Below, piece after piece: positions 1 to 64,000 of a DNA stretch of 64,000 nucleotides. The translations under genes and the position numbers were made by a program. This DNA is from an uncultured Vicinamibacterales bacterium (lineage in GTDB: Bacteria > Acidobacteriota > Vicinamibacteria > Vicinamibacterales > UBA8438), in assembly GCA_958295905.1 (NCBI GenBank), contig OY282382.1:5938367-6002366 (forward strand), written 5' to 3'. The notes beneath the pieces were generated by a model that had not been told where the DNA came from, did no database searches, and saw only the letters and a program-made list of their open reading frames with translations. Within the stretch, counting starts at the first letter, position 1, and the number at the start of each line of letters is the position of its first letter.

Positions 1-1
1 C

Positions 2-877
2 GCCGCACGGCCCCGGGCCCTCGACTACCGCGTCAGGCACACGAGCCGGTACGCGTACGCCGAGACGGTGTCGTTCTCGATGCACCAGGTGCGGCTGACG
101 CCGCGGGCGGGCGATACGCAGACCGTACGGGAGACGCGGCTCGCGATCGATCCGCCGGCGACCAGCTCGATCACCCGCGCCGACTACTTCGGCAACGCGA
201 CCACGACCTTCGCGATCCAGGATGCCCACCGCCACCTGCGGGTGACGGCCGAGAGCCTGGTGTCGGCGTCGGGGAGCGACCGCGCCGGAATCGACTCTCC
301 CTCGGTGGCCGACACCGCCGGCCGGCTGCGGGCGCGCGAGACCCCGGAAGAGCGGGCCGCGGTCGAGTTCCAGGTGGAATCGCCGCTCGCCCCGCGGGGC
401 GGCAGCTTCGCCCGCTATGCGGCGCCGGCCCTGCCGCCCCACCGGCCGCTCCTCGAAGGCGTGGGCGCGCTGATGGAGACCATCCACCGCGAGTTCACCT
501 ACGATCAGATCGCGACCACCGTCTCGACCCCGGTCTCCGAGATCCTGGCCGGCCGGCACGGCGTGTGCCAGGACTTCGCCCACCTGATGATCGCCTGCCT
601 GCGATCCCACGACATCCCCGCCCGCTACGTCAGCGGCTATCTGGTCCCCGACCCCGGGGTGGTCGGCGCGCAGGCGTCGCACGCCTGGGTGTCGGTCTAC
701 TGTCCGGGCGTCGGGTGGGTGGACTTCGACCCCACGAACAACGTCAGGCCGGCGGGGGGCCACATCACCCTGGGCTGGGGGCGGGATTTCGAGGACGTCA
801 GCCCCCTGAAAGGGGTGACGGTCGGCGGGGGCCGCCACACCGTGGCGGTCGAGGTGCTGGTCACGCGGGAGGCGTGA
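2..877 (+). CDS. Transglutaminase-like cysteine peptidase family protein (5' partial)
   Basis: The reading frame is open to the window edge, so the true start lies upstream. The visible N-terminus (YRVRHTSRYAYAE, then LTPR) matches the beta-rich N-terminal domain of bacterial transglutaminase-like proteins. The core keeps the papain-like triad in order: Cys in GVCQDFAHLM, His in SHAWVSV, and Asp in WVDFDPTNN. These proteins are usually cytoplasmic amidohydrolase or peptidase-like enzymes of about 280-300 aa, often encoded near alpha-E domain and circularly permuted ATP-grasp genes, which would lie outside this window. About 291 codons are visible, so only a few N-terminal residues are probably missing. 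A strong hairpin follows the stop. Substrate cannot be inferred. Confidence 0.85.
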   Translation, partial: AARPRALDYRVRHTSRYAYAETVSFSMHQVRLTPRAGDTQTVRETRLAIDPPATSSITRADYFGNATTTFAIQDAHRHLRVTAESLVSASGSDRAGIDSPSVADTAGRLRARETPEERAAVEFQVESPLAPRGGSFARYAAPALPPHRPLLEGVGALMETIHREFTYDQIATTVSTPVSEILAGRHGVCQDFAHLMIACLRSHDIPARYVSGYLVPDPGVVGAQASHAWVSVYCPGVGWVDFDPTNNVRPAGGHITLGWGRDFEDVSPLKGVTVGGGRHTVAVEVLVTREA

Positions 878-879
878 TG

Positions 880-914
880 GGCGGCGTCCCGCGGTTTCCG
901 CGCGGGACGCCGCC
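880..914 (+). terminator. Strong hairpin after the transglutaminase gene
   Basis: A perfect 14-bp stem (880-893 pairing with 901-914) with a 7-nt loop begins two bases after the stop codon at 877. No T-tract follows, so it is either a factor-assisted terminator or an mRNA 3'-end stabiliser. Confidence 0.6.
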
Positions 915-978
915 AAGCGCAACGGGCCTGATCGAGCCGGCGTCCGCGCCACGGGACGACGCGGACGCCCGGCGGCTC

Positions 979-1162
979 GGTCCGGCGGCAACGGGCCGCC
1001 GGGCGGCGGTTGCCGGGCTACCGGTCCTGCCCGGCAGAGTCGAGATCGGCGGTTCGCGCGCCGGCCAGCCGGTCCGGCGGCAACGGGCCGCCGGGCGGCG
1101 GTTGCCGGACTACTGGTCCTGCCCGGCCGAGTCGAGATCGGCGGTTCGCGCGCCGGCCAGGA
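979..1162. repeat. Tandem duplication (92-bp period) of the 3' end of the 1110-2135 gene
   Basis: Bases 979-1070 and 1071-1162 are near-identical tandem copies. The second copy carries the last codons and the stop of the minus-strand gene ending at 1110. The first copy, beyond the stop, still reads ARTADLDSAGQDR plus a TAG stop in its own frame. The gene's 3' end has therefore been duplicated outward. Confidence 0.85.
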
Positions 1163-2135
1163 TGTTGAACAGGCCGTAGTTCCCCTCGTGGCACGCGTAC
1201 TCGTACATCCCGTTGCCGCGCTTCATCGGCAGCGCGACGGTGAACGGCGCGGTGAACGAGCTCGAATCGTCCACGGTGTACTCGTAGAGCAGGGTGTCGT
1301 CGCCCACCCGGCTGAAGCGCTCGGTCAGATGCAGGGTGGTCCCGGACCCGACGGCGGTGGCCACCGAGGGATTGAAGCTGGCCGTCTTGTCGCTGAAGTT
1401 CGTCGTCTCGATGACGAGGGTGTCCCCGTCCCAGTAGCCGCGCGAGTCGCCCATCCACTGGTGGAGGCCCTGGGGCAGATGCTCCCGCCCGTCGAGGGGC
1501 ACGATGCGGGCGTCGTGCACCATCTCGTGCAGCACCACCACATGGTCGGGGGTCTGGAACAACTGGATGTTCTGATTGTAGCCGGCGGGCACGATCGGCG
1601 GACCCGAGTTGAACCCGAGCAGGCACCGCTCGGCGAGGCCGCGGTCCTCGAAGCTGTCGGCGCCGATGCCGGCCGCCCGCACCCGCACCGGACGCGTGCC
1701 GGGCCGGTCCTCGCCCAGCGACAGTTCGATCAGATCGACGCCGGGCTGGCGCGCCGGCAGGCGGCCCGTCGGCGGATCGACGATGAGCGACGTCCGTCCG
1801 TCTTCGACCACCGAGGCGTCCTGGTCGACCCAGTAGCGGTTGTAGCCGCCGACGTTGCCGCCGACCGGCAGCGGCTCGTCGCGCAGCTCGCTGGGGGCGT
1901 TGGCCGCGGCGTTGTTCTCGGCCGCCGCGGCTTCGACGGCCGCGATCTCCTCCGCCGTCAGAACCGCCTTGTCCTGGTCCTCGGGCCGCTGCAGCGGCGT
2001 CAGCGACTGGAAGTCCCAGACCCCCTGCAGGTCGGGCCTGCCGTCGGGCAGCCGCGGCGGCTCGTAGGTCTGCGCGCCGGCCGAGGCCGCCGCCACCAGA
2101 AGCGCCGCCGCCACCGCAAAGCTTCGTACTCTCAT
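1110..2135 (-). CDS. Secreted protein of unknown function with an LPDGRPDLQGVWDF motif
   Basis: Product of 341 aa. The N-terminus MRVRSFAVAAALLVAAASAGA is a clear Sec signal peptide, followed by YEPPRLPDGRPDLQGVWDF. This opening is typical of a large secreted paralogous family common in Acidobacteriota genomes; its function is unknown. I chose the ATG at 2133-2135 because GGAGGA lies 9 nt upstream. An ATG nine bases earlier would sit directly on the Shine-Dalgarno sequence. No catalytic motif is recognisable. The central region contains HQWMGDSRGYWDGDTLVIET, which is conserved in the family. It is followed on the same strand by nothing but a tandem copy of its own 3' end. Confidence 0.8.
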   Translation of the reverse strand: MRVRSFAVAAALLVAAASAGAQTYEPPRLPDGRPDLQGVWDFQSLTPLQRPEDQDKAVLTAEEIAAVEAAAAENNAAANAPSELRDEPLPVGGNVGGYNRYWVDQDASVVEDGRTSLIVDPPTGRLPARQPGVDLIELSLGEDRPGTRPVRVRAAGIGADSFEDRGLAERCLLGFNSGPPIVPAGYNQNIQLFQTPDHVVVLHEMVHDARIVPLDGREHLPQGLHQWMGDSRGYWDGDTLVIETTNFSDKTASFNPSVATAVGSGTTLHLTERFSRVGDDTLLYEYTVDDSSSFTAPFTVALPMKRGNGMYEYACHEGNYGLFNILAGARTADLDSAGQDQ

Positions 2136-2348
2136 CTTGACCATTCCTCCATCACTGCTGCACGGTTCCGTCTGGGTCCATCCGGGATGCCCCCGGCACC
2201 TCGCGGCGCAGCCCCCCCGAACCGCTCCGGCGGCTCGGGACGGCGACAGAATCAACCTGCCGTGTGTCAGGCGCGCCGAACCGCAGAAACGGCTGCGCCG
2301 GGGCGCGGTTGACCCTGTCGATCACCATCCTTGGTTCGCCGCCCAACC

Positions 2349-2812
2349 CGCTCTCCCGCCGTCCCGGCCCCGGCCGCCACTCATCCGCCGCGACGACGAA
2401 CTTCTGCACGCGGCCCACCAGTTGAGCGACGAACACCGCGCCGTCCTCCGTGACCGTCATCCCGTGCCTGCCGGCACCGCCGGCAGGGTCGCCAACGCCG
2501 CCCATCCCGCCGTCCCGGCCCCGGCCGTCACTCGTCCGCCGCGACGACGAACTTCCGCACGCGGCCCCAATTGCGCGGCGAACACCGCGCCGTCCTCCGT
2601 GACCGTCATCCCGCGCCCGCCGGCGCCGCCGGACAGGGTCGCCAACGCCGCCCATCCCGCCGTCCCGGCCCCGGCCGTCACTCGTCCGCCGCGACGACGA
2701 ACTTCTGCACGCGGCCCACCAGTTGAGCGACGAACACCGCGCCGTCCTCCGTGACCGTCATCCCGTGCCCGCCGGCGCCGCCGGGCAGGGTCGCCACCGC
2801 CGCCCCGTCGAG
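2349..2812. repeat. Three tandem copies of the NHL gene 3' end (~150-bp period)
   Basis: The last ~130-150 bp of the minus-strand NHL gene (2678 upward) recur at about 2528-2677 and about 2377-2527. All copies share the block encoding MTVTEDGAVF and the terminal VVAADE codons. In the outermost copy the stop TGA has become TGG. The copies are separated by a shared GC-rich linker. Confidence 0.85.
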
Positions 2813-3664
2813 GCTCCGCAGCGTGCCGCCGGTCCACAGGTGCTGGTCGGCGGTCATGAACAGGGCCGAGTTGCCGCCGATCTCCGGCCATTCGGCCAGG
2901 AACCCGCCGTCGGCGTCGAAGACCTGCACACGCCGGTTGTCGCGATCGGTGACGTAGACCCGCCCGCCGGCGTCCACCGCGAGGTTGTGGGGCAAGCCGA
3001 ACTCGCCGGGACCCGTGCCCCGGCTCCCCCACTCCAGCCGGTACTGCCCGTCGGCCGAGTACTTCACGACCCGGGCGTTGCCGTAGCCGTCGCTGACGTA
3101 GATCGAGCCGTCGGGGCCGAAGGCGACGTCCGTCGGCAGGTTGAAGGTGTTCCGGCTGCGGCCCGCGACCCCCTTCGCGCCCAGCTCCATGAGCACGCGG
3201 CCCTGGAAGTCCATCTTATAGACCACGTGCCCGGGCGCGTCGACGACCCAGACGTTGCCGTCGGGGTCGACCCGCACCGCGTGGGCGCCGCAGTTGTGGC
3301 AGCCCGCCGCCCCATAGACGGCGGTGTAGCCCGACTGCCCGGGCCGGCGATCATCCGGCGCGATGCCCGCGACCTTCCCGTTGTCGAACAGGCCGTCCCC
3401 CCACGCCCGCACGAAGCGCCCGCCGGGGTCGAACAGCATCAGCGGCTGGGCGCCGCGGTGCAGCATCAGGATGTACCCGTTGGCGGTCGTGGCGATCCCC
3501 GACACCTGCCCGAAATTCCAGGCGGCCGGGGTGCCCGCGGCCGAGGTCGGCGGGTCGGGCCATCCTTCGACTTCCGTGTGCTTCACCGCCTGACCGTGCG
3601 CCGCCGCGCCGAAAGCGAGCATCAGCAGACCGCATGCCAGCCCGCGCATCCGCCTGAAAGTCAT
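2678..3664 (-). CDS. NHL-repeat secreted beta-propeller protein
   Basis: Product of 328 aa. A signal peptide (MTFRRMRGLACGLLMLAFGAAAHG) precedes six or so NHL-type blades, recognisable by repeats such as FGPDGSIYVSDGYGNARVVK and AVDAGGRVYVTDRDNRRVQVF. The fold is that of peptidyl-alpha-hydroxyglycine alpha-amidating lyase-like propellers, but bacterial members are mostly uncharacterised. The cysteine pair in GAAGCHNCGAH (about residue 120) may form a disulfide. Expected location is periplasmic or extracellular. The last blade and stop codon are duplicated twice downstream. Function and substrate are unknown. Confidence 0.8.
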   Translation of the reverse strand: MTFRRMRGLACGLLMLAFGAAAHGQAVKHTEVEGWPDPPTSAAGTPAAWNFGQVSGIATTANGYILMLHRGAQPLMLFDPGGRFVRAWGDGLFDNGKVAGIAPDDRRPGQSGYTAVYGAAGCHNCGAHAVRVDPDGNVWVVDAPGHVVYKMDFQGRVLMELGAKGVAGRSRNTFNLPTDVAFGPDGSIYVSDGYGNARVVKYSADGQYRLEWGSRGTGPGEFGLPHNLAVDAGGRVYVTDRDNRRVQVFDADGGFLAEWPEIGGNSALFMTADQHLWTGGTLRSLDGAAVATLPGGAGGHGMTVTEDGAVFVAQLVGRVQKFVVAADE

Positions 3665-3785
3665 TCGACCTGCTCCTGAATCACAAACAAGATGAGTCCG
3701 TTCCCTGCCCGCCCACCCGTGCCCTCACTTGGTCACGAATGACGTAATCACCGCCCGCAACGCATCCACCCGGCCCGTGAGCCAG

Positions 3786-3952
3786 GGACATCCCACGCTG
3801 ACGGCGCGTGACGGCTCGCCCCCGATTCGAGGGATCGCCACCGTCTTGCCGATCGACCGGCGCCGCGGGAACCCGCGATGCCGCACGTCCGGAGCCCCAG
3901 GACCCGCCACGATTCCGCCTGCGCACGGTGGTAGCGGAGCGTGGGACGGTCT
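3786..3952 (+). repeat. MITE-like repeat family A, copy 1
   Basis: About 167 bp bounded by imperfect terminal inverted repeats (GGACATCCCACGCT at left, AGCGTGGGACGGTC at right). The interior shares the blocks CCCCCGATTCGAGGG and CGCACGTCCGGAGCCC with copies at 32791, 51936 and 62166. No coding capacity is conserved among copies. Confidence 0.8.
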
Positions 3953-4031
3953 TGCCCGTGAGCCGATCCGCCTTGGCGGTGACCAGCATTACTCCCCCCG
4001 CCGCCACGATATCATCGCGGTGATTACTCCT

Positions 4032-4186
4032 ATCAGTCCGCAGCAGAAGTTGCGCTGCATCCGGCCGGGACCGTACTCGACCCAAGAACGTGTCGTACAG
4101 CGGTCGAAATCGCCGAAATCTGACCGATCCGAGCCGTTTCCCCACCACCGCCGACGCGCCGCGGAGTCTTGCCACGCGGGCTGCTA
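4032..4186 (-). repeat. MITE-like repeat family B, copy 1
   Basis: About 155 bp, inverted relative to the copy at 47447-47610. The shared core includes GGGACCGTACTCG and AAGAACGTGTCGTACAGCGG. The ends form an imperfect inverted repeat related to AGCAGCCCGTGGCAAAA, flanked by CTA/TAG bases. Confidence 0.7.
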
Positions 4187-4224
4187 TAGAGCAGCGTGAG
4201 CGTTTCCTTGTCCATGTCTTTTCA

Positions 4225-4480
4225 CCATCTCCGACCTGGACCCGTCAACAGACTACCACGTGGCGCGCCATGAGCCGCCCATTCCACTTCCCTCCGCCGC
4301 CCCGAAACGGTCCCAAGCGGATCCGGCCGGCGTCCTTGCCGCTGCGCCGCGTCAGACGACCCCGCCGGCGCGCGCCATGAGCCGCCGACACCACTTCGCT
4401 CCGCTGCCCCGAACGGTCCCAAGCGGATCCGGCCGGCGTCCTTGCCGCTGCGCCGCGTCAGACGACCCCGCCGGTGCGGA
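4225..4480. repeat. Tandem copies (106-bp period) of the CoA-transferase 3' end
   Basis: The block with the final codons and stop of the 4458-5747 gene (GCGTCCTTGCCGCTGCGCCG around 4437) recurs at about 4331, together with its upstream GCGCCATGAGCCGCC segment. A third, degenerate unit lies before 4270. The stop triplet is conserved in the first outward copy (4352-4354). Confidence 0.8.
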
Positions 4481-5747
4481 ACGCCCGGATCTCCTCGTCG
4501 GTGTAGCCGGCCGCGCGCAGCACCTCGCCGGTGTGCTGGCCGAGCAGGGGCGGGGCGCGGTCGATGCGGCCGGGCGTCCCGCTCAGCTCGATGGGCTGGC
4601 CGATCATCGTCACCTGGCCCGCCGTCGGGTGCGGGTGGTCGACGACCCGGCCGCGGGTGGTGAGCTGCGGGTTGGTGCAGACCTCGGCCACGTTGCGGAT
4701 GCGGCCGCACGGCACCCCGGCCGCACGCAACACGTCCATCCACTCGGCGACGGTGCGCGAGGCGGTGAGATCGACGATGATCGGCACCAGCGCATCCCGG
4801 TGCTTCACCCGCTCCGGGGCGGTCGCGAACCGCGGGTCGTCGCGCAGGTCGGGCCGCCCGACGGCGTTGCAGTAGCGCAACCACAGCGAGTCGTTGGCGA
4901 TGCCCAGGTTGATCCAGCCGTCTCGGGCCCGCAGGGTCTGGTAGGGCACCACCGAGGGATGGTCGTTCCCGCGGCGGGTGGGGCTCTCGCCGGACGCGAA
5001 GTAGTTGCCGGCGTTGTAGGTCAGCAGCGACGCCACCGCGTCGAGCATCGCGATCTTCACGTGCTGACCGCGGCCCGTCGTCCGCCGGGCGTAGAGCGCG
5101 AGGAGGATGCCCTGGGCGGCCATCATCCCCGCCGTGAGGTCCGCGATGGAGGTGCCGATGCGCGACGGCGGACCGTCCGCCTCGCCGGTCAGATCCATCA
5201 GGCCGGACTCGCCCTGCACGATCAGGTCGTAGCCGGGCCGGCTCGCGTCGGGCCCGCCGTCGCCGAACCCCGAGATCGAGCAGTACACCACCCCCGGATG
5301 GCGCGCCGCGACCGCCTCGTAGTCGAGGCCGAGCCGGGCCACGGCGCCGGGCCGGAAGTTCTGGATGACGACGTCGGCGCCCGCGATGAGCCGCCACACG
5401 ATGGCCCGGCCCGCCTCGCGCTTCAGATTGACGGTGCAACTGCGCTTGTTGCGGTTGACGGAGAGATAGTAGGGCGACTCGCCCCCGAGGAACGGCGGAC
5501 CGAACGCGCGGGACTCGTCGCCGCGCCCCGGCTCCTCGATCTTGACGACGTCGGCCCCCATGTCGCCGAGGGTCATCGTGCAGTAGGGGCCGGCCACCAC
5601 CCGGCTGAGATCGACGACCCGAATGCCGTCGAGCGGCGCGGCGGGCCCCGCACCCGCCCGCCCATCGCCGCTTGAGGGCTCCGCCCGGCGCCCGACCGAC
5701 CCTCCAGGCCTCCGCGCCCCGCCAACGCGCGGACTTCTAGCCGACAT
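4458..5747 (-). CDS. Class III CoA transferase (CaiB/BaiF/formyl-CoA transferase family)
   Basis: Product of 429 aa, close to the family norm of 390-430. The domain starts at about residue 38 (PLDGIRVVDLSRVVAGPY), followed by GADVVKIEEP. The conserved segment PGYDLIVQGESGLM carries the expected catalytic aspartate (Asp174), and TGRGQHVKIAMLDA follows. Family members move CoA between carboxylic acids through an aspartyl-CoA anhydride. The acid substrate cannot be told from sequence; formyl-, succinyl- or carnitine-type activities all belong here. The first ~35 residues are low-complexity, and the true start may be internal. It overlaps the upstream 70-aa gene by 11 bp. Confidence 0.85.
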   Translation of the reverse strand: MSARSPRVGGARRPGGSVGRRAEPSSGDGRAGAGPAAPLDGIRVVDLSRVVAGPYCTMTLGDMGADVVKIEEPGRGDESRAFGPPFLGGESPYYLSVNRNKRSCTVNLKREAGRAIVWRLIAGADVVIQNFRPGAVARLGLDYEAVAARHPGVVYCSISGFGDGGPDASRPGYDLIVQGESGLMDLTGEADGPPSRIGTSIADLTAGMMAAQGILLALYARRTTGRGQHVKIAMLDAVASLLTYNAGNYFASGESPTRRGNDHPSVVPYQTLRARDGWINLGIANDSLWLRYCNAVGRPDLRDDPRFATAPERVKHRDALVPIIVDLTASRTVAEWMDVLRAAGVPCGRIRNVAEVCTNPQLTTRGRVVDHPHPTAGQVTMIGQPIELSGTPGRIDRAPPLLGQHTGEVLRAAGYTDEEIRAFRTGGVV

Positions 5748-5949
5748 CCGGCCTTCCCGCCCCCGTCATGGCCGCCCGCTCCGCGGCCAGCCGCGCCAGC
5801 AGCGCCGTCTGCTGCCGCGGCTCGGCCTCGGCGAACCGGCGGCCGTAGAGAGCGGCGCTGCGCCGATCGAGCCACGCCAGCCCTGCCCGTACGATGTTCG
5901 GCAGCCCCGCCGGGCCGCCCTTGTCTCTATCGCTGTCCCTAGTCACCAC
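5737..5949 (-). CDS. Short fragment resembling gluconate 2-dehydrogenase subunit 3
   Basis: Product of 70 aa. The segment GLAWLDRRSAALYGRRFAEA followed by EPRQQTALLARLA resembles the conserved core of the gluconate 2-dehydrogenase subunit 3 family, the small partner of membrane GMC oxidoreductases. Full members are about 180-250 aa with a twin-arginine signal. This one lacks both the signal and the C-terminal half, and no GMC flavoprotein gene is nearby. It is probably a remnant, although an 11-bp overlap with the CoA-transferase gene suggests it may still be translated. The family call is by motif only. Confidence 0.4.
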   Translation of the reverse strand: MVTRDSDRDKGGPAGLPNIVRAGLAWLDRRSAALYGRRFAEAEPRQQTALLARLAAERAAMTGAGRPDVG

Positions 5950-6233
5950 GGACTCCCAAGGGGCGGCATCCTATCCCGAAGCCGCCGTCCCGATCCAATG
6001 GAGCCTCCCACCGATCGTCTTCCGGCTCCGCGTGACGCCGCCGCTACCGTTCAGCCGTCCCGGGGCGGCGACGCCGCCGGTCGCGCAGCGTCGGCACACG
6101 GCGGTGGTCGACGGGCGATTTCCGCGAGGCGCTTCCGGTGCTGCTCGGAAGGACGCGGCGGCCTCCTCCAACAGATGGAATTCAAGCTTGAAGTTCTGAA
6201 GTAATCCTGTGTGTTGATGTGACGGTGGCGACG

Positions 6234-6914
6234 TTATGACGTGCGAGCATCTGCCGAGACTTCCGAAGCTACTGCGCGGAGTCGCCCGGGCAGCAGCGCG
6301 TGCCGGATTTCGATCTCGCTGCCGCCCTGACGCCGGCGGTGACGGCTGGAGAAGCGCGTCGCCACGCCGACGGCGGCCTCGTTCCTCGGCTCGCCGATCA
6401 GCGCGATCTTCCGTCGGCATGCGATGATTTTCGCTCGGACGCTCGACGCCGCGTACGCCACGTCGCCGTCGAGGACGTAACCGAGCATGCACCCGACAGG
6501 CAGGCTCTCCGAGTATTGCTCCACAACGAAACGGGACAGCCCGTCCATCACGTACTCCCCCGCCAGCGACCGTCTGCCGTCTTCACGTACGTCGTTGAGG
6601 CGCTTGCACTCGTAGGCGAGATAGCGGTCGCGATCCTGGTTCAGGAACACGGCCACGTCGACCCTGCCCCTGCTGTGCGCCGTCCCTGCCGGCGTGGGTC
6701 CGAACGGTTCGTACTGATACTCGATCCAGTGGCGCCAGCGCCGCGCCCCGGGGTCGCGGTTCAGAAGGTCCACGAGATTGATGGTGATGACGTCTTCTCG
6801 CGGACGTTCCGGCAGAACGGCGAGACACCGGGGCCAGACCGCCACGACGCGCTCCAGAAACCGCCCGTCGAGCGACCGGAACCGGTCCGCCCAAGCGGCG
6901 GGGTCGCCAATCAT
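6234..6914 (-). CDS. PD-(D/E)XK nuclease-like partner of the adjacent methylase
   Basis: Product of 226 aa. The centre has the layout of a PD-(D/E)XK nuclease: Glu65 in HWIEYQYEP, Asp86 in GRVDVAVF, and Glu102-Cys-Lys104 in YLAYECKRL. The start ATG at 6912-6914 overlaps the methylase stop (TGATG), so the two genes should be translationally coupled. The C-terminal ~40 residues are basic and poorly structured. I infer that it is the cleavage subunit of a two-gene restriction system, or that it reads a modification. No target domain is visible, and the family is not one I can name. Confidence 0.6.
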   Translation of the reverse strand: MIGDPAAWADRFRSLDGRFLERVVAVWPRCLAVLPERPREDVITINLVDLLNRDPGARRWRHWIEYQYEPFGPTPAGTAHSRGRVDVAVFLNQDRDRYLAYECKRLNDVREDGRRSLAGEYVMDGLSRFVVEQYSESLPVGCMLGYVLDGDVAYAASSVRAKIIACRRKIALIGEPRNEAAVGVATRFSSRHRRRQGGSEIEIRHALLPGRLRAVASEVSADARTS

Positions 6915-9900
6915 CAGGCCCGGTCCCGCCCGCCGGCATCCCGTCCGCCCGAGGCCGCATGCAGATCGAGCGCGATGGCGTCGGCGTCGGCCAAGGCGGC
7001 GGATCGGAGCCAGAACCGCTTCCCGGCCGGCTTGACGAGGAACAGATCCCGGCCGACGAACACCCGGAAGTCCGGCAACGACTGGAAGTTGCCCGGCAGC
7101 GGCTGGTGGACGTGTTCGGCGAGCCGGGACAACGCCGCCGCCACGGACTCGTCGTCGTCCTCGGCGTAGTCGAACGCGCCCGGCCCGTCCCGCAGCGACA
7201 GCCGGAGTATGGCCAGATCGTCGTTGCGCGCCACCAGACGCGTTCCGATGGCGCAGTCGCCGTCGAGCCAGTCCGCGAGGGCGCCGGCCAGCGTCCGGGC
7301 GTACGCGCCGCGGTCGCCCGGGGTCGAAGGCCGCCAGATCGCGGGCAAGCGCCCCCGGTTCGGTTGCGCGGCGGGAATCACGTGCTCCACCGTGTCTTCC
7401 ACGAGGACTCTCTCCTCTTCCGACAGGCAGAAGAACTCGCACGCCAGATCATCGATCTCTGCGAGTGGTTCGCGTTCGTCCGGCCGCCGATCGAGGGCCG
7501 GATCGAGCGGCGCCGAGGCCGGATCGAGCCGTCGAAGCTGTTTCTCGACGACGGCGGCCAGCGCCTCCGCCGCCGCGCGCGACCGCTCCCGGTCCGGCAG
7601 ATCGTCCGGCGCAGGAAACGGCAGGCGCAGGAGCTCCGCCTGCTGCACCTCGGGCCGATCCGCGCCGAACGACGACGTGCCGTGGAACGCGAACCACAGC
7701 AACAACCGGCTGTTGAGGAGTCCTGCGAGCAGCATGCCGCGACGCTCGTCTCCCGGCGGAACGACGATGGCTTGAATGATGTGCTGGAAGGTCAGCGGAT
7801 CCTCGACGTAGGCCGCGCGCAGCCGCGGCCCTTTCCGGCCGGCGGCGACGCCGCGCGGAACCAGCACCCGCGGCCCCTTGAATCCCGCTTCGAAACCCCT
7901 CCGGCGCACAAGGCCGTCTTTCCAGGGTTTCAATTCGTCGCCCGTCCTCGCCAGAACGCGGAACTTGCCTATCGGCAGGTAGGGCGTCCTGGCGACGACG
8001 TGGCTTCGTTCATGGCCGGCATGTCGAAGTCTCGCGGCGTTGACCGGCTGGAAACCCTGTCCGACGATCCAGCGGCCCTGCGTCGATTCCTTCCCGCGGG
8101 ACAGCGTCCCGAATTGGGCCACGAGGCCGCCGAGACGGGGAAACTGCTCCAGGTAGTTGAACAGCCGGGCTTCCGGCTCGCTCAGCCACAGGCGCTTCTT
8201 GAAGACGGACGGGTCGGCCTCCACCATGCGGGAGTCGAGCCGGCAGCGGTCGGCTCCGCCGAGCGTGATCAGGCGCCGGGACTTCAGGTTCAGGTCGGCC
8301 TTCGGGGTCAGGTAGTCGAACCGGTAGACGGCGCCGCCGGCAGGCGGGCGGCCGAACACGAGGAGCGCGGCAGGGCGCACCGCCCCGTCGAACACCTGGA
8401 ACCGCAGGTCCGCGAAGTTGACGACGCTGAGGACGCATGCCTCGCGCAGCAGGCGCTTGCGGGCCTCGACGGCATCTCCGGCGTGGTTGTGCAGGAAGCC
8501 CATCGCCGGCAGGAGCAACGCGGCGACGCCGTTCTCCCGCAGGTGCCGCAACGACTTCCAGACGAACGGCCACGCCTGCTCCCGTCCCGGGGCCGGCAGA
8601 TCTTCACCCGCGCACCATTCGAGAGGCGAATGGCGTTCGCCGCGGCGGCTCGACCAGGGCGGGTTGCCGATGATCACGTCGGGCGGCGCGTCGTCGGGCT
8701 CGACCGCGAAGAAGTCCCCGCGGCGAAGCGTCTCCCCGTACAGCGGGGGGAGCATCCTGCCACGCTTCATGAGCGTCCGGACATCCGGCGGGGTGACCTC
8801 TTCGAGCAGTGCGACGTAGAGCGAGAACACGGCCATGCGCAGGGCGCCGCCGTCCAGGTCCCGGCCCTGCAACATTGAGAGGACATCGATCAGGTCGTCC
8901 CAGGGAATCGCGGGTTCGCCTCGGGCGGCGCGCCGGTGCTCGCACAGGCGCTGAAACAACCGCACCAGGAAGATGCCCGAGCCGCACGCCGGATCCAGAA
9001 AGCGCCCTTCGTCCCGGACCGCGGGCGGCAGCCGGTCCCAGACGTGGGAAACCACGGTGTCGGCCAGGAACATCGGCGTGTAGTAGGCGCCCCGGGCGCG
9101 GCGGTCCGGTTCCCGTTCGCCGAGAAACCGATCGTGGACGGCGCTGATCAGCTCGACCGGGATGTACTTGAAGTCGTACGGCCAGAAGCGATACTGCCCG
9201 CCCGGCCCGTGCATCTCCTCGCGGCCCAAACGGAAGCGGGCCAGGATTTCCAGATGCGAAGGGCCGAGGCGCGGGCCGCGGTCGTCGACGTCGAACGAGC
9301 ACGGGGCGACGAACAGGTCGCCGTTGAAGTCCTTCCGCAACGCCCCGAAGAGGCGCTCCAGCGACTCGACGTCCCCCGAGCGCAGCAACGCTTCGAAGCC
9401 GTCGGCGCGAGCGTTCGAGGCGTCCCGGAAGCACTCGGCGCCGACGATCTCCCGGTCCTCGAGATAGGCGACGAACATCGTCTGCACCAGCAGCGCCTGC
9501 GCCGCGTCGGGGGACAGGCCGGCGGCGCGAAGCTGCTTGTGCGACTGCGTGAGATTGTCGAGAAGCACCCGGTCCACGCGCTCTTCCGGCCTGAAGTGGT
9601 CGGAATGCGCATCCCAGTAGCGGCCGGATTCGGCGGCGTAGACCAGGTTTCGGAGCGCGAGCGCGTCGGTGGCGGCGTGCAGTTCCTCGACGAGGCAACC
9701 GGTGACGTCGTCCTCGTGGCCGCCGCGCTGGATGCGAGCCAGCGTGAAGACGCGAACGGTGTCTGCGGAAACGACAAGCAGCAGGCTGGCGAGGCCCTGG
9801 TTCCAGAGCGCGGCGCGGAGCGGGGCGACGGCGGCGGGATCGTACTCGTCAACGGAGAGGATGACGACGGTCGGGACGTCCTGAACGCAGAAGACGGCCG

Positions 9901-10057
9901 ACCCGCGCAGGTCGTCGAGCGCGGTGCGCAACGCGCCGGCATGCGGCACGTCGCCGACGTCGTCCGACTGTTCGTAGAACTCCGGCGCAACGCGGGCGGA
10001 GAGACTGAGGCGGTCTTTCCAGACCGGGCCGAGCGGTTTCGACGCGTTGGCCTCCAT
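6914..10057 (-). CDS. Large adenine-specific DNA methylase (type IIG/HsdM-like)
   Basis: Product of 1047 aa. Methylase motifs lie in gamma-class order: GAYYTP (323-328), DPACGSG (355-361, AdoMet binding) and NPPW (465-468, N6-adenine catalysis). Residues 50-110 (AVFCVQDVPTVVILSV, LLLVVSADTVRVF) resemble the N-terminal domain of type IIG enzymes, but no intact PD-(D/E)XK nuclease motif is seen there. Residues 600-1000 probably hold the target-recognition region. The gene is cotranscribed with the small PD-(D/E)XK protein through a one-base stop/start overlap, so restriction may be supplied in trans. GC content is close to that of the flanking genome. Alternatives include a stand-alone PglX-like methylase, but the other BREX genes are absent. 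Confidence 0.8.
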   Translation of the reverse strand: MEANASKPLGPVWKDRLSLSARVAPEFYEQSDDVGDVPHAGALRTALDDLRGSAVFCVQDVPTVVILSVDEYDPAAVAPLRAALWNQGLASLLLVVSADTVRVFTLARIQRGGHEDDVTGCLVEELHAATDALALRNLVYAAESGRYWDAHSDHFRPEERVDRVLLDNLTQSHKQLRAAGLSPDAAQALLVQTMFVAYLEDREIVGAECFRDASNARADGFEALLRSGDVESLERLFGALRKDFNGDLFVAPCSFDVDDRGPRLGPSHLEILARFRLGREEMHGPGGQYRFWPYDFKYIPVELISAVHDRFLGEREPDRRARGAYYTPMFLADTVVSHVWDRLPPAVRDEGRFLDPACGSGIFLVRLFQRLCEHRRAARGEPAIPWDDLIDVLSMLQGRDLDGGALRMAVFSLYVALLEEVTPPDVRTLMKRGRMLPPLYGETLRRGDFFAVEPDDAPPDVIIGNPPWSSRRGERHSPLEWCAGEDLPAPGREQAWPFVWKSLRHLRENGVAALLLPAMGFLHNHAGDAVEARKRLLREACVLSVVNFADLRFQVFDGAVRPAALLVFGRPPAGGAVYRFDYLTPKADLNLKSRRLITLGGADRCRLDSRMVEADPSVFKKRLWLSEPEARLFNYLEQFPRLGGLVAQFGTLSRGKESTQGRWIVGQGFQPVNAARLRHAGHERSHVVARTPYLPIGKFRVLARTGDELKPWKDGLVRRRGFEAGFKGPRVLVPRGVAAGRKGPRLRAAYVEDPLTFQHIIQAIVVPPGDERRGMLLAGLLNSRLLLWFAFHGTSSFGADRPEVQQAELLRLPFPAPDDLPDRERSRAAAEALAAVVEKQLRRLDPASAPLDPALDRRPDEREPLAEIDDLACEFFCLSEEERVLVEDTVEHVIPAAQPNRGRLPAIWRPSTPGDRGAYARTLAGALADWLDGDCAIGTRLVARNDDLAILRLSLRDGPGAFDYAEDDDESVAAALSRLAEHVHQPLPGNFQSLPDFRVFVGRDLFLVKPAGKRFWLRSAALADADAIALDLHAASGGRDAGGRDRA

Positions 10058-10882
10058 CAGCGCTGTTCCGGCGCCGCGCCGCCGTCAACCCATGGGGCGG
10101 CGCCGAGTCCCGCTCGCCGGCATGGCGATCGTCACGGCGGGCCCGGCGTTGCGCGATTGTCAACGGACCACCGGCGCCGTGACCGGCAGGCAGGCGAAGG
10201 GCCGTTCCGCGCTGCTCCGTTCGTGCTTCCCCGCCCCTTCCGCCATTGTACGGAATCCCCGAGGCGAAAGTCCAACGAATATCCACGCGGCGGCGGTGGC
10301 TGGCGGTTCAGGCGCCGACGCGGTCGCGGCAGGCTTGGGCGACCGCCCCTTGCCCATCATCTCCCGATCTCGATCGCGGTGCCGGGCGGATCGTCCGCGG
10401 CACTCCCTGACGTTTCTCCGCGCCTTCTTCGCAGGTCGAGTCGGCGGTGCCGCCCGGTCTTCTTCGTGACCCGACCGAGGTGATAAGGCGGATGCAGAGA
10501 GAACATCGACTCTCGTTTCGTATGGGCGGATGTCTGCAATCGGCGCAGCAGTTCCAGCATGGTCCGATTCGGATCGAAATGCCGGCCGGCTCTCGAACGC
10601 CGCGCCTGCCTTGAAATGAAAGGCTTCGGGCTCCGCTGATCAGCGCGGGAGCACAGCCTGACTGCGAGAACGTAGCTGAGAAGAACCGACCAGCCCTCCG
10701 GGGTGCGCGTCAAGGCGACGATCTTGCTGGCGGCTCAATCGCTCGAATTTCTCGAGCGTGCGCGGCGTAAACCAGTAGCCCTTGCGGCTCCAGTCAACCG
10801 GCATCCGTTCGATTGGCCCCTGAGCGGCGACGACCCACGCCCTGCCAAGTGCCCGCGTAACGGTCCAGTCTCGTGGCCAGCC
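10058..10882. other. 825-bp stretch without a supported gene
   Basis: This stretch lies between the methylase start and the stop of the 316-aa gene. A minus-strand frame at 10640-10804 (starting MPVDWSRKGYWFTPRTLEKF) directly follows the STAND operon and reads like protein. It is only 54 codons and I recognise no homologue. Promoter signals for the methylase operon should lie near 10060-10260, but none is clear. Confidence 0.45.
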
Positions 10883-11833
10883 TCACTGGTCGCCAGCCGC
10901 CTTCAGTATCCAGGTCTCACCGAGTCCCGTGGAAAAGAAAGCGTGATTGTACCGAAGCGGATCGGCATAAACGACCGCCGGCGGATCGTCCGCCTTCCTG
11001 ACGTAGTTGTACACCCCCAAGGTCTGTGGCTTGGTGCCGAGCGGACAGATGATCCTGGCGAAATCGTCCCTCCCGGACCGTCCGAGGACCTCGTAAAGAG
11101 CCTCACTAGCGGCTTCCGGGTCCAGCGCATCGATCTTGAGAATCCCCTGTTCACCGACCAGGGTCAAAAAGTCCTGATTGAATCGTTCCGTTCTTCCCGT
11201 CCAGTCCGGTCTGTACCGCGGATCGGGCACCGCCAGGGTCGTCTTCATCGGCTGGATCTGTTCATAGACCGCCAACGCCCGGTCACCCTCGTATCCCAGC
11301 AACATCACCAGATGAACGGGTCGACTGAGGTCAGGACACGCGGAGAACCCGGGCACCTGTTGAAGAGACGCCAGTCCGAACGAAAGCGGAACGTACTTCG
11401 AAACCAAGTAATCGCCCGGCTCACTGTATACTACGTACAGTCTGTCCCACAGATCGCGGTCGTCGAGCCACCTCAGCATCATCAGCAGGTGCCGCTTCGT
11501 GAACACGGATATATCGATCACGATCGCCGAGCCCTGGGCTCGGTCCACCGCGCATCGAAGGTCCTGCATGTTGTCGCGAAGGCTGGTGGCCGCATCCGCC
11601 TCCGTGAACCCAAGAACCGTCAACCGGCAACCCATCGTCCGAAACGCGGATTCCAGGTGACGGTGGTTCCGTTCACGGATCGGATTGTGGTCGTCGTAGT
11701 GGAAGAGTACCACCTCACCCGGCGACCAGCTCCCGGACCGGGACACGAAACCCTTGCATCTCTCCTCGTGACTCGAACACGTAACGAGCAGAGCGTCATC
11801 GGGCAAGCACCCTGCCGTCAGCGACCGCTTCAT
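10883..11833 (-). CDS. Unknown 316-aa protein, third gene of the STAND-nuclease cassette
   Basis: The N-terminus reads DDALLVTCSSHEERC, and the middle has alternating hydrophobic strands (GCRLTVLGF, AIVIDISVF, LYVVYSEP, HLVMLLGYEG). This suggests a Rossmann-like alpha/beta fold. I do not recognise a named family, and there is no signal peptide or membrane segment. Its start ATG overlaps the stop of the 80-aa gene by four bases, and that gene starts 15 bp after the STAND gene. All three should form one operon. I infer a role with the STAND ATPase, as regulator, second effector or nucleotide-signal component. Base composition is lower in GC than the backbone, like the rest of the cassette. Confidence 0.65.
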   Translation of the reverse strand: MKRSLTAGCLPDDALLVTCSSHEERCKGFVSRSGSWSPGEVVLFHYDDHNPIRERNHRHLESAFRTMGCRLTVLGFTEADAATSLRDNMQDLRCAVDRAQGSAIVIDISVFTKRHLLMMLRWLDDRDLWDRLYVVYSEPGDYLVSKYVPLSFGLASLQQVPGFSACPDLSRPVHLVMLLGYEGDRALAVYEQIQPMKTTLAVPDPRYRPDWTGRTERFNQDFLTLVGEQGILKIDALDPEAASEALYEVLGRSGRDDFARIICPLGTKPQTLGVYNYVRKADDPPAVVYADPLRYNHAFFSTGLGETWILKAAGDQ

Positions 11834-12072
11834 TGTTTGTCCTCCGCCAGGAACAAAGGACGGTCCTGCAGGAAGTAGTCCAGATCGTTGTTGGAGAGCA
11901 GGTCGTTCAGCATGGCATCAAGCGTCAGCGCGACGTCCTCCATCAACTCCGCCCACGTCTCGGACTCTACCGTGAGGCCGAGCGGATCGCAAATCCCGAC
12001 CCAATGCTCACCGTCGGCGCGGTCGATCCGCCAGGGGGATCTCGGCTTCGATGCGCACGACACGATCGCCAC
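11830..12072 (-). CDS. Small HicB-like protein
   Basis: Product of 80 aa. The run HWVGICDPLGLTVESETWAE followed by LMEDVALTLDAML resembles the partial RNase-H-like fold of HicB antitoxins: a short beta hairpin, then an amphipathic helix. No HicA toxin gene and no DNA-binding domain are present. It sits between the STAND ATPase (15-bp gap) and the 316-aa gene (4-bp ATGA overlap), so expression is tightly coupled to both. The fold call rests on pattern only. Confidence 0.55.
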   Translation of the reverse strand: MAIVSCASKPRSPWRIDRADGEHWVGICDPLGLTVESETWAELMEDVALTLDAMLNDLLSNNDLDYFLQDRPLFLAEDKQ

Positions 12073-12087
12073 ATCAGTAGCGCCGGG

Positions 12088-15000
12088 TCATTCCCGCACC
12101 GCGCACAAATTCGACGACCCAGCAAGAAAGTCGCGATATACCAACCCGCCCGGAGCCAAGTGAACCAAGAGATCGAAGGCATCACTCCGAACAACCAAAC
12201 CCGTGCCGCACAACCGTGGCCAAGTGAGATAGTAGTCGCTAGTTTCATATTCCGTTCGCCACGAAATCAGCGCCGCTGCCGGTCCTCGGTCGTCATCCAG
12301 GGTGAAGTAGTCCGTCGGATTGAGGCCTAGCGCGGCAATTAGCCACGGGCTGGGGGTCAATAGCTGGCGCTGGATTCCCACCCCATGACGTCCGTCGCCA
12401 GCGGTCCGCAACGAGTAGTCACAGCCAACAACTGCTTGCGTTCGTCCACCGCAGGCAGAATAATCCAGAACAGGCGACGAGCTCCACAGCGAAACGTCAG
12501 CCCGTGCAATTGGCGTCGAATCGAGCGCTTCGCGGTCTCCAGTCACGCGCAATTCGATGGCCCTATGACGAACAGCGATGTCGTCATCAGCCCGCCAGTT
12601 CCGTGAAGGGACCACGCGTCGTTCGACGGTGGCCACCAATCTCCACTTGTCATACGGTCCACCCACTATGGTTGGCACGATGTGAGGCACCAGAATCGTC
12701 ACGGTACCACGAAGCTCGTCACCCATATGGTTAGCCGCTTCGACGCCAGTCGCTTCAACGCTGCCACCATCAGCACGAGTGCGCACGTGGGACCACAGGG
12801 AGTCGCCGTGCCCCGGTGGCGGCGGGATCTCGGGTCGCGACTGACGAGTGCGCTCCACGGCTAGTGGAAACTCGGGATCATTTAACAGAGCCCGCGCGAG
12901 CGATTCCTCCAATGCCAGGGGGTCTGCGAACAGTCGTCCGTTCATCAACCGAGCCTCTCGGGCACCTCCTGCAGCTCGTTGCATGGCTTCCTCGACCGTT
13001 TCAACAGATGCCAGAAACACGTCCGGCCAGCGCTTCCTGGACTGGTCCGCGTAGGCCCGCAGTTGCATGTCCATTCGGTGCCCGTGCGCTTTCTCCTTAC
13101 GCGCTTCGTCGACGCGCCTGAGCACTGCTCGCGTTAGTCCGGGAAGTAACGGTTCCGCGCGCGCGAGTCGAATACCGGCCACCCCCTCGACGAGATCGTT
13201 CGAAGCCGCAGAATTCGGCGGGGCAGTGTCGGTGCCGGCGACCATCAGAAAACCGGTGGCGGTCCACTCAAGCAGTTCCGGGTCCGGTTCCTGAGGAGCA
13301 ATGGGCAATACGTCGAAGTTTGTGACGAGCCGCCTAGCGAGCGCCCGAACGGTAAGGTGAGGTCGTTGGCACAGCTCGGCGAGAGCGTTACGACACTGAG
13401 AGACAATGGGCCCCGCTTTCTCTTGGCAGAGTTCCATTACGCGAAGGAGCCACGTCAACGTCGCTGAATCGGACAGCGACAGCAATGCTGGACCGATGAC
13501 GGCCGCCACCGTAGGCGGACCTTCTGTTATGAGTATCTCAGTTGCCAAGAGGGACCGTCGCTTCTGCTCTCTGCCGGGATGGGCCAAGGCAGCGACCGTC
13601 GCCGCGGCGAAGGCGGCGTCAAGATCGCCCGGAATATCTTCGCCACAATCTGGATCTGGTGCGCAGTAGACGTCTTCAGGATCGTCATCGTCGGCGACTC
13701 GCGGTGCCCTGTCAGAGATCACGGCAAACATCTCATCCCACATGTCGAACGCAATCGAACTGTCAGTATGAAGGCCGCCCTTTGTGAAGCCGTAGATGAG
13801 CGCCTGACCAATGCCCGCCGTGGCTCTGCTACTGGACACAAGGCGTTCGATCTCATTAGCAATGGTTTCTAGTACGAGCGCCCTGTCAAGGGTCACGGCT
13901 CGCCGAAGCGATTCCACCTCAGTTTCACCGCCAAATACCAACCAACCACCGCCGCCGCGCGCGCGTGTCCACGCAAGCGTATAGGCTATGGCCGCCAAAG
14001 GGCGCCGGTGAGCGCGCTCCAGGCCTTCTCCAAGTGCCTTCAGCAGGTCCGGGCTTTGGTCGAATCTGTCCACGTCCGGAATCAACCGGAGGGCAGCCTC
14101 TGCGTCTTGATTCCGTCCACTATCCAAGAGTTCAAGGAGCCGGTAGCCGACGCAGTTGGCAAACCTTTCGACGGACCAGCCAGGACGTGTTTCGTCGTAC
14201 CTCCGCTGTCGCCAGCTACGGACTACGTCGGCGATTCCGGCGGCGCCGGGACGAAACATCGAGCTATTGCTGTCGGGTAGGTACGGTGTAGACTGTGGCG
14301 TCTGCTTCTGAATAGGTGGAGCGTTGATGTCCTCCTTTTCGGTTGGCGGCCGGGGAAGAGCCGTGATCCGTGGCATATTGGCGCGCTCAGCAACGGCGTT
14401 GAGCGCGCATACCCGCTCGTGATCGCGCTCCAAGAGATCTTTGCTGTTGCTGTCGCTGTGCTCGAAGGGCCGTTCGTCGAACCGGGCCAGTAGGGCGACC
14501 AGCAGGCGGGAGAGCCGCGGGTCGCCTGTTGCATCAAGGTTGGCGGCAAGTGAAGGGAACGCTGCAACATCCGTGTCCTCGAGTGGGGTATCAAGAGTCA
14601 GTCGAAGAGCTGCAGCAACCAGAGGGTCGGCCCGTCGGTGCCACGCGCGCCACAAATCCGAGCGGGCGCCGTGCAGTACAGGATTGGGATCGTTACAGGA
14701 CTTCAACAATCTTCGCTGGACTAATCGACCAAGCGCGACGGGATCCGCTGCCGCGAGCAGGTGCCACCACCGGCTCCACGCCTGACGTGTTCCCTTCCCA
14801 TCCGTGTGCCGCGGCACACGCTCGCACAACGGTTGCAGCTCGGCAACGGCCTCACGGCCGCGACGAGGATTGATGGCGATTAGAGTGGGTAGTGGGTCCA
14901 GAACCTCGTAGATAGTAATGTCCTTGCGCCAGCCATACCCGACGAGCAGCCCGCAAGCGTCGGTCCAATGACGCTGAGCGCTGACATGGTCATTCGCGAC

Positions 15001-18000
15001 CAATGCGAGGCGGGCAGCGAGAAGCCTGTATTCGGCTAGGTCGGAATAGTATCTACCAGCTCCACCGTGCTGGATTTCCTGGTTGACAAGCGTCTCCGCG
15101 ACCGCCCGGCGAGCCGGCGTCGCCGTGTCGACCACCAAGTGGAGAAAGGTGTTACGGCCTAGTGGACCGCCGAGTTCGCCCCAGATCGTGGTGGAAATGT
15201 TTCTACTTACCCGATCAAGTGCTTCGAGTCCATTTTCCCAGGCACGGTCGTCGAGCATAGAAACCGCCCGGCGTATTGTTTGGTCAATGAGGCCATGGAT
15301 TGGATCGAGGTCGCAGGCCCTGGGGTCGCCCACAAAGGGATTCGTGACATCTGTGAGGATATGAAGTGCCGCCAAGGCGGACGTGGAGCGTTCGCTCAGC
15401 CTCCCGGCCTCGGCTCGCGCAAGAGCGATCGTGAATCGGAGCCAGCAAGTGTACCACCCTGGACCCGAAGAAAGTAATGCCTCCGCTGTGGCAAGACCCA
15501 AGGAGTCCCTTCTCGCTGCAACAGCACACGCATCTGTCCATTCGCCGACTTTTCCCGTCTCTCGGTACGCGTTGTGCACTGCCCTTGTCAGTTCGAGCAG
15601 GTGCTCCCTCGCTTCCTCAATTGGCCGGCGGTCGACTTCGTCGAGCGGTACGCCGAGGGCAATCACGCGGCACATGCTACCTGGAGAAACACCATGGGCA
15701 GCGGCTCGCGAGGCCCAGTGGAAGGCGTTGTTCTCGGTGTCTGGAACGCTCGCCGCCGAAACTCTATCGGCGAGTGCGAGACAAAAGTCGCCCGGCTGAG
15801 GGAGTTTCGGAAGAAGCTCGATAATCCGCGCGTGTCCGTGGGTGTCGAGAATCGCTTGGATCACAGTGGCCGGCGGGAGCCCGTGGTCATGCACGTACTT
15901 CCCGAGTTCGACCCAGTTCAGTTGCCCAAGGAGAGCACTATCGTTATCAGTACCAAGAAACCCGGCCGCTTGCCGAGAGTCGGCGGTGGCGCGATGGTGT
16001 AAGGACGCCAAGCGAAGTCGTCCGCGTAACCATGCAACCGCTACTTGGCGATCCGACGCTTCGCCATAGACCGTGTTGTCCTCAGACTCGCGTAGGAATG
16101 CCTCCATGTACTCTCGCCATGGAACAACGGTGCCCAGCTCATCGAGAGCGGCACACATCTTTAGTCCGGATCGGGCGGCCATGATGGGAGTCCCATCGTG
16201 GAGAAGTCTGTTCGCTAAAGTGTCTGCGCCCAATAGCCTTGCAATGACATCCACGAAGCACACGACTGCTGAATCGAATCGTTCCCCCTTGTAAGTTTCG
16301 GTCGACCGGCTCATTTCCACGTAACGGGCGACTACGGGCCAGTCGCCGATACGTGCGGCACATCGGACCGCTGTAGCGAGGTTCTCGACTATGGCTGACG
16401 CTGGGAATCCCGCCGCGATTGACTTGACGACAAAATCACGACCCACCGCACTCACGACTCTTTCGTTGTCGTTGGCGTCGGAAAGAGCAGGCAACAGATG
16501 CCGAAAGGCGCGCGAGTCCTCGAAAATACCTCTGCGTTCGAGCCACGCGATAATCCGGTCAAGGAGTGCCGTTCTAGCGGCCACGTTGTCGTGAAACGGT
16601 AGCCGAAGAAATCGAGCGAAAGATTCGTGGTAGACGCGAGCGCCACCCTGGGTAGCGCGTTCCAAGAGAACCGGTCGCAGCACTTCAAAGGCCGGATCTA
16701 CTCGGTGTGCCATATCGGGCCTGATGGCTTTCAGGTCGCTTCTCGAAACGGGGAAATCGAGTAGTGCGATGACGTCAGCTACCCATGCGCCCTCGTCGCC
16801 GAGCGAGGCGTGAATGTGCTGGTAGTACCCACGAAGAGATTCATCGAATTGCGGCAGACTGCGGATGGTTGCCGCCGGCGCAGCGGGTGTCATCGCACTT
16901 CTACGGGCTTCTCGACAGAGATACGTGGCGTAGAGGGCATTGCCCTCAGAACGATCCGCTAAGGCCGCCAGAAATTCCTCAATGGCCTGCTCATTTACGA
17001 GTAGCGGTAAGTGGTGGGACAGGCGGGGAGCATCTGAAGTGTCGCCAACGACGTCCAAGTGTATGGCCAGTTGCCGCAACTCGGAATCCGTGAGCCTCGG
17101 AATTTCGAGCGTAACGGCCCCAGCCGCCTCGAGAGGCTGTAAATGCTGACCGGGCTGGCTAAGGACGATCAAGGCGCTGCGAGGCGGTAGAGCCAGAGCT
17201 GCTAGCGCGTCTGCAAGGAGGAAGGAGGGGTCGGCGTGGGAGGGCTCGCGGATGACGCGAGTAACGTGGTCTATCCCGTCGATGACGAGGGCGACACGGC
17301 GGTGAGGCGTCTTCCGGAGTGCCTTAACGATTGCGTTTTCGAGCGCGCGCTCGTCGGCGGCGAATCGTGGCCGTTGGCCGGCTACCAAGTCGGGATCGTA
17401 CTCGGCGACCCGACCCAGGAGACTTCCGATTACTGATTCCACCCGGACCCGTGGAAGCGGGTATCTATCGGCCTCGCCGAGGTAGCAGAAGTGTTCGGCG
17501 ACGAGCCACTCGTCGTCAGAAAGGCGGTCGATGAGCTGCTTGCAAATCCAGGACTTCCCTTGGCCTGGCGGACCCACGAGCAAGGCGATCTGGCCGCTGT
17601 CGGCGGCTGTGGTCATTTGCCGAACAAGTGTGTCTACCGTCGTGGAGCGCGGTACCTCGATGGCTGTGTCAACGGGATTGGCACGGGCGACGGCGCCGAA
17701 GTCGCTACGAAGTTGAGTCCGACGCAGAAGTTCCGCTGTGGTGACCGTTATTGAACCCTGACGCGCGGCGCGAGCGCAACGGATGAGCGCCTCGGCAACA
17801 TCGACGGCCGAACGGTCGCCGTTCGGGTAGGCTCCGGCACCGACTTCGCTCCGGGCGCGTTGGAGCAAGAGCTGCTCTGCGGGACCCGGGTTGGTCAGGT
17901 CCAGGCTCGCAGCTGGCGCCGCAAGCTCAAGGATGAGCAGTTGGCAAACCCAATCCAAATCGGCGCGTTCAACGGCATTCTTGCCGAGACGAAGGAAAGC

Positions 18001-18510
18001 GAAAGGATTGGTGGCGTCTGCGAGATCGGGCGCCAAGCGCCCGTTGCCGTCCCAGAGAGCGTCGGGACGGAAACGCATGCGCTGGCTGTCCATTCCTAGC
18101 ACGAGAGGTCCGGGGTCAGGGTTTGCCGGTTCGAGAACCGCACGCAGATGCCTGTCCGTTGGCGGTGTATCACGCAACACGATCCGAAAAGAAAAGGCGC
18201 GGGCTTGGATGCCCGGCCCATCGCGGTCTGCAAGGGCGGTGGCAATCACACGGTCCAGTCGAAGACTACGCCCATCGCCGATGAATGTGGCGAGTGTCAA
18301 TGCGCGATCGTCGTTTGCGGTATGCTTGACCTGTGTGCGCTCTCGACGGCCTGCTGCATCGACGGTGGTCAGGTCATCGAAGACATCGTTCTGGACCAGT
18401 TTTGTGTCGACGCGGACTTCCACGATGTCCCCGAGCATGACGCCTACCAGCCGTGCAGCAACCAGCAAGTCCTGGTATTCGTACCCTTGATGAGCGGACG
18501 TTAGCGTCAT
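12088..18510 (-). CDS. Cap4-like nuclease fused to a STAND NTPase (Avs-like antiphage protein)
   Basis: Product of 2140 aa. Residues 1-120 look like a DUF4297/Cap4-type PD-(D/E)XK endonuclease: GYEYQD (9-14), Asp45-Asp46, then QVKH with Lys62. The STAND ATPase follows, with Walker A GPPGQGKS (313-320) and Walker B VALVIDGIDH (407-415). The remaining ~1500 residues look helical and repeat-rich, as expected for a target-sensing domain. Avs proteins have this effector-STAND-sensor order and cut DNA after binding a phage protein. I chose the ATG at 18508-18510 because the nuclease homology starts there; the open frame upstream is antisense to an IS fragment. GC is visibly lower than in neighbouring metabolic genes, which suggests transfer. 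The phage trigger is unknown, and the sensor does not show an Avs subfamily I can name. Confidence 0.8.
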   Translation of the reverse strand: MTLTSAHQGYEYQDLLVAARLVGVMLGDIVEVRVDTKLVQNDVFDDLTTVDAAGRRERTQVKHTANDDRALTLATFIGDGRSLRLDRVIATALADRDGPGIQARAFSFRIVLRDTPPTDRHLRAVLEPANPDPGPLVLGMDSQRMRFRPDALWDGNGRLAPDLADATNPFAFLRLGKNAVERADLDWVCQLLILELAAPAASLDLTNPGPAEQLLLQRARSEVGAGAYPNGDRSAVDVAEALIRCARAARQGSITVTTAELLRRTQLRSDFGAVARANPVDTAIEVPRSTTVDTLVRQMTTAADSGQIALLVGPPGQGKSWICKQLIDRLSDDEWLVAEHFCYLGEADRYPLPRVRVESVIGSLLGRVAEYDPDLVAGQRPRFAADERALENAIVKALRKTPHRRVALVIDGIDHVTRVIREPSHADPSFLLADALAALALPPRSALIVLSQPGQHLQPLEAAGAVTLEIPRLTDSELRQLAIHLDVVGDTSDAPRLSHHLPLLVNEQAIEEFLAALADRSEGNALYATYLCREARRSAMTPAAPAATIRSLPQFDESLRGYYQHIHASLGDEGAWVADVIALLDFPVSRSDLKAIRPDMAHRVDPAFEVLRPVLLERATQGGARVYHESFARFLRLPFHDNVAARTALLDRIIAWLERRGIFEDSRAFRHLLPALSDANDNERVVSAVGRDFVVKSIAAGFPASAIVENLATAVRCAARIGDWPVVARYVEMSRSTETYKGERFDSAVVCFVDVIARLLGADTLANRLLHDGTPIMAARSGLKMCAALDELGTVVPWREYMEAFLRESEDNTVYGEASDRQVAVAWLRGRLRLASLHHRATADSRQAAGFLGTDNDSALLGQLNWVELGKYVHDHGLPPATVIQAILDTHGHARIIELLPKLPQPGDFCLALADRVSAASVPDTENNAFHWASRAAAHGVSPGSMCRVIALGVPLDEVDRRPIEEAREHLLELTRAVHNAYRETGKVGEWTDACAVAARRDSLGLATAEALLSSGPGWYTCWLRFTIALARAEAGRLSERSTSALAALHILTDVTNPFVGDPRACDLDPIHGLIDQTIRRAVSMLDDRAWENGLEALDRVSRNISTTIWGELGGPLGRNTFLHLVVDTATPARRAVAETLVNQEIQHGGAGRYYSDLAEYRLLAARLALVANDHVSAQRHWTDACGLLVGYGWRKDITIYEVLDPLPTLIAINPRRGREAVAELQPLCERVPRHTDGKGTRQAWSRWWHLLAAADPVALGRLVQRRLLKSCNDPNPVLHGARSDLWRAWHRRADPLVAAALRLTLDTPLEDTDVAAFPSLAANLDATGDPRLSRLLVALLARFDERPFEHSDSNSKDLLERDHERVCALNAVAERANMPRITALPRPPTEKEDINAPPIQKQTPQSTPYLPDSNSSMFRPGAAGIADVVRSWRQRRYDETRPGWSVERFANCVGYRLLELLDSGRNQDAEAALRLIPDVDRFDQSPDLLKALGEGLERAHRRPLAAIAYTLAWTRARGGGGWLVFGGETEVESLRRAVTLDRALVLETIANEIERLVSSSRATAGIGQALIYGFTKGGLHTDSSIAFDMWDEMFAVISDRAPRVADDDDPEDVYCAPDPDCGEDIPGDLDAAFAAATVAALAHPGREQKRRSLLATEILITEGPPTVAAVIGPALLSLSDSATLTWLLRVMELCQEKAGPIVSQCRNALAELCQRPHLTVRALARRLVTNFDVLPIAPQEPDPELLEWTATGFLMVAGTDTAPPNSAASNDLVEGVAGIRLARAEPLLPGLTRAVLRRVDEARKEKAHGHRMDMQLRAYADQSRKRWPDVFLASVETVEEAMQRAAGGAREARLMNGRLFADPLALEESLARALLNDPEFPLAVERTRQSRPEIPPPPGHGDSLWSHVRTRADGGSVEATGVEAANHMGDELRGTVTILVPHIVPTIVGGPYDKWRLVATVERRVVPSRNWRADDDIAVRHRAIELRVTGDREALDSTPIARADVSLWSSSPVLDYSACGGRTQAVVGCDYSLRTAGDGRHGVGIQRQLLTPSPWLIAALGLNPTDYFTLDDDRGPAAALISWRTEYETSDYYLTWPRLCGTGLVVRSDAFDLLVHLAPGGLVYRDFLAGSSNLCAVRE

Positions 18511-18931
18511 GGTCGTAACTGGTGTGGAGCCGGGACCGCCGCCGTCCTCGCTATTCGGCCGCCAGCGGTGCGGCGGTAAGGAAGTGAGCCACTTTGAGTG
18601 TTCGGAGTTCACCCGGTTTTGTGGACACTGGATGCTGTTGCGAGATGAGGCGGTGTCCACGGTAGCGAAATCGAGACGGCCGTATCCGCCAGCGTTCCGA
18701 GACCAGATGGTCGAGTTAGCTCGATCCGGCGGTCGCCGGCGGATCTGGCCCGGGAATTCGAGTTCACCCCGCAGGCCATCCGGCACTGGGTGGCGCAGGC
18801 CGCTTGGAATACCACAGGACGTAGTTGCTCACGTTGCCAAGCAGAGCAGGCTGAACACCTCCGCGCCCACGCGCGATCAGCGCACAGTCGGACCGCAGGT
18901 GTTTCGACGGCTCACGTTCGTGCCCGTCCTC
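18511..18931. other. Intergenic stretch with an IS remnant upstream of the STAND operon
   Basis: No intact gene. It contains a frameshifted transposase fragment, preceded at 18618-18660 by GTGGACACTGG and GGTGTCCAC segments resembling an IS end. The STAND operon's promoter must lie in or across this remnant. Confidence 0.6.
18653..18807 (+). pseudogene. IS3-family transposase OrfA fragment, frameshifted
   Basis: The frame from 18653 reads SRRPYPPAFRDQMVELARSG. After a one-base shift at about 18730 it continues RSPADLAREFEFTPQAIRHW. Together this is the N-terminal helix-turn-helix of IS3-type OrfA (PYPPEFR..MVELVR..RSP.ELAREFEPT...I..W). The rest of the element is absent. Confidence 0.75.
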
Positions 18932-19156
18932 TCATCCGGTCTCTTTCGGCGACTCGTCCGTCGGCACTGGGCCCGTGACGTCGTCCGGAACCCGTACCTG
19001 GCGTGGCCGGTAGCGTACGTACCGCTGGCCGGACTTCGCTTGGTACTCTCGAGCGTGCCGAAATATCTTCTGGAGGTCGTTTCCGCACTCGGCGGCGAGC
19101 CGGTCCCGAACCGCCCGAACCTCAGCGACGATAGGGTCGATCTTCATCTTCGACAT
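18932..19156 (-). CDS. Probable antitoxin of the PIN-domain pair
   Basis: Product of 74 aa (71 aa if the second ATG at 19147 is used). MKIDPIVAEVRAVRDRLAAE followed by CGNDLQKIFRHARE is a recurrent small-protein family found beside PIN-domain genes. It lies downstream of the PIN gene and overlaps its 3' end by 26-35 bp. The C-terminal half is charged and probably disordered, as expected for a toxin-binding tail. Confidence 0.65.
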   Translation of the reverse strand: MSKMKIDPIVAEVRAVRDRLAAECGNDLQKIFRHAREYQAKSGQRYVRYRPRQVRVPDDVTGPVPTDESPKETG

Positions 19157-19625
19157 CCTCCAACAACTCGTCAGGTGTGCAGATTACGGGAGGTTCAAAA
19201 CCCGCCCGCCGGCAGGCCCACTCGATCCGCGGCCTCACGACCGCGTTGGCGATGTGGCGCAAGTTCCACGTCACCAGGTACTGAACCCCATTGGTCGCCG
19301 CGACGGCAATATGCGCAGCATCCCGTTGCGCGGATGCGGGCACGGCACCCTCGCTGACCAGTCGTTCGGCCAGTTCGTGCGCTTCCGCATCCAAGTCGAG
19401 TGACCAAAGCGGGTCAAGCAAATCAAGCCGAGCGCGAACCGCATCAGGATCGCCGGCCTCGGCTTCCTGACGGACCAAAGCGGAAACGACCAGATCAAAC
19501 CTCTTCGACGCGGTGACCCACCAGTCCCTGGTGCTCTGCTGCCGTCCGGCGACAACCACGTCGCGCGCTGGACGAGCAGCCAAATAGCTGATGACGGTGG
19601 TTTCGATGTATACGCGTGGCTTCAT
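19122..19625 (-). CDS. PIN-domain toxin (VapC-like ribonuclease)
   Basis: Product of 167 aa. The start MKPRVYIETTVISYLAARP is typical of a VapC/PIN subgroup. Acidic positions follow in SALVRQEAEAGD, in QRDAAHIAVAA, and in the YLVTWNLRHIAN region. PIN toxins are Mg-dependent RNases that cut tRNA or rRNA. The overlapping downstream gene encodes the likely antitoxin, so the order is toxin first, the reverse of vapBC. Confidence 0.75.
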   Translation of the reverse strand: MKPRVYIETTVISYLAARPARDVVVAGRQQSTRDWWVTASKRFDLVVSALVRQEAEAGDPDAVRARLDLLDPLWSLDLDAEAHELAERLVSEGAVPASAQRDAAHIAVAATNGVQYLVTWNLRHIANAVVRPRIEWACRRAGFEPPVICTPDELLEDVEDEDRPYRR

Positions 19626-19783
19626 GAGTTGGCCATTCGCGCACTATTACTTTCAGGGAAATGCTTCCGAATCCGTTCCCATTGCTCGTCGGTCAACTTC
19701 ACCATCACAACTAGAATAACTCAGGTCAGCCTCGATCTCAATTTCGAGATAGATTCTAAACACCGAACGTTCGCCGGTCTTTG

Positions 19784-20362
19784 TCAAGTACGCCCGCCCG
19801 CGCTTGAGACCGCCGCCGTGATAAATGAACCGAATTCCAATAGTCCATAAATCAACGAGACTATCCCCAAAAATATGAGCATGCGCTCGACAACCCTGCG
19901 CCACTTGGGGTGCTCTGGTTGCAGCAAGACGGGTATCTGAGTGGCGAAACCCTCATCAGACCTCACGCCCGCGTTGACATCGGCGTAAGTGACGGGCGGG
20001 AAATAAAGATAGGATATGGTAAGGTGCTGGTCCGGAACTAGCGTGGGGATCACGATGTCGGGGCCCGAATTTGGCACGTCCTTGACTTGATACTCCACGG
20101 GCGGAAAGATATTGAAATCCGGTAGAACTTTGTGGCTCAGCCGCACGTTTGTGGCCGCACGTCTGCCGGCGTTGCGAATGACAACCGAATGGGTGTTAAC
20201 AACCCCCGTGGTGCCGTCACTTTGCTGATAGTTGAATGAAGATACGTGTCCCCAGTGAGACAGCAGCACGGGGCGATTCTCGAACCGACGATTGATCCAG
20301 GGCTTGAGGAGGAGAGCGAGCGTAGGAGCCGCTAGACTCGTAAGGATCTGCCAGTCAGCCAT
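19784..20362 (-). CDS. Predicted membrane-anchored protein of unknown function
   Basis: Product of 192 aa. There is a hydrophobic N-terminal segment (ILTSLAAPTLALLLKPW) and a strong C-terminal transmembrane helix (MLIFLGIVSLIYGLLEFG). Between them lies a soluble region with beta-sandwich character (THSVVIRNAGRRAATNVRLS), reminiscent of adhesion or immunoglobulin-like folds. Composition is lower in GC, like the surrounding defence genes. I do not recognise a family; it may be island cargo. Confidence 0.55.
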   Translation of the reverse strand: MADWQILTSLAAPTLALLLKPWINRRFENRPVLLSHWGHVSSFNYQQSDGTTGVVNTHSVVIRNAGRRAATNVRLSHKVLPDFNIFPPVEYQVKDVPNSGPDIVIPTLVPDQHLTISYLYFPPVTYADVNAGVRSDEGFATQIPVLLQPEHPKWRRVVERMLIFLGIVSLIYGLLEFGSFITAAVSSAGGRT

Positions 20363-20468
20363 GAAGAAACTCCACGCGTCGCGTTCGTTGGGAAGGCGGG
20401 CCGCTCCTTCGGTCTTGATGATGCGGACATCTTTCTCAGTTCCGTGGCCATGGCGACTTTCGGGTTTG

Positions 20469-23400
20469 TCACACCTCGAACACCTTCATCACTTCGTCGC
20501 CCAGGTGGTTGATCACCTTCACGGCGATGCGGCCTGACGCGGGGCGGTCGAAGGGCCGCGACGTGTCGCTGTGGAGCGTCGCCCAGGCGTCGGGGTCGAT
20601 CTCGGCCTTCAGCGTGGTCCTGAGCGCCTTGTAGGGATCGTTGGCGCCCAGGAAGTAGGCGTGGCGGACGAAGAAGCTCTCGTCGTTGTAGTCGGTGTCG
20701 ATGAACCAACAGGCGATGCCGTCAGGGCCGTCGCTGCGGACCTCGCCGGTGTTGGGGTGGAAGACGTCGACGCCGTTGATTCGCACCTGGATGCGACCGG
20801 CGTCGGGGGCGTCGCCGTCATCGTCCTCGGCGGCGGCGGGCAGGATCTCGATATCCGGCTCGCCGAAGATGACGAACAGGTTGCCCTTACCGGTGTTCTT
20901 CAGGCTGTCGGCCATGTGCAGGTCGGCGTTCATGCGCGCCTTCAGCACCGGGAGCGCGCCGAGCTTGTTGAACTCGGTGGCGTGCGGCTCGTAGTTGAAG
21001 GCGCAGGCGATCAGGACGTCGAAGCCGGCGTCGCCCGCCTCGCGGGCGGCCCGCACGAGATCCTGTCTGGCGACGGTCCCGAACTCCGGCCCCACGAGGA
21101 CGCCGGCGCGCCGTTCGGCCCGCTCGGTCTCGTCGTCGTCGGCCTCGCCCTCGAGGTAGCGGCCCTGGGCGCAGATCAGTTCGCCCGGCCACGGTTCCAG
21201 CGATGTGAACTGGATGCGGTCGGCCTTGCGCGCCTGCTGGACGCCGGCGGTGGCGAGGTGGCCGAGCACCATGCCGGTGAAGTCTTCCGCCGCGCCGTAC
21301 GCGGACGCCCCTTCGGCGACCCGATCGATCAGCTCGTCGTGCTCGTCGAGCGCCAGCAGGCGGTGCGGCGACAGGCTCTCGACGGTGAACGGGCCGGCGA
21401 CGCGCACCTTCTTCCGGTCCTCGTACGGCTTGTCGTAGAGGTACTCGACGTCGGCCCGCGCCGCGATGGAGGCGTCGATCTCCTGCTGCCGGGCGATGCG
21501 CGCCTCCCACCACCGGCGGTGCGTGCCGGTGACCTCGGCCGGCCACGGATCGCGGGGTCCGTCGGGCGGGTCCGCCGGCGTGTAGCCGCGGTCCAACTCG
21601 GCGTTGACGGCCTGCAGGGCGGCGGTTCTATCGCGGTCCGTTTCGGCGGCGGCGAGGCGTTCCCAGGCCGCGGCGGCGGCCGCGGGCCACGGCTCGCCGG
21701 CGTCCCGCGGGATCTCCCATTCTTCCCAGGAGCGGCCGAGCGCGGCGTTCAGGTCGTTGCGGAGCGGCTCCAGCGTCTCCTGCCACCGCTCCCAGATGAC
21801 GTCGATTTCCGCGTTGTTGGCGATGGACTTGAGGGTGACGTGCGGCACGCGCTCGTAGACGAACCCCTGCCGGACGTCGCCCCGCGTGGGCGTCTCGGAC
21901 GGGGCGGTGCGGGCAACTTCGGCTTCCTTCCGCTGTCCCTCCGGGCTGTCGGCGAGCAGGTAGTGCGGGTAGCGCGCGCCCATGACGCGGGCGCGGGCTA
22001 GCGCCAGGGCGACGCGGGACGTGTCGATGGTGATCCAGCGGCGGCCCCACTGCTCGGCGACGTAGGCGGTGGTGCCGGACCCGCAGGTGGGGTCGAGGAC
22101 GAGGTCGCCGGCGTCGGTGGTCATGAGAATGCAACGCTGGATCACCGTGGGTGAAGTTTGAACGACATAAGTCTTATCGGCCATGAAGCTCGCACCGACG
22201 TCATCCCAACGGTTCGTAATCTGAACAGCCGGAAAATCGTCAAGGTAACGTACGTAGCCTAGACGAATGTCCGTTGCCTCTAAACGCCCCGCAGACTTCA
22301 GACGGGCCATTCCTTGTTCGTTCGTCTTCCATCGAACGGAAATCGCGGGCTTGTGATTCCTGCCGTCGAAGTTGACGCCAAACCAGGACGCAGCGCCCTC
22401 TCCTTTATCACGTCCAGCGCTCTGCGATGTCAAGTTGTCGAGTGAGTAGATTCGCAACTCACCGGATGCAATTCGTGGATCATCCAAAGAGTTCCAAAGT
22501 GAACCCACAACTGACTGACTCATGCCATACGCGTCACGAACACGATTGTAGTTGGTACCGCCTCTCTTGCCTGGTTGCTTCCGTTTGAATATCGTCCGGT
22601 ATTTAATTCTCGACTTGTCCTTGCCATACCACAACAAATAGTCGGTCGTTTTCCCAAGATATTCTTCAGTCGAACCTGATGTTTTCGCAAATCCGATCAA
22701 AGAAATATAATTTAAGTCCCCGAACACCTCACCCATCAACGCCCGCACCCGGTGGACGTTCTCGTCTCCGATCTGCACGAAGATGCTCCCGCTGTCCGTC
22801 AGCAGCTCCCGCGCCACGGTCAGGCGGTCGCGCAGGTACGTCAGGTACGAATGAATGCCGTCCCGCCACGTGTCGCGGAACGCCTTCACCTGCTCGGGCT
22901 CGCGGCTGATGTGATCGGCCTTGCCGTCCTTGACGTCGCGGCTGGTGGTGGACCACTGGAAGTTCGAGTTGAACTTGATGCCGTAGGGCGGGTCAAGGTA
23001 GATGCACTGCACTTTGCCGCGCAAGCCCTCGCGCTCGGCCAGCGACGCCATCACCTGGAGGCTGTCGCCGAGGATCATCCGGTTCGACCAGTTGGCGTCG
23101 TGCCGGTAGAACTCGGTCCGGGCGTCGTCGTCGGGCAGGCCGTTGAAATCGGCGAACAGGTCGGGTTGTCCGGCGCCGGCCCGGCGCTTACGCGTCTCCC
23201 GCTGCAGATCGTCGACCAGGACCTTCGGGTGCACCTTCTCCTGGATGAAGAGCGGCGGCGCCGGCACGACGAGGTCGGACCAGTCCTGCAGGTCCTTGCC
23301 GCGCCAGACGAGCTGCGGGTCGAGGTCGCGGTTGCGGCGCTCGTAAGCGGCCCGGACCGGGTCCTGATCGGCCCGGTCCATGACCGGCTCGAACTCGGCG

Positions 23401-23477
23401 GTCGGGATGTTCTTCCGGGAGGCCGCGCCGTGGGTCAGGGTCTCGACGGTCCTGGGTTTCTTCGGTGTTCGCGCCAC
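20469..23477 (-). CDS. Type III restriction-modification methyltransferase (Mod)
   Basis: Product of 1002 aa. DPPY (162-165) precedes DPTCGSGTT (about 455), the beta-class order of type III Mod proteins, which methylate adenine in asymmetric sites. The size fits the long Mod partners of BPTD_3080-type Res proteins. The central target-recognition segment, encoded by about 22140-22740, is visibly richer in A+T than the sequence on either side. This is consistent with domain replacement. The gene starts 24 bp after the DUF4926 gene and is separated from res by three small genes. Because Res is deleted for its helicase core, Mod may now act as an orphan methylase. Confidence 0.85.
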   Translation of the reverse strand: MARTPKKPRTVETLTHGAASRKNIPTAEFEPVMDRADQDPVRAAYERRNRDLDPQLVWRGKDLQDWSDLVVPAPPLFIQEKVHPKVLVDDLQRETRKRRAGAGQPDLFADFNGLPDDDARTEFYRHDANWSNRMILGDSLQVMASLAEREGLRGKVQCIYLDPPYGIKFNSNFQWSTTSRDVKDGKADHISREPEQVKAFRDTWRDGIHSYLTYLRDRLTVARELLTDSGSIFVQIGDENVHRVRALMGEVFGDLNYISLIGFAKTSGSTEEYLGKTTDYLLWYGKDKSRIKYRTIFKRKQPGKRGGTNYNRVRDAYGMSQSVVGSLWNSLDDPRIASGELRIYSLDNLTSQSAGRDKGEGAASWFGVNFDGRNHKPAISVRWKTNEQGMARLKSAGRLEATDIRLGYVRYLDDFPAVQITNRWDDVGASFMADKTYVVQTSPTVIQRCILMTTDAGDLVLDPTCGSGTTAYVAEQWGRRWITIDTSRVALALARARVMGARYPHYLLADSPEGQRKEAEVARTAPSETPTRGDVRQGFVYERVPHVTLKSIANNAEIDVIWERWQETLEPLRNDLNAALGRSWEEWEIPRDAGEPWPAAAAAAWERLAAAETDRDRTAALQAVNAELDRGYTPADPPDGPRDPWPAEVTGTHRRWWEARIARQQEIDASIAARADVEYLYDKPYEDRKKVRVAGPFTVESLSPHRLLALDEHDELIDRVAEGASAYGAAEDFTGMVLGHLATAGVQQARKADRIQFTSLEPWPGELICAQGRYLEGEADDDETERAERRAGVLVGPEFGTVARQDLVRAAREAGDAGFDVLIACAFNYEPHATEFNKLGALPVLKARMNADLHMADSLKNTGKGNLFVIFGEPDIEILPAAAEDDDGDAPDAGRIQVRINGVDVFHPNTGEVRSDGPDGIACWFIDTDYNDESFFVRHAYFLGANDPYKALRTTLKAEIDPDAWATLHSDTSRPFDRPASGRIAVKVINHLGDEVMKVFEV

Positions 23478-23501
23478 GGATCAGCCTGCCTTGCCGGTCG
23501 G

Positions 23502-23735
23502 TTACCCGACGCTCTCGAGCGCCCGCGCAGGGGTCGGATCGGTGGCGGCTACGGGACGAAGCCGGGACGCCGGCACCGTGGCCAACGCCGCGGTGTTGCC
23601 GTCCGGGGCCAGAAATTCCACCTCGAAAGCCTGGCCGCCCCGATGCGCGTGGACAATCGTACCGACGTCGCCCGCCTTCAAGCGCACGCTCGACAGGTCT
23701 TCCGTGAGCACGATACGGTCAAGCTCCTGCAGCAT
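23502..23735 (-). CDS. DUF4926-type small protein
   Basis: Product of 77 aa. The sequence ELDRIVLTEDLSSVRLKAGD followed by VGTIVHAH and EVEFLAPDG is the SH3-like core of DUF4926 proteins. These are often encoded beside toxin-antitoxin or nuclease genes. It lies 24 bp upstream of mod and downstream of the MqsA-like gene. Function is unknown; antitoxin-like activity is inferred from context in other genomes. Confidence 0.65.
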   Translation of the reverse strand: MLQELDRIVLTEDLSSVRLKAGDVGTIVHAHRGGQAFEVEFLAPDGNTAALATVPASRLRPVAATDPTPARALESVG

Positions 23736-23861
23736 CCCGTCTCCTCAGCGGATGCGCGGTCATGACGCGTGGCGCGTCGCATTCATTCTCGACAATCCAG
23801 ACCGTCCGTACTCGAGGATTGCGACCGTCCGGGTCCGTGACCGGGGTGTCCGAGGCATCGT
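23719..23861 (-). pseudogene. Possible C-terminal remnant of a DUF4258/BrnT-like toxin
   Basis: The frame after the MqsA-like stop reads TDPDGRNPRVRTVWIVENE followed by CDAPRVMTAHPL. This resembles the final strand pair (VVTAYPL-type ending) of small RNase toxins that pair with YgiT/MqsA-type antitoxins. The N-terminal part is absent and no good start codon exists, so this is probably a broken toxin gene. Confidence 0.35.
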
Positions 23862-24113
23862 TCAGGCCGCTCCGTCCCGGGTGAACTCGAACACCCCCAG
23901 CGGAACGGAGCGAGTCGGTTCGGCGCGTCCATGCGCCATGCGCCGGACCCGTTCCGCCGTTTCGCGGCTGAACGAGTGTTCTCCACACCGAACGCAGACA
24001 CGAGCCGGAATGCGGCCGACCAGCACGTAGCGCTCATCGACGTGGAAGACTTCGTCGACCCGTTCTTCGCGGCTTCGGTCGGCGCCGCAGGCCGGGCACA
24101 CCGGCATGTTCAC
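23862..24113 (-). CDS. MqsA/YgiT-type zinc-finger protein (antitoxin-like)
   Basis: Product of 83 aa. It has a paired zinc ribbon CPACG (near residue 6) and CVRCGEHSF (near residue 39), then a helix with TAERVRRMAHG. This is the N-terminal zinc-binding domain of MqsA-like antitoxins, without the usual C-terminal HTH. The neighbouring sequence that should carry a toxin is only a fragment. Confidence 0.7.
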   Translation of the reverse strand: MNMPVCPACGADRSREERVDEVFHVDERYVLVGRIPARVCVRCGEHSFSRETAERVRRMAHGRAEPTRSVPLGVFEFTRDGAA

Positions 24114-24260
24114 CTCCGCCGGCGGTCATCGATCCACTCCGCCCGCGGTGGGCTCCTATATTGTCACGATCCTGACCCAGCGCCGCGCCCCGGTCTCCAA
24201 CGAGCCGGGGCCGTCCGCAGGCGTGATCGGCATCGAAAACGGCGTTCTCCTGCCTCTGCT

Positions 24261-26015
24261 CTATGCGTCCAGGACCGACTCGATCGTCTGCTGAAAGGCC
24301 GCGGTGACGGCGGCGTCGAAGTCGGTCTCCATCCCGTAGACGGAGGTCAGCTCCCGGAACGTCCAGCGGCCGTACGACCCCAAGTGGTTGACGGCCGGGA
24401 CCCAGTACGTCTCCATCGCCGCCTTCTTCTCCTTCGCGTCTTCGCGGCGGTAGCCCTTGACCTCCACGACCAGGTGCAGGGGGTCGTCGGGACCGCGCCC
24501 GTCGTCGACGAGGACGACGAAGTCGGGCAGATAGCGCCGGCTCGCGCCGCCGAAACGGTAGGGGACCTCCAGTCCGAGGTTGTGGTTCTTCACGTACGCC
24601 CGCACCTGCGGATGCGCCTCGGCGACGCGGCAGAACTCGGCCTCCCAGTCGCTGTCGCAGACCGCCCAGTCGACGTGGCAACGCTGCGCATCGGTCTCCC
24701 AGCGGGTCTGCTTCGACGTGGTGAACCGCACGTGCCGCGTGGACCCGTCGGGGTTGTACGGATCGAGCACGGCCTTGATCGGGCGGGTCCCGCGGTGCTC
24801 CTCGACGATGCCGTCGGTGATGCGCTTGCAGGCGACGTCCGCGAGTTCGGCGAACAGCAGTTGCGCCGGATACGTGCCGCCTTGGCAGACCAGATGCCCG
24901 TCCAGCCACTGCCGGGCGATGCGCTTGAGCTGGCCGAACAGATACAGCTTCGGCTCTTCGTTCGGGTCGCGCCATTCGGTCAGCAGCAGATGGCGGGTCA
25001 GGTGGTACAGCAGCGTGGCGCGCCGCATCCGGTTCGTGTGGACCAGCGTCAGGTCGACCCCCTCGCCGATGATCGCCTCGTTGCGGGTGACGGCGGGGCC
25101 GACCAGCTCGGGCGTGAGGATCAGCGTGGAGTCGTCGTCGAATCGGGCGGCCAGCCGGTCGTCCGGGAGCTCCACGCGGTAGCCCTGGACGCGGGGGAAG
25201 CGGATTTCGCACGCGTCGCGGTCCGGGACCACCGCCCGGACCTGCACCGTCTCGCGCGGCGGCTGCGGCGGCGCGACCACCGGCTTGGCGGTGAAGTCGA
25301 ACGGGATGCCGAGCACGTCGGCGTACTCCACGTCGAAGCGCCCCGTCTCCTCGTTCACGGCGTACGACTGCCGGCGCAGCGCGCGGCCGACGATCTGCTC
25401 GCACAGGAGCTGCGTTCCGAACGCCCGCACGCCCAGGACGAGCTTGAGGGCGGCCCGGTTCAGCACGGAGACCGGGTCCGCCGCCGCGCCGGCGTTCGCG
25501 TTCGCCAGATGATCGAGGTACCGGCGTCCGTCCCTGCCGAGCCGCGGCGCGACCTCGGTCAGCCAGATCAGGGTCTCGACCGCCTCGACCTGGCAGAAGA
25601 ACGGCCGGACGTCGCCGAAGGCGTGGTGGCGCCAGTGGCGCAGGAGGCGCGCGGTCTCCGGCGTGACCCGCCACGCGCTCTCGGGCAGAGCCCGCCAGCG
25701 GTCGACGGCGTTGCGGACGCCGGTGATGAACGCGGTCAGGTCGTACTGCTGCCCGCCGGTCCCGACCGACTTCGCGGTCTCGTCGGCGACCAGTTCCAAC
25801 TGCCGGGCGCGGCGTTTCCGCGGGGCGGGGATCGGCGAGACGTACGACGAGGGCCGCCGCGCGTCGACGACGCGGCTGGTCGGCCGGTGGCTCTCGTCCA
25901 GCTCCCAGTGGCGCCCCGGGTACTCGTAGGGCGAGTTCAGGATCGGCCGTGTGTAAAAGGCGTCGGGCTCCGGATCCGTGACGCCGTCGCTGGTGCTGCC
26001 GGCGTCTGTCACCAC
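24261..26015 (-). CDS. Type III restriction subunit (Res) lacking its helicase core
   Basis: Product of 584 aa, against about 1000 aa for the family. Residues 20-190 match the N-terminus of BPTD_3080-type Res (ILNSPYEYPGRHW, DARRPSSYVSPIP, FFCQVEAVETLIW). At about residue 190 the sequence jumps from RAALKL, which should continue into the Walker A motif, to VLGVRAFGTQLLCEQIVG and GRALRR, which is helicase motif VI. Motifs I to V are therefore missing in frame. The C-terminal PD-(D/E)XK nuclease remains: YLPDFVVLVDDG, then LHLVVEVKGY. Without an ATPase, normal two-site translocation and cleavage should not occur. It could be a dead gene held open or a nuclease-only product. Confidence 0.8.
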   Translation of the reverse strand: MVTDAGSTSDGVTDPEPDAFYTRPILNSPYEYPGRHWELDESHRPTSRVVDARRPSSYVSPIPAPRKRRARQLELVADETAKSVGTGGQQYDLTAFITGVRNAVDRWRALPESAWRVTPETARLLRHWRHHAFGDVRPFFCQVEAVETLIWLTEVAPRLGRDGRRYLDHLANANAGAAADPVSVLNRAALKLVLGVRAFGTQLLCEQIVGRALRRQSYAVNEETGRFDVEYADVLGIPFDFTAKPVVAPPQPPRETVQVRAVVPDRDACEIRFPRVQGYRVELPDDRLAARFDDDSTLILTPELVGPAVTRNEAIIGEGVDLTLVHTNRMRRATLLYHLTRHLLLTEWRDPNEEPKLYLFGQLKRIARQWLDGHLVCQGGTYPAQLLFAELADVACKRITDGIVEEHRGTRPIKAVLDPYNPDGSTRHVRFTTSKQTRWETDAQRCHVDWAVCDSDWEAEFCRVAEAHPQVRAYVKNHNLGLEVPYRFGGASRRYLPDFVVLVDDGRGPDDPLHLVVEVKGYRREDAKEKKAAMETYWVPAVNHLGSYGRWTFRELTSVYGMETDFDAAVTAAFQQTIESVLDA

Positions 26016-26031
26016 AACTTCCCTCGCGCGT

Positions 26032-28800
26032 TCAGGCGCCGGTCCGCCAGGCGTGGGCGATCCGGACGTAGTAGTAGCCGCCGTTGAAGCCGAACGGCGT
26101 GAACTGGCTGTAGCGGTTCCCGAGCCGCTGCCGCGCGAACGGATGCTCGTCGGGGTAGGTGTTCAGCACGTTCTGCCCGCCGACGGCCAGCGTGGCGCCC
26201 CCGCCCATGGGGACTTCGAGTTCGAGATCGAGGAGGTGCTTCCCGCGATAGCGCAGGAAGTCCTCCGTGTCCCACCAGCCGCCGTAGAAGTGCAGCCGGC
26301 CGCGCAGGAGCACGGGACCGACAGCCTGCGTCACGGCGGCGTTCCAGCGGGTCTGCGGCACCGCCTCCTGCAGCTCCCGGATCCGCGCGTCGTCGAGGGT
26401 GCCCGGATCGAAGTCGGTCACCCGGCTGACGGTCCGGTTGACGATGGCGCTGAGGCTGGTGCCGCCGCCGAGCCCCGGCGGCGTCCACGTCGCCACGAGG
26501 TCGATGCCCTGCGTCCGGGTATCGAAGGCGTTGGTGAAGAACCGGAAGTTCCGCAGGTCGCGGGCGCTTGCCACCCCCTCGGCGAGCAGGACGTTCACCT
26601 CGCGCGACGTGACCCGGAAGTTCTGCGACAGGCCGATCCGATCCCGCAGATCGATGTGGAAGTAGTCCGCGGTCAGGGTGAACGGCCCGGACTCGACCAC
26701 CGCCCCGGCCGTCACGTTGACTGACCGTTCCGGCTGGAGCGCCAGCCCCCCGTACAGGCCGGCGACGGTCCAGGTCGGCGGCAGGGTGACGTTGAAGACG
26801 GAGTCGTTCGTCTCCTGATCGAACTCGACCGACGTGTTGAACACGTTGGCCTGGCCGGGCGTCGGCGCCCGGAACCCGGTGCTGGCGCTGCCGCGCAGCG
26901 CCAGCGCGGGGGCCACCTGGTAGCGCGCGGAGACCTTGCTGTTGGTCGTGACGCCGAAGTCGTCGAAGCGCTCCACCCGCAGGGCGCCGCCGACGGTCCA
27001 GGCGTCCTCCGCGTCCCGCACCTCGACGTCGCCGTAGACCGCGGCGTTGGCGCGGCTCCAGACGCCCGCGGAGAGCGGGCCGTAACCCGGGAATCCGTTG
27101 GAGGTGGAGGCGAAACCCTGGACGCCGTAGGGGCCGGTCACCCACGACCCGCGATCGCCGAGACCGGTCGTGAACTGTTCCTGCCGCCACTCGCCGCCCG
27201 CCGCAACGTTCACCCGGTCGGCGACGGGATGGGAGACGTCGAAGTTGAGGTTGACCTCCCGCTGGCGGTTCAGTCCGGGCCGGAAGTCGAGCGGGGTCTG
27301 CGGCCCCAGCGACGCGTTGACGGTGTCGGTAATGAACAGGTCCACCTCGTGGGCGCCGACGCTGGCGCTGGCGTCCCAGACGAAACCGTTCGCGGCCAGT
27401 CCGCGGACGCCGGCGACCACCGACGCATCCGCGGAATCGCCGCCGAACTGCGGCGTGAAGCCGCCCGGCAGGAGCTCCTGGAACGAGAAGCAGTTCGGAT
27501 CGTCGAAGACGGCCCGGAGCGCCGCCGGGTCCGGCCGGTGGTCGGTGATCGCCACCGTCGGACAGTTCGCGGACCCGTCGAGGACGCCGTCCTGCGCGTC
27601 GAGCGCGTCGCCGATCAACAGCGTCCCGCCCCCGTCGGCGCTGTAGATCCCCCAGCGCGTGTTCGGGTTCCGAAAGTAGAAACCGCCGGTCACGGTCTTG
27701 CTCGCGTAGTTGGCGTGCCCGTAGAGCTGCACGCCGTTGTCGAACAGGTGGCCGAAGTTGCCGAACAGCTTCAGGTCGTCGTCGATCGCCGGAGACCCCC
27801 AGATCTGCACCGGGTCGGCGACCGCGGTGTTGCCGGCGTCGATCAGCGCCTGGGCGTCGTCCCGCTGCACGCTGCGGCTGGTGGCGCCGGCGTTGCCGTA
27901 CTCCAGGCTGAGGTTGGCGAATCCGGTCGCGCCGAGCGGCAGGCCGGCGTTGCCGGCGACGGCGTACGACCCGCCGTCACCCGCGCCGTGCGCGCCGGTG
28001 CGGAACTCGAGGCTCCCGCCTGACGGGTCGTCCTTCAACTGGAAGTTGAGCACGCCGGCGATCGCGTCCGACCCGTACTGCGCCGACGCCCCGTCCCGCA
28101 GCACTTCGACTTGCCGCAGGGCGATCGCCGGGATGGCGGAGACGTCCGGCCCCTGGGCACCGTCCGCCGCCCCGTTGCCGAGCCAGTTGATGACCGCCGA
28201 GCGGTGCCGGCGCTTGCCGTTGACCAGCACCAGGGTGTGGTCGGGGGCCAGACCGCGCAGGTTCACCGGCCGCACGATCGTCGCCGCGTCGCTGATCGGT
28301 TGTGCGTTGACGTTGTACGACGGCACGACGTTCCGCAACTGATCGCTCAGATCCGTCGCCCCCTGGTTGACGATGTCCTGGTACGGAATGGCGTCGATCG
28401 GCACCGGCGACGCGGTGGCCGACCGCGGCGCCGCGCGGGTGCCGACCACGACCACCGTTTCCTCGAACTGCGCCTGCAGCTCGATCTCGACCTCGGCGCC
28501 CGGCTCGACCCGCGCGCGCACGACAGTGACGAAGCCGGGGAGGATGACGGTCAGGTCGTACGCGCCCGGTTCGAGCGCGGTGAACGAGAACCGGCCGGCG
28601 CCGTCGGTGACGGCGATCCGCGGCGCCCCGCCGGCCGCGGGACCGCGCGCCTCGACGGTCACCCCGGGCAGCACGCCGCCGGTCTCGTCGGTCACCGTCC
28701 CGGCGATCGCGGTCTCCTGGCCGGCGCCCGCCGCCGGCGCGGCGAGACCCAGGCCGGCCAGCGCCAGTGACGCCAAGGTCAGCGTCCGCGTGATGGTCAT
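26032..28800 (-). CDS. TonB-dependent outer-membrane receptor with carboxypeptidase-regulatory N-domain
   Basis: Product of about 922 aa. A signal peptide (MTITRTLTLASLALAGLGLA) is followed by a carboxypeptidase-regulatory-like domain at residues 30-110 (AIAGTVTDETGGVLPGVTVE), a plug domain (APDHTLVLVNGKRRHR, GSDAIAGVLNFQLKDD) and a long beta barrel. Such receptors import siderophores, glycans or other large substrates using TonB energy. No SusD-like gene is adjacent, so the substrate is unknown. Alternative starts lie at 28840-28842 and 28894-28896; none has a convincing Shine-Dalgarno sequence, and I chose the ATG that gives the best signal peptide. Confidence 0.85.
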   Translation of the reverse strand: MTITRTLTLASLALAGLGLAAPAAGAGQETAIAGTVTDETGGVLPGVTVEARGPAAGGAPRIAVTDGAGRFSFTALEPGAYDLTVILPGFVTVVRARVEPGAEVEIELQAQFEETVVVVGTRAAPRSATASPVPIDAIPYQDIVNQGATDLSDQLRNVVPSYNVNAQPISDAATIVRPVNLRGLAPDHTLVLVNGKRRHRSAVINWLGNGAADGAQGPDVSAIPAIALRQVEVLRDGASAQYGSDAIAGVLNFQLKDDPSGGSLEFRTGAHGAGDGGSYAVAGNAGLPLGATGFANLSLEYGNAGATSRSVQRDDAQALIDAGNTAVADPVQIWGSPAIDDDLKLFGNFGHLFDNGVQLYGHANYASKTVTGGFYFRNPNTRWGIYSADGGGTLLIGDALDAQDGVLDGSANCPTVAITDHRPDPAALRAVFDDPNCFSFQELLPGGFTPQFGGDSADASVVAGVRGLAANGFVWDASASVGAHEVDLFITDTVNASLGPQTPLDFRPGLNRQREVNLNFDVSHPVADRVNVAAGGEWRQEQFTTGLGDRGSWVTGPYGVQGFASTSNGFPGYGPLSAGVWSRANAAVYGDVEVRDAEDAWTVGGALRVERFDDFGVTTNSKVSARYQVAPALALRGSASTGFRAPTPGQANVFNTSVEFDQETNDSVFNVTLPPTWTVAGLYGGLALQPERSVNVTAGAVVESGPFTLTADYFHIDLRDRIGLSQNFRVTSREVNVLLAEGVASARDLRNFRFFTNAFDTRTQGIDLVATWTPPGLGGGTSLSAIVNRTVSRVTDFDPGTLDDARIRELQEAVPQTRWNAAVTQAVGPVLLRGRLHFYGGWWDTEDFLRYRGKHLLDLELEVPMGGGATLAVGGQNVLNTYPDEHPFARQRLGNRYSQFTPFGFNGGYYYVRIAHAWRTGA

Positions 28801-29079
28801 GGTTGCCGCCACTGGCCGCCATGTCCCGGTCATTTCGAACATGCCCAACACCCGCTTCCTGCATCCACGCCCGAAACCGGCCGAAGACCTGAGCATCCGG
28901 GACGATCCGCCTGACTTCCGCCGCAGTCTACTTCGACCGTGACGAATCCGAAGTACCGGCGGCGGAGGGCGGCACCCCCCGGCGTGGAGGGTACCGGGGT
29001 GGAAACTCCAGGCTGCTCCGCGTCGCGGTCGTCGGCGATCGCGGCGTTCGTCAATGAACGCGCCGTGTCTGGACTAATC

Positions 29080-29451
29080 TCACTTCCCCCGGTCGCGGGC
29101 CCGCGCCTCGGCTTCCGCAATCTGTTCGGGCGTCAAGAACTCGGCCAGACGCGTCCGGGCGTTGGTGTCCCCGGCCAAAGTAAGCCACATGTAACCGGTG
29201 ACAAAGTCCTGCTCCACACCTCGGCCCGCCATGTCATTCATCCCCAAGAGACTCCGTGCGGAAGGGCTTCCCTGTTCGGCGGCGAGCCGCGCCCAGCGCA
29301 ACGCCTCCCCGTGGTCCTGCGGCACGCCGCGCCCGTTGCTGTACAAGAAGGCCAAGACGCTCTGTCCGCGCGCGCCTCCCTGCTCGGCGGCGAGCCGCGC
29401 CCTGCGCAGCGCCTCCGCGGGATCCGCAAACGGCCACGGCCCCCAAAAGGG
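29080..29451 (-). pseudogene. Sel1-like repeat protein, truncated at the tRNA-Arg 3' end
   Basis: The frame encodes two and a half Sel1 repeats: EALRRARLAAEQGGARGQSV, LAFLYSNGRGVPQDHGEALR, then SARSLLGMNDMAGRGVEQD. It ends DRGK. The frame is open right up to the CCA end of tRNA-Arg at 29453, with no ATG and no signal peptide. Sel1 proteins normally have an exported N-terminus and more repeats, so the 5' part appears to have been lost at the tRNA. A TTG at 29353-29355 could still start a 91-aa product. Confidence 0.65.
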
Positions 29452-29452
29452 T

Positions 29453-29529
29453 TGGCACGCCCGGCAGGATTCGAACCTGCGACCCTCGGCTTAGAAGGCC
29501 GATGCTCTATCCATCTGAGCTACGGGCGC
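29453..29529 (-). tRNA. tRNA-Arg (anticodon TCT)
   Basis: A complete cloverleaf can be read on the minus strand. The acceptor GCGCCCG pairs with CGGGCGT, the D-arm is AGCTCAGATGGATAGAGC, the anticodon loop CTTCTAA gives TCT, and the T-arm is GGTTCGAATCC. The CCA end is encoded at 29455-29453. A -10-like TACACT lies about 15-20 bp upstream. Confidence 0.95.
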
Positions 29530-29733
29530 GCAGCCATGCAAGGGAAGCCAGTGTAGCAGAGATTCCCGCCCGTTCACGCCGGGGCACGCCGGGGCACGCC
29601 GGGGTGAACGATCTTGACTCCCCCCCGCCTCGGAGGTACGCTCCGGCTCTCACCCCGGAATCCGGTCTCGCATGCCGCACGCCCGGTGACGCGGACACCG
29701 CGGCGGGGCGGCGTGAAAGCGCATGGAGGCTTT

Positions 29734-30771
29734 ATGGCTCGCACCATCCTCAACGTTGTCTGCCTGGTCGTGCTGCTCGGCACGATCACCCTCTCTCAAC
29801 CGCATGCCGACCCGGCGTCGGCGATGTCCACCGCGGCGCTGAAGTTCCTCGACAGCCTGAACGACGAGCAGGAAGCCGCGGTGCGGTTTCCCTTCGACGG
29901 CGAGGACCGATTCGACTGGCACTTCATCCCCCGGGAGCGCAAGGGCGTCGCCCTGAAGACGATGACCGGATCGCAGCGGGCGGCCGCGCTCGACCTGGTG
30001 CGGACGGGCCTGAGCGAGGAAGGGTTCACGAAGGCGGAGATCATCCGTCAGCTCGAGCAGATCCTGTACAACCAGGAGGGCCGCGACATTCGCGACCCGG
30101 ACCTCTACTTTTTCATGATCTTCGGCGAGCCGGGTGACGGCGCCACCTGGGGTTGGCGCTACGAAGGGCACCACATCTCGCAGAACTGGACGATCGTCAA
30201 CGGCGCCGCGATTTCCGCCAGCCCCCAGTTCTTCGGCTCGAATCCGGCCGAGGTGCGCGACGGGCCGCGGCAGGGCCTGCGGGTCCTCGGCAGCGAGGAG
30301 GACGAGGCCCGCGCGCTGCTCGGGTCGCTGAACGAGTCGCAGCGGGCGGCGGCCCTGCTCTCGAAAGAGGCTCCCAGCGACATCCTGACCCGGTCGCAGC
30401 AGAGGGTCACGCTGCTCGAGGACTTCGGGGTGGCGCACCGGGACCTCGACGCGGACCAGCAGGCGGCGCTGTGGTCGATCATCGAGGAGTACGCCTCGGC
30501 CCAGCCCGCGCCGATCGCCGAGGAGCGGCTCGCCGGCGTCCAGGACGCCGGACTCGACGGCATCCGGTTCGCCTGGATGGGCGGCGACGCCCGGGGCGAG
30601 CCCCACTACTACCGCGTCCAGGGACCGACGTTCCTGATCGAGTACGACAACACGCAGGGCAACGCCAACCACGTCCACAGCGTGTGGCGCGACTTCAACG
30701 GCGACTTCGGCCGCGACCTGCTGGCCGCGCACTATCGCCAGTACGACCACGGCACGCGGAACGCGGACTAG
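29734..30771 (+). CDS. DUF3500 family secreted protein
   Basis: Product of 345 aa. The ATG at 29734 has GGAGG seven bases upstream and begins a signal peptide (ARTILNVVCLVVLLGTITLS). The mature protein shows the DUF3500 pattern: FLDSLNDEQEAAVRFPF, then DWHFIPRERKGV, LYFFMIFGEPG and GWRYEGHHISQNWT. It ends with FLIEYDNTQGNANHVHSVWR. DUF3500 proteins are exported, widespread in Acidobacteriota and Planctomycetota, and uncharacterised. The histidines and acidic residues in WRYEGHHIS and NHVHSVWRDFNGDFG could bind metal. A tandem hairpin repeat starts at the stop codon. Confidence 0.85.
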   Translation: MARTILNVVCLVVLLGTITLSQPHADPASAMSTAALKFLDSLNDEQEAAVRFPFDGEDRFDWHFIPRERKGVALKTMTGSQRAAALDLVRTGLSEEGFTKAEIIRQLEQILYNQEGRDIRDPDLYFFMIFGEPGDGATWGWRYEGHHISQNWTIVNGAAISASPQFFGSNPAEVRDGPRQGLRVLGSEEDEARALLGSLNESQRAAALLSKEAPSDILTRSQQRVTLLEDFGVAHRDLDADQQAALWSIIEEYASAQPAPIAEERLAGVQDAGLDGIRFAWMGGDARGEPHYYRVQGPTFLIEYDNTQGNANHVHSVWRDFNGDFGRDLLAAHYRQYDHGTRNAD

Positions 30772-30956
30772 GAGTCTGCGCCGTAGAACGGGGCGCGGAC
30801 TCCTGGAGGGTTGGTTGGGCGGTGAGCGGAGCCGCAGGCGACGCTCTCCGGGGCAGGCGTCTGCGCCGTAGAACGGCGCCGACGCCTGGAGGGTTGGTTG
30901 GGCGGTGAGCGGAGCCGCAGGCGACGCTCTCCGGGCTGGGAGTCTGCGCCGTAGAC
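30771..30956. repeat. Tandem hairpin-containing repeat after the DUF3500 gene
   Basis: Two ~83-bp units plus a partial third. Each begins with a hairpin of the type GTCTGCGCCGTAGAACG pairing with CGGACTCC, followed by GAGGGTTGGTTGGGCGG and GAGCGGAGCCGCAGGCGACG. The first hairpin starts at the stop codon (30769-30771), so it may serve as a terminator. Related hairpins lie at 40656 and 41742. Confidence 0.75.
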
Positions 30957-31017
30957 GAGCTTCTACGTCGCCGAGCTGTTGACGTGGCGCGTGCAGAAGA
31001 TCACGCTCTGCGACTGA
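30955..31017 (+). pseudogene. 3' end of an NHL-repeat gene without its body
   Basis: The frame reads TSFYVAELLTWRVQKITLCD and stops at 31015-31017. YVAE(L/V)L.WRVQK is the last blade of NHL-repeat proteins, and the resident NHL gene at 2678 ends similarly (VFVAQLVGRVQKFV). An upstream in-frame stop shows that nothing more is attached. Confidence 0.5.
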
Positions 31018-31346
31018 CGGGATCGCTCTACACCGATGTTCCGTACCGGAGGTGTTGGCCAGCATGGGCCGCGGGCGGCCGTCATCGCGGACGCGCACCA
31101 CCGTGCGCGGACTGCGGCTCGGTTACGATTGCCTTCGCGGGCGCGGCGGCGGAGAGCCGCGCTCCCGGCCACCGGGTCTCCTTCACGAGCCTGCCTGTGA
31201 CGCCGGGCCCTCCCGGGTCGTGGCGGCCGGGGGTACCCGGTCGGCCCGGCGTCGCGCGGTCCATTCGCGCGGGTTGGATGAACGAGCCGTCTCGGCGATT
31301 GCCCCTCCGCCGCTGATGGCGTGCGGCCGGGAGGCCGGCCGGCGGC
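31018..31346. other. Intergenic stretch, nothing recognised
   Basis: GC-rich, 329 bp between the NHL fragment and the stop of the SpoIIE gene. No protein, RNA or repeat that I could support. Confidence 0.4.
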
Positions 31347-32642
31347 TCAGGTGGCCTTCAGGACAAGCAGCGTGCGGTCGTCGGGGTTGCCGAACGAGAA
31401 GCTGCGCACATCGTCCATCACGCGCTGGCAGATCACTTCGGCGCTCTCGCTTCTCGCCCCGTTCATGATCTCGGCCAGCCGGTCGTGGCCGAACTCCTCG
31501 TCGTGGGCATTGCTCGACTCGACGATGCCGTCGGTATAGAGGGCCAGAAGGTCGCCGGAACGGAGTCGGGCGCCGCCCTCGAAGTACCGCGGCGACTCGA
31601 ACATCCCGATGGGAACCCCACCGCTCCACAGCTTGTCGACGGCGCCGTCGGCCCGCACGAGGAGCGGAGGCTGGTGGCCGGCGTTGACGTAGATCATCTG
31701 GCGGGTCGGCACGTCGAGCACGGCAAAGAAGAGGGTGACGTAGCGGCCGGCGTCGACCGAATCGAAGAAGAACCGGTTGGCGCGGCGCAGAACCGCGCGG
31801 ATCGCCAGCTCGCGCCCCACCAGCGCGTACATCGAAGCCCGGATGGCGGACACCTGGAGGGCGGCGGCGATGCCCTTCCCGGCCACGTCGGCGATAATGA
31901 CTCCCCAGCGGTCATCCGGCAGCTCAATGAACTCGTAGTAGTCGCCGCCGACCTCGAACGACGCCTCGTTGACGCCGGCGATGTCGAGCCCCTTGAGGGC
32001 CGGAACCTCGCGCGGAATCAAGTCTTCCATCACTTGGCGGGCAACCAGCATCTCGGCGTCGATACGCCGCTTGGCCCGCACCTCCTCCTTCAGCCGGGAC
32101 CGCTCGATGGTGCCGGCGATCACGGCCCCCAGCAGCCGCAGCATCTCGACGGCGCGGGCGTCGTACGCCCGCCGCCGCTTGGAATGGAGCTCGATCGCCC
32201 CCATCACGCCGTGGAGCCCCACCAGGGGGACGACCAGACCGGATTGATGACACGGCCCCCCCTCCGCCGGATCGATGCTCTCGTCCAGCAGCACGGGCTC
32301 GCGCGTGTCGATGGCGCGGGCGACGGGCCGGCCCTCTTCCAACGCGCCGTCGTGGCAGGGCACCGCCCCCGACTCGTCACGCCACCAGTAGTGGCGCACA
32401 TGCCGCCCGGTGCTCCCCAGCACGTAGACGGCGGCCGACTCGTAGTCGACGAGCCGGGCGACACAGTCGAGTATGCCGTTCAGAATCTGGTCGACGTCGC
32501 GCGACGCGGCCGAGAGCTGGTAGGCGTCGACCAGCACGCGAACCGCGCGCAGAGCCTCATCGGCGGAGGCGGTCTCCAGAACCGGCTGCGGATACGTCAT
32601 CGTCACGCCAGACACTAACCAAGGTCGAGGTTCAACCATCAT
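31347..32642 (-). CDS. GAF-domain SpoIIE/RsbU-type serine phosphatase
   Basis: Product of 431 aa. Residues 30-190 form a GAF sensor (LDCVARLVDYESAAVYVLGS, GLVVPLVGLHGVMGAIELHS). Residues 225-430 form a PP2C-type SpoIIE phosphatase, with VGGDYYEF and VIIADVAGKG supplying metal-binding aspartates and LYTDGIVESSN as the third motif. Such proteins dephosphorylate anti-sigma-factor antagonists or similar partners in response to the GAF input. No cognate anti-sigma or STAS gene is adjacent. An ATG at 32598-32600 is an alternative start; neither has a strong Shine-Dalgarno sequence. Confidence 0.88.
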   Translation of the reverse strand: MMVEPRPWLVSGVTMTYPQPVLETASADEALRAVRVLVDAYQLSAASRDVDQILNGILDCVARLVDYESAAVYVLGSTGRHVRHYWWRDESGAVPCHDGALEEGRPVARAIDTREPVLLDESIDPAEGGPCHQSGLVVPLVGLHGVMGAIELHSKRRRAYDARAVEMLRLLGAVIAGTIERSRLKEEVRAKRRIDAEMLVARQVMEDLIPREVPALKGLDIAGVNEASFEVGGDYYEFIELPDDRWGVIIADVAGKGIAAALQVSAIRASMYALVGRELAIRAVLRRANRFFFDSVDAGRYVTLFFAVLDVPTRQMIYVNAGHQPPLLVRADGAVDKLWSGGVPIGMFESPRYFEGGARLRSGDLLALYTDGIVESSNAHDEEFGHDRLAEIMNGARSESAEVICQRVMDDVRSFSFGNPDDRTLLVLKAT

Positions 32643-33059
32643 ATACCCCGGCGCCGGTCGCTCCCCGGATTGACACCGGTTGACCGCGCCCCCATGGGCC
32701 GCCGTCGTCGCGCCTGGCCCACCGACGCCCTACCGTCCGCCGGCCCCTTCCGTCCCCAGCCCCCCGCCAGCCGTTGCGGCACGCGGTTCCAGGGGCATCC
32801 CACGCTGACTGCGCGTGACGGCCCGCCCCCGATTCGAGGGGTCTCGACCGTCTTGTCGACCGGCCGGCGCCGCGTAAGACCCACGATTCCGCACGTCCGG
32901 AGCCCCAGGACCCGCCACGATGCTGCCTGCGCACGGCGGTGGCGGTAGCGTGGGATGGTCCTGCACGCGGTTCGCCGGCCGGTGGACGCGAACCCGGCCG
33001 GGCGCATAGAATGGAGGGCGGGCGCCCCCCGCGCCCGAGGCAATCCCGCGGTATCGCAT
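32643..33059. other. Intergenic stretch with a family A repeat and the tRNA-His leader
   Basis: Holds copy 2 of the ~170-bp element. A possible -10 box (TAGAAT, 33007-33012) lies about 48 bp before tRNA-His. No gene is seen. Confidence 0.5.
32791..32962 (+). repeat. MITE-like repeat family A, copy 2
   Basis: About 172 bp in the same orientation as copies 1 and 4. Left end GGGGCATCCCACGCTGA, right end AGCGTGGGATGGTCCT. The interior retains CCCCCGATTCGAGGG and CCGCACGTCCGGAGCCCC. Confidence 0.85.
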
Positions 33060-33135
33060 GGTGAGTGTAGCTCAGTGGTAGAGCGCCGGACTGTGGCTCC
33101 GGATGTCGCGGGTTCAACCCCCGTCACTCACCCCA
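33060..33135 (+). tRNA. tRNA-His (anticodon GTG)
   Basis: The acceptor GTGAGTG (33061-33067) pairs with CACTCAC (33125-33131). An extra G at -1 (33060) faces C73, the His identity pair. The anticodon loop CTGTGGC gives GTG, the T-loop is GGGTTCAACCCC, and CCA is encoded (33133-33135). Confidence 0.95.
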
Positions 33136-33146
33136 CCGCCGGCCGC

Positions 33147-34016
33147 GTGCGGCGGATTCTCGACGAGCGCGGGACGCTCGTGTTCCCCGGCGTCTACGAC
33201 ACGTTGTCGGCGAAGATCGCCGAACGGGCCGGGTTTCCACTCGCCTTCATCTCCGGATACGCCGTCTCCGCCACGCTCATCGGCGAACCGGATATGGGCC
33301 TCCTCACCCAGACCGAGATCGTCGAACGGGCCCGCCAAATTTGCGGCGCGGTGACCATCCCGATCGTCGTCGACGCCGACACCGGCTACGGCAACGCCCT
33401 GAACGTGGTTCGTACCGTGCGGGGTCTGCTCGACGCGGGAGCGGCCGGCTGCTTCCTGGAAGACCAGGCGTGGCCGAAGCGGTGCGGGCACCTGCGCGAC
33501 AAGCAGGTCATCGCCGGAGAAGCGTGGCTCCAGAAGATCCGGGCGGCGGTCGACACGCGGGGCGACCGCGACTTCTTCATCGTGGCGCGCACCGATGCGC
33601 TGGCCGCCGTCGGGCTGGAGGAGGCGCTGGCGCGGGTCGAGGCGGCGCGCGGGGCGGGCGCCGACGCCACCTTCGTCGAGGCCCCGCGGTCGCTCGACGA
33701 CCTGCGGGAGATAGGCCGGCGGGCGCCGAGGCCGACGGTCGCGAACATGGTCGAGCAGGGGCGGACGCCGATGCTCGGCCGGTCGGAGCTGTCCGCACTC
33801 GGGTTCGACCTGATTCTGTACCCGGTCGCCGGGCTCTATGCGTCGGCGCAGGCCCTCACCGCCGTTTACGAACGCCTGCACGACACCGGCACCACCCGCG
33901 GCGCCGACCGGCCCATCGCCTTCGATCGGTTCAACGAGCTGATCGGCGTCGACGAAACGCGCGCCCTCGCCGCGCGTTTCGAAGAACCGCCCGGGCAAGG
34001 ACGGCGATCGACATGA
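33147..34016 (+). CDS. Isocitrate lyase/PEP mutase family protein
   Basis: Product of 289 aa from GTG 33147, the only plausible start after the tRNA; the frame upstream runs through the tRNA itself. The TIM-barrel core is intact: LVFPGVYDTLSAKIAE, FISGYAVSATLIGEPD, the Mg-binding VVDADTGYGN, and EDQAWPKRCGHL. In that last motif Cys occupies the position of the catalytic base in methylisocitrate and isocitrate lyases. Family members cleave or form C-C or P-C bonds of 2-oxo acids and malate-type substrates; the exact substrate is not evident. The start lies 11 bp after the encoded CCA of tRNA-His, so the first helix may be shortened or the transcript may be processed from the tRNA. Confidence 0.85.
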   Translation: MRRILDERGTLVFPGVYDTLSAKIAERAGFPLAFISGYAVSATLIGEPDMGLLTQTEIVERARQICGAVTIPIVVDADTGYGNALNVVRTVRGLLDAGAAGCFLEDQAWPKRCGHLRDKQVIAGEAWLQKIRAAVDTRGDRDFFIVARTDALAAVGLEEALARVEAARGAGADATFVEAPRSLDDLREIGRRAPRPTVANMVEQGRTPMLGRSELSALGFDLILYPVAGLYASAQALTAVYERLHDTGTTRGADRPIAFDRFNELIGVDETRALAARFEEPPGQGRRST

Positions 34017-34179
34017 AGTCGGCGACCGCACCCGGCGCAGCCCGTTCGTCGCGGCCAGCGTTGCGCCACGAATAAATATTAGGAGATCGTCAGGGAACTC
34101 GCCTCGAACCCAGGAGACCCAGGAGAGTGCCGACCGGGATGCGTCCCCAGCGCCGGGTCGGCCGCGGAGTCGAGCCGCC

Positions 34180-37100
34180 ATGTCCCCCGCGCGATCCCGT
34201 GCCCTCCTGCTCGCGGCCGTCGTGGGCCTGGGAGCGGGGGCGCCGGGGCCGGCGGCGGCCCAGGCCCCCCCGGACGAAGCGTGGCGGACCCTTGAGACCG
34301 CGCACTTCCGCATCACCTTCCCCGAGCGCCTCACCGCGCTGGCCGAAAGGGCGGGGAGAGCGGCCGAGCAGGCCCACGAGGCCCTGACGGCCGGGTTCCG
34401 CGCGGGTCCGAAGGGGACGATCGACATCGTCCTGACCGACCACGTCGACGTCTCGAACGGCTTCGCCCGCTACTCGCCCTCGAACCGCATCGTGCTTTAC
34501 GCGCGGCCTCCGGCCGACCACCCCGCGCTCGCCTACTTCGACGACTGGCTGGAGCAGCTCGTCGTCCACGAGCTCGCGCACGTGTTCCACCTCGACGACG
34601 GGGGGGCGTTCGGCGGGTTCTTCCGCGCCCTGCTCGGCCGGCAGCCGTGGCCGGGGTCCATCCTGACCTTCCCGGGAGCAAACGTCCCGGGGTGGGTGGT
34701 CGAGGGGTTGGCGACCTGGTACGAGTCGGCGCTGACCGCGGGCGGCCGCGTGCACGGGACGTACCACGAGATGGCGCTGCGGACGGCGGCCCTCGAAGGC
34801 CGCTTCGAGAGCATCGGCCAAGCCGGGGGCAACTCTCCCCAGTGGCCGGGCGGCGGCCGCCGCTACGTGTACGGATCGCTCTTCTTCGAGCACCTGCTCG
34901 ACAAGCACGGCCACGGCCGCATGGCCGACTTCGTCGAGGACGTCGTGCGCAACGCGCGGCTGCCGTCGCGCGTCCTCGACGACGTTTCGTTGACGGACGA
35001 GTGGGGCGCATGGACCGACGAGATGCGCACGCGGGCCGGGCGCCTGGACGCCGACCTCGCGCGGTTCGGTCCCATCACCGAGCCGGAGGCGCTGACCCGC
35101 GGCGCGCGCCGGGGACTCCATCCGGCGGTGTCCCCCGACGGCGGGGCGCTGGTCTACGCCCGATCGGACGGACGGTCCGACCCGAGGCTCGTGGCCATGC
35201 CCCCCGCCGGCGGCGACGCGTCAACGCTGGCGCGGACGAACCACCTCACCGGGTTCGACTTCCTGCCGGGCGGCGGGATCGTGTTCGCGCAGCGCGAGTA
35301 CGCGGACCGCTACCGGCGGTACAGCGACCTCCACGTCCTGACGCCCGAGGGATCGGTGCGGCGTGTCACCGCCGGCGCCCGGGTGACGGCGCCGGCGGCG
35401 GATCCCGAGGGCGGCGGAGCGGTCGCGGTGGCGGACGGCGGGGGCACGAACGGCCTGGTGCGGGTCGACCTGGGGAACGGCGATATCGAGCCGCTCGTGG
35501 CGCCGGCCGCGGACATCTACTGGGCCTGGCCCGCGGTGTCGCCGGACGGACGCTGGATCGCGGCGAGCCGCTGGACCGAGGGCCGGCACGACGTGGTCAT
35601 CCTCGACCGGGACGGGCGGGTGGTCCACGCGGTGACGCGCGACCGGGCCCTCGACATGGCCCCCGCCTGGAGCGCGGACGGACGCCACCTCGTCTGGTCG
35701 TCCGACCGCACCGGCGTCCCGAACATCCTCGCGGTCGAGGTCGACGCCCGAACCGGCGCCGCCGGTCCCCCGCGCCTGCTCACCAACGTGCGCACGGGGG
35801 CGGCGTTCCCGAGCGTCGGCCCCGCGGGCGACTGGCTCTATTTCTCGGGGTACCACGTCGACGGCTGGGAGATCGAGCGGGTCCCGTTCGCCCCGGATGC
35901 CGCTCCGCCCGCCCCCGAGCCGGCCGCGCGCTTCGACGACCACGCCCCCGCGACCGGGGCTGCCGCGACGGCGGACGACGCGACGGCGGACGACGCGTGG
36001 GTCGCCCCGACCGCGGCCACGCTCGCGGACGACGCGGCGGCGGCGCAGGCCGCGGCCGGCGCGGCGCAGCCCGCCGATGCCCGCGGCGAGCCGGCGCGGC
36101 GCGGCGTCGACGGTGCCGTGCGCGGCTACTCGCCGCTCTCGACCCTGCGCCCGACGTACTGGCTTCCGCAGACCCGCGGACCGGCGGCGATCGCAGAGGC
36201 GACCGTCGGGGGCGTCAAAGTGCCGCGCACCGAGCTCCTCGGCCGCGCCTTCGGCGGCCGGACCGAGGGGTTCGATCTGGTGGGCAGGCACGCCTACGCC
36301 GTCGGCGGCGCCGTCTTCACGTCGGGCGGTAAGCGCGAGGGAGACGTGTCGTACGAGTATCGAGGACTCGGGAACCCCACGATCGGTCTGGCCGCATCGC
36401 AGACTTGGGGGCACGACGGCGCCCGGGTGAGCGGCGCGGCGGCGGGAGGTTCGCCGGAGACGTTCTTCGTCCTCGAGCGGCGGCGGCGCCTGGCGGCGTC
36501 GGTCCGCATCCGGCGGCCCGGGTACCGGACGTCGGTCGGGCTGAGGTTCTCGGCCGGGCTGGTGCGGAGCGACCGCGAGATGCTCGACACGGGCCTGCAG
36601 ACGACCGACGCCTACCGGCTCGCGCGGCCGGGCGCGACATCGAGCGAGCTCGCCGTCGCGGTGGACGCGTCCACCGCGCGGTCGCACGCGTTCCAGATGG
36701 GCAACGCGCGGGGCGCCGCCCTGTACCTGCGGGCCCGGACCCGCCGCGATCTCGACGCGCCGGCGGGGCTCGCCGGTCGGGCCGGTGTCGATCGCGCCGT
36801 CGACGACCTCGTCGGCCGGTTCAGGGCCTACCTGCCGGCGCCGGGTCCCGGATTCGCGGCCTCCGTGCTCGCGGTCCGCGCCGACGGCGGCGCGGCGCGC
36901 GGTCCGGCGACCGGCACGGGGTACTTCTCCGTCGGCGGCAATTCGGGCTTCTTCGCCGTCCGGGGCCACGACCCGGCGGCCCGGGCCGGGCGCCGCGCGT
37001 GGTCCGCGTCGATCGAGTACCGCGCGCCGCTGGCGTTGGTCAACCGCGGACTCGGCGCCTGGGGCCTGCACCTCGACCGGATCTTCGGCTCGGCCTTCAT

Positions 37101-37338
37101 CGACGCCGGCGACGCGTGGGACGTCGGCGCGGCATCCGAGGCGGAACCCTCGAGACGACGCCCGCTGGCGTCGTTGGGGATCGAGCTCACGACGGATTTA
37201 CTCGTCCTCTACCAGGCCCCGCTGCGGCTTCGCCTGGGAATGGCGGCGATCCCGGATCCGGATGCCCGACCCGGCGTCGCCTCCGGCGCCTCCCGGTGGC
37301 GCAGGGTCCTCTACGTGGGGGTCGGCGTGCCGTTCTGA
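34180..37338 (+). CDS. Secreted HEXXH metallopeptidase fused to a TolB-like propeller and an outer-membrane barrel
   Basis: Product of 1052 aa. A signal peptide (residues 1-28) is followed by a gluzincin-type peptidase domain with [10 protein letters not shown] (HEXXH at 130-134) and [12 protein letters not shown] (Glu175, likely third zinc ligand). Residues ~290-600 contain TolB/WD40-like propeller blades ([38 protein letters not shown]). After a low-complexity Ala/Asp linker, residues ~660-1052 look like a BamA/Omp85-type barrel and end in [10 protein letters not shown] with C-terminal Phe, a barrel-assembly signature. It is probably an outer-membrane-anchored peptidase with the catalytic domain in the periplasm or outside. 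The substrate is unknown. Confidence 0.75.
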
Positions 37339-37837
37339 CGGCAACGCCGGTCCACCCCGCCGCGAAACCGTGCGTTGCAGCCCCCGAGCTGGTGGTGTCG
37401 AGGACCGGCGGGTCCACGTGTCGCGGAGCCCGCCGCGAAACCGTGCGTTGCGGCGGGCGGGGCTGCTGCCGGCGGACCCCGGCCGACCCCGCGTCGCGGG
37501 CACCGGTCCATCGACGTCGACTTCCGCTTCGAGCAGGACTTCCGCTTCGAGCAGGCTGCCCACGGACCAAGGACGTCGACTTCCGCGAGCAGCCTCCCGG
37601 CGGACCCCGGCCGACCCCGCGTTGCGAGCCACCGGTCCGAGGACTCAGAGCCGCACGGGCGACAAGGCGGGGCGACGGAACATGCCGAGCCTTGGGGACG
37701 GCGGAGCACAACCCGGCTCCGCGGGGCCTCCCGCCGGGGGGCGGCCAGGGTGGCCAGGGTGCCGAACCGCGGCAACGGGCTATAATTCAGTTCCCATCCG
37801 TTCACAACGGGCGTCTCCGACGCCAAGGAGGTGCGGG
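37339..37837. repeat. Intergenic stretch of imperfect repeats before coxS
   Basis: Several short duplications: CCGCGAAACCGTGCGTTGC at about 37360 and 37434, GGCGGACCCCGGCCGACCCC at about 37470 and 37600, and tandem CTTCCGCTTCGAGCAGG at about 37525-37560. No gene is visible. The last 60 bp carry the probable cox promoter. Confidence 0.6.
37781..37786 (+). promoter_or_regulatory. Candidate -10 box for the coxSLM operon
   Basis: TATAAT stands in an otherwise very GC-rich stretch, 52 bp before the coxS start codon. No good -35 hexamer is seen 17 bp upstream. AAGGAGG at 37825-37831 is the ribosome site for the TTG start. Confidence 0.4.
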
Positions 37838-38314
37838 TTGACTGTCCCCGTCTCGATCACCGTCAACGGACAGCGGTACGACCGGGAGGTCGAGCCGAGA
37901 CTGCTCTTGGTGCACTTTCTGCGCGAGGTCATCGGGTCGACGGGCACGAAGGTCGGCTGCGACACGAGCCAGTGCGGGGCGTGCACGGTGCTGCTCGACG
38001 GCATCTCCCTGAAGTCGTGCACCGCCCTCGCGGTACAGGCCGACGGCGCCGAGGTCACCACCATCGAAGGGCTGGCGGCGGGTGAGGCGCTGCATCCGTT
38101 GCAGGACGCATTCTGGGAGAAGCACGGGCTGCAGTGCGGCTTCTGCACGCCGGGCATGATCATGGCGTCGCATGAGCTGCTGCGGGTCACGCCGGACCCG
38201 AGCGACGCGCAGATCCGCCACGGTCTCGAAGGCAACCTGTGCCGGTGCACCGGGTATCAGAACATCGTGCGGGCGGTCCGTCAGGCCGCCGGAACCACGG
38301 CAGGTCAGCGATGA
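37838..38314 (+). CDS. coxS: Molybdenum hydroxylase small [2Fe-2S] subunit (CoxS-like)
   Basis: Product of 158 aa. I chose TTG 37838 because AAGGAGG lies six bases upstream and the ferredoxin fold begins immediately ([14 protein letters not shown]). The plant-type cluster cysteines are 41, 46, 49 and 61 (CDTSQCGAC...C), and the second cluster uses 100, 103, 135 and 137 (CGFC, CRC). It passes electrons from the molybdopterin subunit to FAD in xanthine-dehydrogenase-family enzymes. The stop overlaps the coxL start (ATGA), so the subunits are coupled. Confidence 0.92.
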
Positions 38315-40668
38315 GCACACGCATCTTCGGTTCGGGCATCCGCCGGCGGGAAGATCCGCGCCTCATCACCGGCAGCGCCACCTACACCGACGACCTGACG
38401 CTGCCGCGCATGGCGCACGCGGCCATGCTGCGGAGCCCCCACGCCCACGCGCGCATCACCTCCATCGACACGAGCCGGGCGGCGGCCGCCCCCGGCGTGG
38501 TGGCCGCGTACACCCACGCCGACACCGAGGGCGCGGTCGCACCCGCCCCGTGCGCCTGGCACTTGCCCGACTCGGACCTGAAGATGGCGGACTACCACTG
38601 CCTGGCCAAGGATGTGGTGCGCTACGTCGGGGACATCGTCGCGGTGGTGGTGGCCGAGAGCCGCTACGCGGCCGAGGACGCCCTCGAGCTGGTGGACGTC
38701 GGCTACGAGCCGCTGCCGGCGGTGATCGACCCCGAGGCGGCGGCGGCCGAGGGCGCCCCGCAACTGCACGACGAGATCGCCGGCAACCAAGCGTTCCACT
38801 GGCAGGTCGCGGGCGGCGACGTCGACGCCGCCTTCGCCGAGGCCGAGGTCGTCGTGTCGGACCGCATCATCCAGCAGCGGCTGATACCCAACGCGATGGA
38901 GCCGCGGGCGGCGCTGGCCAGCTATACCCGCGCGACGGGTGAGCTGACGGTCTGGAACACCACCCAGAACCCGCACATCGTGCGGTTCCTCACGTCGCTG
39001 GTGCTGGGGCTCTCCGAGGACAAGATCCGGGTCATCGCGCCCGAGGTGGGGGGCGGCTTCGGCAGCAAGATCGCGGCCTACCCCGCCGACTTCGTCACGA
39101 TGTTCTGCAGCCGGAAGCTCGGGCGCCCCGTCAAGTGGACGGAGACCCGCACCGAGAACTACCAGGCGACCACCCACGGCCGCGACCACGTCCAGCAGGT
39201 GGAGCTGGCCGCGAAGAAGGACGGCACCGTCCTCGGCCTCCGCTGCACCGTGCACGCGGGCATGGGCGCGTACCTGTCGACGGCGGCGCCGGGCATCCCC
39301 ACGATCCTGCACGGGCTCATGCTCTCGGGCGTGTACACGATGCCGGCGGTGCGCGAGGACGTCTACGGCATCTATACGAACGGCACCCCGGTCGAGGCGT
39401 ACCGGGGCGCGGGGCGCCCCGAGGCGACGTTCATGCTCGAGCGCATGATGGACGTGCTGGCGGCCAGGCTCGACATGGACCCCGCCGACGTCCGCCGGAA
39501 GAACCTGATTCCCCGGTTCGAGGACGGCCACGACGTGGTGACGTCCCTGACCTACGACAGCGGCGACTATCCCGCGGCCCTCGACAAGGTGCTGTCCCAT
39601 GCCGACTACGCGGGGCTCCGCGCCCGGCAGAAGGCGGGTCCGGCCAACGGCGCCTACCTGGGCCTGGGCCTCGCCACCTACGTGGAGATCTGCGGCCTCG
39701 GTCCGTCGCAGGTGGCCGGGGCCATCGGCTTCCAGGGCGGCCTGTGGGAGAGCGCCATCGTCCGGTTCCACCCGAGCGGCAAGGTGCACGTGTTCATCGG
39801 GGCCTCGCCGCACGGACAGGGCGAGGAGACGACGTTCGCGCAGATCGTGGGCAGCGAGCTGGGGGTCGATCCCCAGGACGTCAAGGTCTTCCACGGCGAC
39901 ACCGACAACACGCCGATGGGCTGGGGCACCTACGGCAGCCGCACCACCGCGGTCGGGGGGGCGGCCCTCGCCCTGACCGCGCGCAAGATCCGGGACAAGG
40001 CGAAGGTCATCGCGGCGCACCTGCTCGAGGCCGCGGTCGAGGACATGGAGTACGAAGACGGCAAGTTCTTCGTCAAGGGGGCGCCCGACCAGCACAAGAC
40101 GATCGGCGACATCGCGCTGATGGCGAACGTGGCGTGGAACATGCCCAAGGGGGTCGAGGCGGGGCTGGAGGCCTCGACGTTCTACGACCCGCCCAACTTC
40201 ACGTTCCCGTTCGGCGCCCATCTCGCGGTGGTCGAGGTCGACGCCGAGACCGGCGCGGTCACCCTGAAGCGCTACGTCGCGCTCGACGACTGCGGCCCCC
40301 AGATCAACCCGGTGATCGTCGAGGGCCAGGTGCACGGCGGGGTCGTGCAGGGCGTCGGCCAGGCGCTGTGGGAAGAGGCGGTCTACGACGAGGGCGGCCA
40401 GCTCGTGACCGGGAGCATGCTCGACTATGCCCTGCCCCGCGCCGACCTTCTCCCCGACATCGAGGTGCTGTCGACGGTGACCCCTTCGCCGCACCATCCG
40501 CTCGGGGTGAAGGGCATCGGCGAGGCGGGCACCATCGCGTCGACCGCGGCCGTCTACAACGCCGTCCTCGACGCCCTGCGGCCGCTCGGGGTCTCCTCGG
40601 TGCGGATGCCGCTGACGCCGGAACGGGTGTGGCAGGCGATTCGGGACGCGAAGAAGTCCGCGCCGTAG
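38311..40668 (+). CDS. coxL: Molybdopterin-binding large subunit, form II CoxL-like
   Basis: Product of 785 aa, the normal length. Molybdopterin-binding motifs include EVGGGFGSK (245-253) and [10 protein letters not shown] with Glu738, the conserved catalytic glutamate. The active-site loop is AYRGAGR (363-369), the form II signature, and not the AYXCSFR of true aerobic CO dehydrogenase. The enzyme probably hydroxylates another carbon substrate (aldehyde, purine or N-heterocycle); CO oxidation is unlikely. It is translationally coupled to coxS and followed by a hairpin that includes its own stop codon. Confidence 0.92.
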
Positions 40669-40800
40669 CCACGGCGCGGACCGCCGCGTAGGGTCGGGCG
40701 GCGGAGCCGCCGGGCGGCGATCGGTTGGGCGGCGGGCGGAGCCGCCGGGCGGCGATCGGTTGGGCGGCAGGCGGAGCCGCCGGGCGGCGGCTCGCGAGGC
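40656..40800. repeat. Stop-codon hairpin and GC-rich tandem repeat between coxL and coxM
   Basis: A perfect 11-bp stem (40656-40666 with 40671-40681) encloses the TAG stop of coxL. It is followed by three copies of a ~33-bp unit with GGCGGAGCCGCCGGGCGGCG and TCGGTTGGGCGGC. The same layout (hairpin, then GGTTGGGCGG and GGAGCCGC) follows the DUF3500 gene at 30771. Here it lies inside an operon. Confidence 0.7.
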
Positions 40801-40821
40801 CGGCAAGCGAAAGGACAGGCG

Positions 40822-41742
40822 ATGTACGCACCAGACTTCGCATACTACCGGGCGGACTCGGTAGCCGAGATCGGCCGGCTGCTGCGCAAGCACCCCGGCG
40901 CCAAGCTGCTGGCCGGCGGGCACAGCCTGATCCCGCTGCTGAAGCTCCGGCTGGCCGCGCCGCCGGCCCTGATCGACATCGGCCGCATCGGCGAGCTCAA
41001 GGGAATATCCGTCGCCGACGGCCGCCTGCGCATCGGCGCCCTGACCACCCACGCCCAGATCGCGGCGTCGTCCGAGGTCGCGGCGCACGCCCCGGCCCTC
41101 GCCGCCGCGGCCGGGGTCATCGGCGACCCCGCGGTCCGCAACCGGGGGACCATCGGCGGCAACGTGGCCCACGCCGACCCCGCGTCGGACCTGCCGACGG
41201 TGCTGCTGGCCCTCGGGGCCTCGTTCGCGGTGGCCACCGACGACGGCGAGCGCGCCATTCCGGCCGGCGGGTTCTTCCAGGACATGATGACCACCGCCCT
41301 GGGGGAGCACGACATCGTGACCGCGGTCGACGTGCCGACCGCGCCGGAAGGCCAGGGCCAGGCCTACGAGAAGTTCTCCCACCCGGCGTCCCGCTACGCG
41401 GTGATCGGGGCGGCGGCCGCGGTGGGACTGACGGGCGGGAAGGTCGGCAGGGTGGTCGTGACCCTCGGGGGCCTGGTGCCGGCGGCAATCCGGGCCGGCT
41501 CGGTCGAGCAGGCGCTGTCCGGTCAGGCGCCGTCCGCCGACGCCATCGCCGACGCCGCCGCGGCCGTCTCGAACGACCTCGGCCCCGACCTCATCGGCGA
41601 CATCTACGCGTCGGCCGAGTACCGGCGGGCGATGGCCCCGGTGTGCGTCAAGCGGGCGCTGACGGCCGCGCTCAAGCGGGCCTCCTCGGTCGCCGAGGCC
41701 CCCGCGGCGCGCAGCCCGTGGTGGAAACCGTCCTGGCTGTAG
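40822..41742 (+). CDS. coxM: FAD-binding medium subunit of the molybdenum hydroxylase (CoxM-like)
   Basis: Product of 306 aa. FAD-binding motifs are AGGHSLIPLLKLR (35-47) and TIGGNVAHADPASDLP (about 110-125), typical of CoxM/XdhB proteins. The C-terminal domain follows normally. It lies 153 bp after coxL, separated by the GC-rich repeat. The S-L-M order differs from the M-S-L order of the Oligotropha cox operon and is common in form II clusters. Confidence 0.9.
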   Translation: MYAPDFAYYRADSVAEIGRLLRKHPGAKLLAGGHSLIPLLKLRLAAPPALIDIGRIGELKGISVADGRLRIGALTTHAQIAASSEVAAHAPALAAAAGVIGDPAVRNRGTIGGNVAHADPASDLPTVLLALGASFAVATDDGERAIPAGGFFQDMMTTALGEHDIVTAVDVPTAPEGQGQAYEKFSHPASRYAVIGAAAAVGLTGGKVGRVVVTLGGLVPAAIRAGSVEQALSGQAPSADAIADAAAAVSNDLGPDLIGDIYASAEYRRAMAPVCVKRALTAALKRASSVAEAPAARSPWWKPSWL

Positions 41743-42662
41743 GCGTCTGCGCCGCGCACGCCGCGTGCCGATCGCGCCCGGCGCCCGCGAGTGATGCAGC
41801 CGCAGGCATCCGTTCTGTCGAGCGGCGCGGATGCTTGACCGGCTGGTTCGGCGGCCGGCCGAACCGCCAGGCGCCGCTTCCGGGCGAGGAGGTTATGGTC
41901 GCCCTGGATTCACCGCGCCATCGTGCCGTCAGGCGGCGCTTTCCGGGCGGGACGCCCGCGCTTGGGGTCCGCGCAATAACAACTTCCTTTCAGAGGCCGC
42001 AATCACGCCGTCATGGGATCGACGCCAAATGCGACAGATGCGCAGCATGGAGGCGGCCGAAGTGAACTGCGCCAAGAAACCGATACAGCAAAACCGGGAG
42101 TTTATTCTTGCGCCGATCCTTGGTGGTTCGTCACGTCATCATCTTCAGACAGACGGCCTTGAGTCGAACGATGTATTTCTTCCGCATGGGACTCTTTCGG
42201 TTCGAGGTGAGTTCTCCCGGTTACCCCATTTTCAGTCATGGCAAGGCACCAGCGACCCGGACGCGTGGACATCCGCACCGGCGCGCCACCGCATGTCGGC
42301 CAAGTCCGAGACGTTCGCGCCGGGGTGGGCCGGCAGGCGCCGCCGCACGCTTCCGCGCCCGGAGGGCGGAACGGCTTTATTAGGAGTGGGGCGTGAAGGC
42401 GAACGAACGCGTCGCCGGGCTGAACGCTCCCGGCGCCCCCATCGCCGCCTGTTCTGAACCAGGATGGATTGCATGACGGTGATGGCCGGGCCCGCTTCCG
42501 GCCGCCGGCGGCGACGGGAAGGCACCGCGGCGGCACCCGCCCCGGTGCCCCCACATCGAGACATCGGCGCCGCGCCGGGTCCGCTGCCGGAACCGGAGGC
42601 GTTTACGGACCACGGTTCGTAAACCGCATCGAGACACCGGCGCCGCGCCGGGTCCGCTACCA
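41743..42662. other. 920-bp stretch between coxM and coxD without a supported gene
   Basis: It begins with a relative of the GTCTGCGCCG hairpin family (41742-41825). Positions about 41970-42250 are noticeably less GC-rich and could be inserted DNA, but no frame there resembles a known protein. At 42555-42661 a ~35-bp block (CGGCGCCGCGCCGGGTCCGC) is duplicated directly before the coxD start. Confidence 0.5.
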
Positions 42663-43601
42663 ATGACCGACACGTCAACCGCCCCCGCCCGGCCCGCGTC
42701 CATCGACGAGCTGCAGGCGCTGCTGTCGCGCGAGGCGTACGTCGCCGACCGCGGGCTCGCCACGTCCATCTATCTCGCCCTGCGCCTGGGCCGCCCGCTG
42801 CTGCTCGAGGGCGAGGCGGGGGTCGGCAAGACGGAGGTCGCGAAGGTCCTCGCGAACGGGCTCGGAGCCGAGCTGATCCGGCTGCAGTGCTACGAGGGGC
42901 TCGACGTCACCCACGCCGTCTACGAGTGGAACTACGCGCGCCAGCTCCTCGAGATCCGCCTGCGCGAGGCGGCGGGGCCGGTCGACCGCGCGGAGGTGGC
43001 GCGGGATCTGTTCGGTCCCGACTTCCTGATCAAGCGCCCGCTGCTGCGCGCCCTCGAGTCGAGCGGCGGACCGCCCCCGGTGCTGCTGATCGACGAGCTC
43101 GACCGCGCGGACGAGGAGTTCGAGGGCTATCTGCTGGAACTGCTGTCGGACTTCCAGGTGACCATTCCCGAGCTCGGCACGGTGCGCGCCTCCGCCCCGC
43201 CGGTCGTGGTCATCACGTCGAACCGGACCCGCGAGCTCCACAACGCGCTGAAGCGCCGCTGCCTCTACTGGTGGATCGACTATCCGGACTTCGAGAAGGA
43301 GTACCAGATCGTCACCGGGAAAGTGCCCCACGCGCCGGCGCGGCTCGCCGAGCAGGTGACCCGCTTCGTGCAGGCGCTGCGGACGGCCGAGCTCTACAAG
43401 GTCTCGGGCGTCTCGGAGACCCTCGACTGGATCGCCGCCCTCGTCGCCCTCGACCGGCGCGAGCTCGACGGCGCGACCATCGACGAGACCCTGGGCCTCG
43501 TCCTCAAGACGCAGGAGGACCTGGAGGCGATACGCGGCGAACGGGCGCAGGCGCTGTTCGAGCGCAGCCTCCTGCCGGCCGGCGCGGCCGGGGGCGCATG
43601 A
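42663..43601 (+). CDS. coxD: MoxR-type AAA+ ATPase (CoxD-like)
   Basis: Product of 312 aa. Walker A is GEAGVGKT (50-57) and Walker B VLLIDELDRAD (about 139-149); the sensor segment VVVITSNRTRELHNALKRR follows. CoxD is a membrane-associated MoxR ATPase that, with the VWA protein CoxE, helps insert the sulfurated Cu/Mo or Mo centre of CoxL-type hydroxylases. The stop overlaps the next start (ATGA). Confidence 0.92.
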   Translation: MTDTSTAPARPASIDELQALLSREAYVADRGLATSIYLALRLGRPLLLEGEAGVGKTEVAKVLANGLGAELIRLQCYEGLDVTHAVYEWNYARQLLEIRLREAAGPVDRAEVARDLFGPDFLIKRPLLRALESSGGPPPVLLIDELDRADEEFEGYLLELLSDFQVTIPELGTVRASAPPVVVITSNRTRELHNALKRRCLYWWIDYPDFEKEYQIVTGKVPHAPARLAEQVTRFVQALRTAELYKVSGVSETLDWIAALVALDRRELDGATIDETLGLVLKTQEDLEAIRGERAQALFERSLLPAGAAGGA

Positions 43602-43760
43602 CCGGCGGGGGCCACGACCGCGGCGCGAAGCGCCGGTGCCAGCGCATAGGCACCGCGCTTGGTGACGCGCGCATGACCGGCGGGGGCCACGACCGCGGCG
43701 TGACGCTGCCACGGGACTCGGAGGAGCGCATGACCCGCGCGGGCCACGACCGCGGCGCGA
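43598..43760 (+). repeat. Triple repeat of the coxE start region
   Basis: GCATGACCGGCGGGGGCCAC and the following ACGACCGCGGCG occur at 43596 and 43671, with a variant (ATGACCCGCGCGGGCCACGA) at 43730. Spacings of 75 and 57 bp keep all three in frame. Confidence 0.8.
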
Positions 43761-45340
43761 CCGCCGGCGGCGCGCATCCCGGCGTCGCCGCCGCCGACGT
43801 CTTGGACCAGAATCCGCCCGTGACAGCGCACGCCAGCGTTCCCGCCGCCGACGGCGCGACCGCCCTGCGCCCCGACGACCGGGACGCGGCCGGCCATCTG
43901 TTCGGCAACCTCCTCCAGTTCGGGCGCCTGCTACACGCCGTCGGCCTCGACGTGCAGGCGGGGGGCATGCTCGACGTGGCGGAGGCTCTCGGCCACGTCG
44001 ACGTCGGCCGGCGCACCGACTTCTACCATACGCTGCGAACCCTGCTCGTCCGCCGCGCGCAGGACCTTCCGGTCTTCGACGAGGCGTTCCGGCTGTTCTG
44101 GCGCCCGCCGCGGGGCGAACGCACCGCGCGCGACCTGCGGGCGCTGGGCGAGCGCCGCCGCTTCGCGCCCCCCGAGGTCGACGTGCCGCCCGACGCTCCG
44201 GCGCCGGGCGCGGCCGAGGAACGCGAGGACCCGCTGCTGCGGCTGGAGCAGGTCGCGGCGCTGACCTACAGCGCGCGGCAGGTCTCCCGGACGAAGGACT
44301 TCGCCACGTTCACGGACACCGAGATCGCCGACGCCCGCGCCCTGCTGGCGGCCCTCGACTGGGCCCCCGCCACCCGGACGACCCGCCGGTGGCGCGCCGG
44401 CGCCGGGCCGACCGTCGACGTCCGCCGCGCCGTGCGGCACAACCTCCGCTTCGGCGGCGAGCTCGTCGTCCTGCCCCGCCGGACCCGCCGCACGCGGCCG
44501 CGCCCCCTCGTGCTGCTCTGCGACGTGAGCGGGTCCATGGAGCGCTACAGCCGCATGCTGCTGCACTTCGTGCACACCCTGGCCCGGGGGTTCGACGCGG
44601 TCGAGACGTTCCTCTTCTCGACCACCCTCACCCGGGTCACCAAGCGGCTCGTCCGGCGCGGGGTGGACGACGTGGTGCCGACGCTGCCCCGGCACGTGCC
44701 GGACTGGTCCGGCGGCACCCGCATCGGCGAAGCGCTGGGCCGTTTCAACCTCGACTGGTCCCGGCGGGTGATGGGCCACGCGCCCATCGTGCTGCTCATC
44801 TCCGACGGCTGGGACCGCGGCGAACCGGAGCGGCTGGGCCGCGAGATGGCGCGGCTGCAGCGCAGTTGCCACCGCCTCGTCTGGCTGAACCCGCTGCTCG
44901 GGTCTCCCCGCTACCGCCCCCTGACCCGCGGCATGCAGGCGGCCCTGCCCTGGATCGACGACTTCCTCCCGGTGCACAATCTCGCCAGCCTCGAGTCGCT
45001 GGCCGCGCACCTCAACCGCCTCGTCGACCGCCGGCCGGCCCGCCGCCAGCCCCCGCCGCCGGGGTCCGGGGGGGCCACGGGAACCGCCGACCCGGGCGCA
45101 TCACGCCGGGGACACTCGGCGTCCCCGCCGGTCGTCACGGACAGGGCCGAGACCGCCGTCACCGGCCGGGACGCATCGCCCAATCGGGGGTCTCCCTCCG
45201 GCCGGGCTACCCGCCAAGCCGCAACGCGCACGGGCCGGCAGCCAGGCTCGCCAGCGGCCGGGTCGACCGCCGGCCGGGCTACCCGCCAAGCCGCAAACGC
45301 CGCCCCCCGCCGGGGCGCATCCCCCGCAGACCGCGGGTGA
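43598..45340 (+). CDS. coxE: VWA-domain protein (CoxE-like)
   Basis: Product of 580 aa from ATG 43598, which overlaps the coxD stop. The first 60 residues hold three copies of M-T-(G/R)-(G/A)-GHDRG, each beginning with a possible start codon (43598, 43673, 43730). The conserved CoxE region starts at about residue 90 (AGHLFGNLLQFGRLLHAVGL). The metal-ion-dependent adhesion site CDVSGSM lies near residues 308-314, followed by LISDGWDRGEPERLG. The C-terminal ~110 residues are low-complexity, with a duplicated GRATRQAA segment. It works with CoxD in cofactor maturation. The true start could be any of the three ATGs. Confidence 0.85.
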   Translation: MTGGGHDRGAKRRCQRIGTALGDARMTGGGHDRGVTLPRDSEERMTRAGHDRGATAGGAHPGVAAADVLDQNPPVTAHASVPAADGATALRPDDRDAAGHLFGNLLQFGRLLHAVGLDVQAGGMLDVAEALGHVDVGRRTDFYHTLRTLLVRRAQDLPVFDEAFRLFWRPPRGERTARDLRALGERRRFAPPEVDVPPDAPAPGAAEEREDPLLRLEQVAALTYSARQVSRTKDFATFTDTEIADARALLAALDWAPATRTTRRWRAGAGPTVDVRRAVRHNLRFGGELVVLPRRTRRTRPRPLVLLCDVSGSMERYSRMLLHFVHTLARGFDAVETFLFSTTLTRVTKRLVRRGVDDVVPTLPRHVPDWSGGTRIGEALGRFNLDWSRRVMGHAPIVLLISDGWDRGEPERLGREMARLQRSCHRLVWLNPLLGSPRYRPLTRGMQAALPWIDDFLPVHNLASLESLAAHLNRLVDRRPARRQPPPPGSGGATGTADPGASRRGHSASPPVVTDRAETAVTGRDASPNRGSPSGRATRQAATRTGRQPGSPAAGSTAGRATRQAANAAPRRGASPADRG

Positions 45341-45346
45341 ACCGCC

Positions 45347-45781
45347 ATGGACATCAACGCCACCTACACCTTCCACGCACCCGCCCAGGCCGTCTGGGAC
45401 CTCCTGGTCGACATCGACGCCGTCGCCGCCTGCCTGCCCGGCCTCGAGTCGCTGGAGCCGGCCGGCGACAACCGGTACCGCGCGGTGCTCACCATGGGCA
45501 TCGCCGCCGTCACCGGCCGCTACGAGGGCACCGTCGAACTGCAGGACCTCGACCCGCCGAACGCCTACCGGCTCGCCGTCGAAGGCCGCGGCAAGGCCGG
45601 CTTCGTCAACGGCGGCGCCGCCATCGCCCTGCGCGAGACGGACGGCGGGACCGAGGTAACCGTCGACGGCACCGTGCAGGTCGGCGGCACCATCGCCCGC
45701 GTCGGCCAACGGCTGCTCGGCAGCGTCTCGAAAATGATGATGGACCGCTTCTTCGCCTGCCTGCAGAAGCGGCTCGGGTGA
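45347..45781 (+). CDS. coxG: CoxG-like SRPBCC domain protein
   Basis: Product of 144 aa. The sequence ATYTFHAPAQAVWDLLVDID and CLPGLESLEP are typical of CoxG, a START/SRPBCC-fold protein thought to recruit or anchor CO-dehydrogenase-type enzymes to the membrane. The usual long C-terminal hydrophobic tail is absent; the protein ends at MMMDRFFACLQKRLG. It starts 6 bp after coxE. A decayed partial copy lies at 47860-47970. Confidence 0.88.
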   Translation: MDINATYTFHAPAQAVWDLLVDIDAVAACLPGLESLEPAGDNRYRAVLTMGIAAVTGRYEGTVELQDLDPPNAYRLAVEGRGKAGFVNGGAAIALRETDGGTEVTVDGTVQVGGTIARVGQRLLGSVSKMMMDRFFACLQKRLG

Positions 45782-46107
45782 GTCGCCGCGCTTCGACGCG
45801 GCCAGAGGGGTGAGTTCGGCGGGCTGTCTGCGGCTCTCGGTGCCGTATCCTCACCGCTTGATGGACGCCGCCCCGCTCACACCTTGAGCCGTGCAAGCGC
45901 CATCAGAAGGCGGCGGGGCCGGCCGCGGCGCGCGGTGCGGTCCTGGCGGCGGCCGGTCTGCTCGCGACGGGGCACCGCAGCGCATGACTGACTCTGGAGC
46001 CGATCGGGGAGATTCCCCGGACGAGTCGAGCCGGTGCGCGCAGTTCGATGGATCCCTGAGCGAACAGATAGCCTGCATCGACAAAGACCGCTTCGCCCGC
46101 CTGCTCG
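45782..46107. other. Intergenic stretch, nothing recognised
   Basis: 326 bp between the convergent coxG and the 195-aa gene. No clear hairpin, repeat or protein. Confidence 0.4.
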
Positions 46108-46695
46108 TCATCGCGAGTGTTCCACCACGAACCGTTTTTCGGGTTCGATGCCGGGAAGCGGGTACGTCGTCGCGAAGTAGACGATGTCGGACGGCTGTTG
46201 CCCGTCGCTCTCAGGCTTAGCGACCAACTGGATGGTGGCGCGGTATGCAGAGTTATAAGCGTCAATCGTGTCGCTCCAGTAATTCGCGCACCAAGACACT
46301 TCGCCGGCCGTCCAGAACTTCTGCTCCGTGGTGGCCGCGTCGCATGGCCAGACGGTGGCGACGTGTCCGATTCTGTCGGGATAGACCGTGCGACCTGCCA
46401 AGTTCTGTGGATCGTACGCATAAAGTGGACTGACGTGCGCGAGAGCACCGGGAGCAAAGACCATCTGGAGAGTCCACATCAACCGCGTCGGGACGTCGAG
46501 AGTCTCGACGTCCCGCGCCTCAATAACCCGCGAGCCGTCCTCGACGACAACCCACGAGCCGTTCTCGACGGCCGGCGGAACGACCCCCTCGTCGGTCTGT
46601 CCGGATGCATCGCCAGGCGATCCGATGACGCATATCGTCAGGATACCCCACACCAGATTGGTGACGATCGACCTTCTGTCAGTTGGGCGATTCAC
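46108..46695 (-). CDS. Predicted exported protein of unknown function
   Basis: Product of 195 aa. The N-terminal hydrophobic stretch IVTNLVWGILTICVIGSPGD ends near an Ala/Ser site and suggests a signal peptide. The mature part has two cysteines (VWPCDAA and VSWCANYW) that could pair. No family is recognised. It starts 3 bp after the stop of the 188-aa membrane-protein gene, so the two are cotranscribed. Composition is less GC-rich than that of the cox genes. Confidence 0.6.
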   Translation of the reverse strand: MNRPTDRRSIVTNLVWGILTICVIGSPGDASGQTDEGVVPPAVENGSWVVVEDGSRVIEARDVETLDVPTRLMWTLQMVFAPGALAHVSPLYAYDPQNLAGRTVYPDRIGHVATVWPCDAATTEQKFWTAGEVSWCANYWSDTIDAYNSAYRATIQLVAKPESDGQQPSDIVYFATTYPLPGIEPEKRFVVEHSR

Positions 46696-46698
46696 TAC

Positions 46699-47265
46699 CT
46701 ACCGGCCTTCCTCGTCCGGCTCCCCCGTGAGCCCTGGTGATTCACTATCGGTCTCCTCGTCTTCCGGCTCGAGCGTGACCGGCGGCAATTGAGTCGATGT
46801 CCGTGGTTCCGCTTCCGGCTCGAGGGCGACCGGCGGCGATTGAACCGGTTCCGCTGAAATCGACCAGATCCGTCCCACGGAGAATCCGATGATCGACACG
46901 GTCGCAGTCGGCAGAAGAAGGCCGTCCAGGAACAGTCGAATAGGGCCGGACTTGCGAGGAGTGAAAGCGACGAGCCAACCGAACCATAGTGAAAACAAAC
47001 CAAGCATTATAAACATACAGGAAACATATGTCAGGTCGGCGAAAATAAAATTCACGAAGCGTGGATCCCTTGTGGAAATCACGAGCACAAAGCCCACCAG
47101 CCAAGTAGATGATCCTGCGATGGCATAGAATCGTCGCAACCCGATCGACAATGGTTCGGGGACAGACTCGGTCCAACCTGACCGGATCGCGCGCAACCAT
47201 TCTGCGAGTTCTTGGACGATGGGGCCGCTGGAAGCTGCCGACTGCGGGGGTTTGCCATCAGTCAT
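46699..47265 (-). CDS. Small multi-pass membrane protein with a repeated acidic tail
   Basis: Product of 188 aa. Three hydrophobic segments are visible: STWLVGFVLVIST, YVSCMFIMLGLFSLWFGWLV and LFLDGLLLPTATVSIIGFSV. The cytoplasmic or periplasmic tail repeats PPVALEPEAE / PPVTLEPEDE, reflecting a ~50-bp imperfect tandem repeat at about 46750-46850. Start ATG 47265. Function is unknown; it is in an operon with the exported 195-aa protein. Confidence 0.6.
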   Translation of the reverse strand: MTDGKPPQSAASSGPIVQELAEWLRAIRSGWTESVPEPLSIGLRRFYAIAGSSTWLVGFVLVISTRDPRFVNFIFADLTYVSCMFIMLGLFSLWFGWLVAFTPRKSGPIRLFLDGLLLPTATVSIIGFSVGRIWSISAEPVQSPPVALEPEAEPRTSTQLPPVTLEPEDEETDSESPGLTGEPDEEGR

Positions 47266-47446
47266 CAGTGTCCCCCGTCCGCCGCGGCCTTCCGGGCGTC
47301 CTCGGCCCGCGCGCTCGCCATCGGGTGCGCGGCACCCCGCCACTCGCCACCCTGGCCGGCCGCGGCGGACGGGGGGAAGAGCGCGTCGATCCGCGCCGCC
47401 GCGAAGCGGATCGAAACGGCCGGTCGGAGTCGCATCCGACACCTCC

Positions 47447-47610
47447 TAGCAGCCCGTGGCAAAACTCCGCAGCGCGCCAGCACTGGCCGGCGGTGCGCGG
47501 AAACGGCTCGGATCGGCCGAATTTCGGCGATTTCGACCGCTGTACGACACGTTCTTGGGCCGAGTACGGTCCCGGCCGGATGCAGCACAACTTCTGCCAC
47601 GGACTGCTAG
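47447..47610 (+). repeat. MITE-like repeat family B, copy 2
   Basis: About 164 bp. The terminal inverted repeat is AGCAGCCCGTGGCAAAA at left and TTCTGCCACGGACTGCT at right, with two mismatches. CTAG flanks each end, which suggests a TA or CTAG target duplication. The core matches 4032-4186 in inverse orientation. Confidence 0.8.
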
Positions 47611-47859
47611 TGGAACCGGTGATTCCAGACTATGCTCATCATACCCCGGTTCGGTGGGATCTTGACAGCCGAGTCGGGCAGCGGGGAAACTTCGCCGTGC
47701 CTGTCCGCTGAACCTGTTCGCGTAGGGATGGCGGAGCGCCGAACCAGGGGCGGCGTCGGGCTACCGGCGGACGGAAGAACCGATGAGACGGACACGCGTA
47801 TCTGGACGGCCGGAGGTCGGACGCCACGAGCCCGGCCTTTCGGCATGTTCGCCGACGAC

Positions 47860-47970
47860 CGTCGCCGCCTGCCTGCCCGGCCTCGAATCGTGGAGCCGGC
47901 CGCCGACAATCGGTACCGCGCCGTGCTGACGATGGGCAGCGCCGCCGTCACCGAACGCTGCGAGGGCACC
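47860..47970 (+). pseudogene. Decayed internal fragment of coxG
   Basis: Over 111 bp this aligns with coxG positions 45421-45531 (shared blocks GTCGCCGCCTGCCTGCCCGG and CGGTACCGCG). There are scattered substitutions and a one-base deletion in the TCG(C)TGGAGCCGG segment that breaks the frame. Neither end of the gene is present. Confidence 0.75.
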
Positions 47971-48062
47971 GGGCAGCGCTCGACGTTGCGCTCTTGGAGG
48001 GCGGCGTCCGACAGCACAGCACACCCCGCGAACCGCAGATACGCGGAGGCCGGGCTCGTCCC

Positions 48063-49568
48063 ATGAGTACGACACGAGCGGACCGAACGGCAATCCGCCG
48101 GCACACGCTGTCGCGGCCGGTGGCGCTTGCGATCGAGGACGACGTCATCCGTCGTGATCGCACGTTCTTCGACTACGGCTGCGGGCGCGGGGACGACCTG
48201 CTGCGGCTGCGGAAGATGGGTATTTCCGTGTCCGGCTGGGATCCCGCGTTCTTTCCCGATGAAGAGCGCGCTCCCGCCGACGTCGTGAATCTCGGCTACG
48301 TGGTCAACGTCGTCGAAGACCCCGACGAGCGGATCGTCGTCCTCGCCGCCGCTTGGCAGCTTGCCCGGAAGGTGTTCATCGTCTCGGCCCGCCTCGACTG
48401 GGAGGCGGCGGACGCCGCCATCGACTTCCAGGGCGACGGGATCGTGACCGGCAAGCGGACCTTCCAGAAGTTTTTCACGCAGCAGGAGCTTCGAACCTGG
48501 ATCGAACGCGTGCTCCACCGCCACCCCGTCGCCGCCGCACCCGGCATCTTCTACGTGTTCCGCGACGAGGCCGAAGCGCAATCATTCGCGGCGCACCGTG
48601 TCTCCCGACGCCGGCGCCCCCCCGACGCCGACGAGTGCCGGGCCGTCCTCGCCGACCATCACGAGTCGATCGAGCCGCTCGTCGCGTTCGTCACCGAACG
48701 CGGCCGCCTTCCCGTCGCCGGAGAACTCCCGACGGCGCCACGGCTGCGCCAAGCCTTCGGCAGCCCCGCCCGCGCGTTCTCGCTGCTCCGCCGCGCCACC
48801 GGGACCGACCGCTGGGACCGCATACGGGACGAACGGCGGGCCGATGTCCTGGTGTACCTCGCCCTCGCGGCCTTCCCGAAGCGCCCCCGCTTCGGCGCCC
48901 TGCCCGACCCCCTCCGCCACGACATCCGCGCCTTCTTCGGCTCCTACAAGGCCGGCTGCGCCGCCGCGAACGCCCTCCTGTTCTCTGCCGGCGACCCGCG
49001 CGCGGTCGACCGAGCCTGCCGCGACGCCGGCGTCGGCAAGCTGCTTCCCCACGCCCTCTACGTCCACCACACCGCTGTCGGACACCTGCCCCCGGTATTG
49101 CGGGTCTACGAAGGGTGCGCCCGGCAACTGGCCGGCGCCGTGGACGGGCTCACCCTCGTCAAGCTCTTCCGCCGCCGTCCCCGCGTGTCGTACCTCGCCT
49201 ACGACGACTTCGACCGCGTGGCGCACCCCGCCCTCAAGAGCACCGTCGTCGCCGACCTGAAGGGCCTCGACCTCCACCACCGCGACTACACGCGCTCTGC
49301 CAATCCCCCGGTGCTGCACCGCAAGGAGTTGTTCGTCGCCGCCGACCACCCCGCCTGCGAGCGCTTCGCCCGCCTCACCGCCCGCGAAGACCGCCTCGGG
49401 CTGCTCGACGCCACGAGCGGGATCGGCACCCGAGCCGGCTGGCTCGCCGTCCTTGCCCGCCGCGGCGTGTCCATCCGCGGACACCGCGTCGTGCGCGACG
49501 TGACGGACTCAACAACCCGTGGTGAACCCCGCGTCGCACCGGGAGCGGCGGGGGCGCCGGCGGGCTGA
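48063..49568 (+). CDS. DNA-phosphorothioation-associated putative methyltransferase
   Basis: Product of 501 aa. The start TAIRRHTLSRPVALAIEDDV is characteristic of the family annotated as DNA phosphorothioation-associated putative methyltransferase. The AdoMet motif I is FFDYGCGRGDDLLRL (about residues 35-49), followed by SGWDP and DVVNLGYVVNVVEDP. The C-terminal half (HPALKSTVVADLKGLDLHHR) is the family-specific domain. Its biochemical role in PT systems is not established. ATG 48063 was chosen because the conserved N-terminus begins there. The 3' end, including the stop, is tandemly duplicated. Confidence 0.82.
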   Translation: MSTTRADRTAIRRHTLSRPVALAIEDDVIRRDRTFFDYGCGRGDDLLRLRKMGISVSGWDPAFFPDEERAPADVVNLGYVVNVVEDPDERIVVLAAAWQLARKVFIVSARLDWEAADAAIDFQGDGIVTGKRTFQKFFTQQELRTWIERVLHRHPVAAAPGIFYVFRDEAEAQSFAAHRVSRRRRPPDADECRAVLADHHESIEPLVAFVTERGRLPVAGELPTAPRLRQAFGSPARAFSLLRRATGTDRWDRIRDERRADVLVYLALAAFPKRPRFGALPDPLRHDIRAFFGSYKAGCAAANALLFSAGDPRAVDRACRDAGVGKLLPHALYVHHTAVGHLPPVLRVYEGCARQLAGAVDGLTLVKLFRRRPRVSYLAYDDFDRVAHPALKSTVVADLKGLDLHHRDYTRSANPPVLHRKELFVAADHPACERFARLTAREDRLGLLDATSGIGTRAGWLAVLARRGVSIRGHRVVRDVTDSTTRGEPRVAPGAAGAPAG

Positions 49569-49731
49569 AGAGCGCCCGCGGGCAAAAGAACGCCCGTGCC
49601 TGACAAGGCGTGAGGAGGGCCCGTTACCGCTTCGCACCGGGAGCGGCGGGGGCGCCGGCGGGCTGAAGAGCGCCCGCGGGCAAAAGAACGCCCGTGCCCG
49701 ACAAGACGTGAGGAGGGCCCGTTACCGCTTC
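49534..49731. repeat. Tandem duplication (98-bp period) of the PT-methyltransferase 3' end
   Basis: Units 49534-49631 and 49632-49731 differ at only a few positions. The first contains the last 11 codons and the stop of the methyltransferase gene (GAGCGGCGGGGGCGCCGGCG, then GGCTGA). Confidence 0.85.
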
Positions 49732-49963
49732 CCGCCTGCTTCGAAGGGCGGAACGCCCCCCAAGCGCAAGACCATACCCGGGTCGAACCCGCACCGCGCG
49801 CGGGAACACCGAGCCCGAAACGCCGAAGAACGGCAACTCGACCAAACGCGCCACAAGCTTGCGCGCACCACCAAACCTCCAGTACATTCCCAGACAACAG
49901 GCCACGGCAACCACAACCGACGCTTGCGAGGCTCTGAAGAATCCCGGGGCCGGGAGAACCGAC
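49732..49963. other. Leader of the MNT-HEPN gene
   Basis: With the tandem repeat, this completes a ~395-bp gene-free gap. Composition shifts towards A-rich from about 49860. No clear promoter is seen; GGGAGA lies 7 bp before ATG 49964. Confidence 0.35.
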
Positions 49964-50875
49964 ATGGGCGCCACGCTGCCCCGCCGCATCATCGAGACGC
50001 TGCCCAATCGCCGGCCCGATCCGGACCGGCTGCAAGCAGCCGTCGATTTCATCGTCGCCCGACTGAATCCGGATCAATTGATCCTCTACGGCTCCGCCGC
50101 CCGAGGCCACATGACGCCCGACAGCGACCTCGACTTCCTCGCGGTCAATGCCGCCGCCCACACCCCGAGCTCCTCGTCGAACCAGTTCCATTGGGATTGC
50201 GACGCAACCGGAGACGCAGTCGACGTCCTGGTCGTAGACCGCGAAAGACTGGAAGAACGGCGCTGGATCGCCGGAACCGTACACGCCGCGGCGCTGACCG
50301 AAGGGCGCACGGTATTCTCGCGAAACGAAATCCAGCCCATCCAGACCATCGCCGAAAGCCCGCAAATGGAATTCACGATGATCGCAAAGAGCCGATTCGC
50401 GGCCAAAAAAGCCACCGAGTTCATTTCCAAGGCCCGAAAACGTCTCAAGATCGCACAATTCGCCTACAGCGAAAACGACCCCCACTCGGCCTGCGAAGAC
50501 TTGCAGACATCCGCCGAACACGCGCTCAAGGTGCTAATCATCGCCAATCGGACCGAGGTCATACATACTCACAACCTGAACGATCTCTGGACACAGGCCG
50601 AAGACCTGGGAGAACAAATCGAAGCCGAACGCGACGTCCAACAACTGGACAAGATGACCATGTACGCCGGCAAGTGGCGGTACGACCAGCCCGAGAGCGA
50701 AAACCCGGGCACCTCCTATCTGACGTTCCGCCCGGTAGCCGAAGACATCCTGAACTACGCTGAACGGCGCGTACCGATTCTCGATCAAGCTGAGGACCTC
50801 ACGCCCGAAGACACCCCGGTGCGCCGAACAACCAGAGCACAACCAACCGACAAGCGCCGCGAACACGAACCCTGA
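49964..50875 (+). CDS. Nucleotidyltransferase (MNT)-HEPN fusion protein
   Basis: Product of 303 aa. The N-terminal nucleotidyltransferase has GSAARG (43-48) followed by DSDLD with Asp55 and Asp57, and a third acidic residue in AVDVLVVD (Asp87). Residues ~139-230 form a helical HEPN domain (RFAAKKATEFISKARKRLKI, SACEDLQTSAEHALKVLII). In two-gene MNT/HEPN toxin-antitoxin systems the MNT AMPylates and silences the HEPN RNase; here both are in one chain. The classic HEPN RX4-6H motif is not obvious, so RNase activity is uncertain. Coding is less GC-rich than the backbone. Confidence 0.72.
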   Translation: MGATLPRRIIETLPNRRPDPDRLQAAVDFIVARLNPDQLILYGSAARGHMTPDSDLDFLAVNAAAHTPSSSSNQFHWDCDATGDAVDVLVVDRERLEERRWIAGTVHAAALTEGRTVFSRNEIQPIQTIAESPQMEFTMIAKSRFAAKKATEFISKARKRLKIAQFAYSENDPHSACEDLQTSAEHALKVLIIANRTEVIHTHNLNDLWTQAEDLGEQIEAERDVQQLDKMTMYAGKWRYDQPESENPGTSYLTFRPVAEDILNYAERRVPILDQAEDLTPEDTPVRRTTRAQPTDKRREHEP

Positions 50876-50955
50876 AACGGACACAACCAGGACGCCGCTG
50901 AAACGGACCACCGGAAACCAGCCGCCAAACGGACCACAAGTGCCGCGCGCGGAAC

Positions 50956-51195
50956 GTGCTGACCGCTTACGTCGTACTCCAGCTCCCGGGTGCGGCTGGA
51001 TCGCGTCCCCGATATAAGGACGACGCCGAGTGCCTGACCGCGCCCACGCCCTATAGCAGCCTGATGGCGATGGCCCACGAGGTCCGCAAGCCGATGTTCC
51101 ACCTCCGGGCCGCCGAACGGCGCGCTCGGCGGCCACATCTTACGGTGCAAGACCACTACCACAATTTCGAGACCATCGCCAACTCAATAGCCGCC
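50956..51195 (+). pseudogene. C-terminal remnant of a ParA-like ATPase
   Basis: The frame reads CLTAPTPYSSLMAMAHEVRK and PMFHLRAA. After a one-base shift it reads DGALGGHI, and after a compensating shift TVQDHYHNFETIANSIAAKC. This matches the end of small ParA/Soj-type proteins (MAHEARKPMF.L.PADGAIG.H...V..CY.DF..LA). The Walker-A half is absent. Confidence 0.55.
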
Positions 51196-51935
51196 AAGTG
51201 TGACGTGAATCACTCCGCGGGGTCGCCGACCTGTAGCGTGATATCGACAATCCATGTGCAACTTCCGATCGTTTGCAAAAGTACGGGTGACACCGTGTCA
51301 GCAACACCACACATGGCCGCTTCTTCGAGCAGAGCCCGGACGCACCGACGCGCGGCCAAATCGGCAGCGCAAAACCGTCGCCGTCCTCCACTCCCGCACA
51401 ATCGCGCGCGCCGCTTCGTAACCGACTTCGACCTGCACCTTGTCCGACCCGTCGTTCCGTCTCGATGCTTGCGCACCGCCTGCGCCACTCCCGCGGCCAC
51501 CCCGGCCGAGCGCTGTAGCCGAACGCGTGAAGCAATCGATTGGAGCCCGGCGCCGACCCCAAGATGCTGTGGCCCCCAGGGGCATCGTCCGACCGACAGC
51601 TTCGGCGCGTGCTCGCCGTCGTCAAGCCGCGTTGCTTCGCTCCGCCTCCGCTTCGCGGTGCTCTCCGCCTTGGCAGACCGCTCCGCGCCCGCCTGTCCAG
51701 ACTGCGCATTCATGACACACATTTCGGGCGACTCTCGACCAGAGCACCCGAACGGTCTCGTCCTCTACGCCCACCGCCGCAGCCCTTCCCGCACGGTCTC
51801 CTCGGCCTCGTACCGAAAGCCCTTCATCGCCCGGCCGCCGAACGTCTGGCCCCCTCACCGCCCGCGAAGCCCCGCCGCCCGACACCACCAGCAAGATCTG
51901 TAACCCAATCGCCTTCCCCGGATGGCCCGGATGGC

Positions 51936-52105
51936 AGGACCATCCCACCCTCCGCCACCGCCGTGCGCAGGCGGAATCGTGCCGGGTCCTGGGGGCTCCG
52001 GACGTGCGGAATCGTGGGTCTCACGCGGCGCCGGCCGGTCGGCAAGACGGTGGCGACCCCGCGAATCGGGGGCGAGCCGCCACGCGCAGCCCGCGTGGGT
52101 TGCCC
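51936..52105 (-). repeat. MITE-like repeat family A, copy 3 (inverted)
   Basis: About 170 bp in the opposite orientation to the other copies. AGGACCATCCCACCCTCC marks the right end of the element on this strand. The core shows GGGGGCTCCGGACGTGCGGA and CGAATCGGGGGCGAGCC. It lies about 160 bp before the helicase start. Confidence 0.8.
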
Positions 52106-52263
52106 CTGCCCGGATGGTCCCGGATAGTGCGCCACGCCCGATTTTGTTGTAGTATTCTACGATCACGCGTTTGCCGGACCGCGAAGACACGGCGTTGACG
52201 ATCGTTACCCCGGATCTCCCGCGTCCGCCGTGCTCCCGTCTCCGTGCCGGACCGGAAGGAACA

Positions 52264-54411
52264 ATGCCGCCGATGCCAACCACACGGGCCCCCGCTGAAT
52301 TCTCATCACCAGCCCTCCCCGCTGTCCGGCCTCTATATATGCTGCCCGGCGATCCTATCGCCGAAGAAGTACTCATTCCCGCGTTTCGCAACGCCGTCAA
52401 CGTCGACTGCATGACCGGGTTCTTTTCCAGCACAGTTCTCGCAGATCTCGCTCCCGGCCTCGCAACCTACATCAGTGTCACCCGAAACACTTTTCGTCTC
52501 CTCATCAGTCCCATTCTCAGCCAAGAAGACCAAGCCGCAATCAGGAACGGCGTCGGGTGCCCCGAAACTCTTGCCCGTGCTTTTCTTGAAGACATGATAA
52601 TTACCGAGGATCTCCTCCAGCAGCACACTCTCAAGTGTTTGTCTTGGCTATTAGCAGCAAAGCGCCTCGAAATCCGCGTCGCGCTGATGCGTGACGCACT
52701 TTTCCATCCGAAGGTGTGGCTCTTTCGTCTACGTGAAGGCCTGCTCGCAGTGCACGGTTCGAGCAATGCAACGCTAGCCGGAATCCGAAAGAACGTCGAG
52801 CAAGTCGCCGTATCCCAATCATGGTCCGACTCGAACCAGCTTTATGTTTCCACCACGTTACGTAATCAGTTCCGACGCCTATGGTCGAGTGAAGATGACA
52901 ATTGCCTTATCGTGCCAATGCCGCAAGCGGTTCAAGAACACTTGCTGCGGAATTATCGCCCCGATATTCCCCCGACCGAGGACGATCTGCGTGCGCTCTA
53001 TCGCAAAGCCACGACGCTCGACGAGAACGCCCGCCACGGCACGCCGATCCGCCGCCCACAATTCGCCCTGCCGGCAGGGCTCCAATTCCACCACGGCAAG
53101 TTCGAGCATCAGGGCCGAGCCGTTGACGCTTGGTGCAACGCTGGCTACCGTGGTGTCCTTGAAATGGCTACCGGTTCCGGCAAAACAATTGCCGCAATGA
53201 TCTGTGCGCACCGACTCTACGCAAGGCGCAAACCGTTACTCATCGTCGTTGCAGCCCCTTACGTTCCTCTGATCCAGCAGTGGTCTGACGAGATTGCTCC
53301 CTTTGGACTCACTCCCCTGAACTTGACGGCCCTCGCCGGAAAGCGCGGACGCGCACAACAACTCGGTCGGCTAAAACGGCGGCTTGCGTCGACGCGCAGC
53401 GATGTAGAGATCATTGTTGTGTCTCATCGCACGCTCTGCGACCGCAAGTTCCACGCCGAAATCCAGAAGATAAATTGTCACACGCTCCTTGTTGCCGATG
53501 AAGTACACAACCTTGGAAGCGAGGGGTTCATCATCGATCCACCCTCGTTCTTCGACGCGCGCCTGGGCCTTTCGGCCACGCCGGTACGTCAGTACGACGC
53601 AGACGGAACCGTCGCCATGCTCGCGTTTTTCGGCCCCGTAGTCTTCAGCTTCACGCTTGCCGAAGCCATTGGGCACTGCCTGGTTCCCTACGACTACTAC
53701 GTCCATCGCGTGGAGCTTACACCCAACGAAATGGACCTATGGAGCGAAATCACTTCCAAAATCAGAACGAATATCTGGCGCCAAGAGAACGGAAAACCGG
53801 ATGAGTTCCTTGTAAAGCTATTTCGAGATCGGCACGCAGTGCTGGAAAACGCCGAGAACAAGATTTGCGCCCTCGAAGCGGCTTTGCGACGCCACCGTCT
53901 CGACGATCTCCGGCACGCGCTCATTTATACTTCCGACAAGGCCCCAGAACAACTTATCCAGACCAACGCACTACTCCGAAAATGCGGTATTCCCTTCCAT
54001 CAACTCACCTACGAAGAGACGGCCAATCGCCGGGAGACCGCACGCATCATCAACGATTTTCGTGATGGAACATTGCGCGCCCTGACTGCCAAGCGCGTAC
54101 TCGACGAAGGCGTCAATATTCCGCAGGTTCAGCAAGCCTTTATACTCGCCAGCACGACCGTAGAACGCCAGTGGATACAACGACGGGGCCGCCTTCTGCG
54201 CACGTGTTCGGAGACCAACAAGACACATGCCGAGATTCATGACTTTATCGCCCTGCCGCCGAAAGCCGCGCCCCTCGACGACGAAGCGCGGGCGGTGATT
54301 CGCGGTGAACTGACACGACTTCAGGAGTTTGTAAAACTTGCACGCAACGTTGCGAGGCCAGGCGGCCCTCTAGACGTCACGCAGGAGCTACTCCGCACGG
54401 TCGTCAAATAG
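52264..54411 (+). CDS. PLD-like nuclease fused to an SF2 helicase
   Basis: Product of 715 aa. The ATG at 52264 has GGAAGGA just upstream. The N-terminal domain has a phospholipase-D-type half site: HPK (His148, Lys150) followed by HGSSNATLAG (about 165-174). The SF2 helicase then shows ATGSGKT (302-308), DEVH (412-415), LSATP and WIQRRGRLLR (motif VI). Such proteins occur in several restriction and phosphorothioation loci. Here the gene starts an operon with an 80-aa protein and a DndD-like ATPase. Likely roles are strand separation and cleavage, or remodelling of DNA during modification or restriction. GC is clearly below the backbone. Confidence 0.8.
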   Translation: MPPMPTTRAPAEFSSPALPAVRPLYMLPGDPIAEEVLIPAFRNAVNVDCMTGFFSSTVLADLAPGLATYISVTRNTFRLLISPILSQEDQAAIRNGVGCPETLARAFLEDMIITEDLLQQHTLKCLSWLLAAKRLEIRVALMRDALFHPKVWLFRLREGLLAVHGSSNATLAGIRKNVEQVAVSQSWSDSNQLYVSTTLRNQFRRLWSSEDDNCLIVPMPQAVQEHLLRNYRPDIPPTEDDLRALYRKATTLDENARHGTPIRRPQFALPAGLQFHHGKFEHQGRAVDAWCNAGYRGVLEMATGSGKTIAAMICAHRLYARRKPLLIVVAAPYVPLIQQWSDEIAPFGLTPLNLTALAGKRGRAQQLGRLKRRLASTRSDVEIIVVSHRTLCDRKFHAEIQKINCHTLLVADEVHNLGSEGFIIDPPSFFDARLGLSATPVRQYDADGTVAMLAFFGPVVFSFTLAEAIGHCLVPYDYYVHRVELTPNEMDLWSEITSKIRTNIWRQENGKPDEFLVKLFRDRHAVLENAENKICALEAALRRHRLDDLRHALIYTSDKAPEQLIQTNALLRKCGIPFHQLTYEETANRRETARIINDFRDGTLRALTAKRVLDEGVNIPQVQQAFILASTTVERQWIQRRGRLLRTCSETNKTHAEIHDFIALPPKAAPLDDEARAVIRGELTRLQEFVKLARNVARPGGPLDVTQELLRTVVK

Positions 54412-54421
54412 GGAGGAGCCC

Positions 54422-54664
54422 GTGCCACTCAACGACCGGAAGATCATTTCAATTATTCTTGAGGAATGCGACAAGGTCGACGCAAGATGTGCCGGATACG
54501 AGGCAGAACTCCAGGAAGTGATTACGGAGGTCATTGCGTTGGAGCGTCAGCATCGCGTGAGGGCCGGGAGCATCCAGAAGAAAATCAATGACAAGTTCAA
54601 TGCCACGGCCCGCTTTCTAGCTGAACACCGAAGGGCCACAGCGCAAGAGGATATCGCTCAATGA
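54422..54664 (+). CDS. Small coiled-coil protein between helicase and SMC ATPase
   Basis: Product of 80 aa from GTG 54422, with GGGAGGA seven bases upstream. The chain is almost wholly helical and charged (YEAELQEVITEVIALERQHR, INDKFNATARFLAEHRR). It starts 11 bp after the helicase and overlaps the ATPase start by four bases. It may be a linker or regulatory subunit; it does not look like DndE, which has an RHH-like motif. No family is recognised. Confidence 0.6.
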   Translation: MPLNDRKIISIILEECDKVDARCAGYEAELQEVITEVIALERQHRVRAGSIQKKINDKFNATARFLAEHRRATAQEDIAQ

Positions 54665-56760
54665 AGCTGATTAGCGCGGACTTCCAGAACTTCCGCCTGT
54701 TGCGCGACTTGCGTCTGGATTTTTCTGTCGACGACAATAGGGTGCTAACGGTAATTCGCGCCGAAAACGAGACTGGGAAGACCACCATTCTGACTGCGCT
54801 CCAATGGGCTTTCTACGGCGATAGGGCGTTACCGGGAGGAGGCCCCGGTTTTCGCCTGCATCCCCTTGACTGGGACGTGTCTGAGAGCAGTCGCGTTCCA
54901 GTTGTTGTGACGGTCGACTTCGAAACAACGAACATACGCCGCAGTCAGCGTCGGACGATAAGGACGAAACGCCTTTACCGGGTCGTCAGATCCACGGAGG
55001 AGCGGTTGAATGGCACCGGTTGGGAGCGCCATGCTTCAATGGTAAAGCTGTTTCACGTCACCGACGCCGGCTACGAACCGTTGGCCCCCCCCGAGGCACA
55101 GATCCACGAAGAGCTACCGCCGGATCTGCGCGAGGTCTTTTTTACTGACGGCGATAGGGCACTGAGCTTTATCGAAGCCACGGCTGGTACGGCGACCAAG
55201 CGCGAACGTGTTCAGAAAACAATTCGCTCGCTTCTGGGTCTCGGCGTAATTGAGGATGCGCTCAAACATGTCAAGAAGGCTGGCTCCGAGATCAATGCCG
55301 CCGCACAGCGCATTGACTCTGGCCACAAGATGACTGATGTCGTCACCCGCCTACAAGAAGTGGAGCGTGACGCGGCTGGACTGGAAACCGAGATCGAGGA
55401 CGCCAAGAATCAAGCTGTGCGCCTGGACGAAGCCATCGCGGAGAATCAGAAACGCATCGAGACGGCCTTGATTAGAGGCAACCGCGAGGATCTCCAAAAG
55501 CAAGTCGAACAAACCGCGCGGCAAATGAAGAAGGTCGACGAGCAACGCCAAGCCGCCGCCAAAGAGCATGTAGCGTTGTTTAGAAGTTGGCATCTATCGA
55601 GGGACCTTCTGGACTCGATTTTTGAGAGTGCATTCGCGAAACTGAATGACCTGCACGATAGGGGGAAAATCCCAAACACGACCATACCGGTACTTGAGGA
55701 GCGCTTGAGCAACACCCTGTGTATTTGCGGCGAATCCCTGAACGACGCCGAACCAGATGGCAAGAGACGTAGACGCCATATTCAGCGCATGATCGACGGC
55801 AGTCGGGCTGCCGACGAATTGCAGGTTGTCGTTACCGATCTGTATTATGGTGCTCGCGCCTTCCGACACAACCGGCGCGCCGATGATGAGCGCTGGCTTG
55901 ACCGGTATTCCGCCATAGCCCCTCGCAGAGACGAACTAGAGGAGATGGCCGAGCACCATGGCAAGCAGAGGAGGGCATTGGAAACACGCCTTTCCGAGAT
56001 TGAGGATTCCGGCCTCCAGGATTTGCGGAATGCACAACGCCACTATCGCGAGCGGCGAGACGGCTTTCATGCCATGCGAACTCGCGGCGAAACGAGGCTG
56101 GAGGGCTTGAGAAGTGACCAAAAGAGCCTGACCCGGCAGCGTGACAATCTTCTGAAGGAGGCAAAAAAAGGAGCGCTCGTACTGGCCCAATTGCACGTGA
56201 CGCAAGACGTAACCAGCGTGCTAAACAGCGCGTATCAGCGGATGGAAAATGAAGAACTCGCTAAGGTAAGTGACTCAATGAACGCTGTTTTTCTCAAGAT
56301 GATTGGCTCCGACCCAGAACAGGGATCGATTATCAACGAGACAAGAATCAGCGACGAGTTTGACATTATCGTCTTCGGTCCCAACCGTCACCGATTGAAT
56401 CCGGACCGCGATCTGAACGGTGCCTCACGTCGGGCTTTGACCATGGCCTTTGTACTTGCCTTGACGAAGGTAAGCGAGGTCGAAGCACCCAACGTAATCG
56501 ACACGCCTCTCGGAATGATGAGTGGGTACGTCAGAAGATCCGTTCTACGAACCGCGATAGACGAGAGCTCGCAACTCATCCTGTTCTTGACCCGTTCGGA
56601 AATAGCCGACTGCGAGGAAATCCTTCTCTTCCCAACGGCATGGCCCGACGCGGTGGCGAATTCGTCGACGAAATGGTCCGTTCTATTGGGTGTCGCGATC
56701 GCGCGGAACAACTCGATTTTTTCCTGGCACGAAAAATCCTCCACGAGACGGAAGACGTAA
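54661..56760 (+). CDS. DndD-like SMC/Rad50-type ATPase with replaced C-terminus
   Basis: Product of 699 aa. The opening MKLISADFQNFRLLRDLRLD and Walker A ENETGKTT (35-42) resemble DndD; the first Walker glycine is Ala. Long coiled-coil arms flank a zinc-hook-like TLCICGESL (Cys354, Cys356). The C-terminal ATPase half has GASRRALTMAFVLAL (signature) and PNVIDTPLGM (Walker B, about 612-621). Homology stops at IADCEEIL (about residue 655). The last ~45 residues are antisense to the neighbouring DUF262 gene and are not DndD-like. DndD ATPases act in sulfur insertion into DNA; a truncated C-terminus may impair this. Confidence 0.72.
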   Translation: MKLISADFQNFRLLRDLRLDFSVDDNRVLTVIRAENETGKTTILTALQWAFYGDRALPGGGPGFRLHPLDWDVSESSRVPVVVTVDFETTNIRRSQRRTIRTKRLYRVVRSTEERLNGTGWERHASMVKLFHVTDAGYEPLAPPEAQIHEELPPDLREVFFTDGDRALSFIEATAGTATKRERVQKTIRSLLGLGVIEDALKHVKKAGSEINAAAQRIDSGHKMTDVVTRLQEVERDAAGLETEIEDAKNQAVRLDEAIAENQKRIETALIRGNREDLQKQVEQTARQMKKVDEQRQAAAKEHVALFRSWHLSRDLLDSIFESAFAKLNDLHDRGKIPNTTIPVLEERLSNTLCICGESLNDAEPDGKRRRRHIQRMIDGSRAADELQVVVTDLYYGARAFRHNRRADDERWLDRYSAIAPRRDELEEMAEHHGKQRRALETRLSEIEDSGLQDLRNAQRHYRERRDGFHAMRTRGETRLEGLRSDQKSLTRQRDNLLKEAKKGALVLAQLHVTQDVTSVLNSAYQRMENEELAKVSDSMNAVFLKMIGSDPEQGSIINETRISDEFDIIVFGPNRHRLNPDRDLNGASRRALTMAFVLALTKVSEVEAPNVIDTPLGMMSGYVRRSVLRTAIDESSQLILFLTRSEIADCEEILLFPTAWPDAVANSSTKWSVLLGVAIARNNSIFSWHEKSSTRRKT

Positions 56761-57653
56761 TCGGACGGTTTTTCCTCTCGATTGGCATTCGATTGGATTT
56801 GCCGCCTCGTGTCGCGATAGAAGTTGCTCTTTTGGAGAAACCCGTATCGAGATTGAAAATAACAACGTGCGTAATCTGTAAATCGGGAACTGTCGCGAAG
56901 CTAGACATGAATGTTCTCGAGATTCTCATGGACGACATCACGCCGCGTGACGTCGTCGTCGGCATTGAAGTAGGAATACAGATGATTTCGGATCAGGTCG
57001 AGGTCGTCGAGGCGCTTGCCGCGGCAGTTTATCGTTTCGTACACGGAGTTCGGATCTACGAAATCGGGTATGTTTAGGCGTGCCACCTCGATCTTTTGCG
57101 TCAAGAAGTCAAAGAAACGGGCGGCCTTGTCGACGCCCATACCGTGGACGAAAGCGTCTATTTGGCGCCAAGCCAGCGTTAATTTTCCGTTCGCACCGAT
57201 GTTCCGTCCCCGAATCATGAGGTTGTATCGGGTCTTGTCGTCGCGTGGCGGCGTTACGCGGGGGGTCAAACGGTCGATGTTGCCGAGGGTATTGGAAGTG
57301 TTTTCAGCGATGTCAAACAGAACACGAAGAGCCAGATGCTCACGCCGGGAATCATTGTGCTCCGTGAACAGACGGCGGAGACACGCGCAAATCAGTGACA
57401 GTGTGACTATGCGTTGCTGTCCGTCGTTAATGCGCCATTGCCTCGGACCAGACTTGACGAGTATCACTGTGCCGAGGAAGTAACAGCGACGTTCAGCGCC
57501 GACCGCGTCGTTGATGTCTTGGAGGAGCTCGTCAACGTGCTCGGGCTTCCAGTCGTAACGCCGTTGGTGCCAGGGGACAGTGAAGAGGCCTTCGCAGATC
57601 AGGTGGAAGAAGGTGACTGCACTGGACTCAATGACGGTTGGCTGGCCAGTCAT
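56634..57653 (-). pseudogene. DUF262 (GmrSD/SspE-like N-domain) gene with in-frame stop and 3' deletion
   Basis: The start overlaps the dndC stop (ATGA). The DUF262 core is clear: VPWHQRRYDWKPEHVDELLQ, DINDAVGAERRCYFLGTVIL, WRINDGQQRIVTLSL. A TAG at 56901-56903 ends a 250-aa product. The same frame then continues with conserved family sequence (FTDYARCYFQSRYGFLQKSN, FYRDTRRQI, FRLVEDFSCQEKIELFRAIA) to FATASGHAV at 56634. Beyond that it runs into the tail of the DndD-like gene. The C-terminal HNH domain expected of GmrD/SspE-type proteins is missing. Confidence 0.75.
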
Positions 57654-58810
57654 GCTGACATGTGTTCCGGGTCTACGCCGACACTGGCGAGAAACGAGAG
57701 CCGGCCCTTTTCGCAGATACGGTCGCGACGCCAGATGTCGTCGATCACTTCGATCTCCGCCGACTGGACGAGCATCTCGCCGATCTGTTCTTCCAGCGCT
57801 CGGAGACGGTCGAGGATGGTCTGACGAACTTCAAGCGTGAAGGGGCCGAACACGCGGGTGCCATCGTCGCGCAGCTTGGTGCGGCCGTCGCGGCGGACGG
57901 GCAGGCGGTTGCGGTTGTCTTCACGCAGCGCGATCAGCCACTCGCGGAAGTCGGCGAGGGCTTCGAGCATGTCCTCGTCCTCGTGGCCGGCGTCGATGAG
58001 GCCGCGCATGCTTCTGTCCTTCTGCACGACCGTGCACGTCCAGCAGCCGAAGCGGGGGGACGTGGTGCCGCAAGACGGGGCGTCTTCCTTGCTGAGGACG
58101 AGCGGGCACTCGCCGCCGCCGGCGTTGCGGTACAGGGTGATCAGGTCGCGGTGGGTGCCGCCCCACGGCGGTCGGCGCTGCATCAGGATCTTCCACACGT
58201 CGTCGTCGCCCAGGTCGGCCAGGGGCGCGAACATGCGGCAGTCGGGAATGGTGCTGTGCGGGTTCATGGTCGTCGCGGTGACGCCCCGCTGCGTCATCGC
58301 GCGTCCGCGGGTCTGCGACTCGCTCTTGCGGGTGCCGACCAGCAGGACCGCGCGCTGGTGGGCGATCACGAGCTTGCGGATGAGGTCGTTGGTAGGAGCG
58401 ATCTTCATCCGGTCGGTGCACCAGCGGAAGTTGCGCGTCGGGGGGATGTAGCCGCGGCCGATGACGTTGACCCAGAACGTCTGGTCGATGCACGGCTCGG
58501 TCATCTTGACGGTGATCGGCAGGCCGGCGGCGCGGGCGGCCTCGCGGATGACCTCGAGACTCTGGCGCAAATGGCGGATGACGAGAGGCGATTCGACCAG
58601 CGTGTCGTTCGAGACGATGTAGATCGGCCGCCGAGATTCGCCGGGCGAGGCGGCCGCGGCGACCTCCCAGACGAGGTGGAGCAGCAGCGTGGAGTCCTTT
58701 CCTCCCGAATAGGCGACGATCCAGGGGTCTTCGTGCTCCCTGGCGAACTCGGTGTACATCGTCTCGCGGACGGCGGCGAGACGGGCCGGAACATCGCTGC
58801 TGCTGGTCAT
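57650..58810 (-). CDS. dndC: DNA phosphorothioation sulfurtransferase DndC
   Basis: Product of 386 aa. The PAPS-reductase-like PP-loop is AYSGGKDST (33-41). Cysteines for the Fe-S cluster lie in [24 protein letters not shown] and [14 protein letters not shown]. DndC is an ATP pyrophosphatase/sulfurtransferase that takes sulfur from DndA and activates the DNA backbone. It overlaps dndA upstream and the DUF262 gene downstream by four bases each. Family spacing and motif order are normal, so it looks intact. Confidence 0.9.
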
Positions 58811-60033
58811 GCGACGCGAACGCCTCCTTCCGGGCCGCCGGGTGCCCCATTGTCGGATGTGCAAGGACCGCGCCACGCAGGCGACAGCGAGCGGAGCTCG
58901 GCGACGGCGCCGCGGATGCGCTCGACCGCGTAGTCGATCTCGTGCACGGTCGTGAAGCGGCCGAAGCTGAACCGCACCGAGCCGTGGGCCGAGTCGTCGT
59001 CCAGCCCCAGCGCCCGCAGCACGTAGGAGGGTTCGACCCGCGCCGACATGCAGGCCGAGCCGGTCGAGAAACCGATGTCCGGCAGGGCCACTATCAGCGA
59101 CTCGCTCTCCACGCAGGCGAAACCCAGGTTGACGATTCCGGGCACGCAACGGCTGCGGTCGCCGTTGATGAAGACCTGCTCGACGCACCGGAGCCGATCG
59201 ATGAAACGCCCTTCCAGACCGCGGGCGTGCGCCGCGTCCTCGCCCCGCCGCTTCGCCATCAGGCGCGCCGCTTCGCCCATGCCGGCAATCTGGTGCGTCG
59301 GCAGGGTGCCCGAACGCAGGCCGCGTTCGTGCCCGCCGCCGTGAATCTGGGGCTGTAATTGCGCGCGCGGCCGGCGTCGGACGTAGAGGGCGCCCACCCC
59401 CTTGGGGCCGTACATCTTGTGGGCGCTGAGGGACACGAAATCGACGGGCTGGCGCTGCATGTCGAGGGGGACACGGGCGGCGCTCTGGGCGGCGTCGACG
59501 TGGAACGGAATCCCGCGGTCGTGAGCGAGCCGGCCGATCGCCTCGATATCCGTGATGGCGCCGATCTCGTTGTTGACGTGCATCAACGACAGGAGCAACG
59601 TGTCGGCGCGCAATGCCGATTCCACCAGCTCGGGGGTGACTAGGCCGTCGGCTCCGGGCTCGATCCGGGTGACCTCGAACCCGCTGCGTTCCAGATGAAG
59701 GCACGAATCGAGCACGGCCTTGTGCTCGATGGCCGAGGTGACGATGTGGCCACCCCGCTCGCCGCGAGCGGCGACGGCACCCTTGATGGCGAGGTTGTCC
59801 GACTCGGTGGCCCCTGAGGTCCAGACGATCTCGCGCGGGTCGGCGTTGATGAGGTCGGCGACATGGACCCGCGCCTGCTCGACCGCCTCTTCGGCGTCGC
59901 GCCCGAAGCGGTGGAACCGCGAAGCGGGGTTGCCGAACACGCCATCCGGCCCGAGATAACGGGTCATCACGGCCACGACGACCGGATCGGTCGGCGTCGT
60001 CGCGGCATAGTCCATGTAGACTGGTGTCTTCAT
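58807..60033 (-). CDS. dndA: Cysteine desulfurase (DndA/IscS type)
   Basis: Product of 408 aa. The start [17 protein letters not shown] is typical of IscS/DndA. The PLP lysine is Lys206 in SLSAHKMYG, and the sulfur-accepting Cys328 lies in [18 protein letters not shown]. It releases sulfur from cysteine for DndC. Overlap with dndC (ATGA) and the absence of iscU or iscA support a dedicated PT role. The C-terminal ~20 residues are low-complexity. Confidence 0.88.
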
Positions 60034-60278
60034 GGCACGGCCCCGCTGTCCTCCCGGACATGCCGGTCGAATCACAATCAGGCATGATGATACCGCGTTC
60101 TGCACACAGCAGTACCCGAGGTGCGGGAGATCCTGGGTTACGCGGCGCTCAGGCCGGACAACGATTGCCCGCCGGGGGCCCGACGCGGCCGTCGCTCCGG
60201 CTCCCGCCACCTCAGACGACAGACTGCCGCGAGACGACGATCGAGCCCGTTGACGATTCACGCGAGCGAGCGGTGCCG
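60034..60278. promoter_or_regulatory. Divergent promoter region between dndA and the HNH endonuclease gene
   Basis: 245 bp separates the divergent starts. AT-richer bases at about 60065-60105 (CAATCAGGCATGATGATACC) could hold the dndA promoter. No operator palindrome is evident, and no dndB-type regulator is encoded in the window. Confidence 0.35.
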
Positions 60279-61205
60279 ATGACTCGTCAACGCCTTCTGA
60301 AGGCGCTCGAACGGCTCAACGTCTGGAAGCGGGGCAGCGACCGCGCACCGCACAAGCCGCTGCTCCTCCTCTGGGCGCTCGGTCGCATCAGACAGGGCGG
60401 GGGCCGGCTGGCATCGTACGAACAGGACGCCGAGGAACCGCTCAAGAAGCTGCTCAGGGACTTCGGTCCCCGGCGGAAGGTGCTGCATCCGGAGAACCCC
60501 TTCTGGCATCTTCAGACCGACGATCTCTGGGAACTGGATGCCGCACTCTCCTTCGCGCCGGGGCGTGGCCCGACGCGGAGCGAACTCGTTCGCCACAACG
60601 TCAGCGGCGGCCTGCCCGAGCCGTTGCACAGACTGCTGCAACGCGACTCCGAATTGCTGCGGGCGGCGGCAGATCTGCTGCTGTTCGGGCACTTTCCCGA
60701 ATCGATGCATGACGCCATCCGCGAACAGGTGGGGCTGCCCCGCAACTCGACGGCGGTGGTCCGCGAAGGGCGGTCACTCCCTCGCCGTCCGGGGCGAGAC
60801 CCGGACTTCCGCGACGCCGTACTGCGCGCCTACGAGCGCCAGTGCGCCGTCTGCGGCTTCGACCTGCGCATTGCAGACGCGTCGTTCGGTCTCGAGGCCG
60901 CGCACATCATGTGGCACTCGCACGGTGGCCCGGACGAGGTCCCGAACGGTCTCGCCCTCTGCACCTTCCACCACAAGGCGTTCGATCGAGGCGTCATCGG
61001 CCTTGAACCGGGGTCCGGCGAGTACCGTGTGCTGGTGTCCAACGAGCTGAGCGGCCAGAGTCAGGCATTCCGTGAAGTACTCGATCTGCGAGACAGGAAT
61101 CTCCGCCCGCCGCAAGAAGATGAACTCCAACCGGAGGTCGAGTACGTGGACTGGCATCGCCAACAGGTGTTTCGCGGTGCTCCGCGGAGCCGGCCGCAAC
61201 GCTGA
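60279..61205 (+). CDS. Phosphorothioate-reading HNH endonuclease (sulfur-binding domain plus HNH)
   Basis: Product of 308 aa. The N-terminal half ([52 protein letters not shown]) matches the sulfur-binding domain of type IV enzymes of the ScoMcrA group. The C-terminal half is an HNH nuclease: CAVCG (Cys189, Cys192), [30 protein letters not shown]. These enzymes bind PT-modified DNA and cut nearby. It is unusual next to PT-writing genes, since an active enzyme would attack the host's own modified DNA. ATG 60279 begins the conserved domain. Confidence 0.8.
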
Positions 61206-61538
61206 CGCTCCGCTCGCCCCTCATGGCCGCGTTTGGCGCGTGACCACCCGCGAACGCGTGAAGTGGTGGTGAGTGCTCTCACGGCGACCCACACGCGAGC
61301 AACATCGGCGCCGAGGCCGGCTGGCGGCGGACCGTATCGCCAAGGGCGCCGTATGAACCGGGATCGCCGTATAGAGTCGTCGCGATTCACGCCGGGACGC
61401 CGGTCCGAGCGGGCTCGATCATGCAGCTCTTCCAGCGGCGGGATGAGGATTCGCTCGATCGCCTCGTTGTCGCTCACACGGATCGCGACGATCGGGTTCG
61501 CGTGATCAGCGCCCGGGAGGTGACCGCATCAGAGCAGC
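61206..61538. other. Intergenic stretch, nothing recognised
   Basis: 333 bp. A minus-strand frame ending at 61061 starts MSDNEAIERILIPPLEELHD at 61477 and overlaps the HNH 3' end; I cannot link it to a family. Confidence 0.35.
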
Positions 61539-61778
61539 ATGTCTATCGAGAAGAACCTGAGTGACGAGCCGGATGAACCGGACATGAGGCCGGAGTACGA
61601 CCTGCGCGGGGGGGTCCGAGGGAAGTACTACCAGCGCTACAGACAGGGCACCAACGTCGTGCTCCTGGAGCCGGATGTCGCGCGCTTGTTCCACGATTCG
61701 GCTACGGTCAACGACGCGCTGCGGCGATACGTGTCGGAACATGGAGCCCCACCTGCTCCGAGCAAGCCGGCGGACTGA
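61539..61778 (+). CDS. Small conserved protein (antitoxin-like family)
   Basis: Product of 79 aa. The block MRPEYDLRGGVRGKYYQRYR followed by QGTNVVLLEPDVARLFHDSA is a widespread small-protein family, often encoded beside PIN or HEPN toxin genes and probably an antitoxin. The usual partner is not present on either side. The C-terminus (VNDALRRYVSEHG) is shortened or normal; I cannot tell. Confidence 0.6.
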   Translation: MSIEKNLSDEPDEPDMRPEYDLRGGVRGKYYQRYRQGTNVVLLEPDVARLFHDSATVNDALRRYVSEHGAPPAPSKPAD

Positions 61779-61877
61779 CGATCGTCTCGGCCCCGCAGTT
61801 GGCAGGACGGCCACCGAATCGCAAGGCGCGGGCGACGCCGCGCGGATCAGGGAGCGCTTCGGCCTGGAGGCCGAGTG

Positions 61878-62060
61878 ATGCCGCTGCGCAAGTTCCATGA
61901 CGTGGAGGAGATGAAGCGGCGCCGCGCGCGCGTCCCCGGAGCCCCCTCGCTCTACCGCGCGATGCGGCTCGTCCTGGAGGTCGGACCGGCGCACCCGCCA
62001 GCGCCGCTTCCCGGCCGGCGTGCGCAAGCACGCCTAGATCGACACGCTGCAGTTGGGGCC
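61878..62060 (+). pseudogene. Frameshifted small conserved gene
   Basis: It starts MPLRKFHDVEEMKRRRARVP, then SLYRAMRLVLEV. After a shift at about 61985 it reads RRTRQRRFPAGVRKHA, TAG, IDTLQ. The intact family pattern is MP.RKF.S.EEM....W..PGDP.L...I..LWELGRR...RRFP.GV.KHRSI. A frameshift and a stop have broken it. Confidence 0.55.
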
Positions 62061-62165
62061 ACCGCTGCGTGCCGCCGGCGGACGCGCCCGGCCGGGCTCG
62101 CGCCGAGGACGCCCAACGGCCGGAGCGCCGCGGCGGCCTCCCCGGCGGTGCCTCGACCGTGCCCC

Positions 62166-62333
62166 AGGAGCATCCCACGCTGATTGCGCGTGACGGCTCG
62201 CCCCCGATTCGAGGGGTCGCCACCGTCTTGCCGACCGGCCGGCGCCGCGTGAGACCCACGATTCCGCACGTCCGGAACCCAGGACCCGCCACGATGCCGC
62301 CTGCCACGGCGGTGGCGGAGCGTGGGATGGTCC
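62166..62333 (+). repeat. MITE-like repeat family A, copy 4
   Basis: About 168 bp with the best-preserved ends: AGGAGCATCCCACGCT at left and AGCGTGGGATGGTCCT at right (one mismatch as an inverted repeat). The interior matches copy 2 closely. Confidence 0.88.
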
Positions 62334-62473
62334 TCGACGGTGCCCCGCGCCCGGCAGAGCGAAGCCGGTGCTTTCCTGTACACTGCTCCAGCCGGCGAGC
62401 GGCGCCGGACCGCCGATGGCGCCCCGCCCGCCGCGGCGGGCCGAATCGTTGCGCACGGAGTTCGACGCACGTC

Positions 62474-64000
62474 ATGACCGAAACCACACGGGATCTTCCG
62501 GAGCTCGACCAGGACGAGATACGCGACTGGCTCGACTCGCTCGACGCGGTGATCGACTGCCACGGGCTGACCGCGGCGGGACGGCTGCTGCAGGAGCTCA
62601 CCCGCCGCGGCGAGCACGCGGGGGTGCAGCTTCCGTTCACCGCCAACACGCCCTACGTGAACACCATACCGCCCGAGGAGGACCCCGCCTATCCCGGCGA
62701 CCGCGACCTCGAGCAGCGGCTGAAGAGCCTCATCCGGTGGAACGCGCTGGCGATGGTGGTGCGGGCCAACCGCGGGGCGGACGGCATCGGCGGGCACATC
62801 TCCACCTATGCCTCGGCCGCGACCCTCTACGAGGTCGGGTTCAACCACTTCTTCCGGGCGGCCAGCGAGACGCAGCCGAGCGACCTCGTGTACTACCAGG
62901 GCCATGCGGCGCCGGGCGTCTACGCCCGCGCCTACCTCGAGGACCGGATCACCCCGCAGCAGCTCGAGAACTTCCGGCGCGAGCTGGGCGCGGGGCCGGG
63001 CCTGTCGTCGTACCCGCATCCGTGGCTGATGCCCGACTTCTGGGAGTTCCCCACCGTCTCGATGGGGCTCGGCCCGATCATGGGCATCTACCAGGCCCGG
63101 TTCCAGCGGTACCTGGAGGACCGGGGCCTGCTGCCGCCGTCCGACGCCAAGGTGTGGGTGTTCCTGGGCGACGGCGAGACCGACGAGCCGGAGTCGCTGG
63201 GGGCGATCACCCTGGCCGCGCGCGAGCAGCTCGACAACCTGATCTTCGTCGTCAACTGCAACCTGCAGCGGCTCGACGGACCGGTGCGCGGGAACGGACA
63301 GATCATCCAGGAGCTCGAGGCGGCCTTCCGCGGGGCGGGGTGGAACGCCATCAAGGTGATCTGGGGCCGCGACTGGGATCGCCTTCTCGCCGATGATCGG
63401 GACGGGCTGCTGGTCCGCCGCATGAGCGAGACGGTGGACGGGCAGTACCAGAAGTACGCCGTCGAGTCCGGCGCGTACATGCGGGAGCGCTTCTGGGCCG
63501 GGATGCAGGACCGGGTGAGCCACCTGACGGACGGCGAGCTCAAGAAGCTGCGGCTCGGGGGGCACGACCCTGCCAAGGTGCACGCCGCCTTCGCGGCGGC
63601 GTCGGCCCACCGCGGGAGCCCGACGGTCATTCTCGCCCGCACCATCAAGGGCTACGGGCTCGGCGAGAGCGGCGAGGGGCGCAACATCACCCACCAGCAG
63701 AAGAAGCTGAACGAGGACGAGCTCCGCGCGTTCCGGGACCGGTTCGGCATCCCCCTGTCGGACGACGAGATCGCGGGGCTGCCGTTCTATGCGCCCAACC
63801 CCGACACCCCCGAGATGGCCTACCTGCGGACCCGCCGCGAGGCGCTCGGGGGGCCCGTCCCGCAACGCCGGGGCCGGGCCGCGCCGCTGCGCGAGGTGCC
63901 GGCCGAGCCGTTCACCGAGTTGCATGCGGGCACCGGCGACCGCGAGGCCTCGCTGACCATGGGGTTCGCCCGGCTGCTGAGCCGGCTTCTCCGCGACCCC
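62474..64000 (+). CDS. aceE: Pyruvate dehydrogenase E1 component, homodimeric type (3' partial)
   Basis: The first 509 codons of aceE are visible and run off the window; the full family is about 890 aa. ATG 62474 begins TETTRDLPELDQDEIRDWLD. Diagnostic segments are LPFTANTPYVNTIPPEEDPA, RANRGADGIGGHISTYASAA, YYQGHAAPGVYARAYLE and PTVSMGLGPIMGIYQARF. The thiamine-diphosphate/Mg motif GDGETDEPES (from Gly232) is followed by FVVNCNLQRLDGPV. The enzyme decarboxylates pyruvate and passes acetyl groups to E2. A family A repeat lies 141 bp upstream. The region after residue ~440 is normal as far as seen. Confidence 0.95.
   Translation, partial: MTETTRDLPELDQDEIRDWLDSLDAVIDCHGLTAAGRLLQELTRRGEHAGVQLPFTANTPYVNTIPPEEDPAYPGDRDLEQRLKSLIRWNALAMVVRANRGADGIGGHISTYASAATLYEVGFNHFFRAASETQPSDLVYYQGHAAPGVYARAYLEDRITPQQLENFRRELGAGPGLSSYPHPWLMPDFWEFPTVSMGLGPIMGIYQARFQRYLEDRGLLPPSDAKVWVFLGDGETDEPESLGAITLAAREQLDNLIFVVNCNLQRLDGPVRGNGQIIQELEAAFRGAGWNAIKVIWGRDWDRLLADDRDGLLVRRMSETVDGQYQKYAVESGAYMRERFWAGMQDRVSHLTDGELKKLRLGGHDPAKVHAAFAAASAHRGSPTVILARTIKGYGLGESGEGRNITHQQKKLNEDELRAFRDRFGIPLSDDEIAGLPFYAPNPDTPEMAYLRTRREALGGPVPQRRGRAAPLREVPAEPFTELHAGTGDREASLTMGFARLLSRLLRDP

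Follow-up and report, generated by a model that had tools for sequence, protein, structure and literature searches.

Family A is a short dispersed repeat with four copies in the window, the 64,000-nucleotide stretch of an uncultured Vicinamibacterales genome that was analysed here. The repeat is very probably a MITE and its copies are named accordingly in the following list, together with their target-site duplications (TSDs).

3783 to 3954, plus strand: MITE copy 1, left end at 3783; TSD CCCGTGAGC (9 bp) at 3774-3782 and 3955-3963
3783 to 3799, plus strand: left terminal inverted repeat of copy 1, CAGGGACATCCCACGCT
3938 to 3954, minus strand: right terminal inverted repeat of copy 1
32790 to 32963, plus strand: MITE copy 2; TSD CACGCGGTTC (10 bp) at 32780-32789 and 32964-32973
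51935 to 52108, minus strand: MITE copy 3; TSD CCATCCGGG (9 bp) in the minus-strand reading
62165 to 62335, plus strand: MITE copy 4; TSD GACCGTGCCC/GACGGTGCCC (10 bp, 1 mismatch)

All four copies, which the original prediction had grouped as one family, were recovered by a repeat search and by alignment. They are 88-93% alike in the ungapped repeat search, indels aside, and align across about 173 consensus positions. Their loci had been placed correctly, but the true ends lie a few bases wider than first proposed. The terminal inverted repeats are imperfect, measure 17 bp and have CAGGRSCATCCCACGCT as their full form; the shorter AGGACCATCCCACGCT initially taken for the repeat holds as the right-end form but not as the full one. 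The left end of the MITE is CAGGRGCATCCCACGCT and the right end is CAGGACCATCCCACGCT. The TSDs of the window copies, of 9, 10, 9 and 10 bp with one mismatch in copy 4, were read straight from the sequence.

Copy 1 precedes a predicted gene, with 134 bp between the copy and the gene's 5' end. Copy 2 lies upstream of tRNA-His (at 33061), 97 bp away, a helicase-type ORF near copy 3 starts at or after 52171, and an aceE-type ORF is located downstream of copy 4. The last three neighbours had been named rightly at the outset, and copy 1 too precedes a predicted gene. The window also contains a second repeat family, probably another MITE-like element, at 4030-4141 and 47499-47610 (112 bp, 93%, inverted). 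Moreover, positions 51000-61000 form a lower-GC island with PLD-type helicase, SMC-like ATPase, cysteine-desulfurase-like and PAPS-reductase-like genes (names by eye), which is perhaps a DNA-phosphorothioation or other defence cluster.

The concern that the four copies might stand alone did not materialise, as a genome-wide count revealed hundreds of further ones. In the 6.3-Mb host genome, the G+C content of which is about 70%, matches to the terminal repeat with at most one mismatch number 266 in forward and 262 in reverse orientation. The count is far beyond chance because there are 528 ends against 0 occurrences of a reversed control pattern in the same genome. A profile search of 1.65 Mb, sampled as stretches of this genome, returned 106 matches, 71 near full length and 35 partial; scaling the 71 near-full copies gives about 270 per genome, in agreement with the end count. 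When the profile was applied to the whole genome, 99 of 99 scored candidates matched, a floor of at least 99 copies. Both contig C1 and the 147-kb contig C2 hold MITE copies, the consensus of which is 173 bp long and non-coding.

Many copies bear the signature of transposition. Among 68 sampled both-ended copies, 40 have perfect TSDs of 8-10 bp (9-10 bp in 39 of the 40) and 52 have TSDs with at most one mismatch, whereas random re-pairing of the flanks predicts about 0.8 perfect TSDs in 68. Seven adjacent MITE pairs were found, all head to tail and most spaced by exactly one TSD unit; three of these pairs belong to copies of a single duplicated segment. Such tandem pairs, most of them separated by a single TSD copy, could be taken to mean that copies spread by segmental duplication or recombination and not by transposition, and a 5.15-kb segment with a tandem MITE pair points the same way. 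At L080-L081 (C1:37011-42162) this segment consists of a transposase gene, a LarB-like gene, the MITE pair and a citrate-synthase-like gene (names by eye). It is present at three sampled places in all (99.96-100% identity), with two more likely, probably five in total, and it ends in another dispersed repeat of about 183 bp. Nevertheless, almost every other copy is set in unrelated flanks and has a 9-10 bp TSD of its own, and such a mode of spread is scarcely credible for the family. The suspicion that duplication of flanking DNA explains the repeat was not borne out: only a few copies arise that way and the bulk have independent flanks. A derivative of about 72 bp, which has the ends of the MITE around a short interior of different sequence, was also observed beside a full copy (L046, 1447-1518).

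Divergence from the consensus is 4.9% on average and 1.8% at the minimum. Pairwise identity of the copies averages 91.5%, the nearest neighbour being typically about 95% identical, and the closest pairs, segmental and tandem duplicates aside, are at most about 98% alike. The commonest substitutions among copies are C>T and G>A. The family looks like the product of a past burst and not of present activity, allowing for a few recent moves, and it is probably not active now. The initial wording of an 'active or recent MITE' is thus kept for the MITE part, but 'active or recent' is weakened because, segmental and tandem duplicates aside, the sampled copies are no more than about 98% alike, each departs from the consensus by about 5%, and the search for a source transposase turned up no intact one.

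The placement of the copies was assessed with gene calls from a home-made codon-based caller. Sixty-three of the 68 sampled copies are intergenic, 5 overlap a predicted gene edge and none (0/68) is inside a gene, as against about 80% of random points that fall in coding sequence. For the 61 copies with two called neighbours, the setting is divergent in 35, co-directional in 20 and convergent in 6. Divergent genes border only 28% of intergenic length (p about 2e-6, a somewhat optimistic value since a few copies are segmental duplicates). With respect to the gene preceded, 41 copies are sense and 49 antisense, that is without bias. This distribution could result from selection against harmful insertions, from target preference or from both.

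The intergenic position of 63 of 68 copies and the excess between divergent genes, in addition to inverted ends able to pair, are also in keeping with a repeat retained upstream of genes for a regulatory role, as a structured RNA or DNA element (terminator, riboregulator or protein-binding site) and not mainly as mobile DNA. This had been put forward initially as a 'structured regulatory repeat'. However, RNA folding does not favour it: in an alignment fold of 54 copies, 0 of 41 predicted pairs showed compensatory change (covariation term -0.27). There was no Rfam match to the element, the two tRNAs being the only Rfam hits in the window. The lack of orientation bias argues against this explanation as well, as does the absence of the element from congeners, and the TSDs and a transposase-bearing relative account for the ends. 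A mainly regulatory nature is therefore very unlikely.

The MITE was absent from 27 confamilial genomes, i.e. two congeners and 25 others, by blastn and by profile; a 28-bp partial match, and nothing more, was seen in two confamilial genomes. In the syntenic interval of copy 2, from the upstream gene to tRNA-His, the element is missing in both congeners, the interval being otherwise too divergent for a clean empty site. A plasmid database gave no MITE match, and a pattern scan of 84,980 species genomes, a set from which records of the host genome may be missing, gave one chance match. Family A is a lineage-specific, orphaned MITE burst. Another repeat of about 165-190 bp, found at 30763-30955 of the window with a tandem pair at 30792-30955, has dozens of copies in both congeners and is genus-wide, unlike family A.

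The search for a transposase with the same ends was successful in two places, a relic in the host genome and an ISAs1 element in a distant relative. Searching for ends with A or T as the next base located the relic at C1:1594787, where a broken coding sequence comes after an exact left end. The relic peptide has a match at E 8.8e-5 to PF13808 (DDE_Tnp_1-associated domain), which is typical of ISAs1 transposases, though this match falls short of the curated cut-off. Compared with 396 genomes of the phylum, the same peptide matched a 613-aa protein in G347, a genome from another family of the phylum; there were 12 such matches, 75-76% identical across 68 residues. This protein is a fusion of an N-terminal DruA domain (PF14236, E 5.5e-19) to transpos_ISAs1 (NF033564, 149.5 bits for a cut-off of 70). 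It is encoded by an insertion sequence (IS) of 2,146 bp present in 12 copies. Perfect TSDs border 9 of the 10 copies checked; eight of these TSDs measure 9-10 bp and the ninth 13 bp. The 9-10 bp length is common to the MITE and to the G347 element. Relative to the G347 gene, the relic is missing the DruA part (its end is joined directly to the DruA-ISAs1 linker), has a changed frame and is cut short on the 3' side. The parent type is thus known via a relative in another family that is 76% identical to the relic.

The ends of the MITE and of the G347 element agree at 16 of 17 positions on the left and at 16 of 17 on the right, left pairing with left and right with right. At the right end the match reaches 31 bp at 84% (blastn E 2e-5). 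The in-register subterminal match was equalled by 46 of 5000 shuffles; on the left, the subterminal similarity taken by itself falls short of significance, with 298 of 1000 shuffles doing as well, and the MITE interior, at about positions 50-140, has no convincing similarity to the G347 element. G347 contains 25 repeat ends, nearly all in these ISs, with no two facing ends at MITE distance. A tandem arrangement like that of the MITE pairs was seen once for the IS, with 10 bp between two ends. ISAs1 elements in general (ISfinder) have CAGGG-type ends and 8-10 bp duplications, the comparison made here being with the G347 element only. With respect to ISAs1-family ISs (NF033564; PF13808), the G347 relative has a clear ISAs1 transposase gene, MITE ends and TSDs of the same length, whereas the MITE is without a gene and the G347 transposase additionally bears DruA.

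In the host genome, no PF13808 match at E <= 0.001 and no intact ISAs1 gene were found; the assembly is rated 98.11% complete, and there may still be an intact source that it misses, or one that this strain alone has lost. Only the relic matches the ISAs1 part of the G347 protein strongly in the host genome. Several other candidate parents were dismissed. Of 68 host matches to PF01609 transposases, 30 were fetched, and in none did the repeat form the element's own ends. One apparent candidate was L024, but there an IS1182-like IS (491-2243, name by eye) sits inside a MITE copy. Low-scoring PF13808 matches have no matching ends nearby, and by eye their ORFs do not look like ISAs1. The remaining host matches to the G347 protein concern its DruA part and belong to IS4/IS50-type elements, which were rejected as parent for their different ends.

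These elements form two IS groups of 5 and 6 copies, exemplified by L233:1229-3571 and L240:1775-4066, whose transposases are DruA fusions of IS4/IS50 type and whose ends start with CTAG. Being intact and multicopy, they might be thought to have mobilised the MITE: they carry the same kind of DruA domain (PF14236), their copies are near-identical and TSDs are visible at some. However, neither CTAG...CTGCCCTTGCCCCAGA nor CTAGCACTCAATCACAGTTGACAC, the ends that they carry, is related to CAGGRSCATCCCACGCT, and their catalytic part is IS4_3, not ISAs1, which makes this origin highly improbable.

Taken with the terminal inverted repeats, the TSDs, the high copy number, the lack of coding capacity and the intergenic placement, the transposase-bearing element with the same ends supports the MITE reading first proposed. 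With high confidence, the family consists of non-autonomous MITEs, 173 bp long, that derive from an ISAs1-family IS and were probably mobilised in trans by a source that has since decayed. They would have kept the two terminal repeats of the IS and a short subterminal sequence but not the transposase gene. The enzyme supplied in trans would be an ISAs1 transposase, most probably a DruA-ISAs1 fusion of the G347 kind, which would bind the CAGGRSCATCCCACGCT ends, and insertion into staggered cuts of 9-10 bp would generate the duplications. Multiplication to about 270 near-intact copies presumably took place in a lineage not shared by the two sampled congeners, the surviving copies being left almost only between genes and more often between divergent ones. 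The transposase source, for which we infer the intact ancestor of the relic, would then have decayed to the deleted, frameshifted and truncated relic found at C1:1594787, and movement appears to have ceased. It has also been considered that DruA-ISAs1 transposases strongly target upstream intergenic DNA and that the MITEs are now widespread spacers or promoter parts between divergent genes, shaping expression after transposase loss; this further proposal is rather unlikely.

Bacterial MITEs exceeding 100 copies are already known: N. gonorrhoeae has more than 120 of the Correia element and Photorhabdus luminescens has 711 of ERIC (PMC10969869). Like family A, the Correia, ERIC and Chunjie elements are short, non-coding and mostly intergenic, with inverted ends, TSDs and tens to hundreds of copies (PMC10969869), but family A differs from them in sequence and, as far as tested, in parent family. 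ISAs1 is unmentioned in the text of that review. In the same way, Anabaena sp. 90 has 147 complete or partial MITEs, of which 132 are intergenic, as well as an ISAs1 element (PMC3542288). No evident similarity of those MITEs to the IS ends of their own genome was reported (PMC3542288), whereas here the parent type was found through a relic and a distant relative. A literature search of partial coverage found no paper on a comparable ISAs1-derived MITE family and none combining DruA, ISAs1 and transposase.

Family A belongs to a well-understood kind of element, and what is unusual is the clear parent type in a distant relative. One genome has the IS but no MITE-length copies, another has the MITE but no intact IS, and a relic with its own internal deletion completes the set; with these, a MITE family can be dated in its birth, its burst and its orphaning. 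In addition, DruA, a domain familiar mainly from the Druantia defence system, is linked to two transposase families, the ISAs1 and the IS4/IS50 type. In other respects the element is an ordinary piece of mobile DNA, and its annotation should say so and not call it a regulatory RNA.
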